DNA of 64,000 nt from Lampris incognitus. Its lineage: Eukaryota; Chordata; Actinopteri; Lampriformes; Lampridae. Below the pieces are notes generated by a model. That model saw only the letters and a program-made list of their open reading frames with translations, searched no databases and was not told where the DNA came from. Every line of letters starts with the position of its first letter. Position 1 is the first letter of the stretch. The position numbers and the translations under genes were made by a program. The stretch lies in contig NC_079213.1 in the NCBI RefSeq assembly GCF_029633865.1, positions 98,249,845 to 98,313,844 on the forward strand, in the 5' to 3' direction. Positions 1-64,000 of this stretch are shown piece by piece.

Positions 1-1629
1 GAGAAAACGTACGGGGATTTCAATAATGGCAGGAAGGCGTTTTGAAAAAAATTATGACGTTTTCACTGAGGGTTTCCCCAAGCATAATTACACCACCGGT
101 CTCCCGCATGAAAGCTCATTTATCCAGCCTGTGTCGCTTTGCAAGGGATGTCGCAGGTAATATGTGCTACCCTTACTGTGGTTTCCCCGTGTCGAGATGT
201 CGCTCTCTGCAGCGATGTGAAGACTGTTCACTTTAAGTGACATTTTCACCTCGCTGTAATGCGTGGTGCTTCTGGCAGAAACCTGATGTGAGAAGTCTCT
301 GAGGGGGGGACTGGAAGCTTAGTGTCCGGTGAAGATGGTTGGCTTTCTTGGAGAAACAGTTGACCACGATTGCACCCTCTTTCCAGGCCACCTATTTCCA
401 CAAAGTGAGTCAAAAGACAGATTCTGATTGGCCGCCACATCATATGAAACAATTACCAGTGGGTTTCTGCTGGCTCTGAGTCCCAGGGAGAGACGGTGAA
501 TGTCTCGTTCAGGCCTTTGGTTGAAAAAGTTGGTAACCTCCAGTGTGTGTGCGTGTGTGTGTATGTGTGTGTGGGGCGGGGGCAGGGGGGGGGTTATCTG
601 GTCATCCGTCACTCGGAGCAGAGCACCGGCTGTCACATTTGTCAGAAGTCTTGTTTGCACGGAGCGGTGACATCACTCCCTCTGTGAAATCAACACACCA
701 GTCCCCAAGGGGGTAGAGCCGAGGGTCGCCAAAGGTTGTGACCTTCCCACTGCCCCCTTTTGGGCTTCCCAAGAGCCCCGGAGATCCATCTGCACACCAG
801 GGCAGCCCGGCCTGGGAACTGGAATCCTGCCAAATAAACAGCCAGTTAAGTCAGCCTGAAAGAGTCAGGGAAAACCAGACAAACTAATAGCTGGCGCACA
901 CAGACACGTAAGCCACACAAGTGTGTGACCACACTGGCGCACTTGTACGCAAACTCGGGACCACGTACACACGCTCAGTCACAAACACAGACACACACAC
1001 ATGTATACGTGGGGATTCCCTGGCCCCTTTATACCTCGGCCATCCAGAAAGGGAGAGCCCTGGGCTCTGCGGCCCAGCCAGCCATGTTTGTGTACCCTGC
1101 CTTGCACTGTGGGTTGTGTGACTGCAACTAACGCCGTGTGTGACGTTGGGGGTTACTTGGCCAGTATTATGGGAGCCAAGAGAGTGGGGGATATGTTACG
1201 CACACAGCTACACACACACATACACATACACACACACACTGAAAATGGGACCATGGCAGGTCTTAGCCATCTTTCCCATTGAGACAGATGACAATACAAA
1301 CATAATCTTGCCATTGTCTACTTGCAGTCTGTTTGAACTGGTTTTGTTAATGGCTCAGTCTGTGGGGTTGTGTCATGTATAATCAGTAGACAATAAACGA
1401 ATGTCTACCCACGTGGGTAAAATGGTTGCTCACATTTGATATTACCATCCAGATATTGCATAAAGACCCCCTTACAATGTTTGGTGCAAGATTCATATCT
1501 TTCCGTGGGCAGCATGACTACATGTGCCAGCGCATACACAATGGGATAGTGTGGGCCATTCCCACACTGGACTATCCTCTTATTCTGCCATAAACAATGC
1601 ACAGTAGAGACAGTATCTACCGCCTTCCT
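1..1629. other. non-genic flank, no gene recognised
   Basis: I see no exon with convincing homology or splice context here. There are short GT/CA-rich patches near 543-572, 975-1000 and 1200-1240. All open frames are short and of low complexity. This is probably intergenic sequence upstream of rgl1. Confidence 0.6.
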
Positions 1630-1990
1630 TGCATTGTCCTACGCAGGGACCATGTGGCTGCAGCTCCCAGGGTTGCCAGGTGCCGCGGTGTTGGGCCGGA
1701 ACATCCGGTCTGGTTTGTGGGGTCGGCGGGACAAAACGTCTGGCCTTTGACCACTGTTTGTCAGAGCTGGGCCAGAACCAAGCCATAGCAATGCCGCATG
1801 TGCCACATATTTGCCAAAGGTGGCCCATATTTGTTTTGTGATATTTGGGCCATATTCACCATTTACCACACAAGCCACTTCAGGGTCACATCCATTTTGT
1901 CAGGGCCAGAAGAAGGACATCAGTGCCGCATCATTGCCTGAAGTGGCCCACATCTGGATGCTATCTGGGAGTGGGGTAATTGGCAAAGTA
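1630..1990. repeat. degenerate TGGCCCA-type interspersed repeat
   Basis: Variants of TGGCCCA, TTTGGGCCA, GTGGCCCACATCTGG and CAGGGCCAGA recur through this stretch with irregular spacing. That style is common inside non-autonomous fish transposons. I cannot define termini or a target-site duplication. It ends in a poly-G run and an A-rich stretch near 2005-2040. Assignment to a family is a guess. Confidence 0.4.
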
Positions 1991-2169
1991 CAATTTGGGA
2001 GAAAGCGGGGGGGGGGGGTTAAACAACAAAAAAACAAACAAACCCGGAGTTCAATATCAAGCCACAACACTACCACAGTAACCTTACTGACTGAATATCA
2101 AACGTAGCTGCTTAGACAGGGCAACTTTTATTTGCTCTTTTTTCCAGAGCTATGGTCACATTCTGTAAG

Positions 2170-2260
2170 AACGTGTCTTTATGCGTGCTCAATAATCCAA
2201 GAAAATCAAAGAATGTTGAATCAGCTGATCAGTTGAATCAGCTGATTCAACATTCTTTGA
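2170..2260. mobile_element. tiny foldback MITE with perfect 25-bp arms
   Basis: Arms 2204-2228 and 2238-2262 are perfect inverted repeats (25/25) around a 9-nt loop. The block is bracketed by a 9-bp direct repeat TTCTGTAAG at 2161-2169 and 2261-2269, which looks like a target-site duplication. The left side also carries GTGCTCAATAATCCA, nearly the same as the outer edge of the larger foldback at 48845-49150. This may therefore be an internally deleted relative of that family. Because the right arm overlaps the direct repeat by two bases, the exact ends are uncertain. Confidence 0.55.
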
Positions 2261-2419
2261 TTCTGTAAGGAAGTTTCTCCGTGGTTATTTATCTCTTAGG
2301 AGACACAATATTATTATCAGACCTATTCAGTCGTGTTTGATAATAGATTTCAATGCTGGCTGACCATCAAACGTCTGACCCCTCCCCCTCCCCCAAACGT
2401 CTGACCCCCCCTTGACGCT

Positions 2420-2913
2420 ATTTGAGACCTGGCTTACGCACGAGGGCCGCCGTTCGTCGTATCACCGCGCGCGCTTCCCTGCCCCCCGGTTTAAACGGCG
2501 CTGTCTCTCTCGTGATGCAGTCCTCATTTCACCGGTGCCGCCGTCGGCCCGATAAGAAACTGAACGAGAAGAAAAGGGAGGAGGAGCAGGAGCAGGAGGA
2601 GTTGTAGTGAGCGCCGTGGGAGGAGCTTGGCCATTCAACAACACAGAGCCGGGGAAGGGAGGAAGAGGGGTGAGCAGAAAGGAGGAGGAGGCAGTTTCGG
2701 AGTTCGGAGACCGGAGACAACAGACGGGTGAAGTCTCTGACGGATTGGACGCGTGTGTGTTCGTGTGTGTTTGTATGTGTGTATGCGTGTGTGTACGTGT
2801 GTGTGTGGTGACAAAGAAAGAAGAAGAGATTTACTCCGGAGCGCGGGACTAAAAAAAAAAACGTTTTATCTCCTTGGCGGACTTAAACCCGGTTCTGATG
2901 CGGTCCCCGGACC
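2420..2913 (+). promoter_or_regulatory. rgl1: rgl1 promoter / 5' UTR, CpG-dense
   Basis: CpG density rises sharply from about 2420, with runs such as CACCGCGCGCGCTTCC near 2462 and GGTGCCGCCGTCGG near 2533. It stays high up to the first coding exon, which fits a CpG-island promoter and 5' leader. No TATA box stands out. The leader contains purine-rich GGAGGAGGAG tracts and a GT repeat at 2752-2806. The transcription start cannot be placed from sequence alone. Confidence 0.5.
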
Positions 2914-2931
2914 ATGAGAGAAACGCTGACC

Positions 2932-4494
2932 ATGAAATTCGCCTGGAAAACTAAGATGGTAAAGAAAATAAATACACTTTCCGCCGCTTTCCATCCCTGA
3001 AGCACTGTTGTTGATTCTGTGGTTTGAAGTCAGCTTGAGCGAGAGAGAGAACGGGGGGGGGGGGGGGTCTTATTATTAGGCCAGGGAAAGTAGCGGCTAA
3101 AACGAAGAGGAGGATGGGGGGGGGCTACTTTGACCATTGGTGGGCTCTTTTTTTTTTAGTATTATTGTTGTTGTTGTTTTGCTCCGTCCGTGCTGGGCTT
3201 TAATCCCCTCACAGCCCACTTTGCTGACGTTTAACGGTTTGCATATAAACTGTGGTGGAGACACAGGGCAACCCTAACTCCGTGAGAATATGACCCAGAC
3301 CCGTTAGGGTTTTTTTTTCCTTCTTCTTCTTTTCCTTCTCCTGTCTGTGGAAATGAAAACTTTAGCCTGGGAGTGAGAAAAGAGAGAACAATTGGAGAAA
3401 CCCAGAGGCGGTCTCTCTGCTCGGGTCCCAGCTGCGTCCAGGCGAGAGAAAAAAAAACGCACAAAAGCCAACAGACCAGAGCCAGGGCTTTAACACTGTT
3501 TTCATTATCTCCAGTGCATTGTTTCACTCCAAACTGATAAACACTAACGCTCCGATGGGTTGTTGGGGTTTGGGTGGGTGGGTGTATAGGAGACCATTAA
3601 GTACTATTTGAGTGAGACCATATTGTTCCCCCCCCTTTTTTTTAACCTCCGTGTGCCCTTTTCTAACTCTGTGAGCGTCTCTCAGATGGACTCTAGCAGT
3701 CCAGTCTCAAAGTGCGGAGTGTAAACAACTCATCTCCTGTTTACATCCATCTGGGGTAATTTGATAGAGCCTGCCATGCATGCACGATGTTAACTCGATG
3801 TCATTTTCACACAAGGCCGTAGTCTTACCAGATTTCCATGGATCTGTATCGCATATCAAGTCATGATAGCTTTACCTTGGGCCTAGGAAATGTTACGATG
3901 ATGGGGGGAAAAACTGTTCTGAAACCTCTTTGCCGCTTTCCCATGTCGACGCCTCTTGATTCACCACAAACTCCAAACATGGTACACAAAGCAACCAGAG
4001 CTTTTAAAACCCTGTTCTGAAAAACACTTTTCTCTCTCTGCCTGACAAAAAGCAGGCTCTGTGTGCAGACTGTGAACTCAGCAGCCCAGGCTGGCAGACA
4101 GAGAGACCTCCTGCTATTGTTTTGGGAGTGTGGACTGCGTGACTCATGGACTGATGTATTTATCTGTCTCTGGGCCAGCCACCGGCAGCCAGAGAGAGAG
4201 GTAGAGAGAGAGAGAGAAAGGGGGGGGGGGCAAAGAGAAAGGCTGTCAAACAGATTTGCTGACAGAGAGGCAGGTAGGTGCTACAGAGTGGGAAATGGTC
4301 AAGCAGGCAGTCAGGAAGACAGAGGGACAGACAGAAAAATGTGTAGGTAAAGAAACGGGCACAGAAGATGGCGAGAAAGGCAGTACTGTACAGGAAACAG
4401 ATGGAAAATACAGACACATTGGCTCATTTTATCTGTCCGAGTACATTTTGACTTCTGTCTTTCCTCGCTTTCTGGTTAGGGCCCACCAATTCAG

Positions 4495-4573
<79 letters not shown>

Positions 4574-7500
4574 TTCTCTGCCATGCTTGTGCTTGTTTGC
4601 AGCTGTGACTAGGGCGGATCGCTCACGTTCTTCACAAGGTGTTGGGTTCGAATCTAGACAACTCTTTATTCCAGCCCTGGTCATGCGTGAGTGCCATTGA
4701 CTGCTCGGGCCCGCCCGCGAGCCTGTTAACGGCTGGCTCTGACCCATGACCCCCAGCTGACATCCCTTCTGTTTGAGGAGAGAGAAAGTGGACTTTGCCA
4801 TTGAGCTGTTTAAATGGGCAAAGTGGGGACAAGTGAGAGTGATCTTGGCTGCTGCCTGTGTGGACTTGGCTGGGATATGTATTGTGTTTTGACTTGGCCA
4901 TGCTCTGCGAGTGTGCGTGCATGCGTGCGTGGGTGCGTGCATGCGTGCTTGTGTGGGTGTGTATTTGTGTAGTTTTACATGGTGTGGACTTGGCTGTGGT
5001 CTTTTTGATCTCCAGAGCCTCTTTTCACAGAATTGTAATGGTCTCCATTCTGTTGTCACAGTGTTTTGTGCATCCCTGGCTGCTCTGCTCCCTGACTGAG
5101 CAGAATTTAAACTTTCTGCCACTAAATCTCCTCCTTCTTTGTTAAAGCACTCGGCAGTTTCTCAGCACTCGCGTCATGTGAGACAGCAGCGCATGTGTAT
5201 GTGCAAGCCTGTAAGATGTACACAAACATTTGCAGTTTTATCATATGCCGCGTAAGCGTGCTCATGGCGAAGCATCCTTTTTCTCTTGCTTTGCATAAAG
5301 CCACTGATTTGGTATGAATGTTTCTTGGCTTGTGTCGAGTGAGCTACAACGGGTATCGGGTGGACAGACAAACAGACAGGCTAAAACACGGCCTGAAGGT
5401 ATTCAGCAGGCCTCAGTTGATTTTTTTTTGTTTGTTAGTGTTTGTTTGAGTGCTCTGCTTCCAACCCTCAACTCCAGCTCTGACCTCAGCTCAGCAAGAA
5501 AGAGAGAGAGACAGACGGTAAGAAAGGGAGGGAGAGACACTGTAAAGAGAAAGGAAATCTGGGAAAGAGGAGGCAGACAGCGAGAGAGAGAGACAGTAAG
5601 AAAGACAGAGAGACAGACAGTTAGAAAGAGAGAAACAGACAGACAGTAAGAAAGCGAGAAAGAGACACTAAAGAGAAAGGGAAACTGGGAATGAGGAGAC
5701 AGACAGTTGAGAAAGAGAGATAGAAAGAAAGAAAGGGAATGACGTTAAAGAGAAAGGGAAACTGGGAACGAGGAGCCAGACAGTTGAGAAAGAGAGACAG
5801 ACCGTAAGAAAGAGAGGGAGAGGCACTGTAAAGAGAAAGGGAAATGGAAAGAGAAGGAGACAGACAGCAAGAGAGAGAGAAAAATAGTAAGAAAGAAAGG
5901 GGGTGACACTAAAGAGAAAGGGAAACTGGGAAAGAGGAGGGGAGGGAGGAAAAGACAGAGAGAGGGCGAGAGAGCGGTAGGGAGACCAGGAGAGAGGCAT
6001 GGCTAGTTGTTGGAGTGGGGGTTGGGGAGGCAGTCGTTACTCCTTTACTCCACTCCAGTCTCCTCTCCCCTGCTTGGGAAAGTGAGTGAGTGTCTGTATA
6101 TGTGCTTGTGTGTGTCTGTGTGTGTTTGTGCATCATCCCTGTTGCTCGTCTTCCTGCTTATGGAAAAGTCTCATCAAAACCTCTTTTTTTCCCCTCTTTT
6201 ACTCATTCTGTTATCTTGACTTTGTTGTAACAGTTAACTGTTGGTTACCATTATGTGGTTGTTTGTTACATCACCATCTCTGTTGGAGGTGGCAGGAGAT
6301 TTAGAAATAGGTATTTCTTTTCTTCTCAACTTCCTTGGTGTTCCTAACAGTTTTAATGTTATTGCTCTTGTGCAGAGCTCGGTGCAGGACTGGGGGGAGG
6401 AAGTGGAGGAGGGGGCCATCTACAACGTGACGCTGAAGAGGGTTCAGATCCAGCAGGCGGCCAACAAGGGAGCAAGATGGCTGGGGGTGAGTAGGTCCAT
6501 CTGAGCTCTGATGTTAAAGGGAATGTACGTAGTTTCTCCAAAGAGGAGACAGGCTTCCTACTCGCACCACTACAAAGTCAAGTCAAGTTTGTTTTTATAG
6601 CCATGAATCACAATTTATTCCGAGAGGGCTTTACAATCAAATTACATCCCGTGCAATGTAAACAGCAACCCCTATCCTTAGACCTTCGATTCATATGGGG
6701 GAAAAGCTCCACATAAATCTAATTTACAAATGAGATTAACCGCAGGACCGTTTTGTTTTCTGCACACATTCTTCCTATTGAGAGGTGAAATCAAATAAAT
6801 GGGACATTTCATCTCAAGTGAAGATGTCACTATAGGCGCTTTCAGACCAAACAGTTGTGGGGACTTTTTTGAGAGGAACTACCCACTGGGGGCGGTTCCC
6901 CGAGAACTATGAACCTTCAACGGCTTTTTTTTCTTCCTGTTTTGCATTCGCACTTCCGGGGACGCTGAAGGGACGTAAGCTGGCGATTAGTATACCAACG
7001 GTAAATGAGTATGAATACAAACGTTTATCTCATTCTGCGCACGATACAACAATAGCAACAACAAGATGGAGGACGCCGTGATCAGAGCTGTATGTTTCTC
7101 AATAATTACTGAGTTGCAAAGGAGACACGCTAACGTTAAGAGTTGTTGTGTACACGGCTAACGTTTTTACACGGGTCGTTTAAAAATGGCGGTTGCCGTT
7201 GCTCTATTGGCTCATGTGTTCGACCAGTCAACGTACACTTACTTACGTCCGGACCAATCACAGTAGACTTGTCACTCAAGGTTCCGCTTGTCTTGTGCTG
7301 GGAGGATACCGACCCTGAAGTGGGGAGCTAAAAAAAGTCCCTCAAAACGGCGTCTACGCTCGTTTCCGGTTCCTGCCAGTGCGGACACAATAAAAAAGGG
7401 GGGTAGTCCCTCCAAACAGTTTTTAGAACTATGAAAAAGTTCCTCCGGTCCGAAAGCACCTTCTCTAGGCAACTTTATGTTAACTTGTATACACCAGAGA

Positions 7501-10500
7501 GAGGATAAATAATGTAGGAGTTTTTTCTTCTTCTTCTTCTTCTTCTTCTTCTTCTTCTTCTGCTTTGCCTTGGTACTATCGAGAGTGAACTGCGTTATGT
7601 GCTCTCTGGCTTTACAGAGCAATTTTTGTGGTCAGCGTCGCGCATTAGAGAGCGAAAAACCCTTTACTCTATTGTTTGGAACAGACCGCCGCCTTCAGCT
7701 GTGGGGCGTCTCTGCATCATGCTCCACTGGGGCTGTTGTCTTAACATTTGAGCTGTAATTCTCCCAGTTTAGACAACACCCAGAGCTGGCCACTCAAAAT
7801 CAACAGTTTCACCAGAACTGGGGCTGTTTAGCCAAATCATGTGATTTCCTGACTTTACAAACTGCCAACAAAACTCCTTATTCCCCAGTAATAGCAAACA
7901 TTTTATGAATCACCAGTTTTAGAAACAGGGGTGATTGAAATACTTTTGAGCTGTGCATTTTTCTGACGAGCTCACTAGTCGGTTCTGGTACTTGTCTTCT
8001 GTCTGTTGTGACTTCATTTATATATTATAACAAAAAACACTGCATCAGCATGACTCAGAATAACAACTGGCCACAAGTAGGGCTCACTGTCTTGTGCTTG
8101 TGTCCTGTACTATTGGTCTGTAAAGCACTTCAAGAATCCAGTTGAATTTAGTCTATTTCCATATTTACATGCATAAGAAAACAATAATTTTGGATACAAG
8201 AAGAGGTTTATAAAACACAGATGAGCCTTGCCTTTCCTATGAGGAAAATGTGGATATTGTTTGCTTGTTTGGAGAAAACATCTCCGTTGTTTTCTCCGTG
8301 TGGCTAACTTGGGGGGGGGGGTGAGATTGGATCAATTATGGAAGAGAGAGAAAGCAGAAAAAAAGTCCTCTGCATCTTTCTTGGACTTGTTTTACCCTGA
8401 CTGCAATGGTTCTAGTGCAGTTTGCAAACTGTTTTCCTTGTATCAGTGCTAAAAAAAAAAGAAAAGTGGCAGGATGTTAGCAGTCAGTGCACAATCAATA
8501 CTACTGTGGACCTACATTTGTTCATTGTTGTGTGTGTGTGCATGTGCGTGTGTGTGTGTCTGCTGTGCGGTAGCCAGTCTATTTGGTAATGAAATCAGCA
8601 CAGATCTAATGTAGTGAATTCTTAGATACCAGTGGTTGGGCTAACTCGTGTTTCGCCCATTTGCGTATGCACATAGCACTGTACAGTAGGTCATTGCTTT
8701 AGTGATCGGTGAAGTCAGCGTATTCCTTGTGTGCGCCACATTGTTATCAGAAGAGTGGCGGTGGGAGAACTTGGCTAGGCTGTCCTCCTTTCTGTCTGTC
8801 TCAGCCAGTGGAGGGACGGGGTGGAGGAGGGGCACGCTGTGATTAAAAGCAGATTGGAGCGTTTCCTGTTGTAGTGTGCTAACGGCACCAGGCTCTCTCT
8901 TTCGCTGCCTTTCTCTCCCTGTCTCTGCCCCCTCTTTTTTACTTTCCTGCTCAGTTTTTGTCCCCACTTGTTCACTCTGTAGATACAATAGTCGGACACA
9001 TCTGCTTGAATAGGGAAAAAATACAGGACACTTTTTTCTCCCACCCTGCATTTGCTCCTTCTGTTCTCCTCATTTCTTCTATTCTCTTCTTTGTCTGTGC
9101 TAAACTTATACTCAAACTGTCCACACTTCACTCCCTTTGTCAAGATGACTTGAAATTCTTACTATGGGGGGGTTGATTGACAACACAACACGGGGTCACC
9201 TCACAGTTCAGTACAGTACAGACTGAATTGTCTGATGCACAACATGTACACAGTCACAATGTATATAAAGCCTTTGGAAATACGAGTCCTGCTACTACCT
9301 TACATTTTAGTACATATTTACTTTGAATTAGTTCAGCAAAGTCAAAGAAAGCTGGCTGTTTGTGTGTATCCAGGCGGAGGGGGACCGTTTGCCTCCTGGC
9401 CACACGGTGAGCCAACTGGAGACCTGCAAGATCCGGAGTATTCGGGCCGGAACACTGGAGCGCCTGGTGGAGACGTTATTGACGGCATTCGGAGACAATG
9501 ACCTCACGTACACCTCCATCTTCCTCTCCACTTACAGAGCCTTTGCCGGCACACAGACTGTTCTGCGACTGCTGCTGGACAGGTAGGGTTGGAGCGAGGG
9601 TGGTGATATTAGGGTTGTTAGGTATTAGATGCTCCATTCAAGCCTAGAAATGAATGGCACTGTAGCATCTCTTTTGGTTAGCAGCTGCCTGTTTTCATAT
9701 ATGTGGTAGGTGAAATTTGTGTTTTAAGTAATGTAGCTTAATTTGTAGTTGAGTGAGTTGTAGTTTTTAAATATGTTCTCTCCTTCATCTCAACTGCAGG
9801 TATGGAAGTGTAGGAGAAAATGAAGGAGACACAAACAGATGTCAAGGCTCCGAATCCAAAGGAGCCATCAGAAAGTAAGATTATACTGTAGGCTTGTAAA
9901 TGTTTTCTCACCCCTTTTCCCTTTCCTTTACTCTATCATCTCTGCCCATTTCACATGGACACTTAACTCTAGATAACATTTTAGCAGAACTTTCCTCACT
10001 ATAAGTCTGATTCTGTTTCGCCCATCTGTCTTTCCATCAGTGCCAGATTTTTGTTTTTAACTTTGTTCTGCTTTTTCTTGTTCCCTCTCTTTCCCCTTTT
10101 TTTCTCCCCAGTGCGCTGGCCTCTATCCTGCGTGCCTGGCTAGACCAGTGTCCGGAGGACTTCCAGGAGCCCCCAGACTACCCCTGCCTCCACAGGCTGA
10201 TGGACTACCTGCAGAGGGCCTTTCCAGGATCTGAAGCTCTCAAACGGGCACATGGTCTGCTGGAACACCTGCAGAGTCAAGCCAACGTAGACGACACCGA
10301 CAGTAAGCATCTGAACTACAGTCAGACGTAAACATGGATGTGGTATTCACAAAGATGCAATAATCAATTATTATTCACTATTATCTAGAGAATATGTTTT
10401 CATTCTACTACATGTTTGCATGCCTACTGAAAAAGGATGTTGGTAAATTAATTTTCATGCAACCTCACATCCCCCAGCTACTGAAATCATGGTGCGTTAG

Positions 10501-10949
10501 TGTCCCTATAACCTTCAGATATTTTTACTAATATCAGTTTGCAAACACCCCATAGGCTCTAATCATGGTATGATTTTCATGGAGGGTTTTACTCTATTTC
10601 ACACTCTATGAGTTAAGTCTTCCCTCTGCAATAAATTTTGTTTGTTTTTTTAAATCAGATCAACTCTGTTTGGTTGTTGTCAGGTGGTTTCCATGGTAAC
10701 AGCTCTTTCTGCTTGGGGGAGGAAGAGGAGGTGGAAATTGAGGTTCAGGAGGACTTCTTGTCATTTCAGGCTGACTTGGTAGCCGAGCAACTGACTTATA
10801 TGGATGCGGTAAGAGGGGAAGAAGAAGAATTTAGTTGGGGGGGGGTATAAAACAGATGTAGAAATATTGGTCAGGACTGAAGCTGCGCTGCACACATTAG
10901 TGGTTAGTTAGATCACCAGGCGCATCACTACGTCTGGTTGGCTGACATA

Positions 10950-10988
<39 letters not shown>

Positions 10989-11426
10989 GTGATAATTTGC
11001 TAACTTCCCGGTAAATTGCTTCGAATAAAAGCATCTGCTAAATGAAAAAAAATTAAATGGTTTAATGCAAAAATGCAATGGAAGAAATGTCGACCATTCC
11101 AGGGCTTAGTATTTCTACATTTTTTACGTGATGGTTTCCTCAGTGCTCTTACCCTAATAGCCATCCCTTCTTGTGTTCAGCTGCTGTTTAAGAAGGTGGT
11201 ACCTCACCACTGCCTGGGCTCAATCTGGTCTCAGAGGGATAAGAAGCATAACAAGCACAGCGCCCCCACTATCCGCGCTACCATTACGCAGTTTAACGCT
11301 GTGGCAGCCTGCGTGGTCAGCACGGTGCTGAGACACAGGCAGATCAGACCGCACCTCAGAGCACGGGTCATCCAGCGCTGGATAGACATTGCTCAGGTAG
11401 ACAGCCACACATATACATTTACACAC

Positions 11427-11464
<38 letters not shown>

Positions 11465-12578
11465 TTGATTCATAAGAAAGTATGAATCACATATGGGCCA
11501 AACGTTTTTGACCATGCGCTCTTTATCCTCATGATCAGGAGTGTCGTATACGTAAGAACTTCTCCTCTCTGCGAGCCATTGTGTCAGCGCTACAGTCCAA
11601 CCCTCTCTATAGACTGAAAAGGGCATGGGCCTGCGTGCACAAGTAAGTTGTTTTTTTTTACATCAAAAACATGCAGATACTTGTGGTAGGTCTTAACAAA
11701 GTCTTTTGGTAGGTTTTGGAAGGATCACTTGGACATCTCGTTTTCACTTTTTCCTCATCATCAGTTTCCAGTGTCTAATCATATCTGTGATTGATGCAGA
11801 GATAGCATGCAGACGTTTGAGGAGCTGTCGGACATCTTCTCAGACCACAACAACTACCTGACCAGCAGAGAGCTGCTCATGAGGGTGAGCTCTAACTCTG
11901 TGACCTCACTGTAATATTTCACACCTTATCCTTATTTCACATGAATATGGGTGTACTCCCCCCAGACATAGTATCATTTCAGTGTTATAAAGCCATTTAA
12001 GTATCATAAAATGTTATAGACGGTATAAGTTATGCGCGTGTTTCCGCTGTTCAGTCTACAAGTCCAGTCCGGCCCTCCAATTAAAATCCAGTTCAATCTT
12101 CCAGTCTTGTGATTTAATGCATCATCTCCACAGGTGTGGTTGTTAAATTACTGGAAAGATTCATTCATTGATGGGTTATAGTGGCGGGGACCAACATTGG
12201 TGTTTGTTTCCTCTGTAGGAGGGCACTTCAAAGTTTGCCAGTCTGGAGAGTTGTGCCAAAGAGCACCAGAAACGTACCCACAAAAGACTACAGCTGCAGA
12301 AGGAGATGGTAAGACAAAAGCTGGTTTAACAAGATTGCTTAAAAACAAGGTGGCGCAGTGGTTGGCACGGTCACCTCAGCAAGAAAGTCCTGGGTTTGAG
12401 CCCCGGGGTAGTCCAACCTTGGGGGGCGTCCCGGGTCATCCTCTTTTTGGAGTTTGCATGTTCTCCCCGTGTCTGCGTGGGTTTCTTCCGGGTGCTCCAG
12501 ATTCCTCCCACAGTCCAAAGACCTGCAGGTCAGGTGTATTGGCCGTTCTAAACTGTCCCTAGGTGTGAATGTGTGTGT

Positions 12579-12625
<47 letters not shown>

Positions 12626-13366
12626 CCCTGCGTGATGGCCTGGCCGCCTGTCCAGGGTGTCTCCCCACCTGCCACCCAATGACTGCTGGGATAGGCTCCA
12701 GCATCCCCGTGACCCTGAGAGCAGGATAAGCAGTTTGGATAATGAATGGATGGATGGCTGCTTGAAAACGGGTCCATCTCAATAAAATTTATATTTTCAT
12801 GGAACTCATTCATCCGCAGTAATGTACTGTCAAGTGAGATGCAGCATCTTTGCCAAAAAAGGCACATTTTTGATGTAAGCCTATGCTTAGCTGTGTATAC
12901 ACAACACGCTATGTGCTCATGTTAAGATCGCACTGTGAATGCTTGGATTGTGCCAAGCTTGCTTTGCCATCTGTACATCATGACAACCACAAAAGGAAAA
13001 AAGTCTCACACTTAGTTGTAGAATAATTTATGTTTTCATTGATGCCTTTTTTTCCAAGTAGTCAAATAATCTATATCAACTTGTCTTTCTCCACAGGGAG
13101 CCATGCAAGGGACAATACCATACCTGGGGACCTTCCTAACAGACCTGACGATGCTAGATACAGCCTTACCTGACCTGGTGGAGGTAAAAATCTCAATTTG
13201 ACACCTACTGAATAAAGTGTGTGTGTGTGGGGGGGGGGGATGCACATGCCAGTGCATACACATGTATGTGTGTTAATGCATGTTTTTCTGACTGAGGGCC
13301 CATCTCTACAAATTTGCGGGACGCCATTAACCTCTAGTAATCGTCAGAAACTGGAGCACAACCTTC

Positions 13367-13434
<68 letters not shown>

Positions 13435-16408
13435 TGTGTGTGTGTGTGTGTGAGTGAGTGTGACAGGAATTCTGACAGGTCATTTTTGGAGCGGTTTACC
13501 TAATGCTGTTTGCCTAAGCTGCAACTGGCATGGGATGTTCAGGGTCTGACAGTGTGCTCTTTGTGTCTTTGGCAGGGTGGCCTGATCAACTTTGAGAAGA
13601 GACGCAGGGTAAGTGGCAGCTGCGGCCTCCTCTCATCCGACACTATAGCCTCTTTGACCAGCTAGGCTGACATGCAGAATGTTTGAAGTGGATATCCAGG
13701 CAAATTGGGTCCAACACTGAGCTCTTTTCTTTCTCTTTCTTGTCTCCCTACCGCCCCTTTTTATTCTGTCCTTCTCTCTTTACCGCCTTTTCTCTTTACC
13801 TTCCCAGGAGTTTGAGGTGATCGCTCAGATCAAGCTGCTGCAGTCAGCCTGTAACAGCTACTGTCTGACCCCCGACCCCGCATTCCTCAGGTGGTTCAAG
13901 AGTCAACCCCAGCACAACGAGGAGGAAAGGTAGGTTTATGAGTCCCAGTTTCGCACCGGGTTATTCAGAGAGTGTCCTTATCTCTTGATGGTTCTCTCTT
14001 ATCTGTTAGGTAATAGCCAGTTAGCGCAGGAGTGCATGGTCTATAAGATCCATGGTTCACAGAGGCACCATAAGGTTTCTTTCTCTCTCCCGCTTCCCCC
14101 TCTCTTTTCTATTTTGTCATGTAATACTCCCCGCTGATCCATTGTACTTGTAATTGTGCTGCTGAGACAGAAATGTACTCAACCTCTCTATCTCACTAAT
14201 GGTACGCACACATATAGGGCACATGGTGATTTGCCAGTAGGCGAACAGATCGGTATTAAAGTCATTTATCTCTTTACTTCAGCTATGCCTTGTCTTGTGA
14301 GATTGAGGGCCTCGGTGACAGCAGTCCAACCTCACCCAAGCCTCGAAAGAGTATGGTGAAAAGACTCAGCCTGTGAGTACATGTATAAAACATATTAGGG
14401 CATAGGAAATAAACACTGTACAGATAAACTCACCTTTGCATGAGCTCCAGTACGATCTAAATATTGTCCTTTGCTTGAACTTGAGTTCTCAAGCCATCAT
14501 TTTTGGAGGTAAGACAGCAAGAGAATGTGGTGACCTATTTTGTTTTGTTTTTTTACTCTCTAATAACATGCTCTCCTCTTTTTCCAGGCTGTTTCTGGGA
14601 GCAGATGTGACAGCAGCCAGTTCTCCAGCCAGAGAGATGCCACGCTCGCCCCCTAATGGCAGTTCCGGGGAGAGCATGGACTCGGTCAGCGTGTCCTCCA
14701 GTGACTCAAGCAGCCCTTCAGACAGCGAGGGACTCGTGCCCATACACACCTCTGAAACCCAGCAGAACAAGGTGGGTTGCAACACCATGCTTTAGGGGTT
14801 TCGATATATATATATATATATAAATGATACCAAATTCATCTGATTTGCTTTATGTCTCTTTTGAGCCTTGCACCTGTAATTTTGTTCCAGCATTTCTTGG
14901 GTCTCAGATGAATTTTGAGAAGTGATCACATGATGGCTCTCTATTTGTGAACACGTTTTTTTTTATTGTTTTCACAGCTATCGGAGTCCTCTTCTTGTAC
15001 CTCTCTCCACTCCATGGACACCGGCTCATCTTCGGTCAGTGTCCCACCGACCCCTGCATCCCCATCACTCCCCGGCCCCCCCTGCACCCACAGGCGCTCT
15101 GTTTCCCTGACTCCTATGTCTCCCAGCTCCCCGAGCCAGACCCCAGCCTACAACACCCAGGCCCAGGACGCCTGCATCGTAAGAGTCAGTCTGGAGCAAG
15201 GCAATGGGAACCTCTACAAGAGCATACTGGTGTGTGACTCTTGTGTGAATGCAAATGTGTGTGTGTGTGTGTGAGAGAGAGAGAGTAGACGTGCCAGTGT
15301 GTATGTGAATGCATACCTCTATGGTTCCACTCTCAAACTTCTTATATTATGTATTTGTGTTTCTCATTTTTCCCTTATCCAGCTGACCAGTCAGGATAAG
15401 ACTCCTGCAGTGATTTCTCGAGCCATGGCCAAGCACAACCTGGAGATGGAGCCGGAGGAGGGGTACGAGCTGGTACAAGTCATTTCTGAGGAAAGAGGTA
15501 GGGCGCGGCAAGACTCTCAAAGTGACAAGTCATTGTTTCTCTGTGCTTGGTTATCTCTGAGGGGCTGTGGACCCTCGAGCATTCACAAGGCTCTCTGACT
15601 GGGTCCCCATTAAAATTGCTTAATTTCACCATTATTTGGTACAATGCCAGAATACATCTAAGTGATAAAATTCTGCTTATTGTCTGATTTTGTGGGAAAT
15701 CTGACCCGAAAACAAACATTTAGAATCATTAAATAGCGATCTCTAACATTCTCACTGATGGTCTCACTTGTTTATATCGGACATATGGGGTCCATCCATC
15801 CATCCATTTCCCAAGACGCTTATCCCAACGGGGGTTGCAGGGATGCTGGAGCCTATCCCAGCAGTACAGGGTCATAAAAATTAAATTGAGATTGACACAT
15901 AATAAGTGGAAAAACTCCTCTTAGCAACTTAAAGGCATTACAGAATATGAAATCCCTGAAAAAAGTTTTTTGGTTATCAACATCTGTGCTATAGATACTG
16001 TAAATGGAGAGTGGTGCGTTAGTTGATTAATTGGAATTATAATCTCATTCTTCTTATAGAGTATTTAAATTGTATTTTTCACTAATCTGTTAGCTGCCAC
16101 ACTTTCTCCAAAGCACTATAGTGACCCCAGGTATTCCTGACTCACTTCATGTACAGGAGAATAAACCTCATACATATCAACTAAAGACCTGTTGCATGTC
16201 TCTCTGCTTGTTCTTCTCAGAGCTGGTGATTCCTGACAACGCCAACGTATTTTACGCCATGAACACCTCAGCCAACTTTGACTTCCTGCTGCGGGTGCGA
16301 GGCTCAGCGGGGCGGCCAGTCCAGCTGCGTAGCCGGTGTAGTTCCACACTTCCCCGCACGCAGCACCGTTCCAGCCTCTCCCTCAGACTCAGCAAGGTCA
16401 CTCTGTGA
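2932..16408 (+). CDS. rgl1: RGL1, Ral guanine-nucleotide dissociation stimulator-like 1 (18 coding exons)
   Basis: RGL1 is a Ras effector that activates Ral GTPases by nucleotide exchange. Coding exons: 2932-2958, 6376-6486, 9374-9582, 9800-9874, 10112-10302, 10684-10808, 11181-11396, 11539-11642, 11800-11884, 12219-12308, 13097-13183, 13576-13608, 13808-13929, 14283-14372, 14588-14771, 14978-15229, 15383-15497, 16221-16408. All introns are GT-AG and phases join, giving 767 aa, essentially the length I recall for human RGL1. The start MKFAWKTKM matches the RGL1 N-terminus. A Ras-exchanger motif domain lies at about 55-190, the CDC25/RasGEF domain at about 230-500 ([31 protein letters not shown]), a Ser-rich linker with [12 protein letters not shown], and a Ras-association domain at about 646-735 ([21 protein letters not shown]). 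The C-terminus SLRLSKVTL is RGL1-like and unlike RGL2, RGL3 or RALGDS. An in-frame ATG at 2914 would add MRETLT; I chose 2932 by homology. Confidence 0.95.
4503..4569. repeat. (TC)n microsatellite, rgl1 intron 1
   Basis: A near-perfect TC dinucleotide run of about 67 bp in rgl1 intron 1. Long open frames over it (SL and RE repeats) are artefacts. The rest of 2959-5480 holds a poly-G run near 3053-3067 and nothing else recognisable. Confidence 0.95.
5490..5990 (+). repeat. purine-only minisatellite in rgl1 intron 1
   Basis: About 500 bp in which the + strand is almost entirely A/G with scattered C and T. Copies of AAAGAGAAAGG followed by GAAACTGGGAA-like sequence begin near 5543, 5671, 5746, 5829 and 5911. 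Spacing is roughly 75-130 bp, mostly 75-85, with GACAGACAG and AGTAAGAAAG spacers. It is an imperfect tandem array with strong strand asymmetry. Confidence 0.75.
6570..6720. repeat. fish CAAGTCAAGTTT-type interspersed repeat
   Basis: Starts AAGTCAAGTCAAGTTTG and continues through GAGGGCTTTACAATCAA and CCTTAGACCTTCGATTC to GGGGGAAAAGCTCC. This succession of motifs recurs in two other copies in this window (49870-50015 and, reversed, 58140-58280). I recognise it as a common teleost interspersed repeat but cannot assign its class. It lies about 85 bp inside rgl1 intron 2. Confidence 0.6.
6835..7460. mobile_element. non-autonomous DNA transposon with short inverted ends
   Basis: The left end GGCGCTTTCAGACC and the right end GGTCCGAAAGCACC are inverted matches at 12 of 14 positions, about 625 bp apart. 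The interior is GC-richer than the surrounding intron and has no intact frame. A target-site duplication is not clear, so superfamily (hAT, Harbinger or other) is open. It lies in rgl1 intron 2. Confidence 0.5.
7525..7560. repeat. (TTC)n microsatellite
   Basis: About twelve TTC units in rgl1 intron 2. On the opposite strand this reads as a poly-Lys artefact. Confidence 0.9.
7561..9373. other. rgl1 intron 2 remainder, nothing recognised
   Basis: No exon, repeat family or RNA gene is evident in this 1.8-kb stretch apart from short GT runs near 8526-8562. The next coding exon begins at 9374. Confidence 0.6.
10952..10984. repeat. (AT)n microsatellite, rgl1 intron 6
   Basis: An alternating AT run of about 33 bp between rgl1 coding exons 6 and 7. 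Confidence 0.9.
11423..11464. repeat. (CA)n microsatellite just downstream of an rgl1 5' splice site
   Basis: A CA run in the 142-bp intron 7, starting only about 25 bp after the donor at 11397. Length variation here could influence splicing of a very short intron. Confidence 0.85.
12347..12758 (+). mobile_element. tRNA-derived SINE, ATGG-tailed family, in rgl1 intron 10
   Basis: The head has an A-box-like TGGCGCAGTGG at 12350-12360 and a B-box-like GGTTTGAGCCCC near 12393. A body with GGAGTTTGCATGTTCTCC and TGTCTGCGTGGGTTTCTTC, an internal GT array (12567-12622) and a tail of AATGGATGGATGG follow. An 11-bp direct repeat, TGCTTAAAAAC at 12336-12346 and TGCTTGAAAAC at 12759-12769 (10/11), is the likely target-site duplication. 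It is a retroposed SINE, not a tRNA gene, and is on the same strand as rgl1. Confidence 0.8.
13372..13452. repeat. (TG)n microsatellite, rgl1 intron 11
   Basis: About 80 bp of nearly perfect TG with one interruption (TA near 13428). Confidence 0.95.
15791..15873 (-). mobile_element. 3' fragment of the ATGG-tailed SINE, rgl1 intron 17
   Basis: Begins TCCATCCATCCATCC and includes GGGATGCTGGAGCCTATCC, the reverse complement of the 3' end of the SINE at 12347-12758. The head is missing, consistent with 5' truncation. The remainder of intron 17 (15498-16220) shows nothing else. Confidence 0.7.
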
Positions 16409-18462
16409 CCCCGGACTGTAAAACACTGACCCAGCAATTCGCCCTTACGCTCCTAACCTGGGACGATACAGTACAGGGGCTGGGTGTTGACATTAAGGGG
16501 GTGAGGATAAGAGGCTATATAGTTTGGGGATGAATAGTTATTTGGATTGGAGGATGCCAAGGAGTTCTAACACTTGATGGAGTAGAAATGGATTCATGCT
16601 TAGACTTCTAAAGAACACCAGTTAATCTCCCTACCTTTCCTCTTGTGCAATCCCCATGATCCCAGTTTCAACCCGTGCTGTGCCATCTCTGCCGCCCCCG
16701 TCCCTTCCAGCCCCCTTGCCAAACCCTGCTATGGGCCGTGGATGTGTAGTGTGACTGCTGTGCCAGTGGAACTATAGACGATCATGTAGCGATGCCTGTG
16801 ACAGAGTGAAGCAGTGACCCCTAGTGGCCACAACTCTTCACAACAAGAGGTTTTTGCACACTTCATAGGAGAAGCCTAACTCCTGACCTCCAACAGTATT
16901 CTCCTTTTATCGAATTCCCTTTTTCCTGTGATGTCTATGTAGCTGAATTATAATATTTTGGTCCGAGATGCATGGGAAGATGAATGGAGAGATGGGCGGA
17001 TGCCAAGGATAAGTCGACTGGGCATCATGTTGCCTTTATTGATGAATGAATGGACTCCTGTGTCTGTCAGTGGTCCAATTGATTGACTGGATTGACAGGA
17101 GCTGTGATGTCATTAGCTTCCCTTTTCTGCCATGTCTGTCATGTCTGTCTCCTCCGTGTGCACAGTGTGCACAGTGTATTTTCTGCCCCTCTCATATTGT
17201 GAGCTGTGTGACGAATGCAGTGGAGATGCGTTCCGATTGGTTCGATAACTTGGTTTTAACAAGTCCTTAAAAAATATCCAAATGGCCTTAACCGCTCCGT
17301 GTCTAGGGGTCTTTAGACAGAACCCCAGGTGTATTGCAGCCCCAGAAAACTGTTCCCTCACACGCGCTTCTGCCTTCCAATATTCAGCCTCTTGAGCTCC
17401 TTTCATAAAGGATTACTCAGTCTTGTGTACCAACTTCGCTGCAATTAATTGCAAAAAAAAAAAACTTGCTATGAAGCATGTGAACAAGAGCAAGAGTGGG
17501 GGGGGGGAGCATCTTACTGGACTGAAAAGCACCACTAAATTCTCACAAATGATGCCAACTCTTACCTGCCTGCCCTTCATTATCTGAACTATAGACTTGC
17601 ACTTGTTAGTAGGTATTGAGATGCCAGTGGGATGTGAATATAGGGGATTGGGTGGGCTACTGTGATAGTCGCTTTTTCCCTCGTCACTTAAATGAATTAC
17701 CATGTTTGTATTTTTTATTTTGTATGTTTTTTTTGTTGTTTTTTTTTACATCACTGTTCAGGCCATAAAATGTGTATCAGCTTAGAGGGTGATAAGAGGT
17801 TTTTCGGTGAATTGTAAACGAGTTTAGAAAATGTCAGGAAAAAAAAAAAAGCCAGTGCCAGATTTTGCTGTGATGCATTTGGAAATCCTTACTGAGGGAA
17901 TAGTTTACCTACACAAGTGTGCACACGAGTACACGGGTAAACACACACACACATATATATATATATACATGTACACACACACATACACACACAAAACAAC
18001 ATCCAAAAGCTAGCCACCCCATGCCCGGCAACCAAAATCTCATGTTACGAGCCCTTTCTGTGCTGTGCACACTTTCTTGTCCATTCTCATGCACAACCAC
18101 CCTCGCACACTTTCAAAACGGTCACACGTGTCGGTAGACACACACTTCAACTCACAAAAGTTGCCGTTTTTTGTTTTTTTTTCAATATGAGGGTTAAAAC
18201 ACCAAGGGTCTAGTTAAATCATGCCTCGCTCACATGTCATTACAACCACTTGGGGTTCCCTGGGTTCAACAGTCGTCCGTGTGTGCCAGGTGTAATGTTA
18301 CCGGCCCACCAGGAAACACGTTGGACTTGTGTGTGTTACTGGCCAGGCCGTCCCTTTCATTTCTTCCCAGATAAGCACTTGAGACATTTTCCGCATGAAA
18401 TCACTTCAGTATCAGTTTGTGTTCTTCTTCACTGCCAAAGACTCTTCCTCCACCTTAATAAA
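16409..18462 (+). other. rgl1: probable rgl1 3' UTR with candidate polyadenylation signal
   Basis: Unique-looking sequence follows the TGA at 16406-16408. The first good AATAAA on the + strand that I find is at 18457-18462, implying a 3' UTR of about 2 kb. A CA/TA patch lies at 17940-17996. Whether transcripts end here is unproven. Confidence 0.4.
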
Positions 18463-19426
18463 TTATTACTTGGATCTTTGTCTCTCTCTCTTTTTTTAAT
18501 ATATTTTAAGACCAAAGTTGCCATTGCTGACTATAAACTGGATGTTGCACTCGGTATGAGTTGGGCGGGATCATCTTTAACTAAAAGTACATGTCTATTG
18601 CCACGTTTCTTCTGCTTGTTATGCTGCTAAAGTTGGCTGTCTTGTTTTCTGCAGACTTGATGGCACTGCTCTTACAGATTCATCTGGACTCGTGCGAAGG
18701 ACTATAACTCAATTTGCTCTACATTCATTTTCCTCTGAATGGATTCGAGATGAAGGACATTGGAGTTTTTTCTTTTTTTTTTTTTTCTTATGCAGTCTGA
18801 ACATTTGTTCCTTTAGAGACTCAAGTTGTGGGTCCTTCAGCGAACTAAGAGTTATTGTGGACGGAACCCAAGTCATTTTGCTGAGTGGAAGACATTTTTG
18901 CTGACTCGAATGCAGCAGTCATGACCTCCCTTTCCTGTAGTCGGGCTTGCTGCGGTGGTCAAACCCATTTCCAACATTACTCAGACAAACATGCATTTGG
19001 GGGTTTTGCAAGCTTTTCTTTCAAATCCTAAAATGGACGTCTTTTACAGGACACCACATAGAAAGAGAGAGATGTGGGAATTGGGGAAATATTTAAACTA
19101 CTACAAGTATTAAAGGTGCAATCTAAAGTCATATTTTTTTACTGATAGGATGTATAGATGTTGCAGGGGAAGTTGCTGTTATCATACACACACGTGTTTA
19201 AAAGTCACCATGCTCTCAGCAGACACATATAAATCAAATAACCGTTGATAAGAGACCTTTTTGTCAGCTCTTAACACAAAATCTGAAAGGGACCCCTCAA
19301 ACACCACGTTTTTATGGCAGCAATCCTACCAATAATTCCCACAAGGATATAAATTCATCTTCTGTATCAAAAACCCAGCAAACATGCAGAAATAACATAT
19401 ATTTGAGTTCTGAAATGTACCTGTAG
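18463..19426. other. rgl1-abhd17a spacer, nothing recognised
   Basis: No exon or clear repeat. It is a moderately AT-rich spacer between the convergent genes, just before the nested transposon cluster. Confidence 0.5.
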
Positions 19427-19564
19427 ATAGGGCTGCGCGGCTACGGCTGCAAATATTAATCGCGATTATTTTTGCTGGATATTGTGATAACGATTATATA
19501 CCACGATTATTCACTCATTTTAGATGAGAGAATTGTTAAAATCGACAGAAAACTGCCTTAATAT

Positions 19565-19937
19565 TGTAAACTACTAATAAGACACATTAGCCCCTATCTA
19601 ATGGGTCTGACCCTTTAGCCGAGCGGTTAGTGATGTTGCCTTGTGGTGCAGTACACTCATATCGAATCCCGCACTGGGCAAGAAAACAACCGGTTACATT
19701 GGTGGCAGCGGTGGGATCCGGAAGTGTGCAGATCCTCAGAAGTCTCTTCGGAGCGCGGGAATAACAAAGCACGAGGGCGCGCTTCCGGGGAGGGTGACGA
19801 CTGTAAACTAGTAATAACACACATTAGTCCCTAGCTAACAAGTCTGACCCTTTAGCCGAGTGGTTAGTGACGTCGCCTTGTGGTGCTAGTAAATCCTGTA
19901 TCGAACCCCGCACCGGGCAAGAAAATAACCGGTTACA
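19565..19937 (+). mobile_element. TRIM-like miniature LTR retrotransposon with tRNA-like LTRs
   Basis: Direct repeats 19565-19698 (134 bp) and 19802-19937 (136 bp) both start TGTAAACTA and end CCGGTTACA, and are about 85% identical by eye. One base after the first repeat lies TGGTGGCAGCGGTGGGAT (19700-19717), the exact complement of the 3' end I recall for a vertebrate tRNA-Leu including CCA. That is the position of a primer binding site. Just before the second repeat is GGGGAGGGTGA (19787-19797), a plausible polypurine tract. The 103-bp interior codes for nothing. Each repeat contains TAGCCGAGCGGTTAGTGA or close, then ATCGAATCCC or ATCGAACCCC, resembling Pol III A and B boxes. The flanks ATAT/ATAA give no exact target-site duplication. 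Alternative reading: two tandem tRNA-derived SINE monomers. Confidence 0.6.
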
Positions 19938-20087
19938 ATAATTATAATATAGTCTATAAATAAACAAACATTCACATGTACCGTTTTCCAGATCAAAATA
20001 CTTCCTTTGCACCAGAGCTTTTATCGCCCCTGGCCACTATCAGTTGTGGAAGCCAATGTTGACGTCACGATAACTTTACCGGTGATT

Positions 20088-20766
20088 GGGCGTCCGGGTA
20101 GCGTAGCGGTCTATTTCGTTGCCTACCAACATGGGGATCGCCGGTTCAAATCCCAGCGTTACCTCCGGCTTGGTCGGACTTTGCGCATAGTCCACTGACT
20201 TCCGGTTTCTACGGCAGCGGGCATAGCAGTTTCCTGTCCTCATAAATGTGGACGTAGCTTGATATGTACAACTTGAAACTTTTCACCCGTTTGCTGGTAG
20301 GTGCAGGAGAAAGTTTGTTGTGCATGTCGTTTACATTTATCCATGGGAAATCTTGCAGGCATCGCGAAAAACATGCCATTGCCAATAGCACGCGCCAACA
20401 AACAGGAAACTGGTATGGCCGCTGCAGTAGAAACCGGAAGTCAGTGGACGACAGTTACGTACAGAGTGGGTGGGAAGCCGGATATGAGCGTGTGTCCTGG
20501 TCGCTGCACTAGCGCCTCCTCTGGTCGCTCGGGGCGCCTGTTCGGGGGGGAGGGGGAACTGGGGGGAATAGCGTGATCCTCCCACGCGCTACGTTCCCCT
20601 GGTGAAACTCCTCACTGTCAGGTAAAAAGAAGCGGCTGGCGACTCCACATGTATCGGAGGAGGCATGTGGTAGTCTGCAGCCCTCCCCTGATCGGCAGAG
20701 GGGGTGGAGCAGCGACCGAGACGGCTCAGAAGATGGGTACAATTGGGGAGAAAAAAAGGGGGGGTT
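20088..20766 (+). mobile_element. tRNA-derived SINE (GGCGTCCGGGTAGCG family), interrupted
   Basis: The head GGCGTCCGGGTAGCGTAGCG and B-box-like GGTTCAAATCCC start the element. The body resumes at about 20460 with TGGGTGGGAAGCCGGATATG, then TCCTGGTCGCTGCACTAGCG, GAAGCGGCTGGCGACTCC, TGTATCGGAGGAGGCATG and a GGGGAGAAAAAAAGGGGGG tail. Five other copies in this window lack the roughly 280-bp interruption. The gap corresponds to the foldback at 20190-20449. Confidence 0.8.
20190..20449. mobile_element. foldback element with 48-bp inverted arms inside a SINE
   Basis: Left arm 20190-20237 and right arm 20402-20449 are inverted repeats matching at 45 of 48 positions; the outer end reads GTCCACTGACTTCCGG. 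The ~164-bp centre has no coding potential. No target-site duplication is obvious, so the insertion mechanism is open. It must be younger than the SINE it splits. Confidence 0.65.
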
Positions 20767-20929
20767 AAAAATAAATGAATAAATAACTTTATTGGTAATT
20801 GTGCAGCCCTGACCTTCAGCTGAGAACATCCAATTGTTTCCAATTTTCAATAAATTCTTTCTTCGTATAATTTATATTTTCTTCATTTTTTTGTTTGAGC
20901 TGGCTGTCAACAAATGTCACTAGCATACC

Positions 20930-21210
20930 AGGTACACATGGGGCACTATGGGTCCGTGTGGGACCACTGCTCCCAGCCCAAAGTGTGGGCATACTATGGG
21001 CATGCTGCGGGCCCACAATGGGTCCCACTGAGGGCCCACTCTGCTTAGTGTGGGCAGCCCACACTCTGGGCTGAGTGTGGGCTGCCCACTGGGGCCCCAC
21101 CAGGGGCCTTTAGTGTGGGGCCCACCAAACGTGCCCCGCAGTTCATGCCAGTAACGGGGCCCACAGTGTGCCCTCTGTTCCTGCCCTCAGTGGCCCCTCA
21201 TGGGCCCCAA
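20930..21210. repeat. GC-rich GTGGGCCCAC-type quasi-palindromic repeat
   Basis: Variants of GTGGGCCCAC, GGGTCCCAC, TGGGCAGCCCACA and GGGGCCCCAC recur. One block, AGTGTGGGCAGCCCACACT near 21047-21065, is a perfect palindrome about a central base. It sits in AT-rich surroundings right beside the nested transposon cluster. It is likely the interior minisatellite of a non-autonomous element. The following 21211-21895 shows nothing I recognise. Confidence 0.55.
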
Positions 21211-21894
21211 AGAGGCATGTTTGCTGGGATGTGGCAGCTTGTGTTCCTGTAGTGGTGGATGTGGTTGGAGAGGTGTCATGGGGATGTGGTGCGTTATCCA
21301 CCGTCCCTGCAGCACCGGTGGTTTATGTTGGTACCATCACACCAGGTTCACATGGGTCACAACACCTCCTTAAAGCCGGGGACTTCTTTGGAAATGTCCA
21401 AAACCTCGCCGTCCTTGGCGGCTGCAGGTGAAGTGGATATCAAGCGCTCTGCAGGAAAACAGTCGTCCCTTGTCCCCCGGAGCGACAGTGTTTACAGACG
21501 TGATAAATCTGAAATAAAATAAAATGTCTGCAGTGCAATACGACACGGCTGGATGACTATCAAATTTGCACTGCTGCTGGACATGCAGTGACTACACCAA
21601 CCCAGTTACTCGCCCACAAGCTCGGTTTCATTTCCCAACACCCTTTTTCCCCCCTCATCGCTTTGAGCCTTTACAGGGAAATCCAAGCACAAATATTGGC
21701 AGTGGATGATGAAAGGCTCATTGCTTCGAGACGTAGTGGTGACACGTTCTGTCTGCAGAGTCAACACCTTTTTAACCTGCTCTCCATCATCCCTTTACTG
21801 AAGTGATGCCAAGTGGTCTCTTATGATTATTCTCTAGACTTCAACGTGGGCCTACAAGGGAGCACGTCTGTGTTGCCTCAACCCTATGTAAACC

Positions 21895-21896
<2 letters not shown>

Positions 21897-21970
<74 letters not shown>
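21897..21970. repeat. (AC)n microsatellite
   Basis: About 37 AC units without interruption. Confidence 0.97.
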
Positions 21971-21972
<2 letters not shown>

Positions 21973-22101
21973 TAGGACTGAGGAAACATAGGGATGATCC
22001 CAGCCTTAAATTGCCCAACACAAGTTTACAAATTTCATATCAAGATATGAAGTATTTGCACAACACTGACAAGACGGGGGCATTGGGGATTGTGTTTTTA
22101 A

Positions 22102-22103
<2 letters not shown>

Positions 22104-22157
<54 letters not shown>
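22104..22157. repeat. (GT)n microsatellite
   Basis: About 27 GT units. With the AC run 130 bp upstream it forms a potential long-range inverted repeat (AC pairs with GT). The following 22158-22742 holds nothing recognised. Confidence 0.95.
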
Positions 22158-22158
<1 letters not shown>

Positions 22159-22742
22159 ACGCTGTGCTAACTTGGGCTTTATGCAGCAGGAATGTTTCAG
22201 TCCGTCTTCCTTAATCCGTCAGTGCATTTGAGTGGAACGCCACACTGTTTCTGTGGTTCCCTGACAAAGAGGTGGGAGAAGTAGGTCTACATGCATGTTC
22301 ACAGGGAGGATAAGTACAGATTAAGACCCATCTGTTCCGAGTCCACCCCGGCCTTCATCGTGGAAGTCAGAGGGGAGAGGTTGGTGCAGACTATAAGGCT
22401 TATACTGGTGTAATTAAAACAAATCACTGGATTTTTTATTTTTGGCACATACAATAGCTCAGCCGTTTGATTTTGTTTTGGTTTTTTTTTTTTTTGGCAT
22501 ACCACGACTGCAGGCAAGGTAGTGAAACGTGACCAGCCAATGTACGACCTCGGATCGCTCAGTCTCTTCTTGTGATCGTCTCCAAGCCAACAGGGCTGTC
22601 TTACAGAGCCCCGCCGGCACGGACCAAACGCTTGTTTAAGCTCCTTGTTCACCGCATAGGAAAGCTGGGCGGAGTGAAGGTCAGCGGCTGTGGTGCACTG
22701 AACCTGGTTTGAGAAGATTTCCTTCCACCAGAGGAAAAAATC

Positions 22743-23170
22743 AACAGAACGGGGGCGACTGGGTAGCGTAGCGGTCTATTCCTTTGCCTTCCAACACGGG
22801 GATCGTCGGTTCGAATCCCCGTTTTACCTCCGGCTTGGTTGGGGGCCCCCACAGACGCGATTGGCTGTGTCCGCGGATGGCAAGCCGGATGTGGGTATGT
22901 GTCCTGGTCGCTACACTAGCGCCTCCTCTGGTCGGTTGGGGCACCTGTTCGGGGAGGGGGCAGCATGACCGTGCCACGCCCCCCCCCCGGAGAAACTCCT
23001 CACTGTCAGGTGAAAAGAAGCGGCTGGCGACTCCACATGTATCGGAGGAGGCGTGTGGTAGTCTGCAGCCCTCCCCGGATCGTTAAAGGGGGTGGAGCAG
23101 CGACCGGGGCGGCTCAGAAGAGTGGGGTAATTGGACGGGTACAACTGTAGAAGAAAAAGGGGGTGGGTGG
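22743..23170 (+). mobile_element. tRNA-derived SINE (GGCGTCCGGGTAGCG family)
   Basis: GGGTAGCGTAGCGGTCTATT and GGTTCGAATCCC give the A- and B-box-like head. The body has CTCCTCTGGTCGGTTGGGGC, GAAGCGGCTGGCGACTCC and TGTATCGGAGGAGGCGTG, ending in an A/G-rich tail. Flanks AAATCAACAGA and AAATCAATAGA (10/11) look like a target-site duplication. Confidence 0.85.
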
Positions 23171-26100
23171 GATGAATAATAAAAAAACAAATCAATAGAG
23201 AATTTTTTCTTAAAAAGCCATATTTATTATCAACTCATGACTATTTTTAAAACTCCATGTGCTACTCAATTCTTGGAAAATGGAGACAGTTTCACAACTA
23301 AAAATAATAAATGATGCATAAATGATGCATATGATGCCTCACAAACTCAAAACATCCAATAGCTGCGGAGTTCCTCCCCGACCACTGCCAGAAATAAAAC
23401 CTATCGAGGTACATTTGAATTAAAAAGAAAAGGTTACATCCATAACTTAAGTTTCTTTTTAAACCACAGAGCATTTCACACGTCTGTTTGCAGCTTGCAT
23501 GTCATCCTTCTCCACCTTCCCCGCACACAACCAACTGAAGGCCCCGGCCGGATGTTGTGCAGGATCCCCGAGCCTCCCTGCCGTGTGAGCGTCCACACGG
23601 CAGGAAACGCGCTCCTTCACCAACACTGCAGGAAAGGCGGCCAGTAACCCGCTCTGCTTATAGCACGCGCAAGGGAGGAAGACGACCATGAAGAGGGCAG
23701 AGGAAAGGCCAAGATGCTCTAAAACTCCTTCTGGGAGCAATTTGACAAATGCATTTTAATTTCACAACATGTGTGGTGGGAAGCCGTCAGACTAACCAGG
23801 AACACAGATCAGTCCGAGGGACTTCAGGTTTTTGTTATCGTTTTGTGTTTTTGTCTTTGGTTCATAGAAGATATGTAAAACTGCAGTTATTCTGGGTAAA
23901 ACAATAGAAATAAAAACAATAATAATGATGATGATGATGATGAAATCCATTAAACTTTGGTGTCCAAGTACAAGTAAGCCCAGAAATCCTGACTCGTCTT
24001 CAAAAAAAAACAAAAAACAAAAACCACAGACAAGCAACCAAATACGAATCAACCTGCCATAAGTCTCCTCCGAGAGAATCAACAAATATTTTGATAAGGA
24101 TCGGAGACCAACTTGGGCCAGGAACGTTGGGGTTTTGTTTTTGTTTGTTTGTTTTGTTTGGGTTTTTTTGCCCAATTCAGTCAGACCAAATCGGTAGTTT
24201 GCCTGGAAAACAAGTGGTAAAAAGAAACCACTGGATGTTTTAAAAGGGTCGGAGGATCGATCCCACCCGCCCGCACCAGATGAGAAAGGCCGCCGGTTGA
24301 CTTAGTTCGACTGCTGGTGGAACAGTGCAGCCCGCATCTGGCGCCGAACGGGTCGGGTCATACCGTCTTCCCGGCCTCCTGGCATCCTAGAGACGGGCTA
24401 CTCCCCCCGAACCAGCCATACAACATAGTGGAGCAAACCAGACCAGCAGCTATACAGGTACCGTGCTGTCATCAGTCTTAATGAGTTATAACATTTACAT
24501 TCAACCAGGTTTCAGAATGTTATAAAGATGCTTTCTAGGATATGTCCAAAAATACGTAAAAAAAAAATATTTTGTTTTTAAATATTTCACAATTATATAA
24601 GGACTGCTTCCGTTGATGGCTTTTCAGTTCATGTGAAACAAAAAGACAAAAAAAGGAGCGAATGAGAGAACACAAACTGTAACAGAAATCCCCCAATCAC
24701 ACACAGCACAATTTGGCGTCTCGATGAACTGTCGTCACGTCAGATAAGAGGTGGCAAAATGCCAAAAATCGCTCATCTGTCCGAGTGTTATTAACAAAAT
24801 GTTAGCGCCTTGTGACGGCGCACTGCCAAGCCTCGGGAACTCCAACCTGTGAACTACTCAAAGCAGAACAGCGCCATCCTGTGATGAAACATCAGTCCGT
24901 GCGCTTGGGCCTTGGCAGAAATGGGACAAAACCCGTCCAGTTCATTGATGACTAAAAGGTGCCATGTGTGGGGCGCCCGGGTGGCGTGGCGTTCTATTCC
25001 GTTGCCTACCAACGCGGGGGATTGCCAGTTCGAATCCCCGTGTTACTTCCGGCTTGGTCGGGCGTCCCTACAGATACAACCAATCCTGTCTGCGGATGGC
25101 AAGCCGGATGTGGGTATGTGTCCTGGTCACTGCACTAGCGCCTACTCTGGTCGGTCGGCGGGGCTGGGGGGAACAGCGTGATCCTCCCACACGCTACGTC
25201 CCCCTGGTGAAATGCCTCACTGTCAGGTCAGAAGAAGTGGCTGGCGACTCCACATGTATCGGAGGAGGCATGTGGTAGTCTGCAGCCCTCCTGGATCGGC
25301 AGAGTGGGTGGCGCAGCGACCGGGACGGCTCGGAAGAGTGAGGTGATTAGCCAAGTACAACTGGGGAGAAAAGGGGGAAACAAAAAAACACAAACACACA
25401 GGATCCATGAAGGCTAAGTTTTGCTATTGCTGTTGTTGTGCGATGTCCCACCCCTCAAGTCTTTGCTTGAAGTGCTCAGTGAACTCTGCAGTGATCTCAG
25501 AGAACAATACTGAGGTCATTTGAATGTGGCAGATGTCAGCAAACGTGCCGTGCACCCGCCCGCTTCCTCTTTGAATCCGTTTGTCTTGATTTGATGTGGT
25601 GTCGTTACTCATGTCGCTGAACGTTCAAGGTCCGAATTCGAGTGGAGTTACACACAGCACGTTTATAACACGGTTATAATTCACCTGTGACGTGGTTAAT
25701 CTAGCCAGTTCAGAAAAAAAAGGTTAAATTCAGTCATGAGAAAATTCATTTAAGAAATTTACAACTGAATAAACATATTGTAGGAAATATCTTCGGTCAA
25801 GAAATTCAATTTACATGCTTTTTCATAAAACCAACCCCTTTACCATGGACCGGATGAAGAGATAAGTGGTCTTTTAGACAGACAGACATAAAAACATACG
25901 TATATAATAAAGTAAATAAAAGGCCTGGTTAATGATAACCCTCCGTTTCTGGGGCTGAGAGAAACAATGGCCTCTCTGACGGGTATTACCAAAGGGTGCG
26001 AGGCATAAACGAGAAGAATAAAACTAAAAAAAAGATGACAGGGCTGCAGGCTTTCACACAGTGCCGCCTGAAGGAAAGCACCGTTTCGATAGCCTCGTCC

Positions 26101-26789
26101 TTCTGTTCCCCCATTGAGCCATTTCAATGCCAACACTGGGCTGCGCTGTGCTGTTGGGACGACCAAACACAACATGAAAATTCAAATGAAAGCAGGAGGG
26201 AACCAGCAGTGGGTTGTAATGGGTTTTAGCTGCATTCCCATTTTGGACTATGTCCATACTAACATGGAGAAATTTGAAAACGCTGTTTTCATGTCAAAAA
26301 TGGGTCGAGTTTCCCCCCTCTAGTGTTTTCAGATTGCTTTAAAAAAAAAAACAAAAAAAAATTCGCCACCCACACCGAAACCCCCAAAATGCTCGAAAAA
26401 TGCTCAGTCTCTTCTATTGAGCATGTGCAAGCCGCTTGACCGCACAGCGTTACGCTGATCACGACGATCCCATGTTTTTTGACAAGCTCCATTTTTGCCA
26501 TCCACACCACAACACAAAACCGATGTTTTCAAACGTACCCATTTTGGAGAACGTTTTGAAAGATACATCTTAGGCAGCTGAAAAAGGCCTGCTTAGTGTG
26601 GAAGACAGAAATGGAGAAAAGCAAAAAGCAGCGTTTTCAAATTCATCTGCTTCGTTATGGACGTGGCATTAGAAACCAGTTAATCCAGCCCCAGACGGCA
26701 GCAGGAGGGCTTCATCTGAACCACAGAGGGGTAGCCGGGGTGGGCCACGAGACTGAGGTGATGGCGATGACAGTAAAAAGGTGTGATGG
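23171..26789 (-). other. abhd17a: possible abhd17a 3' UTR and spacer
   Basis: Unique-looking sequence downstream of the abhd17a stop. The first polyadenylation-type signals I find on the minus strand are ATTAAA near 23756 and AATAAA at 23223-23228, which would imply an unusually long 3' UTR containing the SINE at 24968-25380. A shorter transcript using a non-canonical signal is equally possible. No additional exon was recognised. Confidence 0.3.
24968..25380 (+). mobile_element. tRNA-derived SINE (GGCGTCCGGGTAGCG family), diverged copy
   Basis: The head GGGCGCCCGGGTGGCGTGGC and B-box-like AGTTCGAATCCCC, then GTCCTGGTCACTGCACTAGC, GAAGTGGCTGGCGACTCC and TGTATCGGAGGAGGCATG. It lacks about 25 bp found in the other copies around the GGGGCACCTGTTCGGG section, so it is more degraded. 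It is antisense to abhd17a. Confidence 0.8.
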
Positions 26790-29700
26790 TCAGGCGTGCT
26801 GTGCCGCCAGCTCCTGTCCTATGAAGCGGCGCAGACGCTCCAGGTACTGGCTGTACAGTTCAATGTCATTGTGGCCGGCGCCCTCCACCCACAGGGGCTC
26901 CACGGCCTTGGGGCAGCGCTCGAACAGCGCCAGGCCGTGGGAGAAGTCAATCACCTCGTCCTCCGTTCCGTGGATGATCAGCACTGGAGACGTGATCTTG
27001 GACACTTTCTCAATGCTGTGGAGGTGAGGGAGGAAGGCATTAAGAAGGCACATAAGAGGTCAGAGCGCCAATATATCCTGGTGATTTCCATCAACATCAG
27101 CAATTCTGAAACCCTCTCACACACACACACACACACACACACGCTGGACAGTAGACATGATTGTAAAACAGGAGAACATTGGAGCCTTTCTCATAGCTCA
27201 GTGTGCACAGAAAGACACTCCCTCTGTGTACTAAACCCTGCCACCTTGTCTCCTCGCACACTGGTACCATCTGGGCCTAGAGTCTGAAAAGGCAGCTGCT
27301 GAGTCCTATTCAGTTTCACACTAAGTTTTTATGGTGAAAGAAAGCCACAAGGCATAAGGGGAGGATGGCCCCCTCACTAATACGTAACTTTAAGTCACAG
27401 AGTCCATCCTGGATATCCATCTAATAAAGACTTGGATAAAAGTCTGAATCACTGCTGTGACATGATGGCGCTCATGTAACATTCTCGGTGAGTGAATTAC
27501 AGACAGTAAAAGGGGGGTGATACAGCTATGATTCAGATGTGCTTCAGTGCGACTGAACATCACCACTTCTGAAGAAGCCAAATGTGAATGATCGGTGTGC
27601 AGCTTGAATACCGATTCCGACGCCCGAGCTTTATTCAGGAGTACGCTCTGGACTGCTTAGTCTCCTTTGATAAGAAAAGGAAAATAATGCTCTTCAGCTA
27701 ACCAAAATATAACCATGGCATACAAATGCCACCGCAATGAATAGAAGCTGCTTCACCAGATTAGACGTTTAACTTCAACAAGAAGTACTTTCACAACTGC
27801 AAGCTGCAATTACCCTCCGCTGTCAGAAAGTCTATAATTATGTAGAAATGCCATCAGGCAGCCAAACAGTCTGTGTTTGTGTCTGTGTGTGTGTGTGTGT
27901 GTGTGTACCATGTATACTTGACAGAATAAGAATCATTTGGGGGATTTGAAGATGACAGGAAGACACAGACAGAGAAAAAAAGAGAGACACACATATACAC
28001 CCATGCAGACAGAGAAAACATAATGGTTTCTATTGCTCCAATGGGGAGCAAACCAACAAATCCAGAGTTGTCAAAATGCACCTTAATGTCAATATATTTT
28101 TCTGTTATACTTAATTCTACTTTAGTCGATAGTCAGAGATAGAGAGAGACGGGCAAAGAAAAAGACGGAGGTACAGAGAGTGACATGATGAGAGGAGAGG
28201 AATATACGGCAGCCAGAAACTCACTTGGGGAAGGCGTCAAAGCAGTAGGTTTTCTTGGTATCGGGGAAGGCCACTCTCATGCCAGAGGTGAGAGGGGAAT
28301 GAAGAACCACGGCCGCACACTCGTACCGTGAAGCCAGGTCTACTGTGGGTACTGTTCCGATGCTCTGACCATACAGGATAATGTTCTCTGGGCTGATGCC
28401 ATACCTGGTAAACACAAGCAACAACAGCGTTGGCAAAGAAACAAGAAAAGTCTTAGTCCCCTGTTGTCGGCTTAGTAAAATAATGACAGACCTGAGAAGT
28501 CAGATATAGTGATGGCATTTATTCCTTTTGATAAAAACTCAGTCGGTCCCTTTAGTTGAAAACAAAGGACTGCCGTTTAAACCTGTTAGAAAAATGTTAA
28601 TTGATGTTTGCTATGCAAATAAACAAATGTGCCGTGGCAGGGCATCAAGAACATCCAGTTATGCAATTTAGGGTGTGAGAATAACAGCTACACACAGACT
28701 ATGATTTCCCCTCAACAGAGCTCAATGGATCCTCTGTAGTGTCACGCTTTCAAGAGGGCAACAGCTGCAAGGAGGTAGCTCAGCCTCCCGCTAATGAGAC
28801 ACTCTCGCACTACAATGTCCTTGAGAGACATTCTCCCCTCTTCATCCCTTCTCTCTGCCAACGTTTTGTGTCACTTGCAGCATGATTAAGCGTCCCCTAA
28901 ATTAAGTATTCAGACCTATCACATGGTGGCGTACCGTGTGCGCAGCGCATGCCAGGCAGCATCAATGTCTGCGTAGAGGTTCTTCTCGGAGGGCTTGCCG
29001 TTGCTCACGCCGTAGCCCGAGTAGTCGTAGGAAAAGATGTTGCAGTTGATGCGTGTCCCAAGGCCAATGTAGAAGCTGCTCATCTGACCCAGGTCTACTG
29101 CATTACCATGGGAGAAAAGCACTGTGAATCTGATCGGAGACACAGACAGAAGAAAGAGGTTAGGGTAACATATCGGTCTTGGAATAGTTACTCAAAACAT
29201 TAGGTTTCAATCTCCACCATTACTCTGGTTATCAAAGTCAGCTAAGTGGTGTGCGGTGTATAACCTTAAGTCAATTTGGGGCTCCATTTTCATGAAACTG
29301 GGCGCAAGCACGGACACAAACACAGGCACATGTTGATGTTTTCAAATACTTTTTGGTAATTTGGTGACGGGATAGCCCTGGTGCAGCACAGCAGTTAAAT
29401 AAAGAGGTTGGATTGGGATGAATACATTATAAAGAGATGGAGTTGAGGTGGGCTTCCACTTGACCAATCAAATGAGCTCCTCTCGTACCCTTTAAATGTG
29501 CTGTGGCACAGCGTGTTATCATTCTCCTGATGGATAAAGAGGCAAGTCTATTAGAACTACTCTGCATTGATTAACTTTAATGAATGGGACCTGGTGGCGG
29601 TAACTTCTTTCCTTGTACCGTCACAACCTTCCAGTTATATACTCCATCCCTATAAATTGTGACAAAACAAAATGTATATTTAAAGCAGCACACAAGAGAA

Positions 29701-31548
29701 TCTTAATTAAACAATGTGGCTTACATAACTTACAAATTGACTTCAGTGTTGTCACGTAGTATAAAGGTCTACAGAGATTGACAACAGACACAACAGTTTA
29801 GTCTACAGAGCCTGACATGGGAGTGAATTTTCACGCCCTTATCTTGTGACTCTTGGGGGGTGGAATCCCATCCCCTTGGGCTCAAGCGATAGTAGCATTG
29901 ACTCTCATCCTACAGGAATTCTGCAGGAGTCCTATGACCCATGGGACTCATAAGATGTTGGCCTCTGGTGTAGACAGTTTGTACTATTGGATAAATCTAT
30001 CAGGTTGAATTGTCCATGCATCATGATGAGCACAAATTCTTTGATTCAAGTCAACAGCCACATGTCGACGTTTTTTCTTATCAACTTATGAAAAACATTG
30101 CATTCAATTGATTGTTGCTGTTGGTTTACGGATTTATTTCAGTGGGATGAAATGCATGGGTTTACATCCATTAAATCACATTTAGATAAGAGTGTGTGCC
30201 TGCGCCTCAACTGCTGCGTGAAATTAGCTCAATGCACTACCGTCTGTGCTTGGACGTGGTCTGAGCCGGCGGAGGCGTGAGCGCAATGTCAAGCCAAAAT
30301 GGACACCAAAATTGTATTATACCAGCAGATATGTATTACCACACCCCCACCCCTAGCCGTGCTGTCACACCCACCTCAGTGCAGGTGGGTTCCTTTCGAG
30401 CCACGAAATAACCAGAAATCAAAATTCATGCTTAAAGCTTCTGACTTGTATCTGTTTGCATTTATTTAAAGAAGCTATAGGATACATAAACCTTATGACA
30501 CAAACTCAAATCAAGTGATGAGACATCACAGTTGCGATTTAAACGAAACTTAGACCAGCAGCATACCCAAAACTGACAAACAATACAGCGCAAAGCATTT
30601 GTTCTGTACATGAGTGATCTTATCGTATCTTTCAGTCACAGAATCGAATCTTGGCATAGCTGTTAATATGGCAGGCACGAGGAGATTGCTTGGATCTTGT
30701 GTCTCTGACTGCTTCGGCCTAGCATTAGAAGATTAGTTTACTAAGCTGGATCCATGTCAAGTGACTCTTACTTCTAGACATTTAGTTCAACCCGAGTAGC
30801 AGGGTAGCCACTATGAACCGTAGGTATTATAGCCCTCGCCTTTTACTTATGGATGCGTTTTGTACTCTCCAGAGCAATACGACACCTTTTATTTTCTATT
30901 GTGCGACTATGTCTTTCATTGGTTTTATTTATGAACCCAGTAAGGCCAAAGATTTTGGACTTTTCACTCAGAATGTGGTATAATAATGCATGCTATATCA
31001 GCTCTAGTTTGCATTCATTCTTGTGTAATACTAGATATACATTAACATGACAGACAGACTGTAATACAAACCAGACCATTTCTTTTTAATCAATTTGATG
31101 AATTAATGAGCAGCAGCACAGAACAACAGGGTTGAGGTATAACTGAAGGTAAAATGCTTCTCTGCTCATGAGAAATAGCTTAGCCTATGTTTCAGGACAA
31201 GTGACAAAATGCAACTTGATTGATTGATTGATTGATTGAAGATAAACGCTCATGGTGAGTTGGTCAATCACTTGCCAACAATGCCAATAAAAATACCGGT
31301 ACAAACCTACATTTCAAAACAAAAACAAGAATAAGTACAGAAAAATGAGCCAGAAACAACAATGGTCCACAAAAAAGCAGGAAGACAACTTTTGATACAG
31401 TTGACTCAACAGGGAGACAAGTAGGGGAAGTAGAAGAGTTGTGATGCGAGTGGGTGGAAAAAACCAGACATAAAGCAGAGGAGAAATGGGAGGGGGTGAC
31501 TCTGAGGAGGGATAAACACTGAAACAAAGGTGAAATGGCAAAGGGCAA

Positions 31549-31640
<92 letters not shown>

Positions 31641-32090
31641 GATTGATGAAACAATCAATTCACTGATAGATCAAATCAAATCCAGAATCTGCTCAAAAGA
31701 TGGGCGCACCTTTGAAATGACCAACCTGGCAGTAGGGGCACAGCGAATATACATGCAGCCGACCCTGTTCCCCCGGCTGGAGCGAGTGAGGAACACCTCC
31801 ATGGCGTCCAGCTCTCTTTGGGAGTACTGAAACTCTGCTCGCTCTGTCAAGTGAAGCTTCCACCTCCCTTCCACACCTCCGGCACCTCCACTTCCTCCGA
31901 CGGTCGCCCCACCCCGTGTCCGTAGACCTGACGTCCCCGTCGCCCCCGGTGCAGCAGAACCTGCCTCTAGGTCTGGCAGTAGGGCATATGTAGGCTCCGG
32001 GGGGAGAAACGCAAGCTTGGCAGCAATACGGCTGGGACAGGGAGGGCAACAGAACAGGCAGCAAAGCTCACTGAAAGAGAGGCCATTCAT
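26790..32090 (-). CDS. abhd17a: ABHD17A, alpha/beta-hydrolase depalmitoylase (4 coding exons)
   Basis: ABHD17 enzymes are membrane-anchored serine hydrolases that remove palmitate from proteins such as N-Ras and PSD-95. Coding exons, in transcript order: 32090-31726, 29129-28935, 28404-28225, 27015-26790; GT-AG junctions with matching phases give 321 aa (human about 310). The N-terminus [19 protein letters not shown] carries the Cys cluster that is palmitoylated for membrane targeting. [13 protein letters not shown]-type sequence starts the hydrolase fold near residue 125. The nucleophile is Ser201 in GQSIGT, with Asp266 ([10 protein letters not shown]) and His295 (GAGHNDIE) completing the triad. 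The Gly/Ala-rich insert near 45-80 and [13 protein letters not shown] point to ABHD17A over B or C. An acceptor 6 bp upstream of the ATG (exon edge at 32096) shows that a non-coding 5' exon exists. Confidence 0.95.
31549..31630. repeat. (AC)n microsatellite in abhd17a intron 1
   Basis: About 41 AC units followed by ATATATAT, roughly 95 bp downstream (transcript sense) of the first coding exon's donor. On abhd17a pre-mRNA this reads (UG)n. The rest of the 2.6-kb intron (29130-31725) shows no other feature. Confidence 0.95.
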
Positions 32091-33309
32091 CTTTCACTGT
32101 GGAGAGAGAAGACAAGAGGATCACTGTGTTTATGATGCTATATGGACACCAGCGTCACGACAATGCCATAATTACTATAATCTTCAAGTACGTCTGTGTT
32201 TTTATTCAGCATTAAGGATGAAAAGGTTTAAGTGAGTAGGGAGCTCCCGTTTTATGCTTTATCCCTTCAAAGGGGTCACCAAAGCAATGGGTCAGTCCCT
32301 GGGACTGATAAGGCAGCAGGGTAGATATGTCGTGGGTGCTTGAACCAGGGTCCTCAAGTTAAAAATAACAAAACAAAATCTCCCAATTTACCATGCCAAC
32401 CTGAAGCGCAGTCATCACTGGTAGTACCGCATTAATAGCAAACAATCAAAAGGCAGACATAAACATCATGGCAAGTGTACTGGACACGTTAGATCACTCA
32501 TCACACCAGTTGTAAACGACAGTAAACCTACCTGTTGAGTCGGAGACCTTAACCAGGGCACAAAATATATCAACAAAGAAAAAGTGAATGACACTCTTTT
32601 TCCTTCAAAAGACTTAAGCACACAAAAGTTAAAAAAAGTAGGCTTAAATTCAGCCTACCGACGGACGTTGGTGTTATTTAGAGTGTATGCGAGAACCCAT
32701 CAGCGTTACGGTAAAAGTCCACATCGAATCCATTACTCCAAAATGTCAACGTCTGATATTCTTCACGGATCTCCAAAAGTTTCTTGAATTCGTCAAAAAG
32801 AAAAGCAAAACTATACCGTGTCGTCCCCCCCGTTTTGTGTTTTCAGTGGAGTTGACAGTGGGTATCCGTTTCCAATGTAATCATGACCTCGAGAAATTAA
32901 CCGAATTGAAAAAAAAAATCCGGGCACCTTCGGCTTCGATTAAATATCGGATTGGTTGCAGACAGGTGCACAGACGAAGACGGAAACACCCGCAGGGTTC
33001 GTTACAAAGTCAGATCTCTGACCCGAGAGGTATCGCTAGGTCGCCGTCTGCGTATAACCAGCTGGCGTTAACGCTGCCAAACACTACGTAGCTAAAGCAA
33101 GGAAACAAACACCGTTCGCTCACTTAAAACTTCCAAGTTCATTCGCGGTCAGCAACGTGAGGTTTTAGCTCAAGACGCAACTTCCAAAAAAAAAACCCGC
33201 ATTGATTTCATGAAGATGCGATCTCCGGCATTTATTTCTAATGTCTTTATAGCGACTGTCATTTAAATTAATCCCTGTCTATGCGGTGTTTTTTTTAACC
33301 CCCCCTTTC
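32091..33309 (-). other. abhd17a: abhd17a 5' intron and probable non-coding first exon
   Basis: An acceptor CACAG ends at 32097, and the coding exon begins with six untranslated bases. Upstream on the minus strand, CAACAG followed by GTAGGTTT is a good donor, with the exon ending at 32532. A first exon from about 33300 to 32532 is possible but would be long. A shorter exon inside that range is equally likely. The 134-aa frame on the opposite strand (32687-33091) has no recognisable domain. Confidence 0.35.
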
Positions 33310-33345
33310 ACCGCACCCGGAAGTGACAGCTGACAGGAAGTGACG
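33310..33345 (-). promoter_or_regulatory. abhd17a: tandem ETS sites, likely abhd17a promoter
   Basis: ACCCGGAAGTGA (33315-33326) and ACAGGAAGTGAC (33333-33344) are two ETS/GABP-type CCGGAAGT-like sites about 18 bp apart. They lie in locally CpG-containing sequence upstream of abhd17a's first coding exon. Such pairs are typical of TATA-less housekeeping promoters. Assignment to abhd17a follows from position only. Confidence 0.45.
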
Positions 33346-35223
33346 GAGGTATTTTCCATTGGACAATGAAGGGAAACGTATTATCTAGTGGTAGATAGAA
33401 GTAATCGTGTTCGAAAAGAAGCGTTGTTTGTTCTCGAATATAATAATGAATGTTATCTACAGATTTCATGCGATAACATATAAATACGTAATTAACTACA
33501 ATCACCCGTTATATGCTTTGTCAAAACTGAAGTTGTGCTGATGATGAAAGTAAAACGGGGCGTTTTACTTGTATAGCAGAGATTCACGAGAGGAAGATAA
33601 GCTTCAAGAGAAAAGTGGCTACTTAAAATGTAATTAACTTAGCATTGGTGAGCTAAGGGATGAAAGGGTATAAATCAATTTCATGTTTTAGAAACTTGTG
33701 GGAACCTCTCCTCTGACACATTTACTGTAAAGAACCAAATCTCTTGCTTTGATTTGTTTTACAGCATAGGCATGCAGAATTCAGGCTTGAACTTGGTAAA
33801 TTGGATACAGATGCTGTGCCTAGGGTAGTGAAGTGGCTGCCGCTGATGTGGCAGCAGGCAGGGCTCTGGTCTGAAATACATATCAGCCACTACATGTGTA
33901 TAAAGCTGCCAGTTGGTGTATTTACATTTATTTATTTTTTTACACTATAACTTGCAGTGTGCATTCATCAAATGAGAAGAGCGTGCATGTCACTTGGATA
34001 AATCTTGTTCTGTACCAAAAACCAACAATAGAAAACACAGTAATAGGTCTGACCTTTGTTATGTTTTTGTCTTACAAGAAATCAATTAATGCTACGCAAG
34101 GCACATTAAATCATTAAGGATAAAGGATTGCTGACCTTCCTGGCCATTGATGTTCAAAGGCCAGTTCATTGGATTAGTATTGGCAATGAGGGTGTTGAAT
34201 TACACAGGACTGATGTGTTAAACTCAGTGGCGTCAAGTCACTCATGATAAATGCGTGCTACAGCCAGAATACATTCCAACTAAACATTTGGTGTCATTGT
34301 TTAGGGCTATTTGTCTAGAGTTTTGCTGAGTGTGAGAAAATTACCAAAATACAAAGCAGTTGGACTACATTGTGTGGATGTAAAGCAGCAGAGGGGAAGC
34401 GATGGTGTAAATGTTCCCAACTGCCTCTATAGTATGCAGAACTTAAATTTCTAGCCTAACATATAATACATTTTGATTTAGTTACCAAATGGCTATTTAT
34501 GATAGACTTACAGCCTCTCAGTGTTGATTTTTCATACACCAAAATGCCAAAAAAAAAAAAAAAAAAAGACAAGTGTAATTTAAAATAAACTTTGTGATTT
34601 TATTGTTTTTATACTTACTCTTACACATCATACAATCCTAAATTTTAAAAGAAAAAACAAAATTAAAAGATATCTGGTGGTGTTCCTGGGGGACTGGGGC
34701 ACCAAAAGGACTTCCTGCGAGACAGAACTACGAATTTGTGAATTCTGTAGAATTCATTTGGTGTCCCTTTAAACTGATCTTCATGGACAGAATGAAACTG
34801 CGCCCTTCAAATCGTTATTTGCAGATTCCCAGTTTTGCTGTAACACAGACCCAGTTATGCATTGTTAGCTGGCTTATTATCATTACCATCAACCAAAGCC
34901 CTTGCTCGATGAAGACATTGATTATGTAAAGTTTGTTACGAAGCACAGGATGGAAGATGTTAAAACTCAAAAGTGACTGGTTAAAACAAAGTAGTATATG
35001 TAGTCAGAATATCTGGGGTAGAGTTGTCTGAATTGCTGGTGCCAAGATTTCACTACAAACACTCAAAAACTGCAGTGATTCAGCAATCTCAGGTTACATA
35101 CACGCAAAGTGGGCATCAATCATTCTCTCAAAAACACAGTAAATATTAGAGCTGGGTGTAGCTTGATAGGTATGACACTAAACTTTACTGTATGAACCGT
35201 GGTGGTTTACATTCAAACCGCTC

Positions 35224-35224
<1 letters not shown>
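33346..35224. other. abhd17a-zfand5 spacer, nothing recognised
   Basis: AT-rich sequence with a poly-A run near 34549-34567. No gene, RNA or repeat family was recognised. Confidence 0.6.

Positions 35225-35300
<76 letters not shown>
35225..35300. repeat. (AT)n-(AC)n compound microsatellite
   Basis: About 42 bp of AT followed by about 30 bp of AC, abutting the left end of the Tc1 relic. Confidence 0.95.
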
Positions 35301-35304
<4 letters not shown>

Positions 35305-36330
35305 GGATATAAAAACTACACACTCGTTAAAATGCCAGGTTTTTGTGATGTAAAAAAAAAAAAATGAAACCAAGGTAAATCATGTCAGAACTTTTTCCAC
35401 CCTTAATGTAAAATTGCAACCTATATATATAAAAAAAACAAAAAACAATCAAACATTAGGGAAAAATACAATAACCTGGTTACATAAGTGTGCACACCCT
35501 GTTACAATTGGGGATGTGGCAGCTGTGTTCAAAATTAACCAATCACATCCAAGCTCATGTTAAATAGTAGCTAGTATACCCTGCCATCAGTTAAAGTGAC
35601 TGAATAGCTAAATAAAGTTCAGCTGTTCCTGTTCGATTTTCCTGACATCTTCTTGGTTGCATCCAACTGTAAAAGCCATGGTCCACAAAGAGCTTACAAA
35701 GCATGAACAGGATCTCGTTGTTGAGAGGTATAGATCAGGAGAGGGGTAAAAAAACAAATACAAAGGCATTAGATATATTTAGTCAAGGTGGAAGGAATCA
35801 TGAATATGTCTAAATACCAGTTGATTTCGGCAAAAACCTTGGGGTGTCTGCTAGAAAGCTGAAGAGGAATTGCTTCCTTCAGCACAACGTCCCAAAGCAT
35901 GCATCCAAATCAATAAAGGAACAGCTTCAACAAAAGATCAACATTTCCGAATAGCCAAGCCAGAGCCCAGACCTGAATAAAACTGATCATCTGTATGGTG
36001 ACCTGTAGGGGGCTGTGCACAGCAGACGCCCTCGCAATTTGACAGCTCTACGTCTTTGCAAGGAAGAGTGGGGAAAATTAGTGCCAAGTCAAGATGTGCC
36101 AAGCTGTAATAAAATCAAAAGGTGCTTCAACAAAGTATTACGCAACCAGCTTAAGTTTTGTTCCCCCCCCCCCTAAAATGTCTGATTGTTTTTCCACTTG
36201 ACTTTTATAGGTTGCAAGTTCACATCAAAGGTGGAAAAAGTTCTGACGTGATTTATCTTGGTTTTGTTTTTTTTTACATCACAAAAAGCTGCCATTTTAA
36301 CAAGGGTGTGTAGACTTTAAAATCCACTGT
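35301..36330. mobile_element. degenerate Tc1/mariner transposon
   Basis: The left terminus starts CAGTGGATATAAAAAC and contains AATGCCAGGTTTTTGTGATG. The right terminus contains CATCACAAAAAGCTGCCATT and ends AAAATCCACTG followed by TA. These are the inverted ends of a familiar fish Tc1-like family. The interior retains transposase-like scraps, including GCAACAT-type 5' leader text and AAGCCAGAGCCCAGACCTGA near 35957, which matches the conserved SPDLNPIE region but is frameshifted and stop-laden. The flanking TA is visible only at the right. It is dead as an autonomous element. Confidence 0.8.
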
Positions 36331-39619
<3,289 letters not shown>

Positions 39620-42600
39620 TCATAACTTCTGGATTTTCTCAGCCACCACGATGGGGTTCTCCTTGCGTAAGCGGGCGGCAGCGGCACCCCGGTAGTCGTA
39701 GGGACAGTCGTGTTTGTCAGAGTAACGGTGGATGCCGCAGAACAGGTTACCGCAGCGACAGTCAAAACCTTCAGTGAGTAGAGGAGGGACACAGTCAGTC
39801 AATGACAGTGAACATCATCAGAGTAAATCCCACAAAATCAGAATTGAAATAACAGACCGAACACATTGAATTAAGAATGTGCGTGTGAGATGTTAGAGGA
39901 AGGCAAGGAGGAAGGCTCCCGGGGAGTATTTTTGGACAGGCTAGTTTGGCACTGGAGTGCAAGCCAGCAGAGCACTGTGAAATGCCTTGGACCGTGAAAT
40001 GCACCACCAGTCTGCTATGTAGCGCTCTAGTCTACACTGAAGTGGCAGGTGGTGGGGGACTATAATAACACTAACCATGGATTTAGGAATGAGGATTTTG
40101 CACACATTAGTTAGAGGCACAAGATGAGATAAATAATATGGGTGGTGTGGTCAAATTAAGTATTTGGTACGAGGACACTAACGAGCAGTAATAACTATTT
40201 TCTGTTTTACTGACACCTCAATGCATTTTGCTACTGGTACTTGCTAAGCTACTGTTGAGGGGAGACCTAATAGATATGATGCTGAGATCTATTCATCTTC
40301 ATCCTGTTAATGAGATGTCTCTCCTGTTTGAAGCAATGCTTGCCCCTGACCCCTGAATGGAAGATTTCAACATGCTCTGAATTCACAAATGTTAAAGTTT
40401 GGTTTAAACCGTGAAGCCCAGCGCTGATTTACCCACATTACACAAACAGAAACAATTTGCTCTCCTGAATTTCAAATTTAAGGTTCCATTTCAGGGAGGA
40501 GTAATATGGTTGTTGCAAAGCAGCACCATAAACCTTTGTACCCTAACAACAGCTTACAGTTTACCAATCTGTGAGCATGTGTGTGTGTGCATGCGGCTCG
40601 TGCCTGTGCTGAAATCCTTCTCCTCCTTACCAGTGAGGCCAACTTTCTTCCGGCAGGTGAAGCAGCGATTTTTTTTCTTGTTTTTATCAGGGGTCTGCTC
40701 ACCGTCAGAAGCCTGTGCTGCTTCTCCCGTTGGCCCTGGTGCAACAAAATACAAGCAGGAAGGATCAGCTGAGAGTAGTTTAGGCCTTTACTTGTTACAA
40801 AGGAAATCACAGCACCTTTTTGTGAAGGGAAAAAAAGAGTGGTTTTAATTCTAACAGGTGAAAGAAAGAAAGAAAGACAGACAGACAGACAGACGCTCAA
40901 TACTGCTAGGTTAAAAAAAAAAAAAACCCAAAACAATAAAAGGTGCAAAATACGAAAGAGGTAAGATTTTTTTTCCCCGACCAAGGAGAGAGGTAAAGTG
41001 CTTGCTACTAAAAAAAAGTCTCTCTTTTTAAGAGAAGGGTAGGCAGTTTACTCACCTGTGTTATTTTTATTCTGTATTTAGACATCGAGTAGAGTGAGGG
41101 ATAGAGTAGGGGAGACCCAGGAAAGTGACTTCTGGTGGAATTCTATCCAAGACCAGTTTGTATATACATGTAGCTCCAGGGGCAGTAGACCAAACTGCCG
41201 CATTATCTCTGAGCTCAAAAGATAACTTTAGAGTCATGCGATGGTGGAGATGGTGTCAAGTGTTTGAGGTGCTGTGTGTGTTCTCTCCCTGTGGTTTGTC
41301 AAGCCATCTCTCTCTCTGGGGACATCAAGTTGGTCTGTTTTCCATGGCCTTTACCTGTGTTTTTGGATGTTCCCTCCTCCTCCTCCTCTTCTGCTTCAGC
41401 TCGATCAGAGTCCACAGCACCCACATCTTGGGAGATGCTCATGGCCGTCATCTGCTGGGTTACCGGGCTGGGAGAGCTAGGACTGAAAACACAGAAATGT
41501 CAGTTAAAAAAGGGTAAATAAAACAATCTGATATCCACAAGACAGCTGACCACTTTCTGGACAGTTCTGGGAGAATAACCTCAGAGATTGGGGCAGTATG
41601 AATTTGGAGTGCAACATTTGTGCACAAAATTGGTAGAACTTTTCCTACTAGAGGACATGCAAGTTCATAAGTGTTCAATTTTTCCCATACTTTGCATTCC
41701 TGAAATTCACTGGCTGTGAAAACACTAGACCACTCTATTATTTTGTAGAAGACAATTTTGCACAAGTCTACTTATTCAGTTGTGGAATCTAGCATTTTGA
41801 GCTGTATTATAATGAGGTGTTTGCCTAAAAAAAGCACTTCAAAAGCTACATGATCTCCTGTGATTACATGATGCAGGAGGAGGCATCCGATCACTTTAGA
41901 TTACAACTGTTAGGTCCAAGCACAATACTAACAAACCATAATAATAGCACGTCATGACATTAATAAATTCTCAACAACTATGTGCAGCACATTATTAACA
42001 AAAATGGCACACAATAATTTGCAGTTGCCATCTTGCCAAATAGGATTCAAGATGGCGCCGACCGATGACGACAACACTACGAGCTTCTCTCTCCCTTGTA
42101 TTAGTTTTTGCATTAATTGTTTACTTTCTCGCACATACTACATCAACAATGATCATTTATGACCGTCAGACCTTACTGGACTTAAGGCTAAATGTTCCAG
42201 ACCTGTGCACATATCCAGAGATACCAAAACACATCGTTTACAACCCTACAGTACCTTGGAGCACCAGCAACCGATGCCAATACAGGCAGAAACACGGAAG
42301 ACAAGGCAGGGTCCTGGCTAGGCTAAGGTGTCACCTGACTCAACTTTCCATCCCTAGCATTTTGCTAGCCAATGTACAATCTGTTGTCAGCAAGCTAGAT
42401 GAATGCCACTGCCGTATTAGCGCCCAGCAGGACATGATGGATTGCTGCATGTTCTGTTTTACTGAGACCTGGCTGACCTCGAACATCCCGGACAGGGCCA
42501 TACAGCCTGACGGCTTCTCCGTGCACCAACTCGACCCCTTGTGTGAAACAACTGGCAAGGTAAAAGGTGGGGGAGTATGATTTCTGGTTAACAACTTGTG

Positions 42601-45600
42601 GTGCACCGATGTGGAAGTAATCTCCCAGTCCTGTTCGCCGGTGTTGGTGCATCTTACAATCAAGTGTTGACCATTTTATCTACCAAGAGAATTCCCCTCC
42701 GTTCTGTTAACTGTTATTTACATTCCACCACAAGCAAATACTACAGTAGTTCTTGAAGAGCTCTATGGTGCAATCAGCGGCTATGAGAATCAGCATCCAC
42801 AGGCTATTTCCATTGTGGCAGCGGACTTCAATCACTGCATCCTAAAATTGATGCTACCTAAATACTTCCAGCATGTCAGATGTCCAACCAGGGGTGACAG
42901 GATCTTGGATCACTGTTACCCCACTATCAAGGGAGCCTACAGGTCTATTCCACGGCCTCATTTTGGGAAATCGGACCATTCATCTGCGCTCTTGCTACCT
43001 GTTTACAAGCAACACGTTAAGAGCGAGAAACCCACCTTGAGGGCAATACAGTACTAGTCGGCGGAAAATGAGCTCAAACTTCAGGGTTGTTTTGATTCAA
43101 CAGACTGGTAGGTTTTTAGGAACTCTGAACCCAAAATGAATACGCTGATACCGTTACTATGTTAAATTCTGTTAAATTCTGTGTGGACACCTGTATTCCA
43201 ACTTGTTCCATCCACTTCTATCCAAATTAGAAACCTTGGATTAATAGCGACATTCCACTGAGACTGAAAGAAAGGACTGTCGCTTTTAAAGCTGAGGATA
43301 AGGACCGCTACAGGGAAGCCAGGTACACGCTGAAGAAAGCCATCAAGTCAGCCAAAAAACAATACCAAGATAAATTAGAAGCAGCATTACAGCGGTGAAG
43401 ACTCCAGGCGCATGTGGCAGGGGCTGCAAACGATAATGGACTACAAACCCAAGCCGGGCGGTTTTACCAACACTACCACTTCGCTCCTGGATGACTTGAA
43501 CAGGTTCTATGCTCGCTTTGATTGTAACTGGGGACGATCAGACAATACACAGAACCTTGGTGGGCACTCACTCAACGAGGTAACACATCAAATGACAGAG
43601 GCTGACGTGAGTAAGGTTTTTAAATCTGTCAAAGCATGCAAAGCTGTTGGCCCATACGGTATCCCATCTCGTGTCCTTAAGACCTTACTATAGTTAGCTA
43701 CTGAATGTTTTTACAGACATTTGTAATCTGTCATTGTCACTATGTGTGTTCCTATATGCTTTTTATTGTGCCTGTACAAAAAAAAAAAAAACAACCCTGT
43801 AACCCGTCTCAAGGACTACAGACCTGTTGCTCTGACCTCAGTAATTATGAAATGCTTTGGAAAATTAGTTAGGACATACATAAATCTCAACATTCCTGCC
43901 AACCTTGATCCACTACAGTTTGCTTATCAGTCAAATAAATCTGTGGAAGATGCTGTGTCATTGGCTCTGCATACTGTGTTAAAAAACACCTTGAAGGGAA
44001 AAAACACCCATGTCAGGATGTTGTTTACTGACCACAGCTCTGCATTTAATACCGTTGTACCATCTAAATTGGTGTTAAAGCTTAGGGACCTTGGCCTATG
44101 TAATTCAATCTGTAAGTGCTTATATGACTTTCTGACAGCCAGACCTCAGACAGTGAGAGCAGGTACCAGCTACTCATCTACCATAGTTCTCAACACAAGA
44201 ACACTGCAGGGTTGCTGCCTTAGTTCCTTACTCTACAGTTTGTTCACACATGAATGTGTTGCCAAATATCATAACAGCATAGTGAAATTTGCAGATGACA
44301 CCACTGTAATTGGACCAATAAATGACAACAATGGAGATGCCTATAGGAAGGAGGTGAAGGACCTATCCATACAGTGTCAAGATAACTTTGCCCTAAACAT
44401 GGAAGAAAGAATCTGTTTGCTGCATTTAACCCATCCGCTGTGGTGCCAGGTATATGAGTACTGGGTAGCTACAGTGTCCGGGGACCAACTCCAGTCCTTC
44501 TTTCCACTGCCTCAGTCAGAGGCACAGGCAGGAGTATAAACCCTAACATGCTTGTCTTTTTGATGGTGGGATGAGACCAGAGCACCCGGAGGAAACCCAC
44601 GCAGACACAGGGAGAACAGGCAAACTCCACACAGAAAGGTCCTGGGATGGCCTGGGGTTCGAACCCAGAACCTTCTTGCTGCGAGGCAACAGTGCCAACC
44701 ACTGGGCCACCGTGCTGCTTTGAGAAAACAAAAGGAGATAATTGTTGATTTTAGGAAGTCCAAAACTGTTCAGACACCAGTTTACATCAATCATGTCCCT
44801 GTTGAAATTATGAAGAACTTCAGATTTTTAGGCATTCGGATCTCAGACTCTCTCTTCTGGTCTCTAAAGTTATCATTAAGAAGGCACAACAGACACTATA
44901 CTTTCTGAGATGTCTTAAAAATTCAGAATGTCCACAAAAACCTTGGTCAATTTCTATCAGACTACCGAAGACAGCAACCTTACTGGAGGCATACTGGTGT
45001 GGTTTGGCAACCTGACTGAACAGGACTACAAACAACTGAGAAGGATAATAAAAACCGCTTCAAAAATCATAGGAACAGCACTGCCTCAGCTTCAGGACGT
45101 TTACACCACCCGCTGCAGAAGGAAGGCCCCACGAATCATGAAGGGCACCAGCCACCTAATACATGGTCTGTTCTCACTCGTTCCCTCAAGACAATGCTTA
45201 CAGAGCATCAGAGCTCAGACCAGCCGCCTCAAAGACATCAGAGTAAGGAAAAATAGGCGCCTTACATAACTTCAGTGATTTATTATTTTCTGGGATTTCT
45301 AATTTCTTATTTATTGTTTTTATTTCCTTATATATAGTTCTAAGGGCTGAAAAAGCCAGGGCACATGCATTTCATTGCATTTGAAGGCACATGGTACTTT
45401 TTATATGTATATAATAAAGTAATACTTGAACTTTGGTGACAGGATGGTCTGGTGGTCCATGGCATCAGACCCTAACCGGAGGACCCCAACACAATGACCC
45501 TGTGGCCAAACATGTCAAAGTACCCTTAAGCAAGATCATTGAACCCTACCTCTCCCAAACGGCACAAGACCATCTGGCTGCCCCTAACCCAAATATCACA

Positions 45601-46911
45601 ATCCAAGCATACTGGACAGCAAACACATGTCTAGTGTTTAAGGGAAACAATCATGATTTTATCTCCAATATATATATTGTGGGGATGACATATCATTTAG
45701 CAGCCGTAATATTGCTGTCTCCTGTGTTTCTCTGAAATGCCACAGAAATTGTATCCACTGGTGATATTATTGGTGTATGGCGTGAAAACTTGCTTCCTTG
45801 TTTGCCGATAGGCTGCATCATATAAGAAAACACAAATAACAATGCTACATTTTACAGCTGTATCTGGCCTTATTCGTATTTACTTATACAGCTGTATGTA
45901 GTTTTGTTATATGCATTCTCATAATTGTATGTAACACCGATATTCATATTTCCTTATACAATGCAGCCTATCGGTACACCAGAAAGTACGCTTTCACATT
46001 CACGGATTGTCCACCAGTAATGTCACCAACAAACATAGCTGGTGGCATTACTGTCATTACATTATTTGGTGGCGTTTCGGAGACACAAAGAAGATATTAT
46101 GGCTGTTAATGGAGTGCTATCCCTAACAACATATACACATTTCCTGTCATTTTTCTACTATAGCCACTCATTCACACTTGGAACACTGTTGAAGATTCTG
46201 GTGCGATACATTGTTGTAAAGCTAGTTTCCAATAATGTTAGGCAACCACATTAGCCCAGTATTGTGCCAGTCTATCAATCAATATACCTGGGCGTTCTCT
46301 CCTCAGGTGGGGTTCCAACCCCCTCTGTGCTGGGTTCCGAGGATATGCTCTCCACAGACACACCAGCCACTCCTGGGGACCCTACTGGTGATGTAGCAGC
46401 TGTGTAGCATAGGACACAAGACCAAATTTGAAAAGCTGTCACAAATAAGAAGTTGAGCTTTTAGGCCAATATGAAAGTCCATCTGTATTGGATTTTGCTG
46501 TGATGATGCTAATCCCTCCCAATGTTTTAAACCATGATCAGATGCATTTTGAATCACTGAGTTAACCCACTGTGAAATCCCTCTTGCTTTCTAATGCCAT
46601 AGTGCGGGCAGCTACTTTTATTTTCTCTGGCCCTTATAGCAGATTCAAGTACCCACCATGTCTATCATTCTTTTGGGTCACCCTCTCCCAAACTCCTGTC
46701 TTCAATTCCTTCCATGCAGACCCATGCCCAATATTCCTCTCATCTTCCTACCTTTCTCTCCTGGGGGACTGGATCGGCCCCCGCCCTGTTGTCTCTGCAG
46801 GTGTTCCTTGTAGCAGACCGAGCACATGCCGTTGGTGCGAGGGTTACCATAGAAACCACATCCCATAGTGCAAAGCATTGGCACCTGCGTCTGATTGGTC
46901 TCCTGAGCCAT
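39620..46911 (-). CDS. zfand5: ZFAND5-like A20/AN1 zinc-finger protein (5 coding exons)
   Basis: ZFAND5 binds ubiquitin through its A20 finger, modulates NF-kB signalling, activates the 26S proteasome and stabilises AU-rich mRNAs. Coding exons in transcript order: 46911-46752, 46399-46288, 41482-41355, 40735-40631, 39768-39620. GT-AG junctions and phases join to 217 aa (human ZFAND5 213). The start is the ATG 5-13 nt after a 3' splice site, giving [15 protein letters not shown]20 ligands are Cys14, 18, 30 and 33 ([17 protein letters not shown]). The AN1 finger has Cys158, 161, 172, 174, 179, His182, His188 and Cys190. [12 protein letters not shown] in the linker favours ZFAND5 over ZFAND6. 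A glutamate run near 121-127 lies in the linker. Coding intron 2 (41483-46287) hosts an L2 LINE. It could be a distinct third paralogue, discussed in the findings. Confidence 0.93.
42046..45433 (+). mobile_element. near full-length, inactivated L2-clade LINE
   Basis: Starts with AAGATGGCGCCGACC, a typical fish L2 leader. Endonuclease-domain text follows ([10 protein letters not shown] near 42160, [28 protein letters not shown]). DHCY and GKSDHS appear near 42910-42975. A reverse-transcriptase portion follows in separate frames: [18 protein letters not shown] (from about 43815), [17 protein letters not shown] and [10 protein letters not shown] (near 44287, the catalytic block). C-terminal text includes [10 protein letters not shown] near 45113. 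The 3' UTR ends with ATAATAAAGTAA near 45415. Several stops and frameshifts separate these blocks, and a SINE interrupts the RT region. It is antisense to zfand5 in its intron. Confidence 0.88.
44410..44722 (-). mobile_element. tRNA-derived SINE inserted in the L2 LINE
   Basis: Read on the minus strand from 44722: GCAGCACGGTGGCCCAGTGG (A-box-like), GGTTCGAACCCC (B box) near 44660, TGTCTGCGTGGGTTTCCTCC, then a tail with CTGGAGTTGGTCCCCGG and GATGGGTTAAATGCAGC. The head and body match the ATGG-tailed SINE at 12347-12758, but the 3' end is L2-like, suggesting mobilisation by L2. The LINE reading frame resumes right after it with ACAAAAGGAGATAATTG, so the LINE is older. Confidence 0.8.
45434..45640 (+). 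repeat. possible degraded tRNA-derived SINE
   Basis: GGATGGTCTGGTGGTCCATGGC, GACCCTAACCGGAGGACCCC and CTTAAGCAAGATCATTGAACC resemble a fish SINE with a tRNA-like head and a CTTGGGCAAGACACTTAACC body. It directly follows the L2 3' end. The match is from memory and weak. Confidence 0.35.
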
Positions 46912-47987
46912 GCTTTCTGACAAACTGAGGGATAAGGGGGATGGGAGAGGATATTCCTAAAAGTGGGGTTGGAGAAGTTAGACATCTATGTGATTAGATT
47001 GTTTTTAATATTTCCTAGACTAGCAAAAAGAGCTTGAAGATTGGCATTGGAGCATAAGAGCAGAATTGGAACAAAACGGAAGACGGTTTAAGGGTTGAGA
47101 TATGTTACTGGGTTATAGCCAAACCTCACTAATTTTTGATGTAACGTAGACTAAACAAATCGCTATACCCTCTCTTTGGCCCAGCATATGAGAAAAATAT
47201 GGTTTTAATCGTCAAATGAAAAACATATCAGAATTGAATTAGATTTACATTAGAATTAGGTCTAAATTCTTTAGACATCTGATAATCGTTGACATTTGAG
47301 TGGTCAATAATAGTTTAAAACAACAACAACAACAACAACAACCCCCCCCCCTAAAAAAACATTACCACTCAACATTTCTTTTTGCCTTTTGGGCACAGCA
47401 ATAGGACGGGCATGCGTTACATGATGGAGGCTATCATAACGGTGATCTAAAATTTAAGTAGAAAGCTGATCGGGACAATGAAAACAAAAGGATTCCCGCT
47501 GCCAGAGAATGAGAATATGAAACAGTCGACGCTTTAAACAGCGAACATGTTGCGATTGTATGTATACCTGTAACTACTAGCCTGCCTGTTCTGGTCCTTG
47601 ATTGCGCTGCGGCGCCAGGTGTTTTGATAGTGACAACCCAAGTTATGAGAGCACAAAACAAAGAAATGCTTACACGAGGGAAAGCAAACAATCAAACAAA
47701 AGCTTCACCATAACCGATAAACTAGCGTTGAGCTGGCTAAACAAGTCATGGCTGACTGTCAACCCAGTTCTAGTTTGTCCGCATCCGAAAACAATTGCCT
47801 CCTGTGCTCTCTTAGCTCGGAGCACATACGGTCAGCGTTAGCCGTACGAGTTAGCTGGCCGATTTGTTGGACTGAGCAAAAATGACGCAAAAGCCGAAAC
47901 TACGAAACTAGATAACTGCGGTTAAACCAAAAGGGATAGTAACGGAACGAAATGTAAACCATCCTAGGCGAAATATGGCAAACATAC

Positions 47988-48320
47988 TTACTTTGTGAAA
48001 CCAAGAGAACACGAACAGTAGCTAGCTTGAGTTAGCTGGACTGCTAATATAATCAGCTAACGCCACCACCACCACCAACCCCCCCCCCCCCCAAAAAAAA
48101 CTGTGCGCACCCCGACAGCGTCCTAGCTGGGAAAATAGATAGCATAGGGTGGGTTTCTAAAATAACTACTGAACATAGAAGCAATACCTGAAACGCACAC
48201 TTTCGACGACCACTGGTTTTCAGATTTGCCTCAAGTTATGTGTCCTCTTCAGTCCCCGCGGCCTCCTAACCAGCGCTAGCTGCCGACATTCGAAACAACG
48301 ACCATGACGTCATTCCCACC
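47988..48320 (-). promoter_or_regulatory. zfand5: zfand5 promoter and 5' non-coding exon(s), with consensus CRE
   Basis: A palindromic cAMP-response element TGACGTCA lies at 48305-48312 in CpG-containing sequence (CCCCGCGGCCTCC near 48255). On the minus strand there are good donors: CAG/GTATTGC with exon end at 48188, and CACAAA/GTAAGTA with exon end at 47992. Both would splice to the acceptor just before the coding ATG at 46911. This arrangement is consistent with a leader exon starting between about 48190 and 48300. Alternative leader exons are possible. Confidence 0.45.
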
Positions 48321-48844
48321 AACAACCCATCATCCCCTCAGACCCACATAAATCACGTTTCACCAACTATCCAAGCCCCGTCAGATGAGGGCCGGTGCCA
48401 AATGTGACACTGACACTTTATGACAGTCCCAAATGGTTGATATCACGGTTTATTGGTTATTCCGTTTTGCTGCTGCCACCCCTCACCACTCCAGAAATGT
48501 GTAGAAACAGAAACGTTTTAACTGAGATTGCAAGCACAAACAACTAAAACGTGTTAAGCGCTAGATAACTCTTAATATCAGAAGAGCGAGTCCTCCTATT
48601 GCGGGTGTGAGGGGCCATCTGAACATCTTGAGCTGGTCTTTACAGTCAACTGAAGTTATACAGTTCAATTCTAGTCCTATGACATCATTTTGACACATTT
48701 TTGTGCTGGTAGTGAATCGGCGACGTCACATTTTCCAGGTAACATAAAATTTTATTTTATTTGTTTTCATTTGGCTAAATGCACAAATGTTTCAATTATT
48801 TTTCAAAATACAGCACTATCAAAAAATAATTCAAAATATATATT

Positions 48845-49150
48845 TTAAGCATGCTCAATAATCCAGGTAATAAAATCGAAGAAAGAAAGTTGAATCGGTT
48901 CATTTGGACACAACCATTTATTGAGAGAAACGTTTCATCGCTCACCTAAATGACTTCTTCGGTCTCAACTGACCTATAGGTATAAACTGATCGTTTTCGG
49001 TCGTTATGCCACTGTATCTAAATTGGGTATCTAAATAAGGGTGGGGATACCTGCAGTCAGTTGAGACTGAAGAAGTCACTTAGATGAGTGATGAAACGTT
49101 TCTCTCAATAAACATTGTGTCCGGATGAACTGATTCAACTTTCATTCTTT
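48845..49150. mobile_element. ~300-bp foldback MITE between plin3 and zfand5
   Basis: Arms of about 90-95 bp at 48881-48973 and 49056-49150 are inverted repeats. Both contain TTTATTGAGAGAAACGTTTC and its complement, and GACTTCTTCNGTCTCAACTG. The ~80-bp centre is not palindromic. The outer left edge GCATGCTCAATAATCCAGG resembles the mini-foldback at 2170-2260. The family is one I recognise as widespread in fish but cannot name. Confidence 0.7.
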
Positions 49151-49363
49151 AAATTCAAAATATAATTTCCAAAGTAAAACTTTCTTCTTTTCAGTCTCAA
49201 GTCCATACAATAGCACTAGCATGTTGTGCAGAAAACACAATTACACACAAATTTAAAATCTTTCTCAATAAAGCTAACAGGTATTTTTCCAGTGAGCCAT
49301 TCAAACATCAGTTCACATTTCTTTCACCCTATAACACCAACCCAAAGAACAAAATCATCCAGT

Positions 49364-52300
49364 TTATTTCTGTGGGTCAGCCATCTGCATTGGCTGGTCT
49401 TCTTTTTCTTTCTCAGTGATCTGTGGGGCAAAGGGCCCAACCAGCCAGTTGAGTGGAGTGTTGTTCAGAAGATACTCCATGACACCATCCAGAGACTGCT
49501 GCACCTGTAAAGAGGAAGATTATTTTCAACACAACTGCATGGTCATGACCATTGTCGACTTCACAACATGTGCCTAACTCAAAATCCTATGCTACCATGG
49601 GGGAGTTCAAAATGTAAATATTCTGTGTGTACGTAACAAAATGTAAGGAAAGAATTCCATAAGTTGGTGTAGCTGAGATTCGTAGAATGCATGTCAATGG
49701 GAAAATATTCCAGATAATACATTATATAGTCACTTTGTATGCTTTTTCAACATGTAGGATCTATGTAATGCTTCTTAAGTACCCATTAAATTGAGCTGCA
49801 CTGAATTGAACTGAACTGAATTAATGTGTTGGGTGTACATGTATAGTGTAGATTATATTTCTTTTATAATAGTCAAACCAAGTCAGGTTTATTTTAGTTA
49901 GCCCTAAATCCCAGTTTAGTTTCAAGAACTTAACAATCACAATAACATTCTGTACAAAGTACAACACCCCCTATTCTTAGGCCCTTAATTTTGGTGAAGA
50001 AAAACTCCACAGAAACAAACAAACAAAACTTGATAGTAAATAACTTTGGTTGCATTATTAAACTACCAAGAAAAAAGGATGAGGCAGGGGCTAGGTTACT
50101 GTTTGGATGCAGCTGTGCAACAAGAAACAATAAAAAGCTTGAACTGCCTTCAGCTAAAATGATGCTCTGATAATGACAGCTGATGAAATTAGTACTTGTG
50201 TTAGGTGGTGACGGCTCTGCTCCAGGAGGAGAGGAGTGAGGTTGCTGGTATTCCCTAGGGAGTAGTGAAGTTCTTCAGCCGATCGCCGTGCGCTGGCCAG
50301 CTGGTCCTGGACCATACTTGGTAGACCCTGGGCACTGGTCACCACACCAGAGCACGCTGACCGCAGTTGGTCACTAAGACCTCGGACCATGGATAGAGCC
50401 TGCCATTCCAGGCGCTGTGAGCAGATGAAAATGAAAGAAAAATATGCATGAGTGATAGATTTTTTAAAAAAATACTGACTTGGTATTTCATAGTTCCATG
50501 TTCAGATCTTGTTCCCTGACAGAGACTGTTCCATGCCATAAATTTCTCCATCTTTTCAAGGGGCATTCTAAGTCCCCTTGGATTCCTGTCACTGTTACAG
50601 TCTGTTTAACCTAATATTTATGTCTAGTTATACATGGCTTTGAACACTGTGAAATGAAGTTCAGGTTTCTGATTTGTAATTATTACATGGATGTCCTGGG
50701 TGACAGCCCTGACCTCACGCTCATCTGTAGCAACATCCAGCTCTGCTTCCATCTGCCCATCTCCAGACTGTCTTTCCTTCCACTCTTTCCAGTGTTGGAG
50801 CAGTTTTTCTGGGGCTCCTCCAATCTGATTACCAGCGGTACCCAGAGTGGTGCGGGCACTCTCCAGCAGATCCAGAGTATTGGTGATCTGTGCAATTGAA
50901 GAATAGGTGGTGTCCCTGGCATGCCGAGCTCTAAGCAGTGACTGTTCCAGGGCTCGCTCCTGGACCTTGGCAGAGAGTTTCCCCAGACGGACGAAGTAAC
51001 TGGGGCTGGACTGTGTGGCAGTCAACTCACTCGCATTGGGCTCAGCGAGTGCAGCTGAAAGAGGAGAAGAATCACTTATTTTAGGCTAAGGGAGAGTCAC
51101 AATATATTTTCTGTGGAATAGGAATTTTTATTCCATCATGGGGTTTATTAAAGAAGGTTTTTCTTTTTCAGATTTCATCATAAATATACATATGTACAAA
51201 GATAATGCTCTGAATAACCCATCTTCGACAGTTCTGCGTTATAGCTGTGCTTTACTGATCACTATGTCCAATCTTGGTGAGAGGGGAACCAGTTAGTTAT
51301 CTTTCTTGCTTAGTCCTAGTCTTTCTTATTATGTATGTGACCTAGTTTGGAGAAAACTTTTCAGTACACTTTTATTGATAACAGTTTTATAAATTAATAC
51401 ATACGCGTTTTGTGCTCACTATTTACACCAATCACAGCAACAAAAAACAAACAAACAAAAAAACCCCAGCCCACTCAGGTATTAATGCTACCACGAAGTA
51501 TAGCAGGTCAATGGGGTAATATGACATCACAGTAACAGGTGTCAAAGCGGCGAGTGCTGGAGATCGGAGTGGGTTTATGGGCCAAGTTAACAGTTGGTCA
51601 CTGGAATGCTCCAGCCCCTTCAGCTATGAATAACCACCAGTCATGAGCTCAATACCAATCACTATAGAATTAAACATGAAGACCACAGCACCTCATCACC
51701 TTGACCTGCCTTTATGAAGATGAAGCATTACTTAAAAAGCTAATGTATTCAGACAGTTGTGGGGTACAACAATTCTGAATCAAAATAGTAATGAGGCAAA
51801 CATCCACCGTCAGCAAGGAGGTCTCACAATAAGTGTGCTTTGACATGAAAGTATATTTGAGAGATAGCAAGTCCTTAATATCTGAGGATTAATTAATTTG
51901 GAGTGTAACAGAACAAATTGCAGAAAACTGCAATTTGTCCAAGAGATTTTAACATCGAACCAAATAAATTGCAACAGTCAAACCGTCCTAGTAATACCTC
52001 AGGGTAACATGTATTATTTCATAGCTTTAATGGAAACGTGAGGGAAACATAAACCTCTTCACCATCACCTTTGCTAGACCTGAACACATCAACCAAAAGA
52101 TGCTCTTAATTTGTGTTACAACAGTGGTAAGAGTTCAAAACAGGGCGTCCGGGTAACGTAGTGGTCTATTCCGTTGCCTACCAACACGGGGTTCGCAGGT
52201 TCGAATCCTCATTTTACCTCCGGCTTGGTTGGGCGTCCCTACAGACACAATTGGCCGTGTCTGTGGGTGGGAAACCGGATGTAGTTATGTGTCCTGGTCG

Positions 52301-54785
52301 CTGCACTAGCGCCTCCTCTGGTTGGTTGGGATACCTGTTTGGAGGGGAGGGGAGGGGGAACTGGGGGCAATAGCATGATCCTCCCACGCAACACGTCCCC
52401 CTGGCAAAACTCCTCACTGTCAGGTGAAAAGAAGCGGCTGACAACTCCACGTGTATCGGAGGAGGCATGTGGTAGTCTGCAGCCCTCCCCGGATCGGCAG
52501 AGGGGGTGGAGCAGCGAATGGGACAGCTTGGAAGAGTATGGTAATTGGCCGGATACAATTGGGGAGAAAATGGGGGGGGGGGTCAAAACACTGATGCAGG
52601 GAGCCAGGTATTTGTTAACCATCACCTTCATTTCAATCAAACAGCTGAGACATACTACTTCATATCTCAATGCTCCACATTTAGGTTACCAATCCCTTGT
52701 TGCCTTTAAACCGTTTGTTCTTTTCACAATTAGGACCCAGCTACTGACCCAGCTCCCTCTCGCTGAGTGGTAGGTTCTGTTCAACCCAGTCCTCAGACCG
52801 GCTGAGGGCCAGGCCCATCCCACTGCTGACCATCTGCCCCATGCGGGTTCCCAGGACTGAACTGATGCCTCCGCTGACTGCAGCCCGGGTCAGATCGACA
52901 CCACCCTTCACAGCTCCCATCACAGCTCCAGTCATGGCATCTTTGGCTCCTGCCACTGACTGATACACCATGCCCACTGTGTCTGACACCAACTAAAGAA
53001 AGACAGAAAGCTGATGTGCCATGCTCGAAAAATAAATAGGCAGTATCGTTTTGCTTTTTTGTACTTGAGATTAGGGCTGTGTATTGGCGAGAATCTAGCA
53101 ATACCATACATATCACGATACAGGGGTTACGATTCAATATATCCCGATATACTGCGATACGAAAGGCGATATATTGTGATTTTATAGGCCTGTGTTCTTT
53201 GAGATTATGCTACTTCCTGTCTCAGTTTATATTGTTGCATTGGTTGGAGTGGAAGAGTCAAATGGCTGAAGATAGATGACAACACTGTTATCTAGCGGTC
53301 GTGGGGTTACACACAACACAAAATATTTGTCATGAACCTTTACATGTAAACAATTAAAAACCGATATGGTGGTTTTGAGAATCGATACAGTATCACAAAA
53401 GATAATATCACGATACTCGAGCGTATCGATATTTTCTTACACCCCTACTCGAGATAAGTTTGTTGGGTTTTTTTGCATTACCAATACCATGACAACTGAG
53501 ACAACTGATTGTATGAAGCCCAAGTGAATACAGGGAACAAGTGATTTCATCCTTTCAACAAGGGTTTACTATGTAATTAGAACTTCAAAATTAAAAAAAA
53601 AAGTACAATATACAATTAATGAACAACCCAAATACACAATTCGCAATAAAACATGTAAAACAAACATAGCATTAAACACACTTTTATAAGTTTAGAGACA
53701 TCTTCCAAGACACTGTATATGATTAACTCTGTCTGACCTTGTCTGCTGGCTGATGAAGGATGGTCAGCTTCTCTTCCATCTTGTCAAGTCCCATCATAGC
53801 ATAGTCATTTATTGTGGCAACTGAAAGTAGGCACAGTGGGGGGGGGGATAAATGCTGTAAAGAATTAGAAACAGAACTACAACACCCAAATCCCTTCTAG
53901 TTTTTATTGGATCCACACAAAAATAAGTTGACATTCTAAAACTATAAGAATGAGCCAGAATTTTAATTCAGCTAAGAGGCAAAATTGTTGATGTTATTGG
54001 TGAGAATCTTCCAACAACTGTATCAGAAGATATCGGATGATAGACATCCATATCTAGACTGGGAATAGAATGACCTTTTTAGGGATACAACACTTTATTA
54101 TTAAAAAGGCCTCTTAAGATTAAAATGACTTTAATTGTGTGACTGAAAGAAATCCAATTTCTTCTTTCAGTTATGTTGTATTTCAGGGGTGTTGAAGCTA
54201 ATAAAAGGAATGCTCACATCCCATTTTCGCATCTGTGCTGTGATGTATTCTTGCGCAATTTGCCAAGTGTAGATAATGCCAATAAAGATATTGCATTTTT
54301 TCATTATTTCAAAAATCTTTGGCAGTGAGTAGGACCTACTCTGTGGCTCCAGCATATCCAAAAGAGGTTTGGACCCCGTGGTGGCAGCTGCCCCTAATGT
54401 TCGAACCCCACTCTCTGCAACATCCATCACTCCCTTCAGCAAGGGCACATTGTCCTTCGTGCTGCTGTAGGCACCGGACACCACCTCACAAGCTGAGCTG
54501 ACCAAGGGCAGGTTGCTTACTCTGGACACAACACTCTAAGAAGAGTCAAACAATATTGTTAGGGACCTGAAAACTAGGTACACTTTTCTCATGATTGATT
54601 TTCTGTTTTCTGCGAGGCATTGGTGATTGATTCCCTACACCAACTCCTGAAGGTCACACCAGTTTGTGTTATGGTAGTGTTTCATAACAGGCGTCAGCTG
54701 TGGCCATGGCGCTCACCTGCTGATCTGCATTAGCCTGTTGGGCTGCTGCCACGTCAGTCTCATTAGTCTTCTCACTGTCTGCCAT
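49364..54785 (-). CDS. plin3: Perilipin, most likely PLIN3 (7 coding exons)
   Basis: Perilipins coat lipid droplets and control lipase access; PLIN3 exchanges between cytosol and nascent droplets. Coding exons in transcript order: 54785-54717, 54535-54340, 53820-53738, 52992-52749, 51054-50714, 50414-50196, 49504-49364. All GT-AG, phases join, 430 aa (human PLIN3 434). The PAT domain spans about 24-116 ([45 protein letters not shown]). Amphipathic 11-mer-type repeats run about 117-185 ([18 protein letters not shown]). [15 protein letters not shown] starts the C-terminal helical bundle, which ends with [18 protein letters not shown] at about 399-416. [19 protein letters not shown] and FAPQITEK favour PLIN3; NLPLVSS and [12 protein letters not shown] are also PLIN2-like, so PLIN2 is the main alternative. 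An acceptor 21 bp before the ATG (exon edge 54806) implies a non-coding first exon further upstream, not located. Confidence 0.9.
49870..50015. repeat. fish CAAGTCAAGTTT-type interspersed repeat, plin3 intron
   Basis: AACCAAGTCAGGTTTATTTT, then ACACCCCCTATTCTTAGGCC and GGTGAAGAAAAACTCCACAG, in the same order as the copy at 6570-6720. It lies in the last plin3 intron. Confidence 0.55.
52143..52582 (+). mobile_element. tRNA-derived SINE (GGCGTCCGGGTAGCG family), plin3 intron 4
   Basis: GGGCGTCCGGGTAACGTAGT, B box GGTTCGAATCC, the shared body and a GGGGAGAAAATGGGGGGGGG tail. A perfect 8-bp repeat TCAAAACA flanks it at 52135-52142 and 52583-52590. It is antisense to plin3, between coding exons 4 and 5. 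Confidence 0.88.
53071..53446. mobile_element. hAT-type MITE (GATACGATA-rich), plin3 intron 3
   Basis: Begins TTAGGGCTGTGTATTGGCGA and ends CGTATCGATATTTTCTTACACCCCT, with repeated ATATCACGATA motifs inside. An 8-bp duplication ACTTGAGA (53063-53070) and ACTCGAGA (53447-53454), 7 of 8 identical, suits a hAT insertion. I recognise this as a common teleost MITE. Confidence 0.72.
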
Positions 54786-54805
54786 CGTGATCGTCGGCTT
54801 CAATC

Positions 54806-55304
54806 TCTGTGACAAGGAATAAAGAGTGGCTGTAACAAAAAAGATTTAACTCAAGATAGCACGGTTGTCATGATGAAACAGAACATTTTGTCCTCGGCAC
54901 TGAAGATCGGAATATTTTATCTTGTGTAGGAGTAGTGTCTTGTTGGAACTGCAATCACTCTGTCAGTTGGTGTTGTGGAGACGGAGATAACTCAACCATG
55001 TTCATTTCATTTGTCAAACAGCATGACGCAAGATGGATGAAACTCCTCTAGATACAGCGATGCTCCCTTGCCTATAGTTCAAGACACTCAACTATCTTCC
55101 AATTTGATTTTTCCAATCTGAAAATGAAGTATGGTGGGGCTTTGAGTTTCCTCTGTACATCCCACAGTGAAAACATGTTACAATGGAAATTTGAGTATCT
55201 GTAAAGCCTATACAGCATCAGTGTCTAGGCAAAAGTAGTATTTGTTCATGAAAATAAAAGCTAAATGAGGTGAGGTGCATATATGGAGATCCAAGAGTGG
55301 AAAG
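54806..55304. other. upstream intron of plin3, nothing recognised
   Basis: Sequence between the exon edge preceding the plin3 ATG and the SINE at 55318. No leader exon could be identified here. Confidence 0.4.
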
Positions 55305-55317
55305 AGTCATGGTGATT

Positions 55318-55750
55318 GGCGTCCGAGTAGCGCAGTGGTCTATTCCGTTGCCTACCAACACGGGGAATCACCGGTTTGAATCCCCGTGTTACCTCCGGCT
55401 TGGTCGGGCATCCCTACAGGCACAATTGGCCATGTCTGCGGGTGGGAAGCAGGATGTGGGTATGTGTCCTGGTCGCTGCACTAGTGCCTCCTCTGGTCGG
55501 TTGGGGCACCTGTTCGGGGGGGAGGGGGAACTGGGGGGAATAGCGTGATCCTCCCACGTGCTACATCCCCCTGGTGAAACTCCTCACCGTCAGGTGAAAA
55601 GAAGCGGCTGACGACTCCACATGTATCGAAGGAGGCATGTGGTAGTCTGCAGCCCTCCCCGGATTGGCAGAGGGGGCGGAGCAGCAACCGGGACAGCTCA
55701 GAAGAGTGGGTAATTGGCCGGATACAATTGGGGAGAAAAAAAAGGGGGGG
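55318..55750 (+). mobile_element. tRNA-derived SINE (GGCGTCCGGGTAGCG family) with intact 13-bp TSD
   Basis: Flanked by identical 13-bp repeats AGTCATGGTGATT at 55305-55317 and 55751-55763, which fix the element at 433 bp. Its head is GGCGTCCGAGTAGCGCAGTG with a B-box-like GGTTTGAATCCCC, then the common body, and an A/G tail (GGGGAGAAAAAAAAGGGGGGG). The perfect duplication indicates that it is among the younger copies here. Confidence 0.93.
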
Positions 55751-56232
55751 AGTCATGGTGATTTATATGGAAGAGTTTTCATTTTAGCTGCAATTGAAAT
55801 CACAACAGAGAATTCCAATTGGCTACTAAAGAATGATAACCTGTTGTTGCCAAGGAGAATTTAATGCCAAATTACAAATTAATTTACAGATTTTATTACT
55901 GAATTACAATTGCGCATTAATTCAACTATGCAAAAATATAGGATATTAAAGTGTAGGAATACCTTAACAATTAATTTGACAGGATTTTTATGCATTTTGT
56001 AACGGATGTAAGCCTTGTTTCTGCTGTCAAAGATGATTCTAAAAATTTAAAGACCTTCTTGATATAATGAATTATATGCCACTTCTGGGTTAATTCAAAG
56101 TTTAATTTAACAGACTATAAACAAGAAGGTTTTGGGGCTGCTGCCTGTCCCGCATTCGCTCTTTTTCTCCCAAAGTCTGGTCACACCTCAAGGTCTGGCG
56201 GCCACACCTCATTACTCACATAGGGAAATTGA

Positions 56233-56833
56233 CAGTGGCGGCTGGCCAGTACAGGGCGCTGGGGCGCCGCCCCCTTCAAATATCAAGAGATGAAAATCTA
56301 CTTACATATATTAAATATAATTTAGTTGTATAATGCAAATTATTATGAAACAAAAGTGTTTTTCAGTCTGTGAGCGCCTGTCAGCAGCCATTAGATATTG
56401 GTTCCAAATGGTGTTTGGTTGATTTCTGTCTGAATACATATACTTCCTGGGTGAGGGGCGCTGGCCAAATGATACCTTATGGAAGCCCTGAAACTTTTGG
56501 CGAGCAGGTGACCTGAGGCTGCTGTCTAATTGGTTTCTTCAGATTTTCCAGACACTCCCACTTTTATTGGCAGCGAATAGGTATTGTTTAAATGTTTTTT
56601 GATCTAATGTGATTGGACAATTCTCGTGGCTGTCAATCATGTTCACACTCACTGTGATGCCTCGTCTCGACTGTCAATCATCCACCGTCTACGAACCCTG
56701 ATAAAATCTATAGGCTACATTGTCCTTCTTAATAACTCTGTGCCTGTGTGGACATTAAAGCAGCTGTCAGGTGTGCTGCGCCAAGGTAAATTGCGCCCCA
56801 CCCCCAAAATAATTTTAGCACCAGCCGCCACTG
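56233..56833. mobile_element. 601-bp hAT element with perfect 8-bp TSD
   Basis: Terminal inverted repeats CAGTGGCGGCTGG at the left and CCAGCCGCCACTG at the right (13/13). They are bounded by identical 8-bp duplications GAAATTGA at 56225-56232 and 56834-56841. The interior carries GGGGCGCCGCCCCC near the left and GCGCCCCACCCCC near the right, and has no transposase frame. It is a non-autonomous hAT deletion derivative. Confidence 0.9.
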
Positions 56834-56841
56834 GAAATTGA

Positions 56842-58139
56842 CCGTCTTCCTGACCTCCACAGCATGGTACCCCAGAGTAGAAACATCTCGATAGGTAAAG
56901 TACGTGTCCCACATACCTTGATCACTGCCACAACAGTCATTTCATCGTTTGTTTTTTTTTTAGAGCTCACAACACATGGGTGGCATATTTCCTTGTTCTG
57001 CCACATGGCAGACAGAAAACTGCAGCACAGGTATGCCTGTACAAAGCTCAACCCTCTCCCACATGTCCGCACCAAAGTAATGTAAGCAGTTTACATGTAT
57101 GACCCAATGTACAAGCCATAGCACGCCAAGAAGATAACTCACACTGAAGATGCAGAGGGTAGTCAGTGTAGCCAGCTGTAATCTGCTGCCAAGTCCAAGG
57201 ACAATGCCAGGGCAGAAGAGTCTACAGCGCTCTCCGAGAGTCTGTGTGTGATTGCTGTGGATGGCTTTGCTTCTATGGCGGTGTTGCTAAAGTATCATGC
57301 AGGGCTGTAAAGATGGGTCTCATATCCCCTATGATTGGCAGCTCAAGGCTGTTCTGCAGATCGAACCGCAATGCAGTAACGCAGTTGAAGCCATCTATGA
57401 GTTATACTTTTTTTTCATTTTACACATCCTCTTTGATGGCAGGGCAAGGAATTTAAACAGCTGTGCAAGATCAACGAGATTCTGGTGCTACCGCTCAGGT
57501 GAACCCTAGGTGAACCCTTGAAATAAATCATTATTTGTTGGGAGAGATTTAATGGGCAGGTTTTTATTTCTTTATTTCAATAGTTAATATCTAGAACGTT
57601 TATAACACCAGAGCAAAGTCTGAATTTCCTGATAGCAAGTTTGAGATTAAACCTAAATAAAAAAAATTTTTAGCCATTTTACAGTAGTTTTTCGCTGTAA
57701 TACAACACAAATTAAGCTACCTTAGAGATAGAGAAGATTTGCATTTAGTGACATGTTACTGCACAAAATAAGAGATCGTTTGAGTTCCTCTTGCTTAAGT
57801 GTGGTTGTCACCCAGTAAAGTGGAGCTGCATCAACATTAACCACTCTATTGCTCTGTGTACTAGACTCTGCTCCACACCCCTCAGAGCCAGATAGAGAAC
57901 TATGTAACCTTTGACTGCTGATGTCAAGTTGGTCCATCTCCAGCAGACTTATTGAGACACTTGGCTGCCAGCTAGTCAGGGCAGAGTGTCATAGCTGAGG
58001 CAATCAAGTGTCCTTTGGTAAGTGGGCTATCGAAACCTATTGCTAAACATGGTCTGATAGTTAGCTAGTGAGTATAGCTGGTGAGTAGAAAGAGAGAAGG
58101 TCAGAGATGTCCTGACAAGTTTTGTTTTTCGCTGTGAAG
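56842..58139. other. spacer, nothing recognised
   Basis: No gene or named repeat. Several open frames of 60-86 aa exist on both strands, but none has a recognisable domain or splice context. Confidence 0.5.
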
Positions 58140-58280
58140 TTTTTCCTCATCCAAATTGAGCGTCTGATGATGGGGGGGAGGTTCCATACATTGCACAAAA
58201 TGCAATGTGATTGTAAAGCCCTCTGGGACTTAATTGCGATTTAGGGCTACACAAATGAGTTTGACTTGACTTGAAAGAAA
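58140..58280 (-). repeat. fish CAAGTCAAGTTT-type interspersed repeat
   Basis: Reverse-orientation copy: TTTTTCCTCATCC, TGTGATTGTAAAGCCCTCTG and TTTGACTTGACTTG, mirroring 6570-6720. Confidence 0.55.
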
Positions 58281-59467
58281 TGAAGAACGAAAGAAAGAAA
58301 GACGTCATTACATTGTAATGTTAATGGAAACAATTGCAGAGAGCAAAAAGCATTGGATTCACAATGAAATTAGTCAGCCTTTCTGGGCCCTCTGAGATAT
58401 TAACGCGAGCAATGTCGACAAGACTTCATTTGTAATTCTGGACAAGATCCACATCTCTCTGCATTAACCACACACCTTTTATCTGCTCAACACAAAAAAA
58501 TAACCTGTGTTCTCATTCATATCTGTCTGAATGAGGCGCAATCTCACGAGTCAGCACAACGTGGAAGAAAACAGCAACTGAACAGCAGGAACTCACTGAC
58601 TGGAGCAAATGATGGGAACAGTACAAATTCAATTAAGATTTCCCTGAACTATTCGTCGGTATTCATTCAAAGGACAGTGTTCGTGGTATCTTCACTGACG
58701 CAGAACATCTCTCGTCTCATCTAAAGATGGCGCATTCCGCCTGTTTCGGCATTCCTGCCTGGGAGCTGTCATCCAAATCCAACATCCAGACTCTTGAACT
58801 CGGGACAACCCTTTTGACCGACGAACTACAACCCCGAAGAACAACTTTAATATACACTGACGGCAGAAAATAACTCTTTCTGAACCTCGCCATTTTCCGT
58901 AGGTTAGCCATCGTGGCATACAGTGTGGTCAAACGCAAGAGTCGTTGATCATAGCGAACTTTATACAACTAAAAAAAAAAGTTGTTAGGTCAGTTAAGGA
59001 AGCACAAAAGACAATAGCCCGTGGGTTCTTCGGTTTAGTAAGACGAATAGATACCGTGCAGTTCAATCATAAGTAAATACATCACAATTTTCGCATATCT
59101 GTCCAATCGGCCACTGACCTCACTGACACGCTGTTGTTATCCTACCGTCCCGTGCGACCTGTTGTAAATAACGCGTTGTGGTCTTGAATAAAGCTCAAAG
59201 GCTGACAACGCATTGTGCAACATCTCTAATCAGAAAGGCGGAGTGTTGTACTGTTGCTAAAAGTTGAACCAATCGTGTTGCTGCACACTGAAACGAAAGC
59301 GATTTGTAGAATTGGGAAATCTGACATGAGACAACTGACCAACGACTATTTGTAAAAATGTGACATGCGTACAACTTGCTGTCAGTTAGTTAATAAAGGA
59401 AAGTGCTTATTAAAAAAAAAAACTGACCAACGACGGCGGGGGGGTCACGTAATACTGAAGTGCCAGG
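58281..59467. other. candidate upstream region of plin3
   Basis: Contains scattered CpGs between about 58690 and 59200, unlike its AT-rich surroundings, and a possible minus-strand donor GTCA/GTGAGT with exon end at 58597. It could hold the missing plin3 leader exon and promoter, but I see no decisive motif. Confidence 0.25.
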
Positions 59468-59552
59468 ACCTTGGGATTATAAACTTGTGCAGCACTTTGG
59501 TTCAACTGTGGTTGTTTTAAATGTGCTATATAAATAAACTTGACTTGACTTG
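59468..59552 (+). repeat. 3' end of a retroposon
   Basis: TTAAATGTGCTATATAAATAAACTTGACTTGACTTG is the typical 3' terminus of fish LINE/SINE retroposons, ending in a short direct-repeat tail. Only the 3' end is recognisable. (Quoted in two pieces: TTAAATGTGCTATATAAATA and AACTTGACTTGACTTG.). Confidence 0.5.
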
Positions 59553-59635
59553 GGATGTCAATTCAGACACGCAATCATCCCAAGCGTTAACGTGGCTTTT
59601 GCTCTCTGGCTCCAGGTTTTTGTCCCCCCCCCCCC

Positions 59636-59662
59636 ACACACACGCGCGCGCGCGCGCGCGCA
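59636..59662. repeat. (CA)n(CG)n alternating purine-pyrimidine tract
   Basis: A poly-C run, then CACACACA and ten or so CG steps. Pure alternating CG is rare in vertebrate DNA because of CpG decay, and it is prone to Z-DNA. Confidence 0.85.
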
Positions 59663-59689
59663 GCACATTTAGTATACAGAGAACAGTAC

Positions 59690-60130
59690 ACTGAACCAAC
59701 ATAAACAACAAAGGAGCCAGGGGTACATTCCATTCCATTACCATTACATAAAGACATTAAAAGACATACATAAATTAAACGTTTTTACAGCCTTTTTTGT
59801 TTGTAGAAAAAGCAATACGTTTTACGTATTGTTCAATTTCTTTCAAGAAAACAACAAAAAATGTTTTTTTGTTTGTGAATTTGCTTTTGTGAATAAAACA
59901 TGTTGCTAATATTATCAACTGATTTGTTATGAAAGATATTTGTTGCCTTTTTTGTGGGGGGGGCGGTGTTTAGAGAAACCAAATGCTACATTCTCCCATA
60001 ATAAAACAACGTCTTTGAAAAGGTGATCAGTGACAAATCTGCAAAGGTCTTGCCAGAATTTCTTGGTGAGGGAACAGTGCCAGAATAGGTGCAGCACTGT
60101 TTCTGGACGTTCATCACAGAAAGAACAGCT
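59690..60130 (-). mobile_element. 3' fragment of an L1/Tx1-type LINE
   Basis: Minus-strand translation near 60128-59980 gives SFCDERPETVLHLFWHC followed by SLTKKFWQDLCRF and VLLWENVAFGF. This is the C-terminal Cys/His zinc-binding tail of Tx1/L1-group fish LINE reverse transcriptases. Stops appear downstream (toward 59690), and the RT core is absent. It is a 5'-truncated, decayed copy. Confidence 0.7.
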
Positions 60131-61032
60131 GGTTTTTAAAACTTTTTACATTTCTGCACTGTACATAGTAGCTCCAAGTTCAGAGGGAAACGAGTCACGT
60201 TCACGTTAACTGCAGTTGACGAAATGAACCCTGAGAGGGCAGTCTTTATCCACCGAGTCAGCTTGGCTTTTTTCCCCCCTGCAGCCTCGCCCACTCAGAG
60301 CTGGCCGTTTTTTGGTGCAGAGTGAAAACCTTGTTGCAGATGCATGCAAACTCTCTTGTCATTTAATTTGTGACCCCGTGCGTATGCATAATAAATGTTG
60401 TATCCTTTATTTATTTATATTTTTGGAAATCCTCAAAAAAGGGGTGTAGATGAATAAGCATTGTATTCATGAAATGTGCTTATTGCAATGTCTACTGCAA
60501 TCACTGTTATTCATTTAATAAAGTAAAAAACTTATAATATTCTAAGCTCGGTATCAGAGTGAAAGCTGATGCAACGTCTCCGGCGTGTGTATCATCAGCA
60601 GTGCTTGAACGCTCCAAATTTGTTTGTCAGGCCAGGTTTCATTTCCCCGAGCCCCTCCATTTCATTTGCTGAGGATTTTCCATTTGTAATGAGCTATTAC
60701 CATTTTCATTATGTGCTCCTTTATGCTTTTCCAACCACAGGGCACCAGTGAGAAGAAACAGGTTATCTGGGATAATATCAACATGAGGTTACTTAATAAA
60801 TCCTTTTCAATGTGATTTTGGTGTGGATCTGTACTCATCAAGTTTGAAATGTACTAAGCTTCACTGTCAAAACAGTTCTGGTAATAACAGCGAGATGAGA
60901 GCATGAACATGAACATGTAAACAGGGCGAGAGAAAATATTGTTGGATGGGATAAGGAGCACGGGTGTGGTCTGTACAGAATATGTGTGTGATGGCTCTTC
61001 CTACTCTTCCTACTCTCTTATGAAAGGGTAGA
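60131..61032. other. spacer, nothing recognised
   Basis: No gene, repeat family or RNA gene was recognised in this 0.9-kb stretch. Confidence 0.5.
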
Positions 61033-61303
61033 TGGTAAACGGACTGCATTTATATGGCACTTTCCTAGTCTACCCACCACTCAAAGCGTTTTACAGTGTA
61101 CATCTCACATTCACCCATTCACACACACATTCATACACTGATGGCGGGGGCTGCCATGCAAGGCACCAACCTGCTCATTGGGAGCAGTTAGGGGTTCAGT
61201 GCCTTGCTCAAGGACACTCTAAAATGCTCTGTGGAGGAGCTGGGAATCAAACCATGAACCTTCTGATTACCAGACCTCCCGCTTTACCTCCTGAGCCTTG
61301 CCG
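61033..61303 (-). mobile_element. tRNA-derived SINE (CTCAGGAGGTAGAGC family)
   Basis: Read on the minus strand: GGCTCAGGAGGTAAAGCGGG (A-box-like), GGTTCATGGTTTGATTCCC (B-box-like), then CTTGAGCAAGGCACTGAACC and GAGTGGTGGGTAGACTAGGA, ending with TGCCATATAAATGCAGTCC. This is a very common teleost repeat. It is complete but diverged. Confidence 0.75.
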
Positions 61304-61420
61304 TCCCCTCCGCTGAGCCGCCCTGCTGCAAGGCATGGCTCAGCAGGCCATGGTAACGGATGTAATGCTCCCCTGTACTCCCTTGTACACGCTTTACTTT
61401 TCCTGAAGCACATGTATAGT

Positions 61421-61421
<1 letters not shown>

Positions 61422-61481
<60 letters not shown>
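61422..61481. repeat. (CA)n microsatellite
   Basis: About 30 CA units without interruption. Confidence 0.97.
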
Positions 61482-61483
<2 letters not shown>

Positions 61484-62140
61484 CAGATACCCTCCATTTT
61501 CCAAGAATACTGGGCACACGTGCCCTGAAAGCCCTCATCTGTTCCTCCTTAACTTAACTTTAACCTCCGCTCCAGTGGATCCGCTGATTGAGGTCCAAAT
61601 TGTTCTGGATATTGAGTAATTGAAGATTAGCAGATAACAGGAAAAGCCCTCATTTACTCTCTTTCGCTGCCCCCCCCCTCTCTCTTTCGGTCCCCGTCTG
61701 TCTCGCTCGCTTGGGGACATACTTACTATTAAAGATAAGCACAATAAATTGGCACATGATCAGATTTTCAGGGACAAAGACGTTCGCTGTATTTATCGGG
61801 AGGCCTCGGATCCAGCAATGTGTCAAACATACAAAAACTGTTTTTAAAAATTCCCATTTAAGTTTTTTTTCATGCCTTTGTATAGAAATGCTGACATTTC
61901 TAGCTAACTTAGTTAAAAAAAATTGAATAAGACTAAAAAAAAAAGATAAATAAGCGTAGAACAATCACAAGCGCTGCGCCAAGTTCTGCTGAAAAAGCCA
62001 AGTATTGCAAACACACAACAGAGTCAACCGTGCAAAATACATTTCAGACTCAGCATAGCAAAATAAAGCACTGAAACCAAATAGCGATTGAAAACCACAA
62101 CAAACTTAACAAAGAGTCTCACAGGGCCTCCATGAAACAT
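61482..62140. other. spacer, nothing recognised
   Basis: Only a short TC-rich patch near 61655-61690 stands out. Confidence 0.5.
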
Positions 62141-62268
62141 TCAAGTGAGGCTGAATACCGGGCGCAAGCTACGCTTGTGTAGCCCTTCGCAAGGAAGATT
62201 AATTGTTTCAATAAGATGTCCGTCATCATCAAAGAGGCGCTCCTCCAGGATGTGGACCTCGCTAAGCA
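62141..62268 (-). CDS. candidate terminal coding exon of an unrecognised gene
   Basis: On the minus strand a 3' splice site (GTAGTGTTGCTTTCAG) precedes an open frame of 41 codons ending in TGA at 62143-62141. It begins LSEVHILEERLFDDDGHLIE and ends KRSLRPVFSLT. The composition (acidic turn, hydrophobic pattern, no repeats) is more protein-like than most frames here. The frame would begin in phase with two bases after the acceptor. I do not recognise the protein. Upstream exons would lie beyond 62300, possibly outside the window. It may equally be a chance frame. Confidence 0.3.
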
Positions 62269-62862
62269 CTGAAAGCAACACTACAATTATAATGTAATGA
62301 AAACCACTCGCTCCGTGTTTGCATGCAGAGCAGATGTCTCAGGTGCGTCGTGCCGAGATGAAAATCGCAAACGTTTCGTTTGACCCGCTGTTTTTACACT
62401 TGCCGTCGTTCCCTCCCTCCCGGCTGACGGCCCGCACTGTCTGTAAGGTCAGAAGCCACAATTGGCTGCAGTTATCATCCACTCCAACATGACCGAGGAG
62501 CGCGGCTTGATTTCATCTCATCAAGAGTATCTGCAGCACGCCGTTGATGGGAATCCTATTTCCAGCATCCTGCAACAAATTTCCGGAGGCTCGCAACACG
62601 AGGTATCGGTAACATACAACATGGCGACATAAATCATCTTGAGGATGAAACGTGATAGGAACTTTTGCCCTTGTGATACACTGGCCAATAGCTTATTAAG
62701 AAGATCTAACCCAGGCTAAACCGATGCAGGAGTAGTACTGCATCATGCAGAAGTGATATAAAGCAGAGAGAGGAGGCTTCCCACGTTGGCAAGCTTTCCA
62801 TTTGTTATCGATATTGTTGCTTATTTTTCCCTAACTGGGACAAAATAGGATACACAGGCCCA
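62269..62862. other. GC-balanced, possibly conserved non-coding stretch
   Basis: 62320-62600 is richer in CpG and of higher complexity than the neighbouring spacer and contains no recognised repeat. It lies directly upstream of the candidate exon in its transcript direction, so it could be an intron with a conserved element or an unrecognised exon. Confidence 0.25.
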
Positions 62863-62875
62863 CATCAATGTGATG

Positions 62876-63327
62876 GGGTTTTTTTTCTCCCTTTTTCTCC
62901 CCAGTTGTATCGGGCCAATTACCCCACTCTTCCGAGCCATCCCGGTCGGTGCTCCACCCCCTCTGGCCTCTGCTGATCCAGGGAGGGCCTCAGACTACCA
63001 CAAGCCTCCTCCGATACATGTGGAGTCGCCAGCTGCTTCTTTTCACCTGACAGTGAGGAGCTTCATCAGGGGGACGTAGCACGTGGGAGGGTCACGCTAC
63101 CCCCCCCCAGTTCTCCTGCCCCCCCCAAACAGGCACCCCGACCAGAGGAGGCGCTAATGCAGCAACCAGGACACATACCCACATCCGGCTTCCCACCCGC
63201 AGACACGGCCAATTGTGTCAGTAGTGATGCACCACCAAGCCGGAGGTAACACGGGGATTCGAACCAGCGATCCTCGTGTTGGTAGGCAATGGAATAGACC
63301 ACCATACCACCCGGACGCCTAACACTG
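62876..63327 (-). mobile_element. tRNA-derived SINE (GGCGTCCGGGTAGCG family), minus strand
   Basis: The only minus-strand copy of this family here. The head GGCGTCCGGGTGGTATGGTG is at 63320-63301 and the B box GGTTCGAATCCC near 63260. The tail of T/C at 62879-62903 is the complement of the usual A/G tail. Flanks CATCAATGTGATG (62863-62875) and CATCAATGTAATG (63328-63340) agree at 12 of 13. Confidence 0.88.
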
Positions 63328-63404
63328 CATCAATGTAATGTTGGCACACGCATCCTCTTTTGTTAAACTGAGTATTCCTTGACACTTACTGATAAATCTA
63401 AAAG

Positions 63405-63772
63405 TGCTATCCATCCATCCATCCATCCATCCATCCACCCATCCATTATCCGAACCACCTATCCTGCTCTCAGGGTCGCGGGGATGCTGGAGCCTATCCT
63501 AGCAGTCACTGGGCGGCAGGTGGGGAGACACCCTGGACAGCCCACCAGGCCATCACACAGAGCTGACACACACACTCATTCACACCTAGGGACAATTTAG
63601 TATGGCTGATTCACCTGACCTACATGTCTTTGGACTGTGGGAGGAAACCGGAGCACCCGGAGGAAACCTACGCAGACACGGGGACAACATGCAAACTCCC
63701 CACAGAGGACGACCCGGGATGACCCCCAAGGCGACCACAATAACCACTGCGCCACCGTGCCGCCCCTGATAG
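63405..63772 (-). mobile_element. tRNA-derived SINE, ATGG-tailed family, near full length
   Basis: Begins with (ATCC)n on the + strand (the tail) and contains GGGGATGCTGGAGCCTATCC, GGAGGAAACCGGAGCACCCG and CCACTGCGCCACCGTGCCGC, the complement of the A-box head. It is the same family as 12347-12758 but lacks a long internal GT array. Confidence 0.82.
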
Positions 63773-64000
63773 CGGTATTATTATCAATTATCATTAACAA
63801 TCAAAGATAATGGCAGTTTGAAGTTTCGATCTCCCTGTCTTAAAGTTTCTTTATCTGTCCATCTTAGCGTGCTGTTATCCCAGAATAGCATAAAAATCTG
63901 TCTGTCCCTACTCGACGAACACGCAGATAAGGGAGTGGAAACATTTCAGTATGTTATTTGCCAGTACAATACTCAATGCGTGTGAATATTTTAATGTAGA
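63773..64000. other. window end, nothing recognised
   Basis: No feature was recognised in the last 228 bases. Confidence 0.5.

Follow-up and report, generated by a model that had tools for sequence, protein, structure and literature searches.

A multi-copy TRIM family, very probably of the Helenus type, in the genome of the fish Lampris incognitus

Helenus elements are TRIMs which carry a tRNA-like promoter, with boxes A and B, in their LTRs, together with a primer binding site (PBS) and a polypurine tract (PPT) (Kojima 2024, PMC10886601). They are 311-1263 bp in length and are found in fungi, animals, and a lycophyte, with zebrafish and other fishes among their hosts (PMC10886601). Those of vertebrates use tRNA-His, tRNA-Leu, or tRNA-Lys as primers, and those of animals make 4-bp target-site duplications; in zebrafish, 5575 LTRs and 2618 interiors are counted for the family LTR-11_DR, which also forms tandem arrays (PMC10886601). 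Cassandra is the only validated case of a TRIM with a pol III promoter (PMC10886601). Among the papers on such elements that were surveyed by title and opening of the abstract, tRNA-containing TRIMs are described only in PMC10886601.

In this study, we found that the analysed window, a stretch of 64,000 nucleotides of L. incognitus DNA, contains one such element, and we take it with high confidence to be a copy of a multi-copy, gene-less TRIM family of the Helenus type, the LTRs of which carry a putative tRNA-derived pol III promoter. Because Helenus is defined by LTRs that carry a pol III promoter resembling a tRNA, the family is placed there, and the tRNA boxes in the LTRs, the tRNA-Leu primer, and the 4-bp duplication of Helenus are all found in it. 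Fish Helenus, LTR-11_DR included, and the window family both have boxes in the LTRs, a PBS, a PPT or, in the window family, a candidate for one, tRNA-Leu among the primers, 4-bp duplications, solo LTRs, arrays, a length within 311-1263 bp, and fish hosts, a likeness to LTR-11_DR as it is described in print. The LTRs of the window family are tRNA-His-like, whereas PMC10886601 shows fish Helenus against tRNA-Val-CAC. Throughout the window family the purine run lies 7 bases from the LTR, and a PPT usually abuts it. Cassandra is likewise gene-less with a pol III promoter in its LTRs, but this promoter is derived from 5S rRNA, and Cassandra elements are 565-860 bp long and live in plants (PMC10886601). 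Ajax, a nemertean TRIM, resembles the window family in combining a small-RNA promoter with a tRNA-Leu PBS, but it too has a 5S rRNA-derived promoter, with a length of 421-434 bp and 5-bp duplications (PMC10886601).

The element occupies positions 19565-19937 (373 bp) of the plus strand, on which all its features lie. Its 5' LTR (19565-19698, 134 bp, TGTAA...TTACA) and its 3' LTR (19802-19937, 136 bp) agree at 118 of 133 aligned bases, with 4 further gap columns (K2P 0.124), or at 86.0% over 136 columns by BLAST, in agreement with a first-pass annotation of this DNA, which had reported two TG...CA direct repeats of these lengths with about 85% identity. Both LTRs start with TGTAAAC and finish with GGTTACA, and the likeness of the flanks ceases past these points. 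Among ORFs that begin with ATG and overlap the element, none exceeds 43 aa on the plus strand or 55 aa on the minus strand, and no mobilisation protein is encoded. With TG...CA LTRs and a length within the limit for TRIMs (<1000 bp), the window copy has the size of a TRIM, and the family measures 369-377 bp across 30 loci. The left flank that adjoins the element (19429-19564) has the look of a hAT-type terminal sequence, and the sole inverted repeat reported in 19200-20300 is a short palindrome within this flank (19452-19473). Near-palindromes are also present elsewhere in the window, at 48879-49149 (271 bp, 77% self-complementarity) and 2204-2262 (59 bp, 93%).

The PBS, TGGTGGCAGCGGTGGGAT (19700-19717), starts one base past the 5' LTR and is an exact complement of the CCA-tailed 3' end of tRNA-Leu. 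It is the sole match in the 64 kb at up to 3 mismatches, where 0.05 matches are expected from 100 shuffles, and it is exact in 21 of the 26 copies that could be parsed. Read in reverse complement, it agrees at every base with the human tRF-Leu-AAG 18-mer printed in PMC9161985, and a tRNA-Leu 3'-end 18-mer matching the PBS is also listed in the appendix of PMC12025293; the first-pass annotation, which had called an intact tRNA-Leu PBS one base after the first repeat, is thereby confirmed against a printed tRNA-Leu 3' end. A paper on an Echinococcus TRIM also prints a similar 12-mer, and the terms tRNA-Leu and RNA polymerase III were not found in the passages of its main text. At the other end of the interior, the purine tract GGGGAGGG (19787-19794) is kept in 22 of the 26 copies, but it is parted from the 3' LTR by a spacer of 7 bases, TGACGAC (19795-19801). 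The annotated purine run is present, albeit not just before the second repeat as had been stated. Since the same spacer is present in 24 of the 26 copies, the gap between tract and LTR is not a matter of decay. Priming of the second strand would then take place deeper inside the element than the position of the purine run implies, or else the ends would be trimmed.

Searching the 1,481,484,146 bases (537 contigs) of the host genome gave at least 41 near-full-length matches of 92-100% identity, with the window copy at 100% and the rest at 92-94%; this number is a lower bound because 40 of 3766 first-look candidates were scored. The 30 loci which were fetched are the best scoring of these 3766 candidates and not a random sample, and all counts on interiors cover the 26 loci which a script could split into their parts, the sought ends being altered in the other four. 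Exact 4-bp target-site duplications flank the element at 21 of the 30 loci. When the compared positions were slid by 1-3 bases, a 4-bp match was seen at 1, 0, 0, 0, 0, and 0 of the 30 loci for the six positions, and a 5-bp duplication was seen at none of the 30. Three of the loci (L028-L030, on contig C6) are identical in the element and in the near flanks and so count once, which brings the 4-bp duplications to 19 of 28; they may represent a recent segmental repeat.

The layout of 31 loci was compared, and 28 of them consist of two LTRs and one interior only. One of the others, L031, contains a tandem LTR-I-LTR-I-LTR array (1054-1666), and L021 contains a like array (1504-2102) in which the second interior match is shorter. 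L026 has an additional lone LTR, with the LTR ends and with CTCA on both sides as a 4-bp duplication, and this is the one solo LTR seen in the fetched loci, to which the search for solo LTRs was confined. The duplications, the solo LTR, and the arrays are traces left by an LTR retrotransposon family. As to empty sites, the two flanks of each of the 30 loci were joined, and no sequence spanning such a junction was seen within these loci or in the window. No relatives were found by exact patterns in viral and prokaryotic contigs or by blastn in phages and plasmids, collections which are uninformative on fishes. The first-pass annotation had proposed to look for many two-repeat copies, for solo repeats, and for duplications of 4-6 bp, and all three were found, the last at 4 bp. 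It had also named, as evidence against its reading, copies that are tandem monomers devoid of a PBS/PPT interior; instead, all 26 parsed copies have an interior of 102-104 bp. Its identification of the element as a miniature LTR retrotransposon is therefore upheld by the LTRs, the exact PBS, the genome copies, the 4-bp duplications, and the solo LTR. Its further suggestion of a vertebrate TRIM needs the amendment that such TRIMs have already been described from fishes (PMC10886601), and the movement by means of a partner's proteins that it proposed is an inference.

What the first-pass annotation overlooked is a tRNA-like part in both LTRs, so that a SINE-like, tRNA-derived segment does exist there. 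The 5' LTR contains an A-box-like TAGCCGAGCGG (19616-19626) that fits 9 of 9 constrained positions and, 43 bases from its start, a B-box-like ATATCGAATCC (19659-19669) that fits 6 of 9. In the 3' LTR, the A-box-like TAGCCGAGTGG (19853-19863) again fits 9 of 9, and the B-box-like GTATCGAACCC (19898-19908), 45 bases from the A-box start, fits 7 of 9. Thus the A box, TAGCCGAGYGG, is perfect in both LTRs of the window, and the B box is weaker. Box pairs equally good or better arose in 142 (5' LTR) and 12 (3' LTR) of 200,000 Markov sequences of the same make-up. The window as a whole contains 8 such pairs, as compared to a simulated mean of 1.0; two of them belong to the LTRs of the element, and the remaining six fall inside two repeat families or no more than about 20 bases from them. 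A ninth pair, at 26121 with a spacing of 62, appears only under a wider limit and lies outside those two repeat families. One of these families is represented by a tRNA-headed SINE at 20088-20739, with related copies near 22753, 24970, 52143, and 55318 and a reversed copy at 62889-63325. The SINE at 20088-20739 appears to be split by a MITE-like insert with 48-bp terminal inverted repeats (20190-20237 and 20402-20449, 94% complementary). Copies of the second family (12351-12760, 44553-44709, and 63428-63754) are accompanied by strong A and B boxes of the tRNA type, which lie either inside them or next to them.

The tRNA of which the LTR head is reminiscent was sought among 13 tRNAs. For the two window LTRs the best was tRNA-His-GTG, with scores of 17 and 14 followed by 12 and 12 for the next best, and against tRNA-His alone these scores were matched by 1 and 18 of 20,000 shuffles. 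The tRNA-His-GTG sequence agrees with the human one printed in PMC12217144. The assignment is made firmer by 52 LTRs of the family, which share descent and over which the mean score was 17.3 for tRNA-His, 10.1 for tRNA-Ser, and 8.5 for tRNA-Val, the three tRNAs compared. A score of this size against tRNA-His is not peculiar to the LTRs, as a tile of a perilipin exon in the window scores 18, above the window LTR (17). This exon belongs to a perilipin-family gene on the minus strand, with exons at 50154-54535 and three ORFs matching PF03036. Taken together, it is likely from these alignments that tRNA-His is the source of the LTR head.

That the LTRs carry an A and a B box is, judged from sequence, well supported, and it is on these boxes that the reading of the element as an ordinary pol II-transcribed TRIM, with the tRNA-like part as a mere passenger, has to be weighed. 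An A box followed 43-47 bases on by a B box is present in 45 of the 52 LTRs (from 28 distinct copies), a spacing proper to tRNA genes and, as noted above, rare in matched random sequence. The B box, however, is imperfect in every one of these 45, with 7 of 9 positions in 39 and 6 of 9 in 6, which speaks for the passenger. So does the failure of two programs to call a tRNA: ARAGORN called none in the 64-kb window or in any of the 30 loci, and Rfam, at E values up to 10, found none in the two window LTRs and one other, with only chance-level hits to snR10 and mir-9461. Rfam likewise misses the neighbouring tRNA-headed SINE. Against the passenger, the boxes are slightly better kept than the U3 and the sequence that separates A box from B box (mean identity 0.976-0.993 versus 0.963-0.971, a small difference), and the same layout recurs in published families (PMC10886601). 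Considering both sides, we regard transcription by pol II with a passenger tRNA-like part as improbable.

The presence of the tRNA-like part in the LTRs speaks for the possibility that the repeats are a tandem pair of tRNA-derived SINE copies with a PBS and a PPT between them by chance, as does the fact that tRNA-headed SINEs are common in the window, with one beginning about 150 bp away, and that three successive repeats are seen at two loci. The tRNA-derived SINEs at 20088, 22753, and 55318 share tRNA-type A and B boxes with the window family but have no LTR pair, PBS, or PPT. SINEs of this kind are mobilised by LINEs. A chance origin of the PBS and PPT would not account for an exact 18-base PBS in the window copy, nor for the same 102-104 bp interior in all 26 parsed copies with an exact PBS in 21 of them, nor for 4-bp duplications at most loci, and the lone repeat ends as an LTR does, is flanked by a 4-bp duplication, and shows no SINE-type A-rich tail. 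As far as the examined copies go, tandem SINE duplication, which the first-pass annotation had already judged a poor explanation of the layout, is refuted and hardly deserves any credence. It is just as implausible that the element is the remnant of a larger autonomous LTR element which shed its coding sequence here and nowhere else. The very short interior recommends this idea, but it is refuted by the other copies, since matches of similar length occur at no fewer than 40 further places and short duplications flank most of those fetched.

The window copy itself is without a clean target-site duplication, its flanks, ATAT and ATAA, agreeing at 3 of 4 positions, for which the chance is about 9%. 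The divergence between its LTRs (0.124) is the highest of 26 measured, the others ranging from 0.023 to 0.078. Compared site by site with the commonest base among the other copies, it is different at 1 of 103 positions in the interior and at 20 of 270 in the LTRs. From this pattern, the window copy may be a product of recombination between copies, which fits better than plain age. Because diverged LTRs, a fresh interior, and a mismatched duplication fit a chimera, dating by LTR divergence is unsafe for this copy.

It is reasonable to outline how a Helenus-type element of this structure would replicate. Transcription by pol III would start just upstream of the A box of the 5' LTR, at about 19600-19610, and would read across the PBS, the interior, the purine tract, and the 3' LTR until it met a terminator in the flanking DNA, yielding an RNA with repeated ends. 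About 40 bp would be left as U3, and the tRNA-like part would correspond to R/U5. TTTT is absent from the window copy (the first is at 19984) and from 26 of the 30 copies, an absence that is permissive only, as it is shared by 73 of the 637 tiles of the window and by 9,518 of 20,000 shuffles. The RNA would then enter particles of a Gypsy-type partner, reverse transcription would be primed by tRNA-Leu, and second-strand synthesis and integration would be carried out by the proteins of the partner, with an integrase stagger of 4 bp. A partner of the Gypsy type is proposed because of the 4-bp duplication and of published PBS comparisons (PMC10886601). Pfam analysis of 10 of the 59 window ORFs of at least 110 aa found one reverse transcriptase and no Gypsy match. 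Broken ORFs at 42044-45269, with a reverse transcriptase domain (PF00078) at 43727-44539, are probably a decayed LINE.

The interior between the PBS and the purine tract was inspected for structure and for conserved sequence. A possible 12-bp stem (19718-19729 with 19777-19788) could close the stretch 19718-19788, for which the evidence is weak: in a 78-base stretch picked after the stem had been seen, 5 of 200 shuffles fold equally well (z -2.07), and its reverse strand is nearly as stable (17 of 200, z -1.53). Folding was unremarkable against shuffles for the whole interior (64 of 200, z -0.35), for the presumed transcript (57 of 100, z 0.33), and for the tRNA-like parts of the LTRs (z -0.51 and 0.95). 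A packaging signal in the interior is not claimed, as the folds of the reverse strand, the whole interior, and the transcript do not stand out. A 13-mer, AGTCTCTTCGGAG (19741-19753), recurs in every one of the 26 parsed interiors; as the copies share descent, this shows no more than conservation. It appears to equal the variable arm of tRNA-Leu-TAG in the sense orientation, and so to come from the same tRNA group as the primer; a 13-base match to tRNA-Leu-TAG was reached in 39 of 20,000 shuffles.

As to its origin, the window element is possibly a copy of an already listed Helenus family. Alternatively, and in our view with a rather low probability, its family would be an uncatalogued fish Helenus with an origin of its own. 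In that event, a tRNA-His-like head would have been captured into the LTRs of a TRIM primed by tRNA-Leu, the interior would have been stripped to the PBS, a short structured stretch, and the purine tract, and the sense 13-mer from the variable arm of the primer could serve in the recruitment of the primer or of the particle. If so, the fixed 7-base spacer would point to an unusual mode of second-strand priming or of end trimming.

In summary, the element at 19565-19937 is a real mobile element and not one of a new sort, and it very probably belongs to Helenus. SINE-style transcription is joined to LTR-style replication in TRIMs that have a pol III promoter, a hybrid that was named recently. 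A vertebrate family that has 4-bp duplications, a solo LTR, and arrays, and in which the boxes are conserved, lends itself well to testing the idea of such a hybrid. For the annotation of genomes, the family provides a caution that direct repeats with tRNA boxes are not necessarily SINEs. The features that a minimal LTR parasite retains can likewise be read from it.
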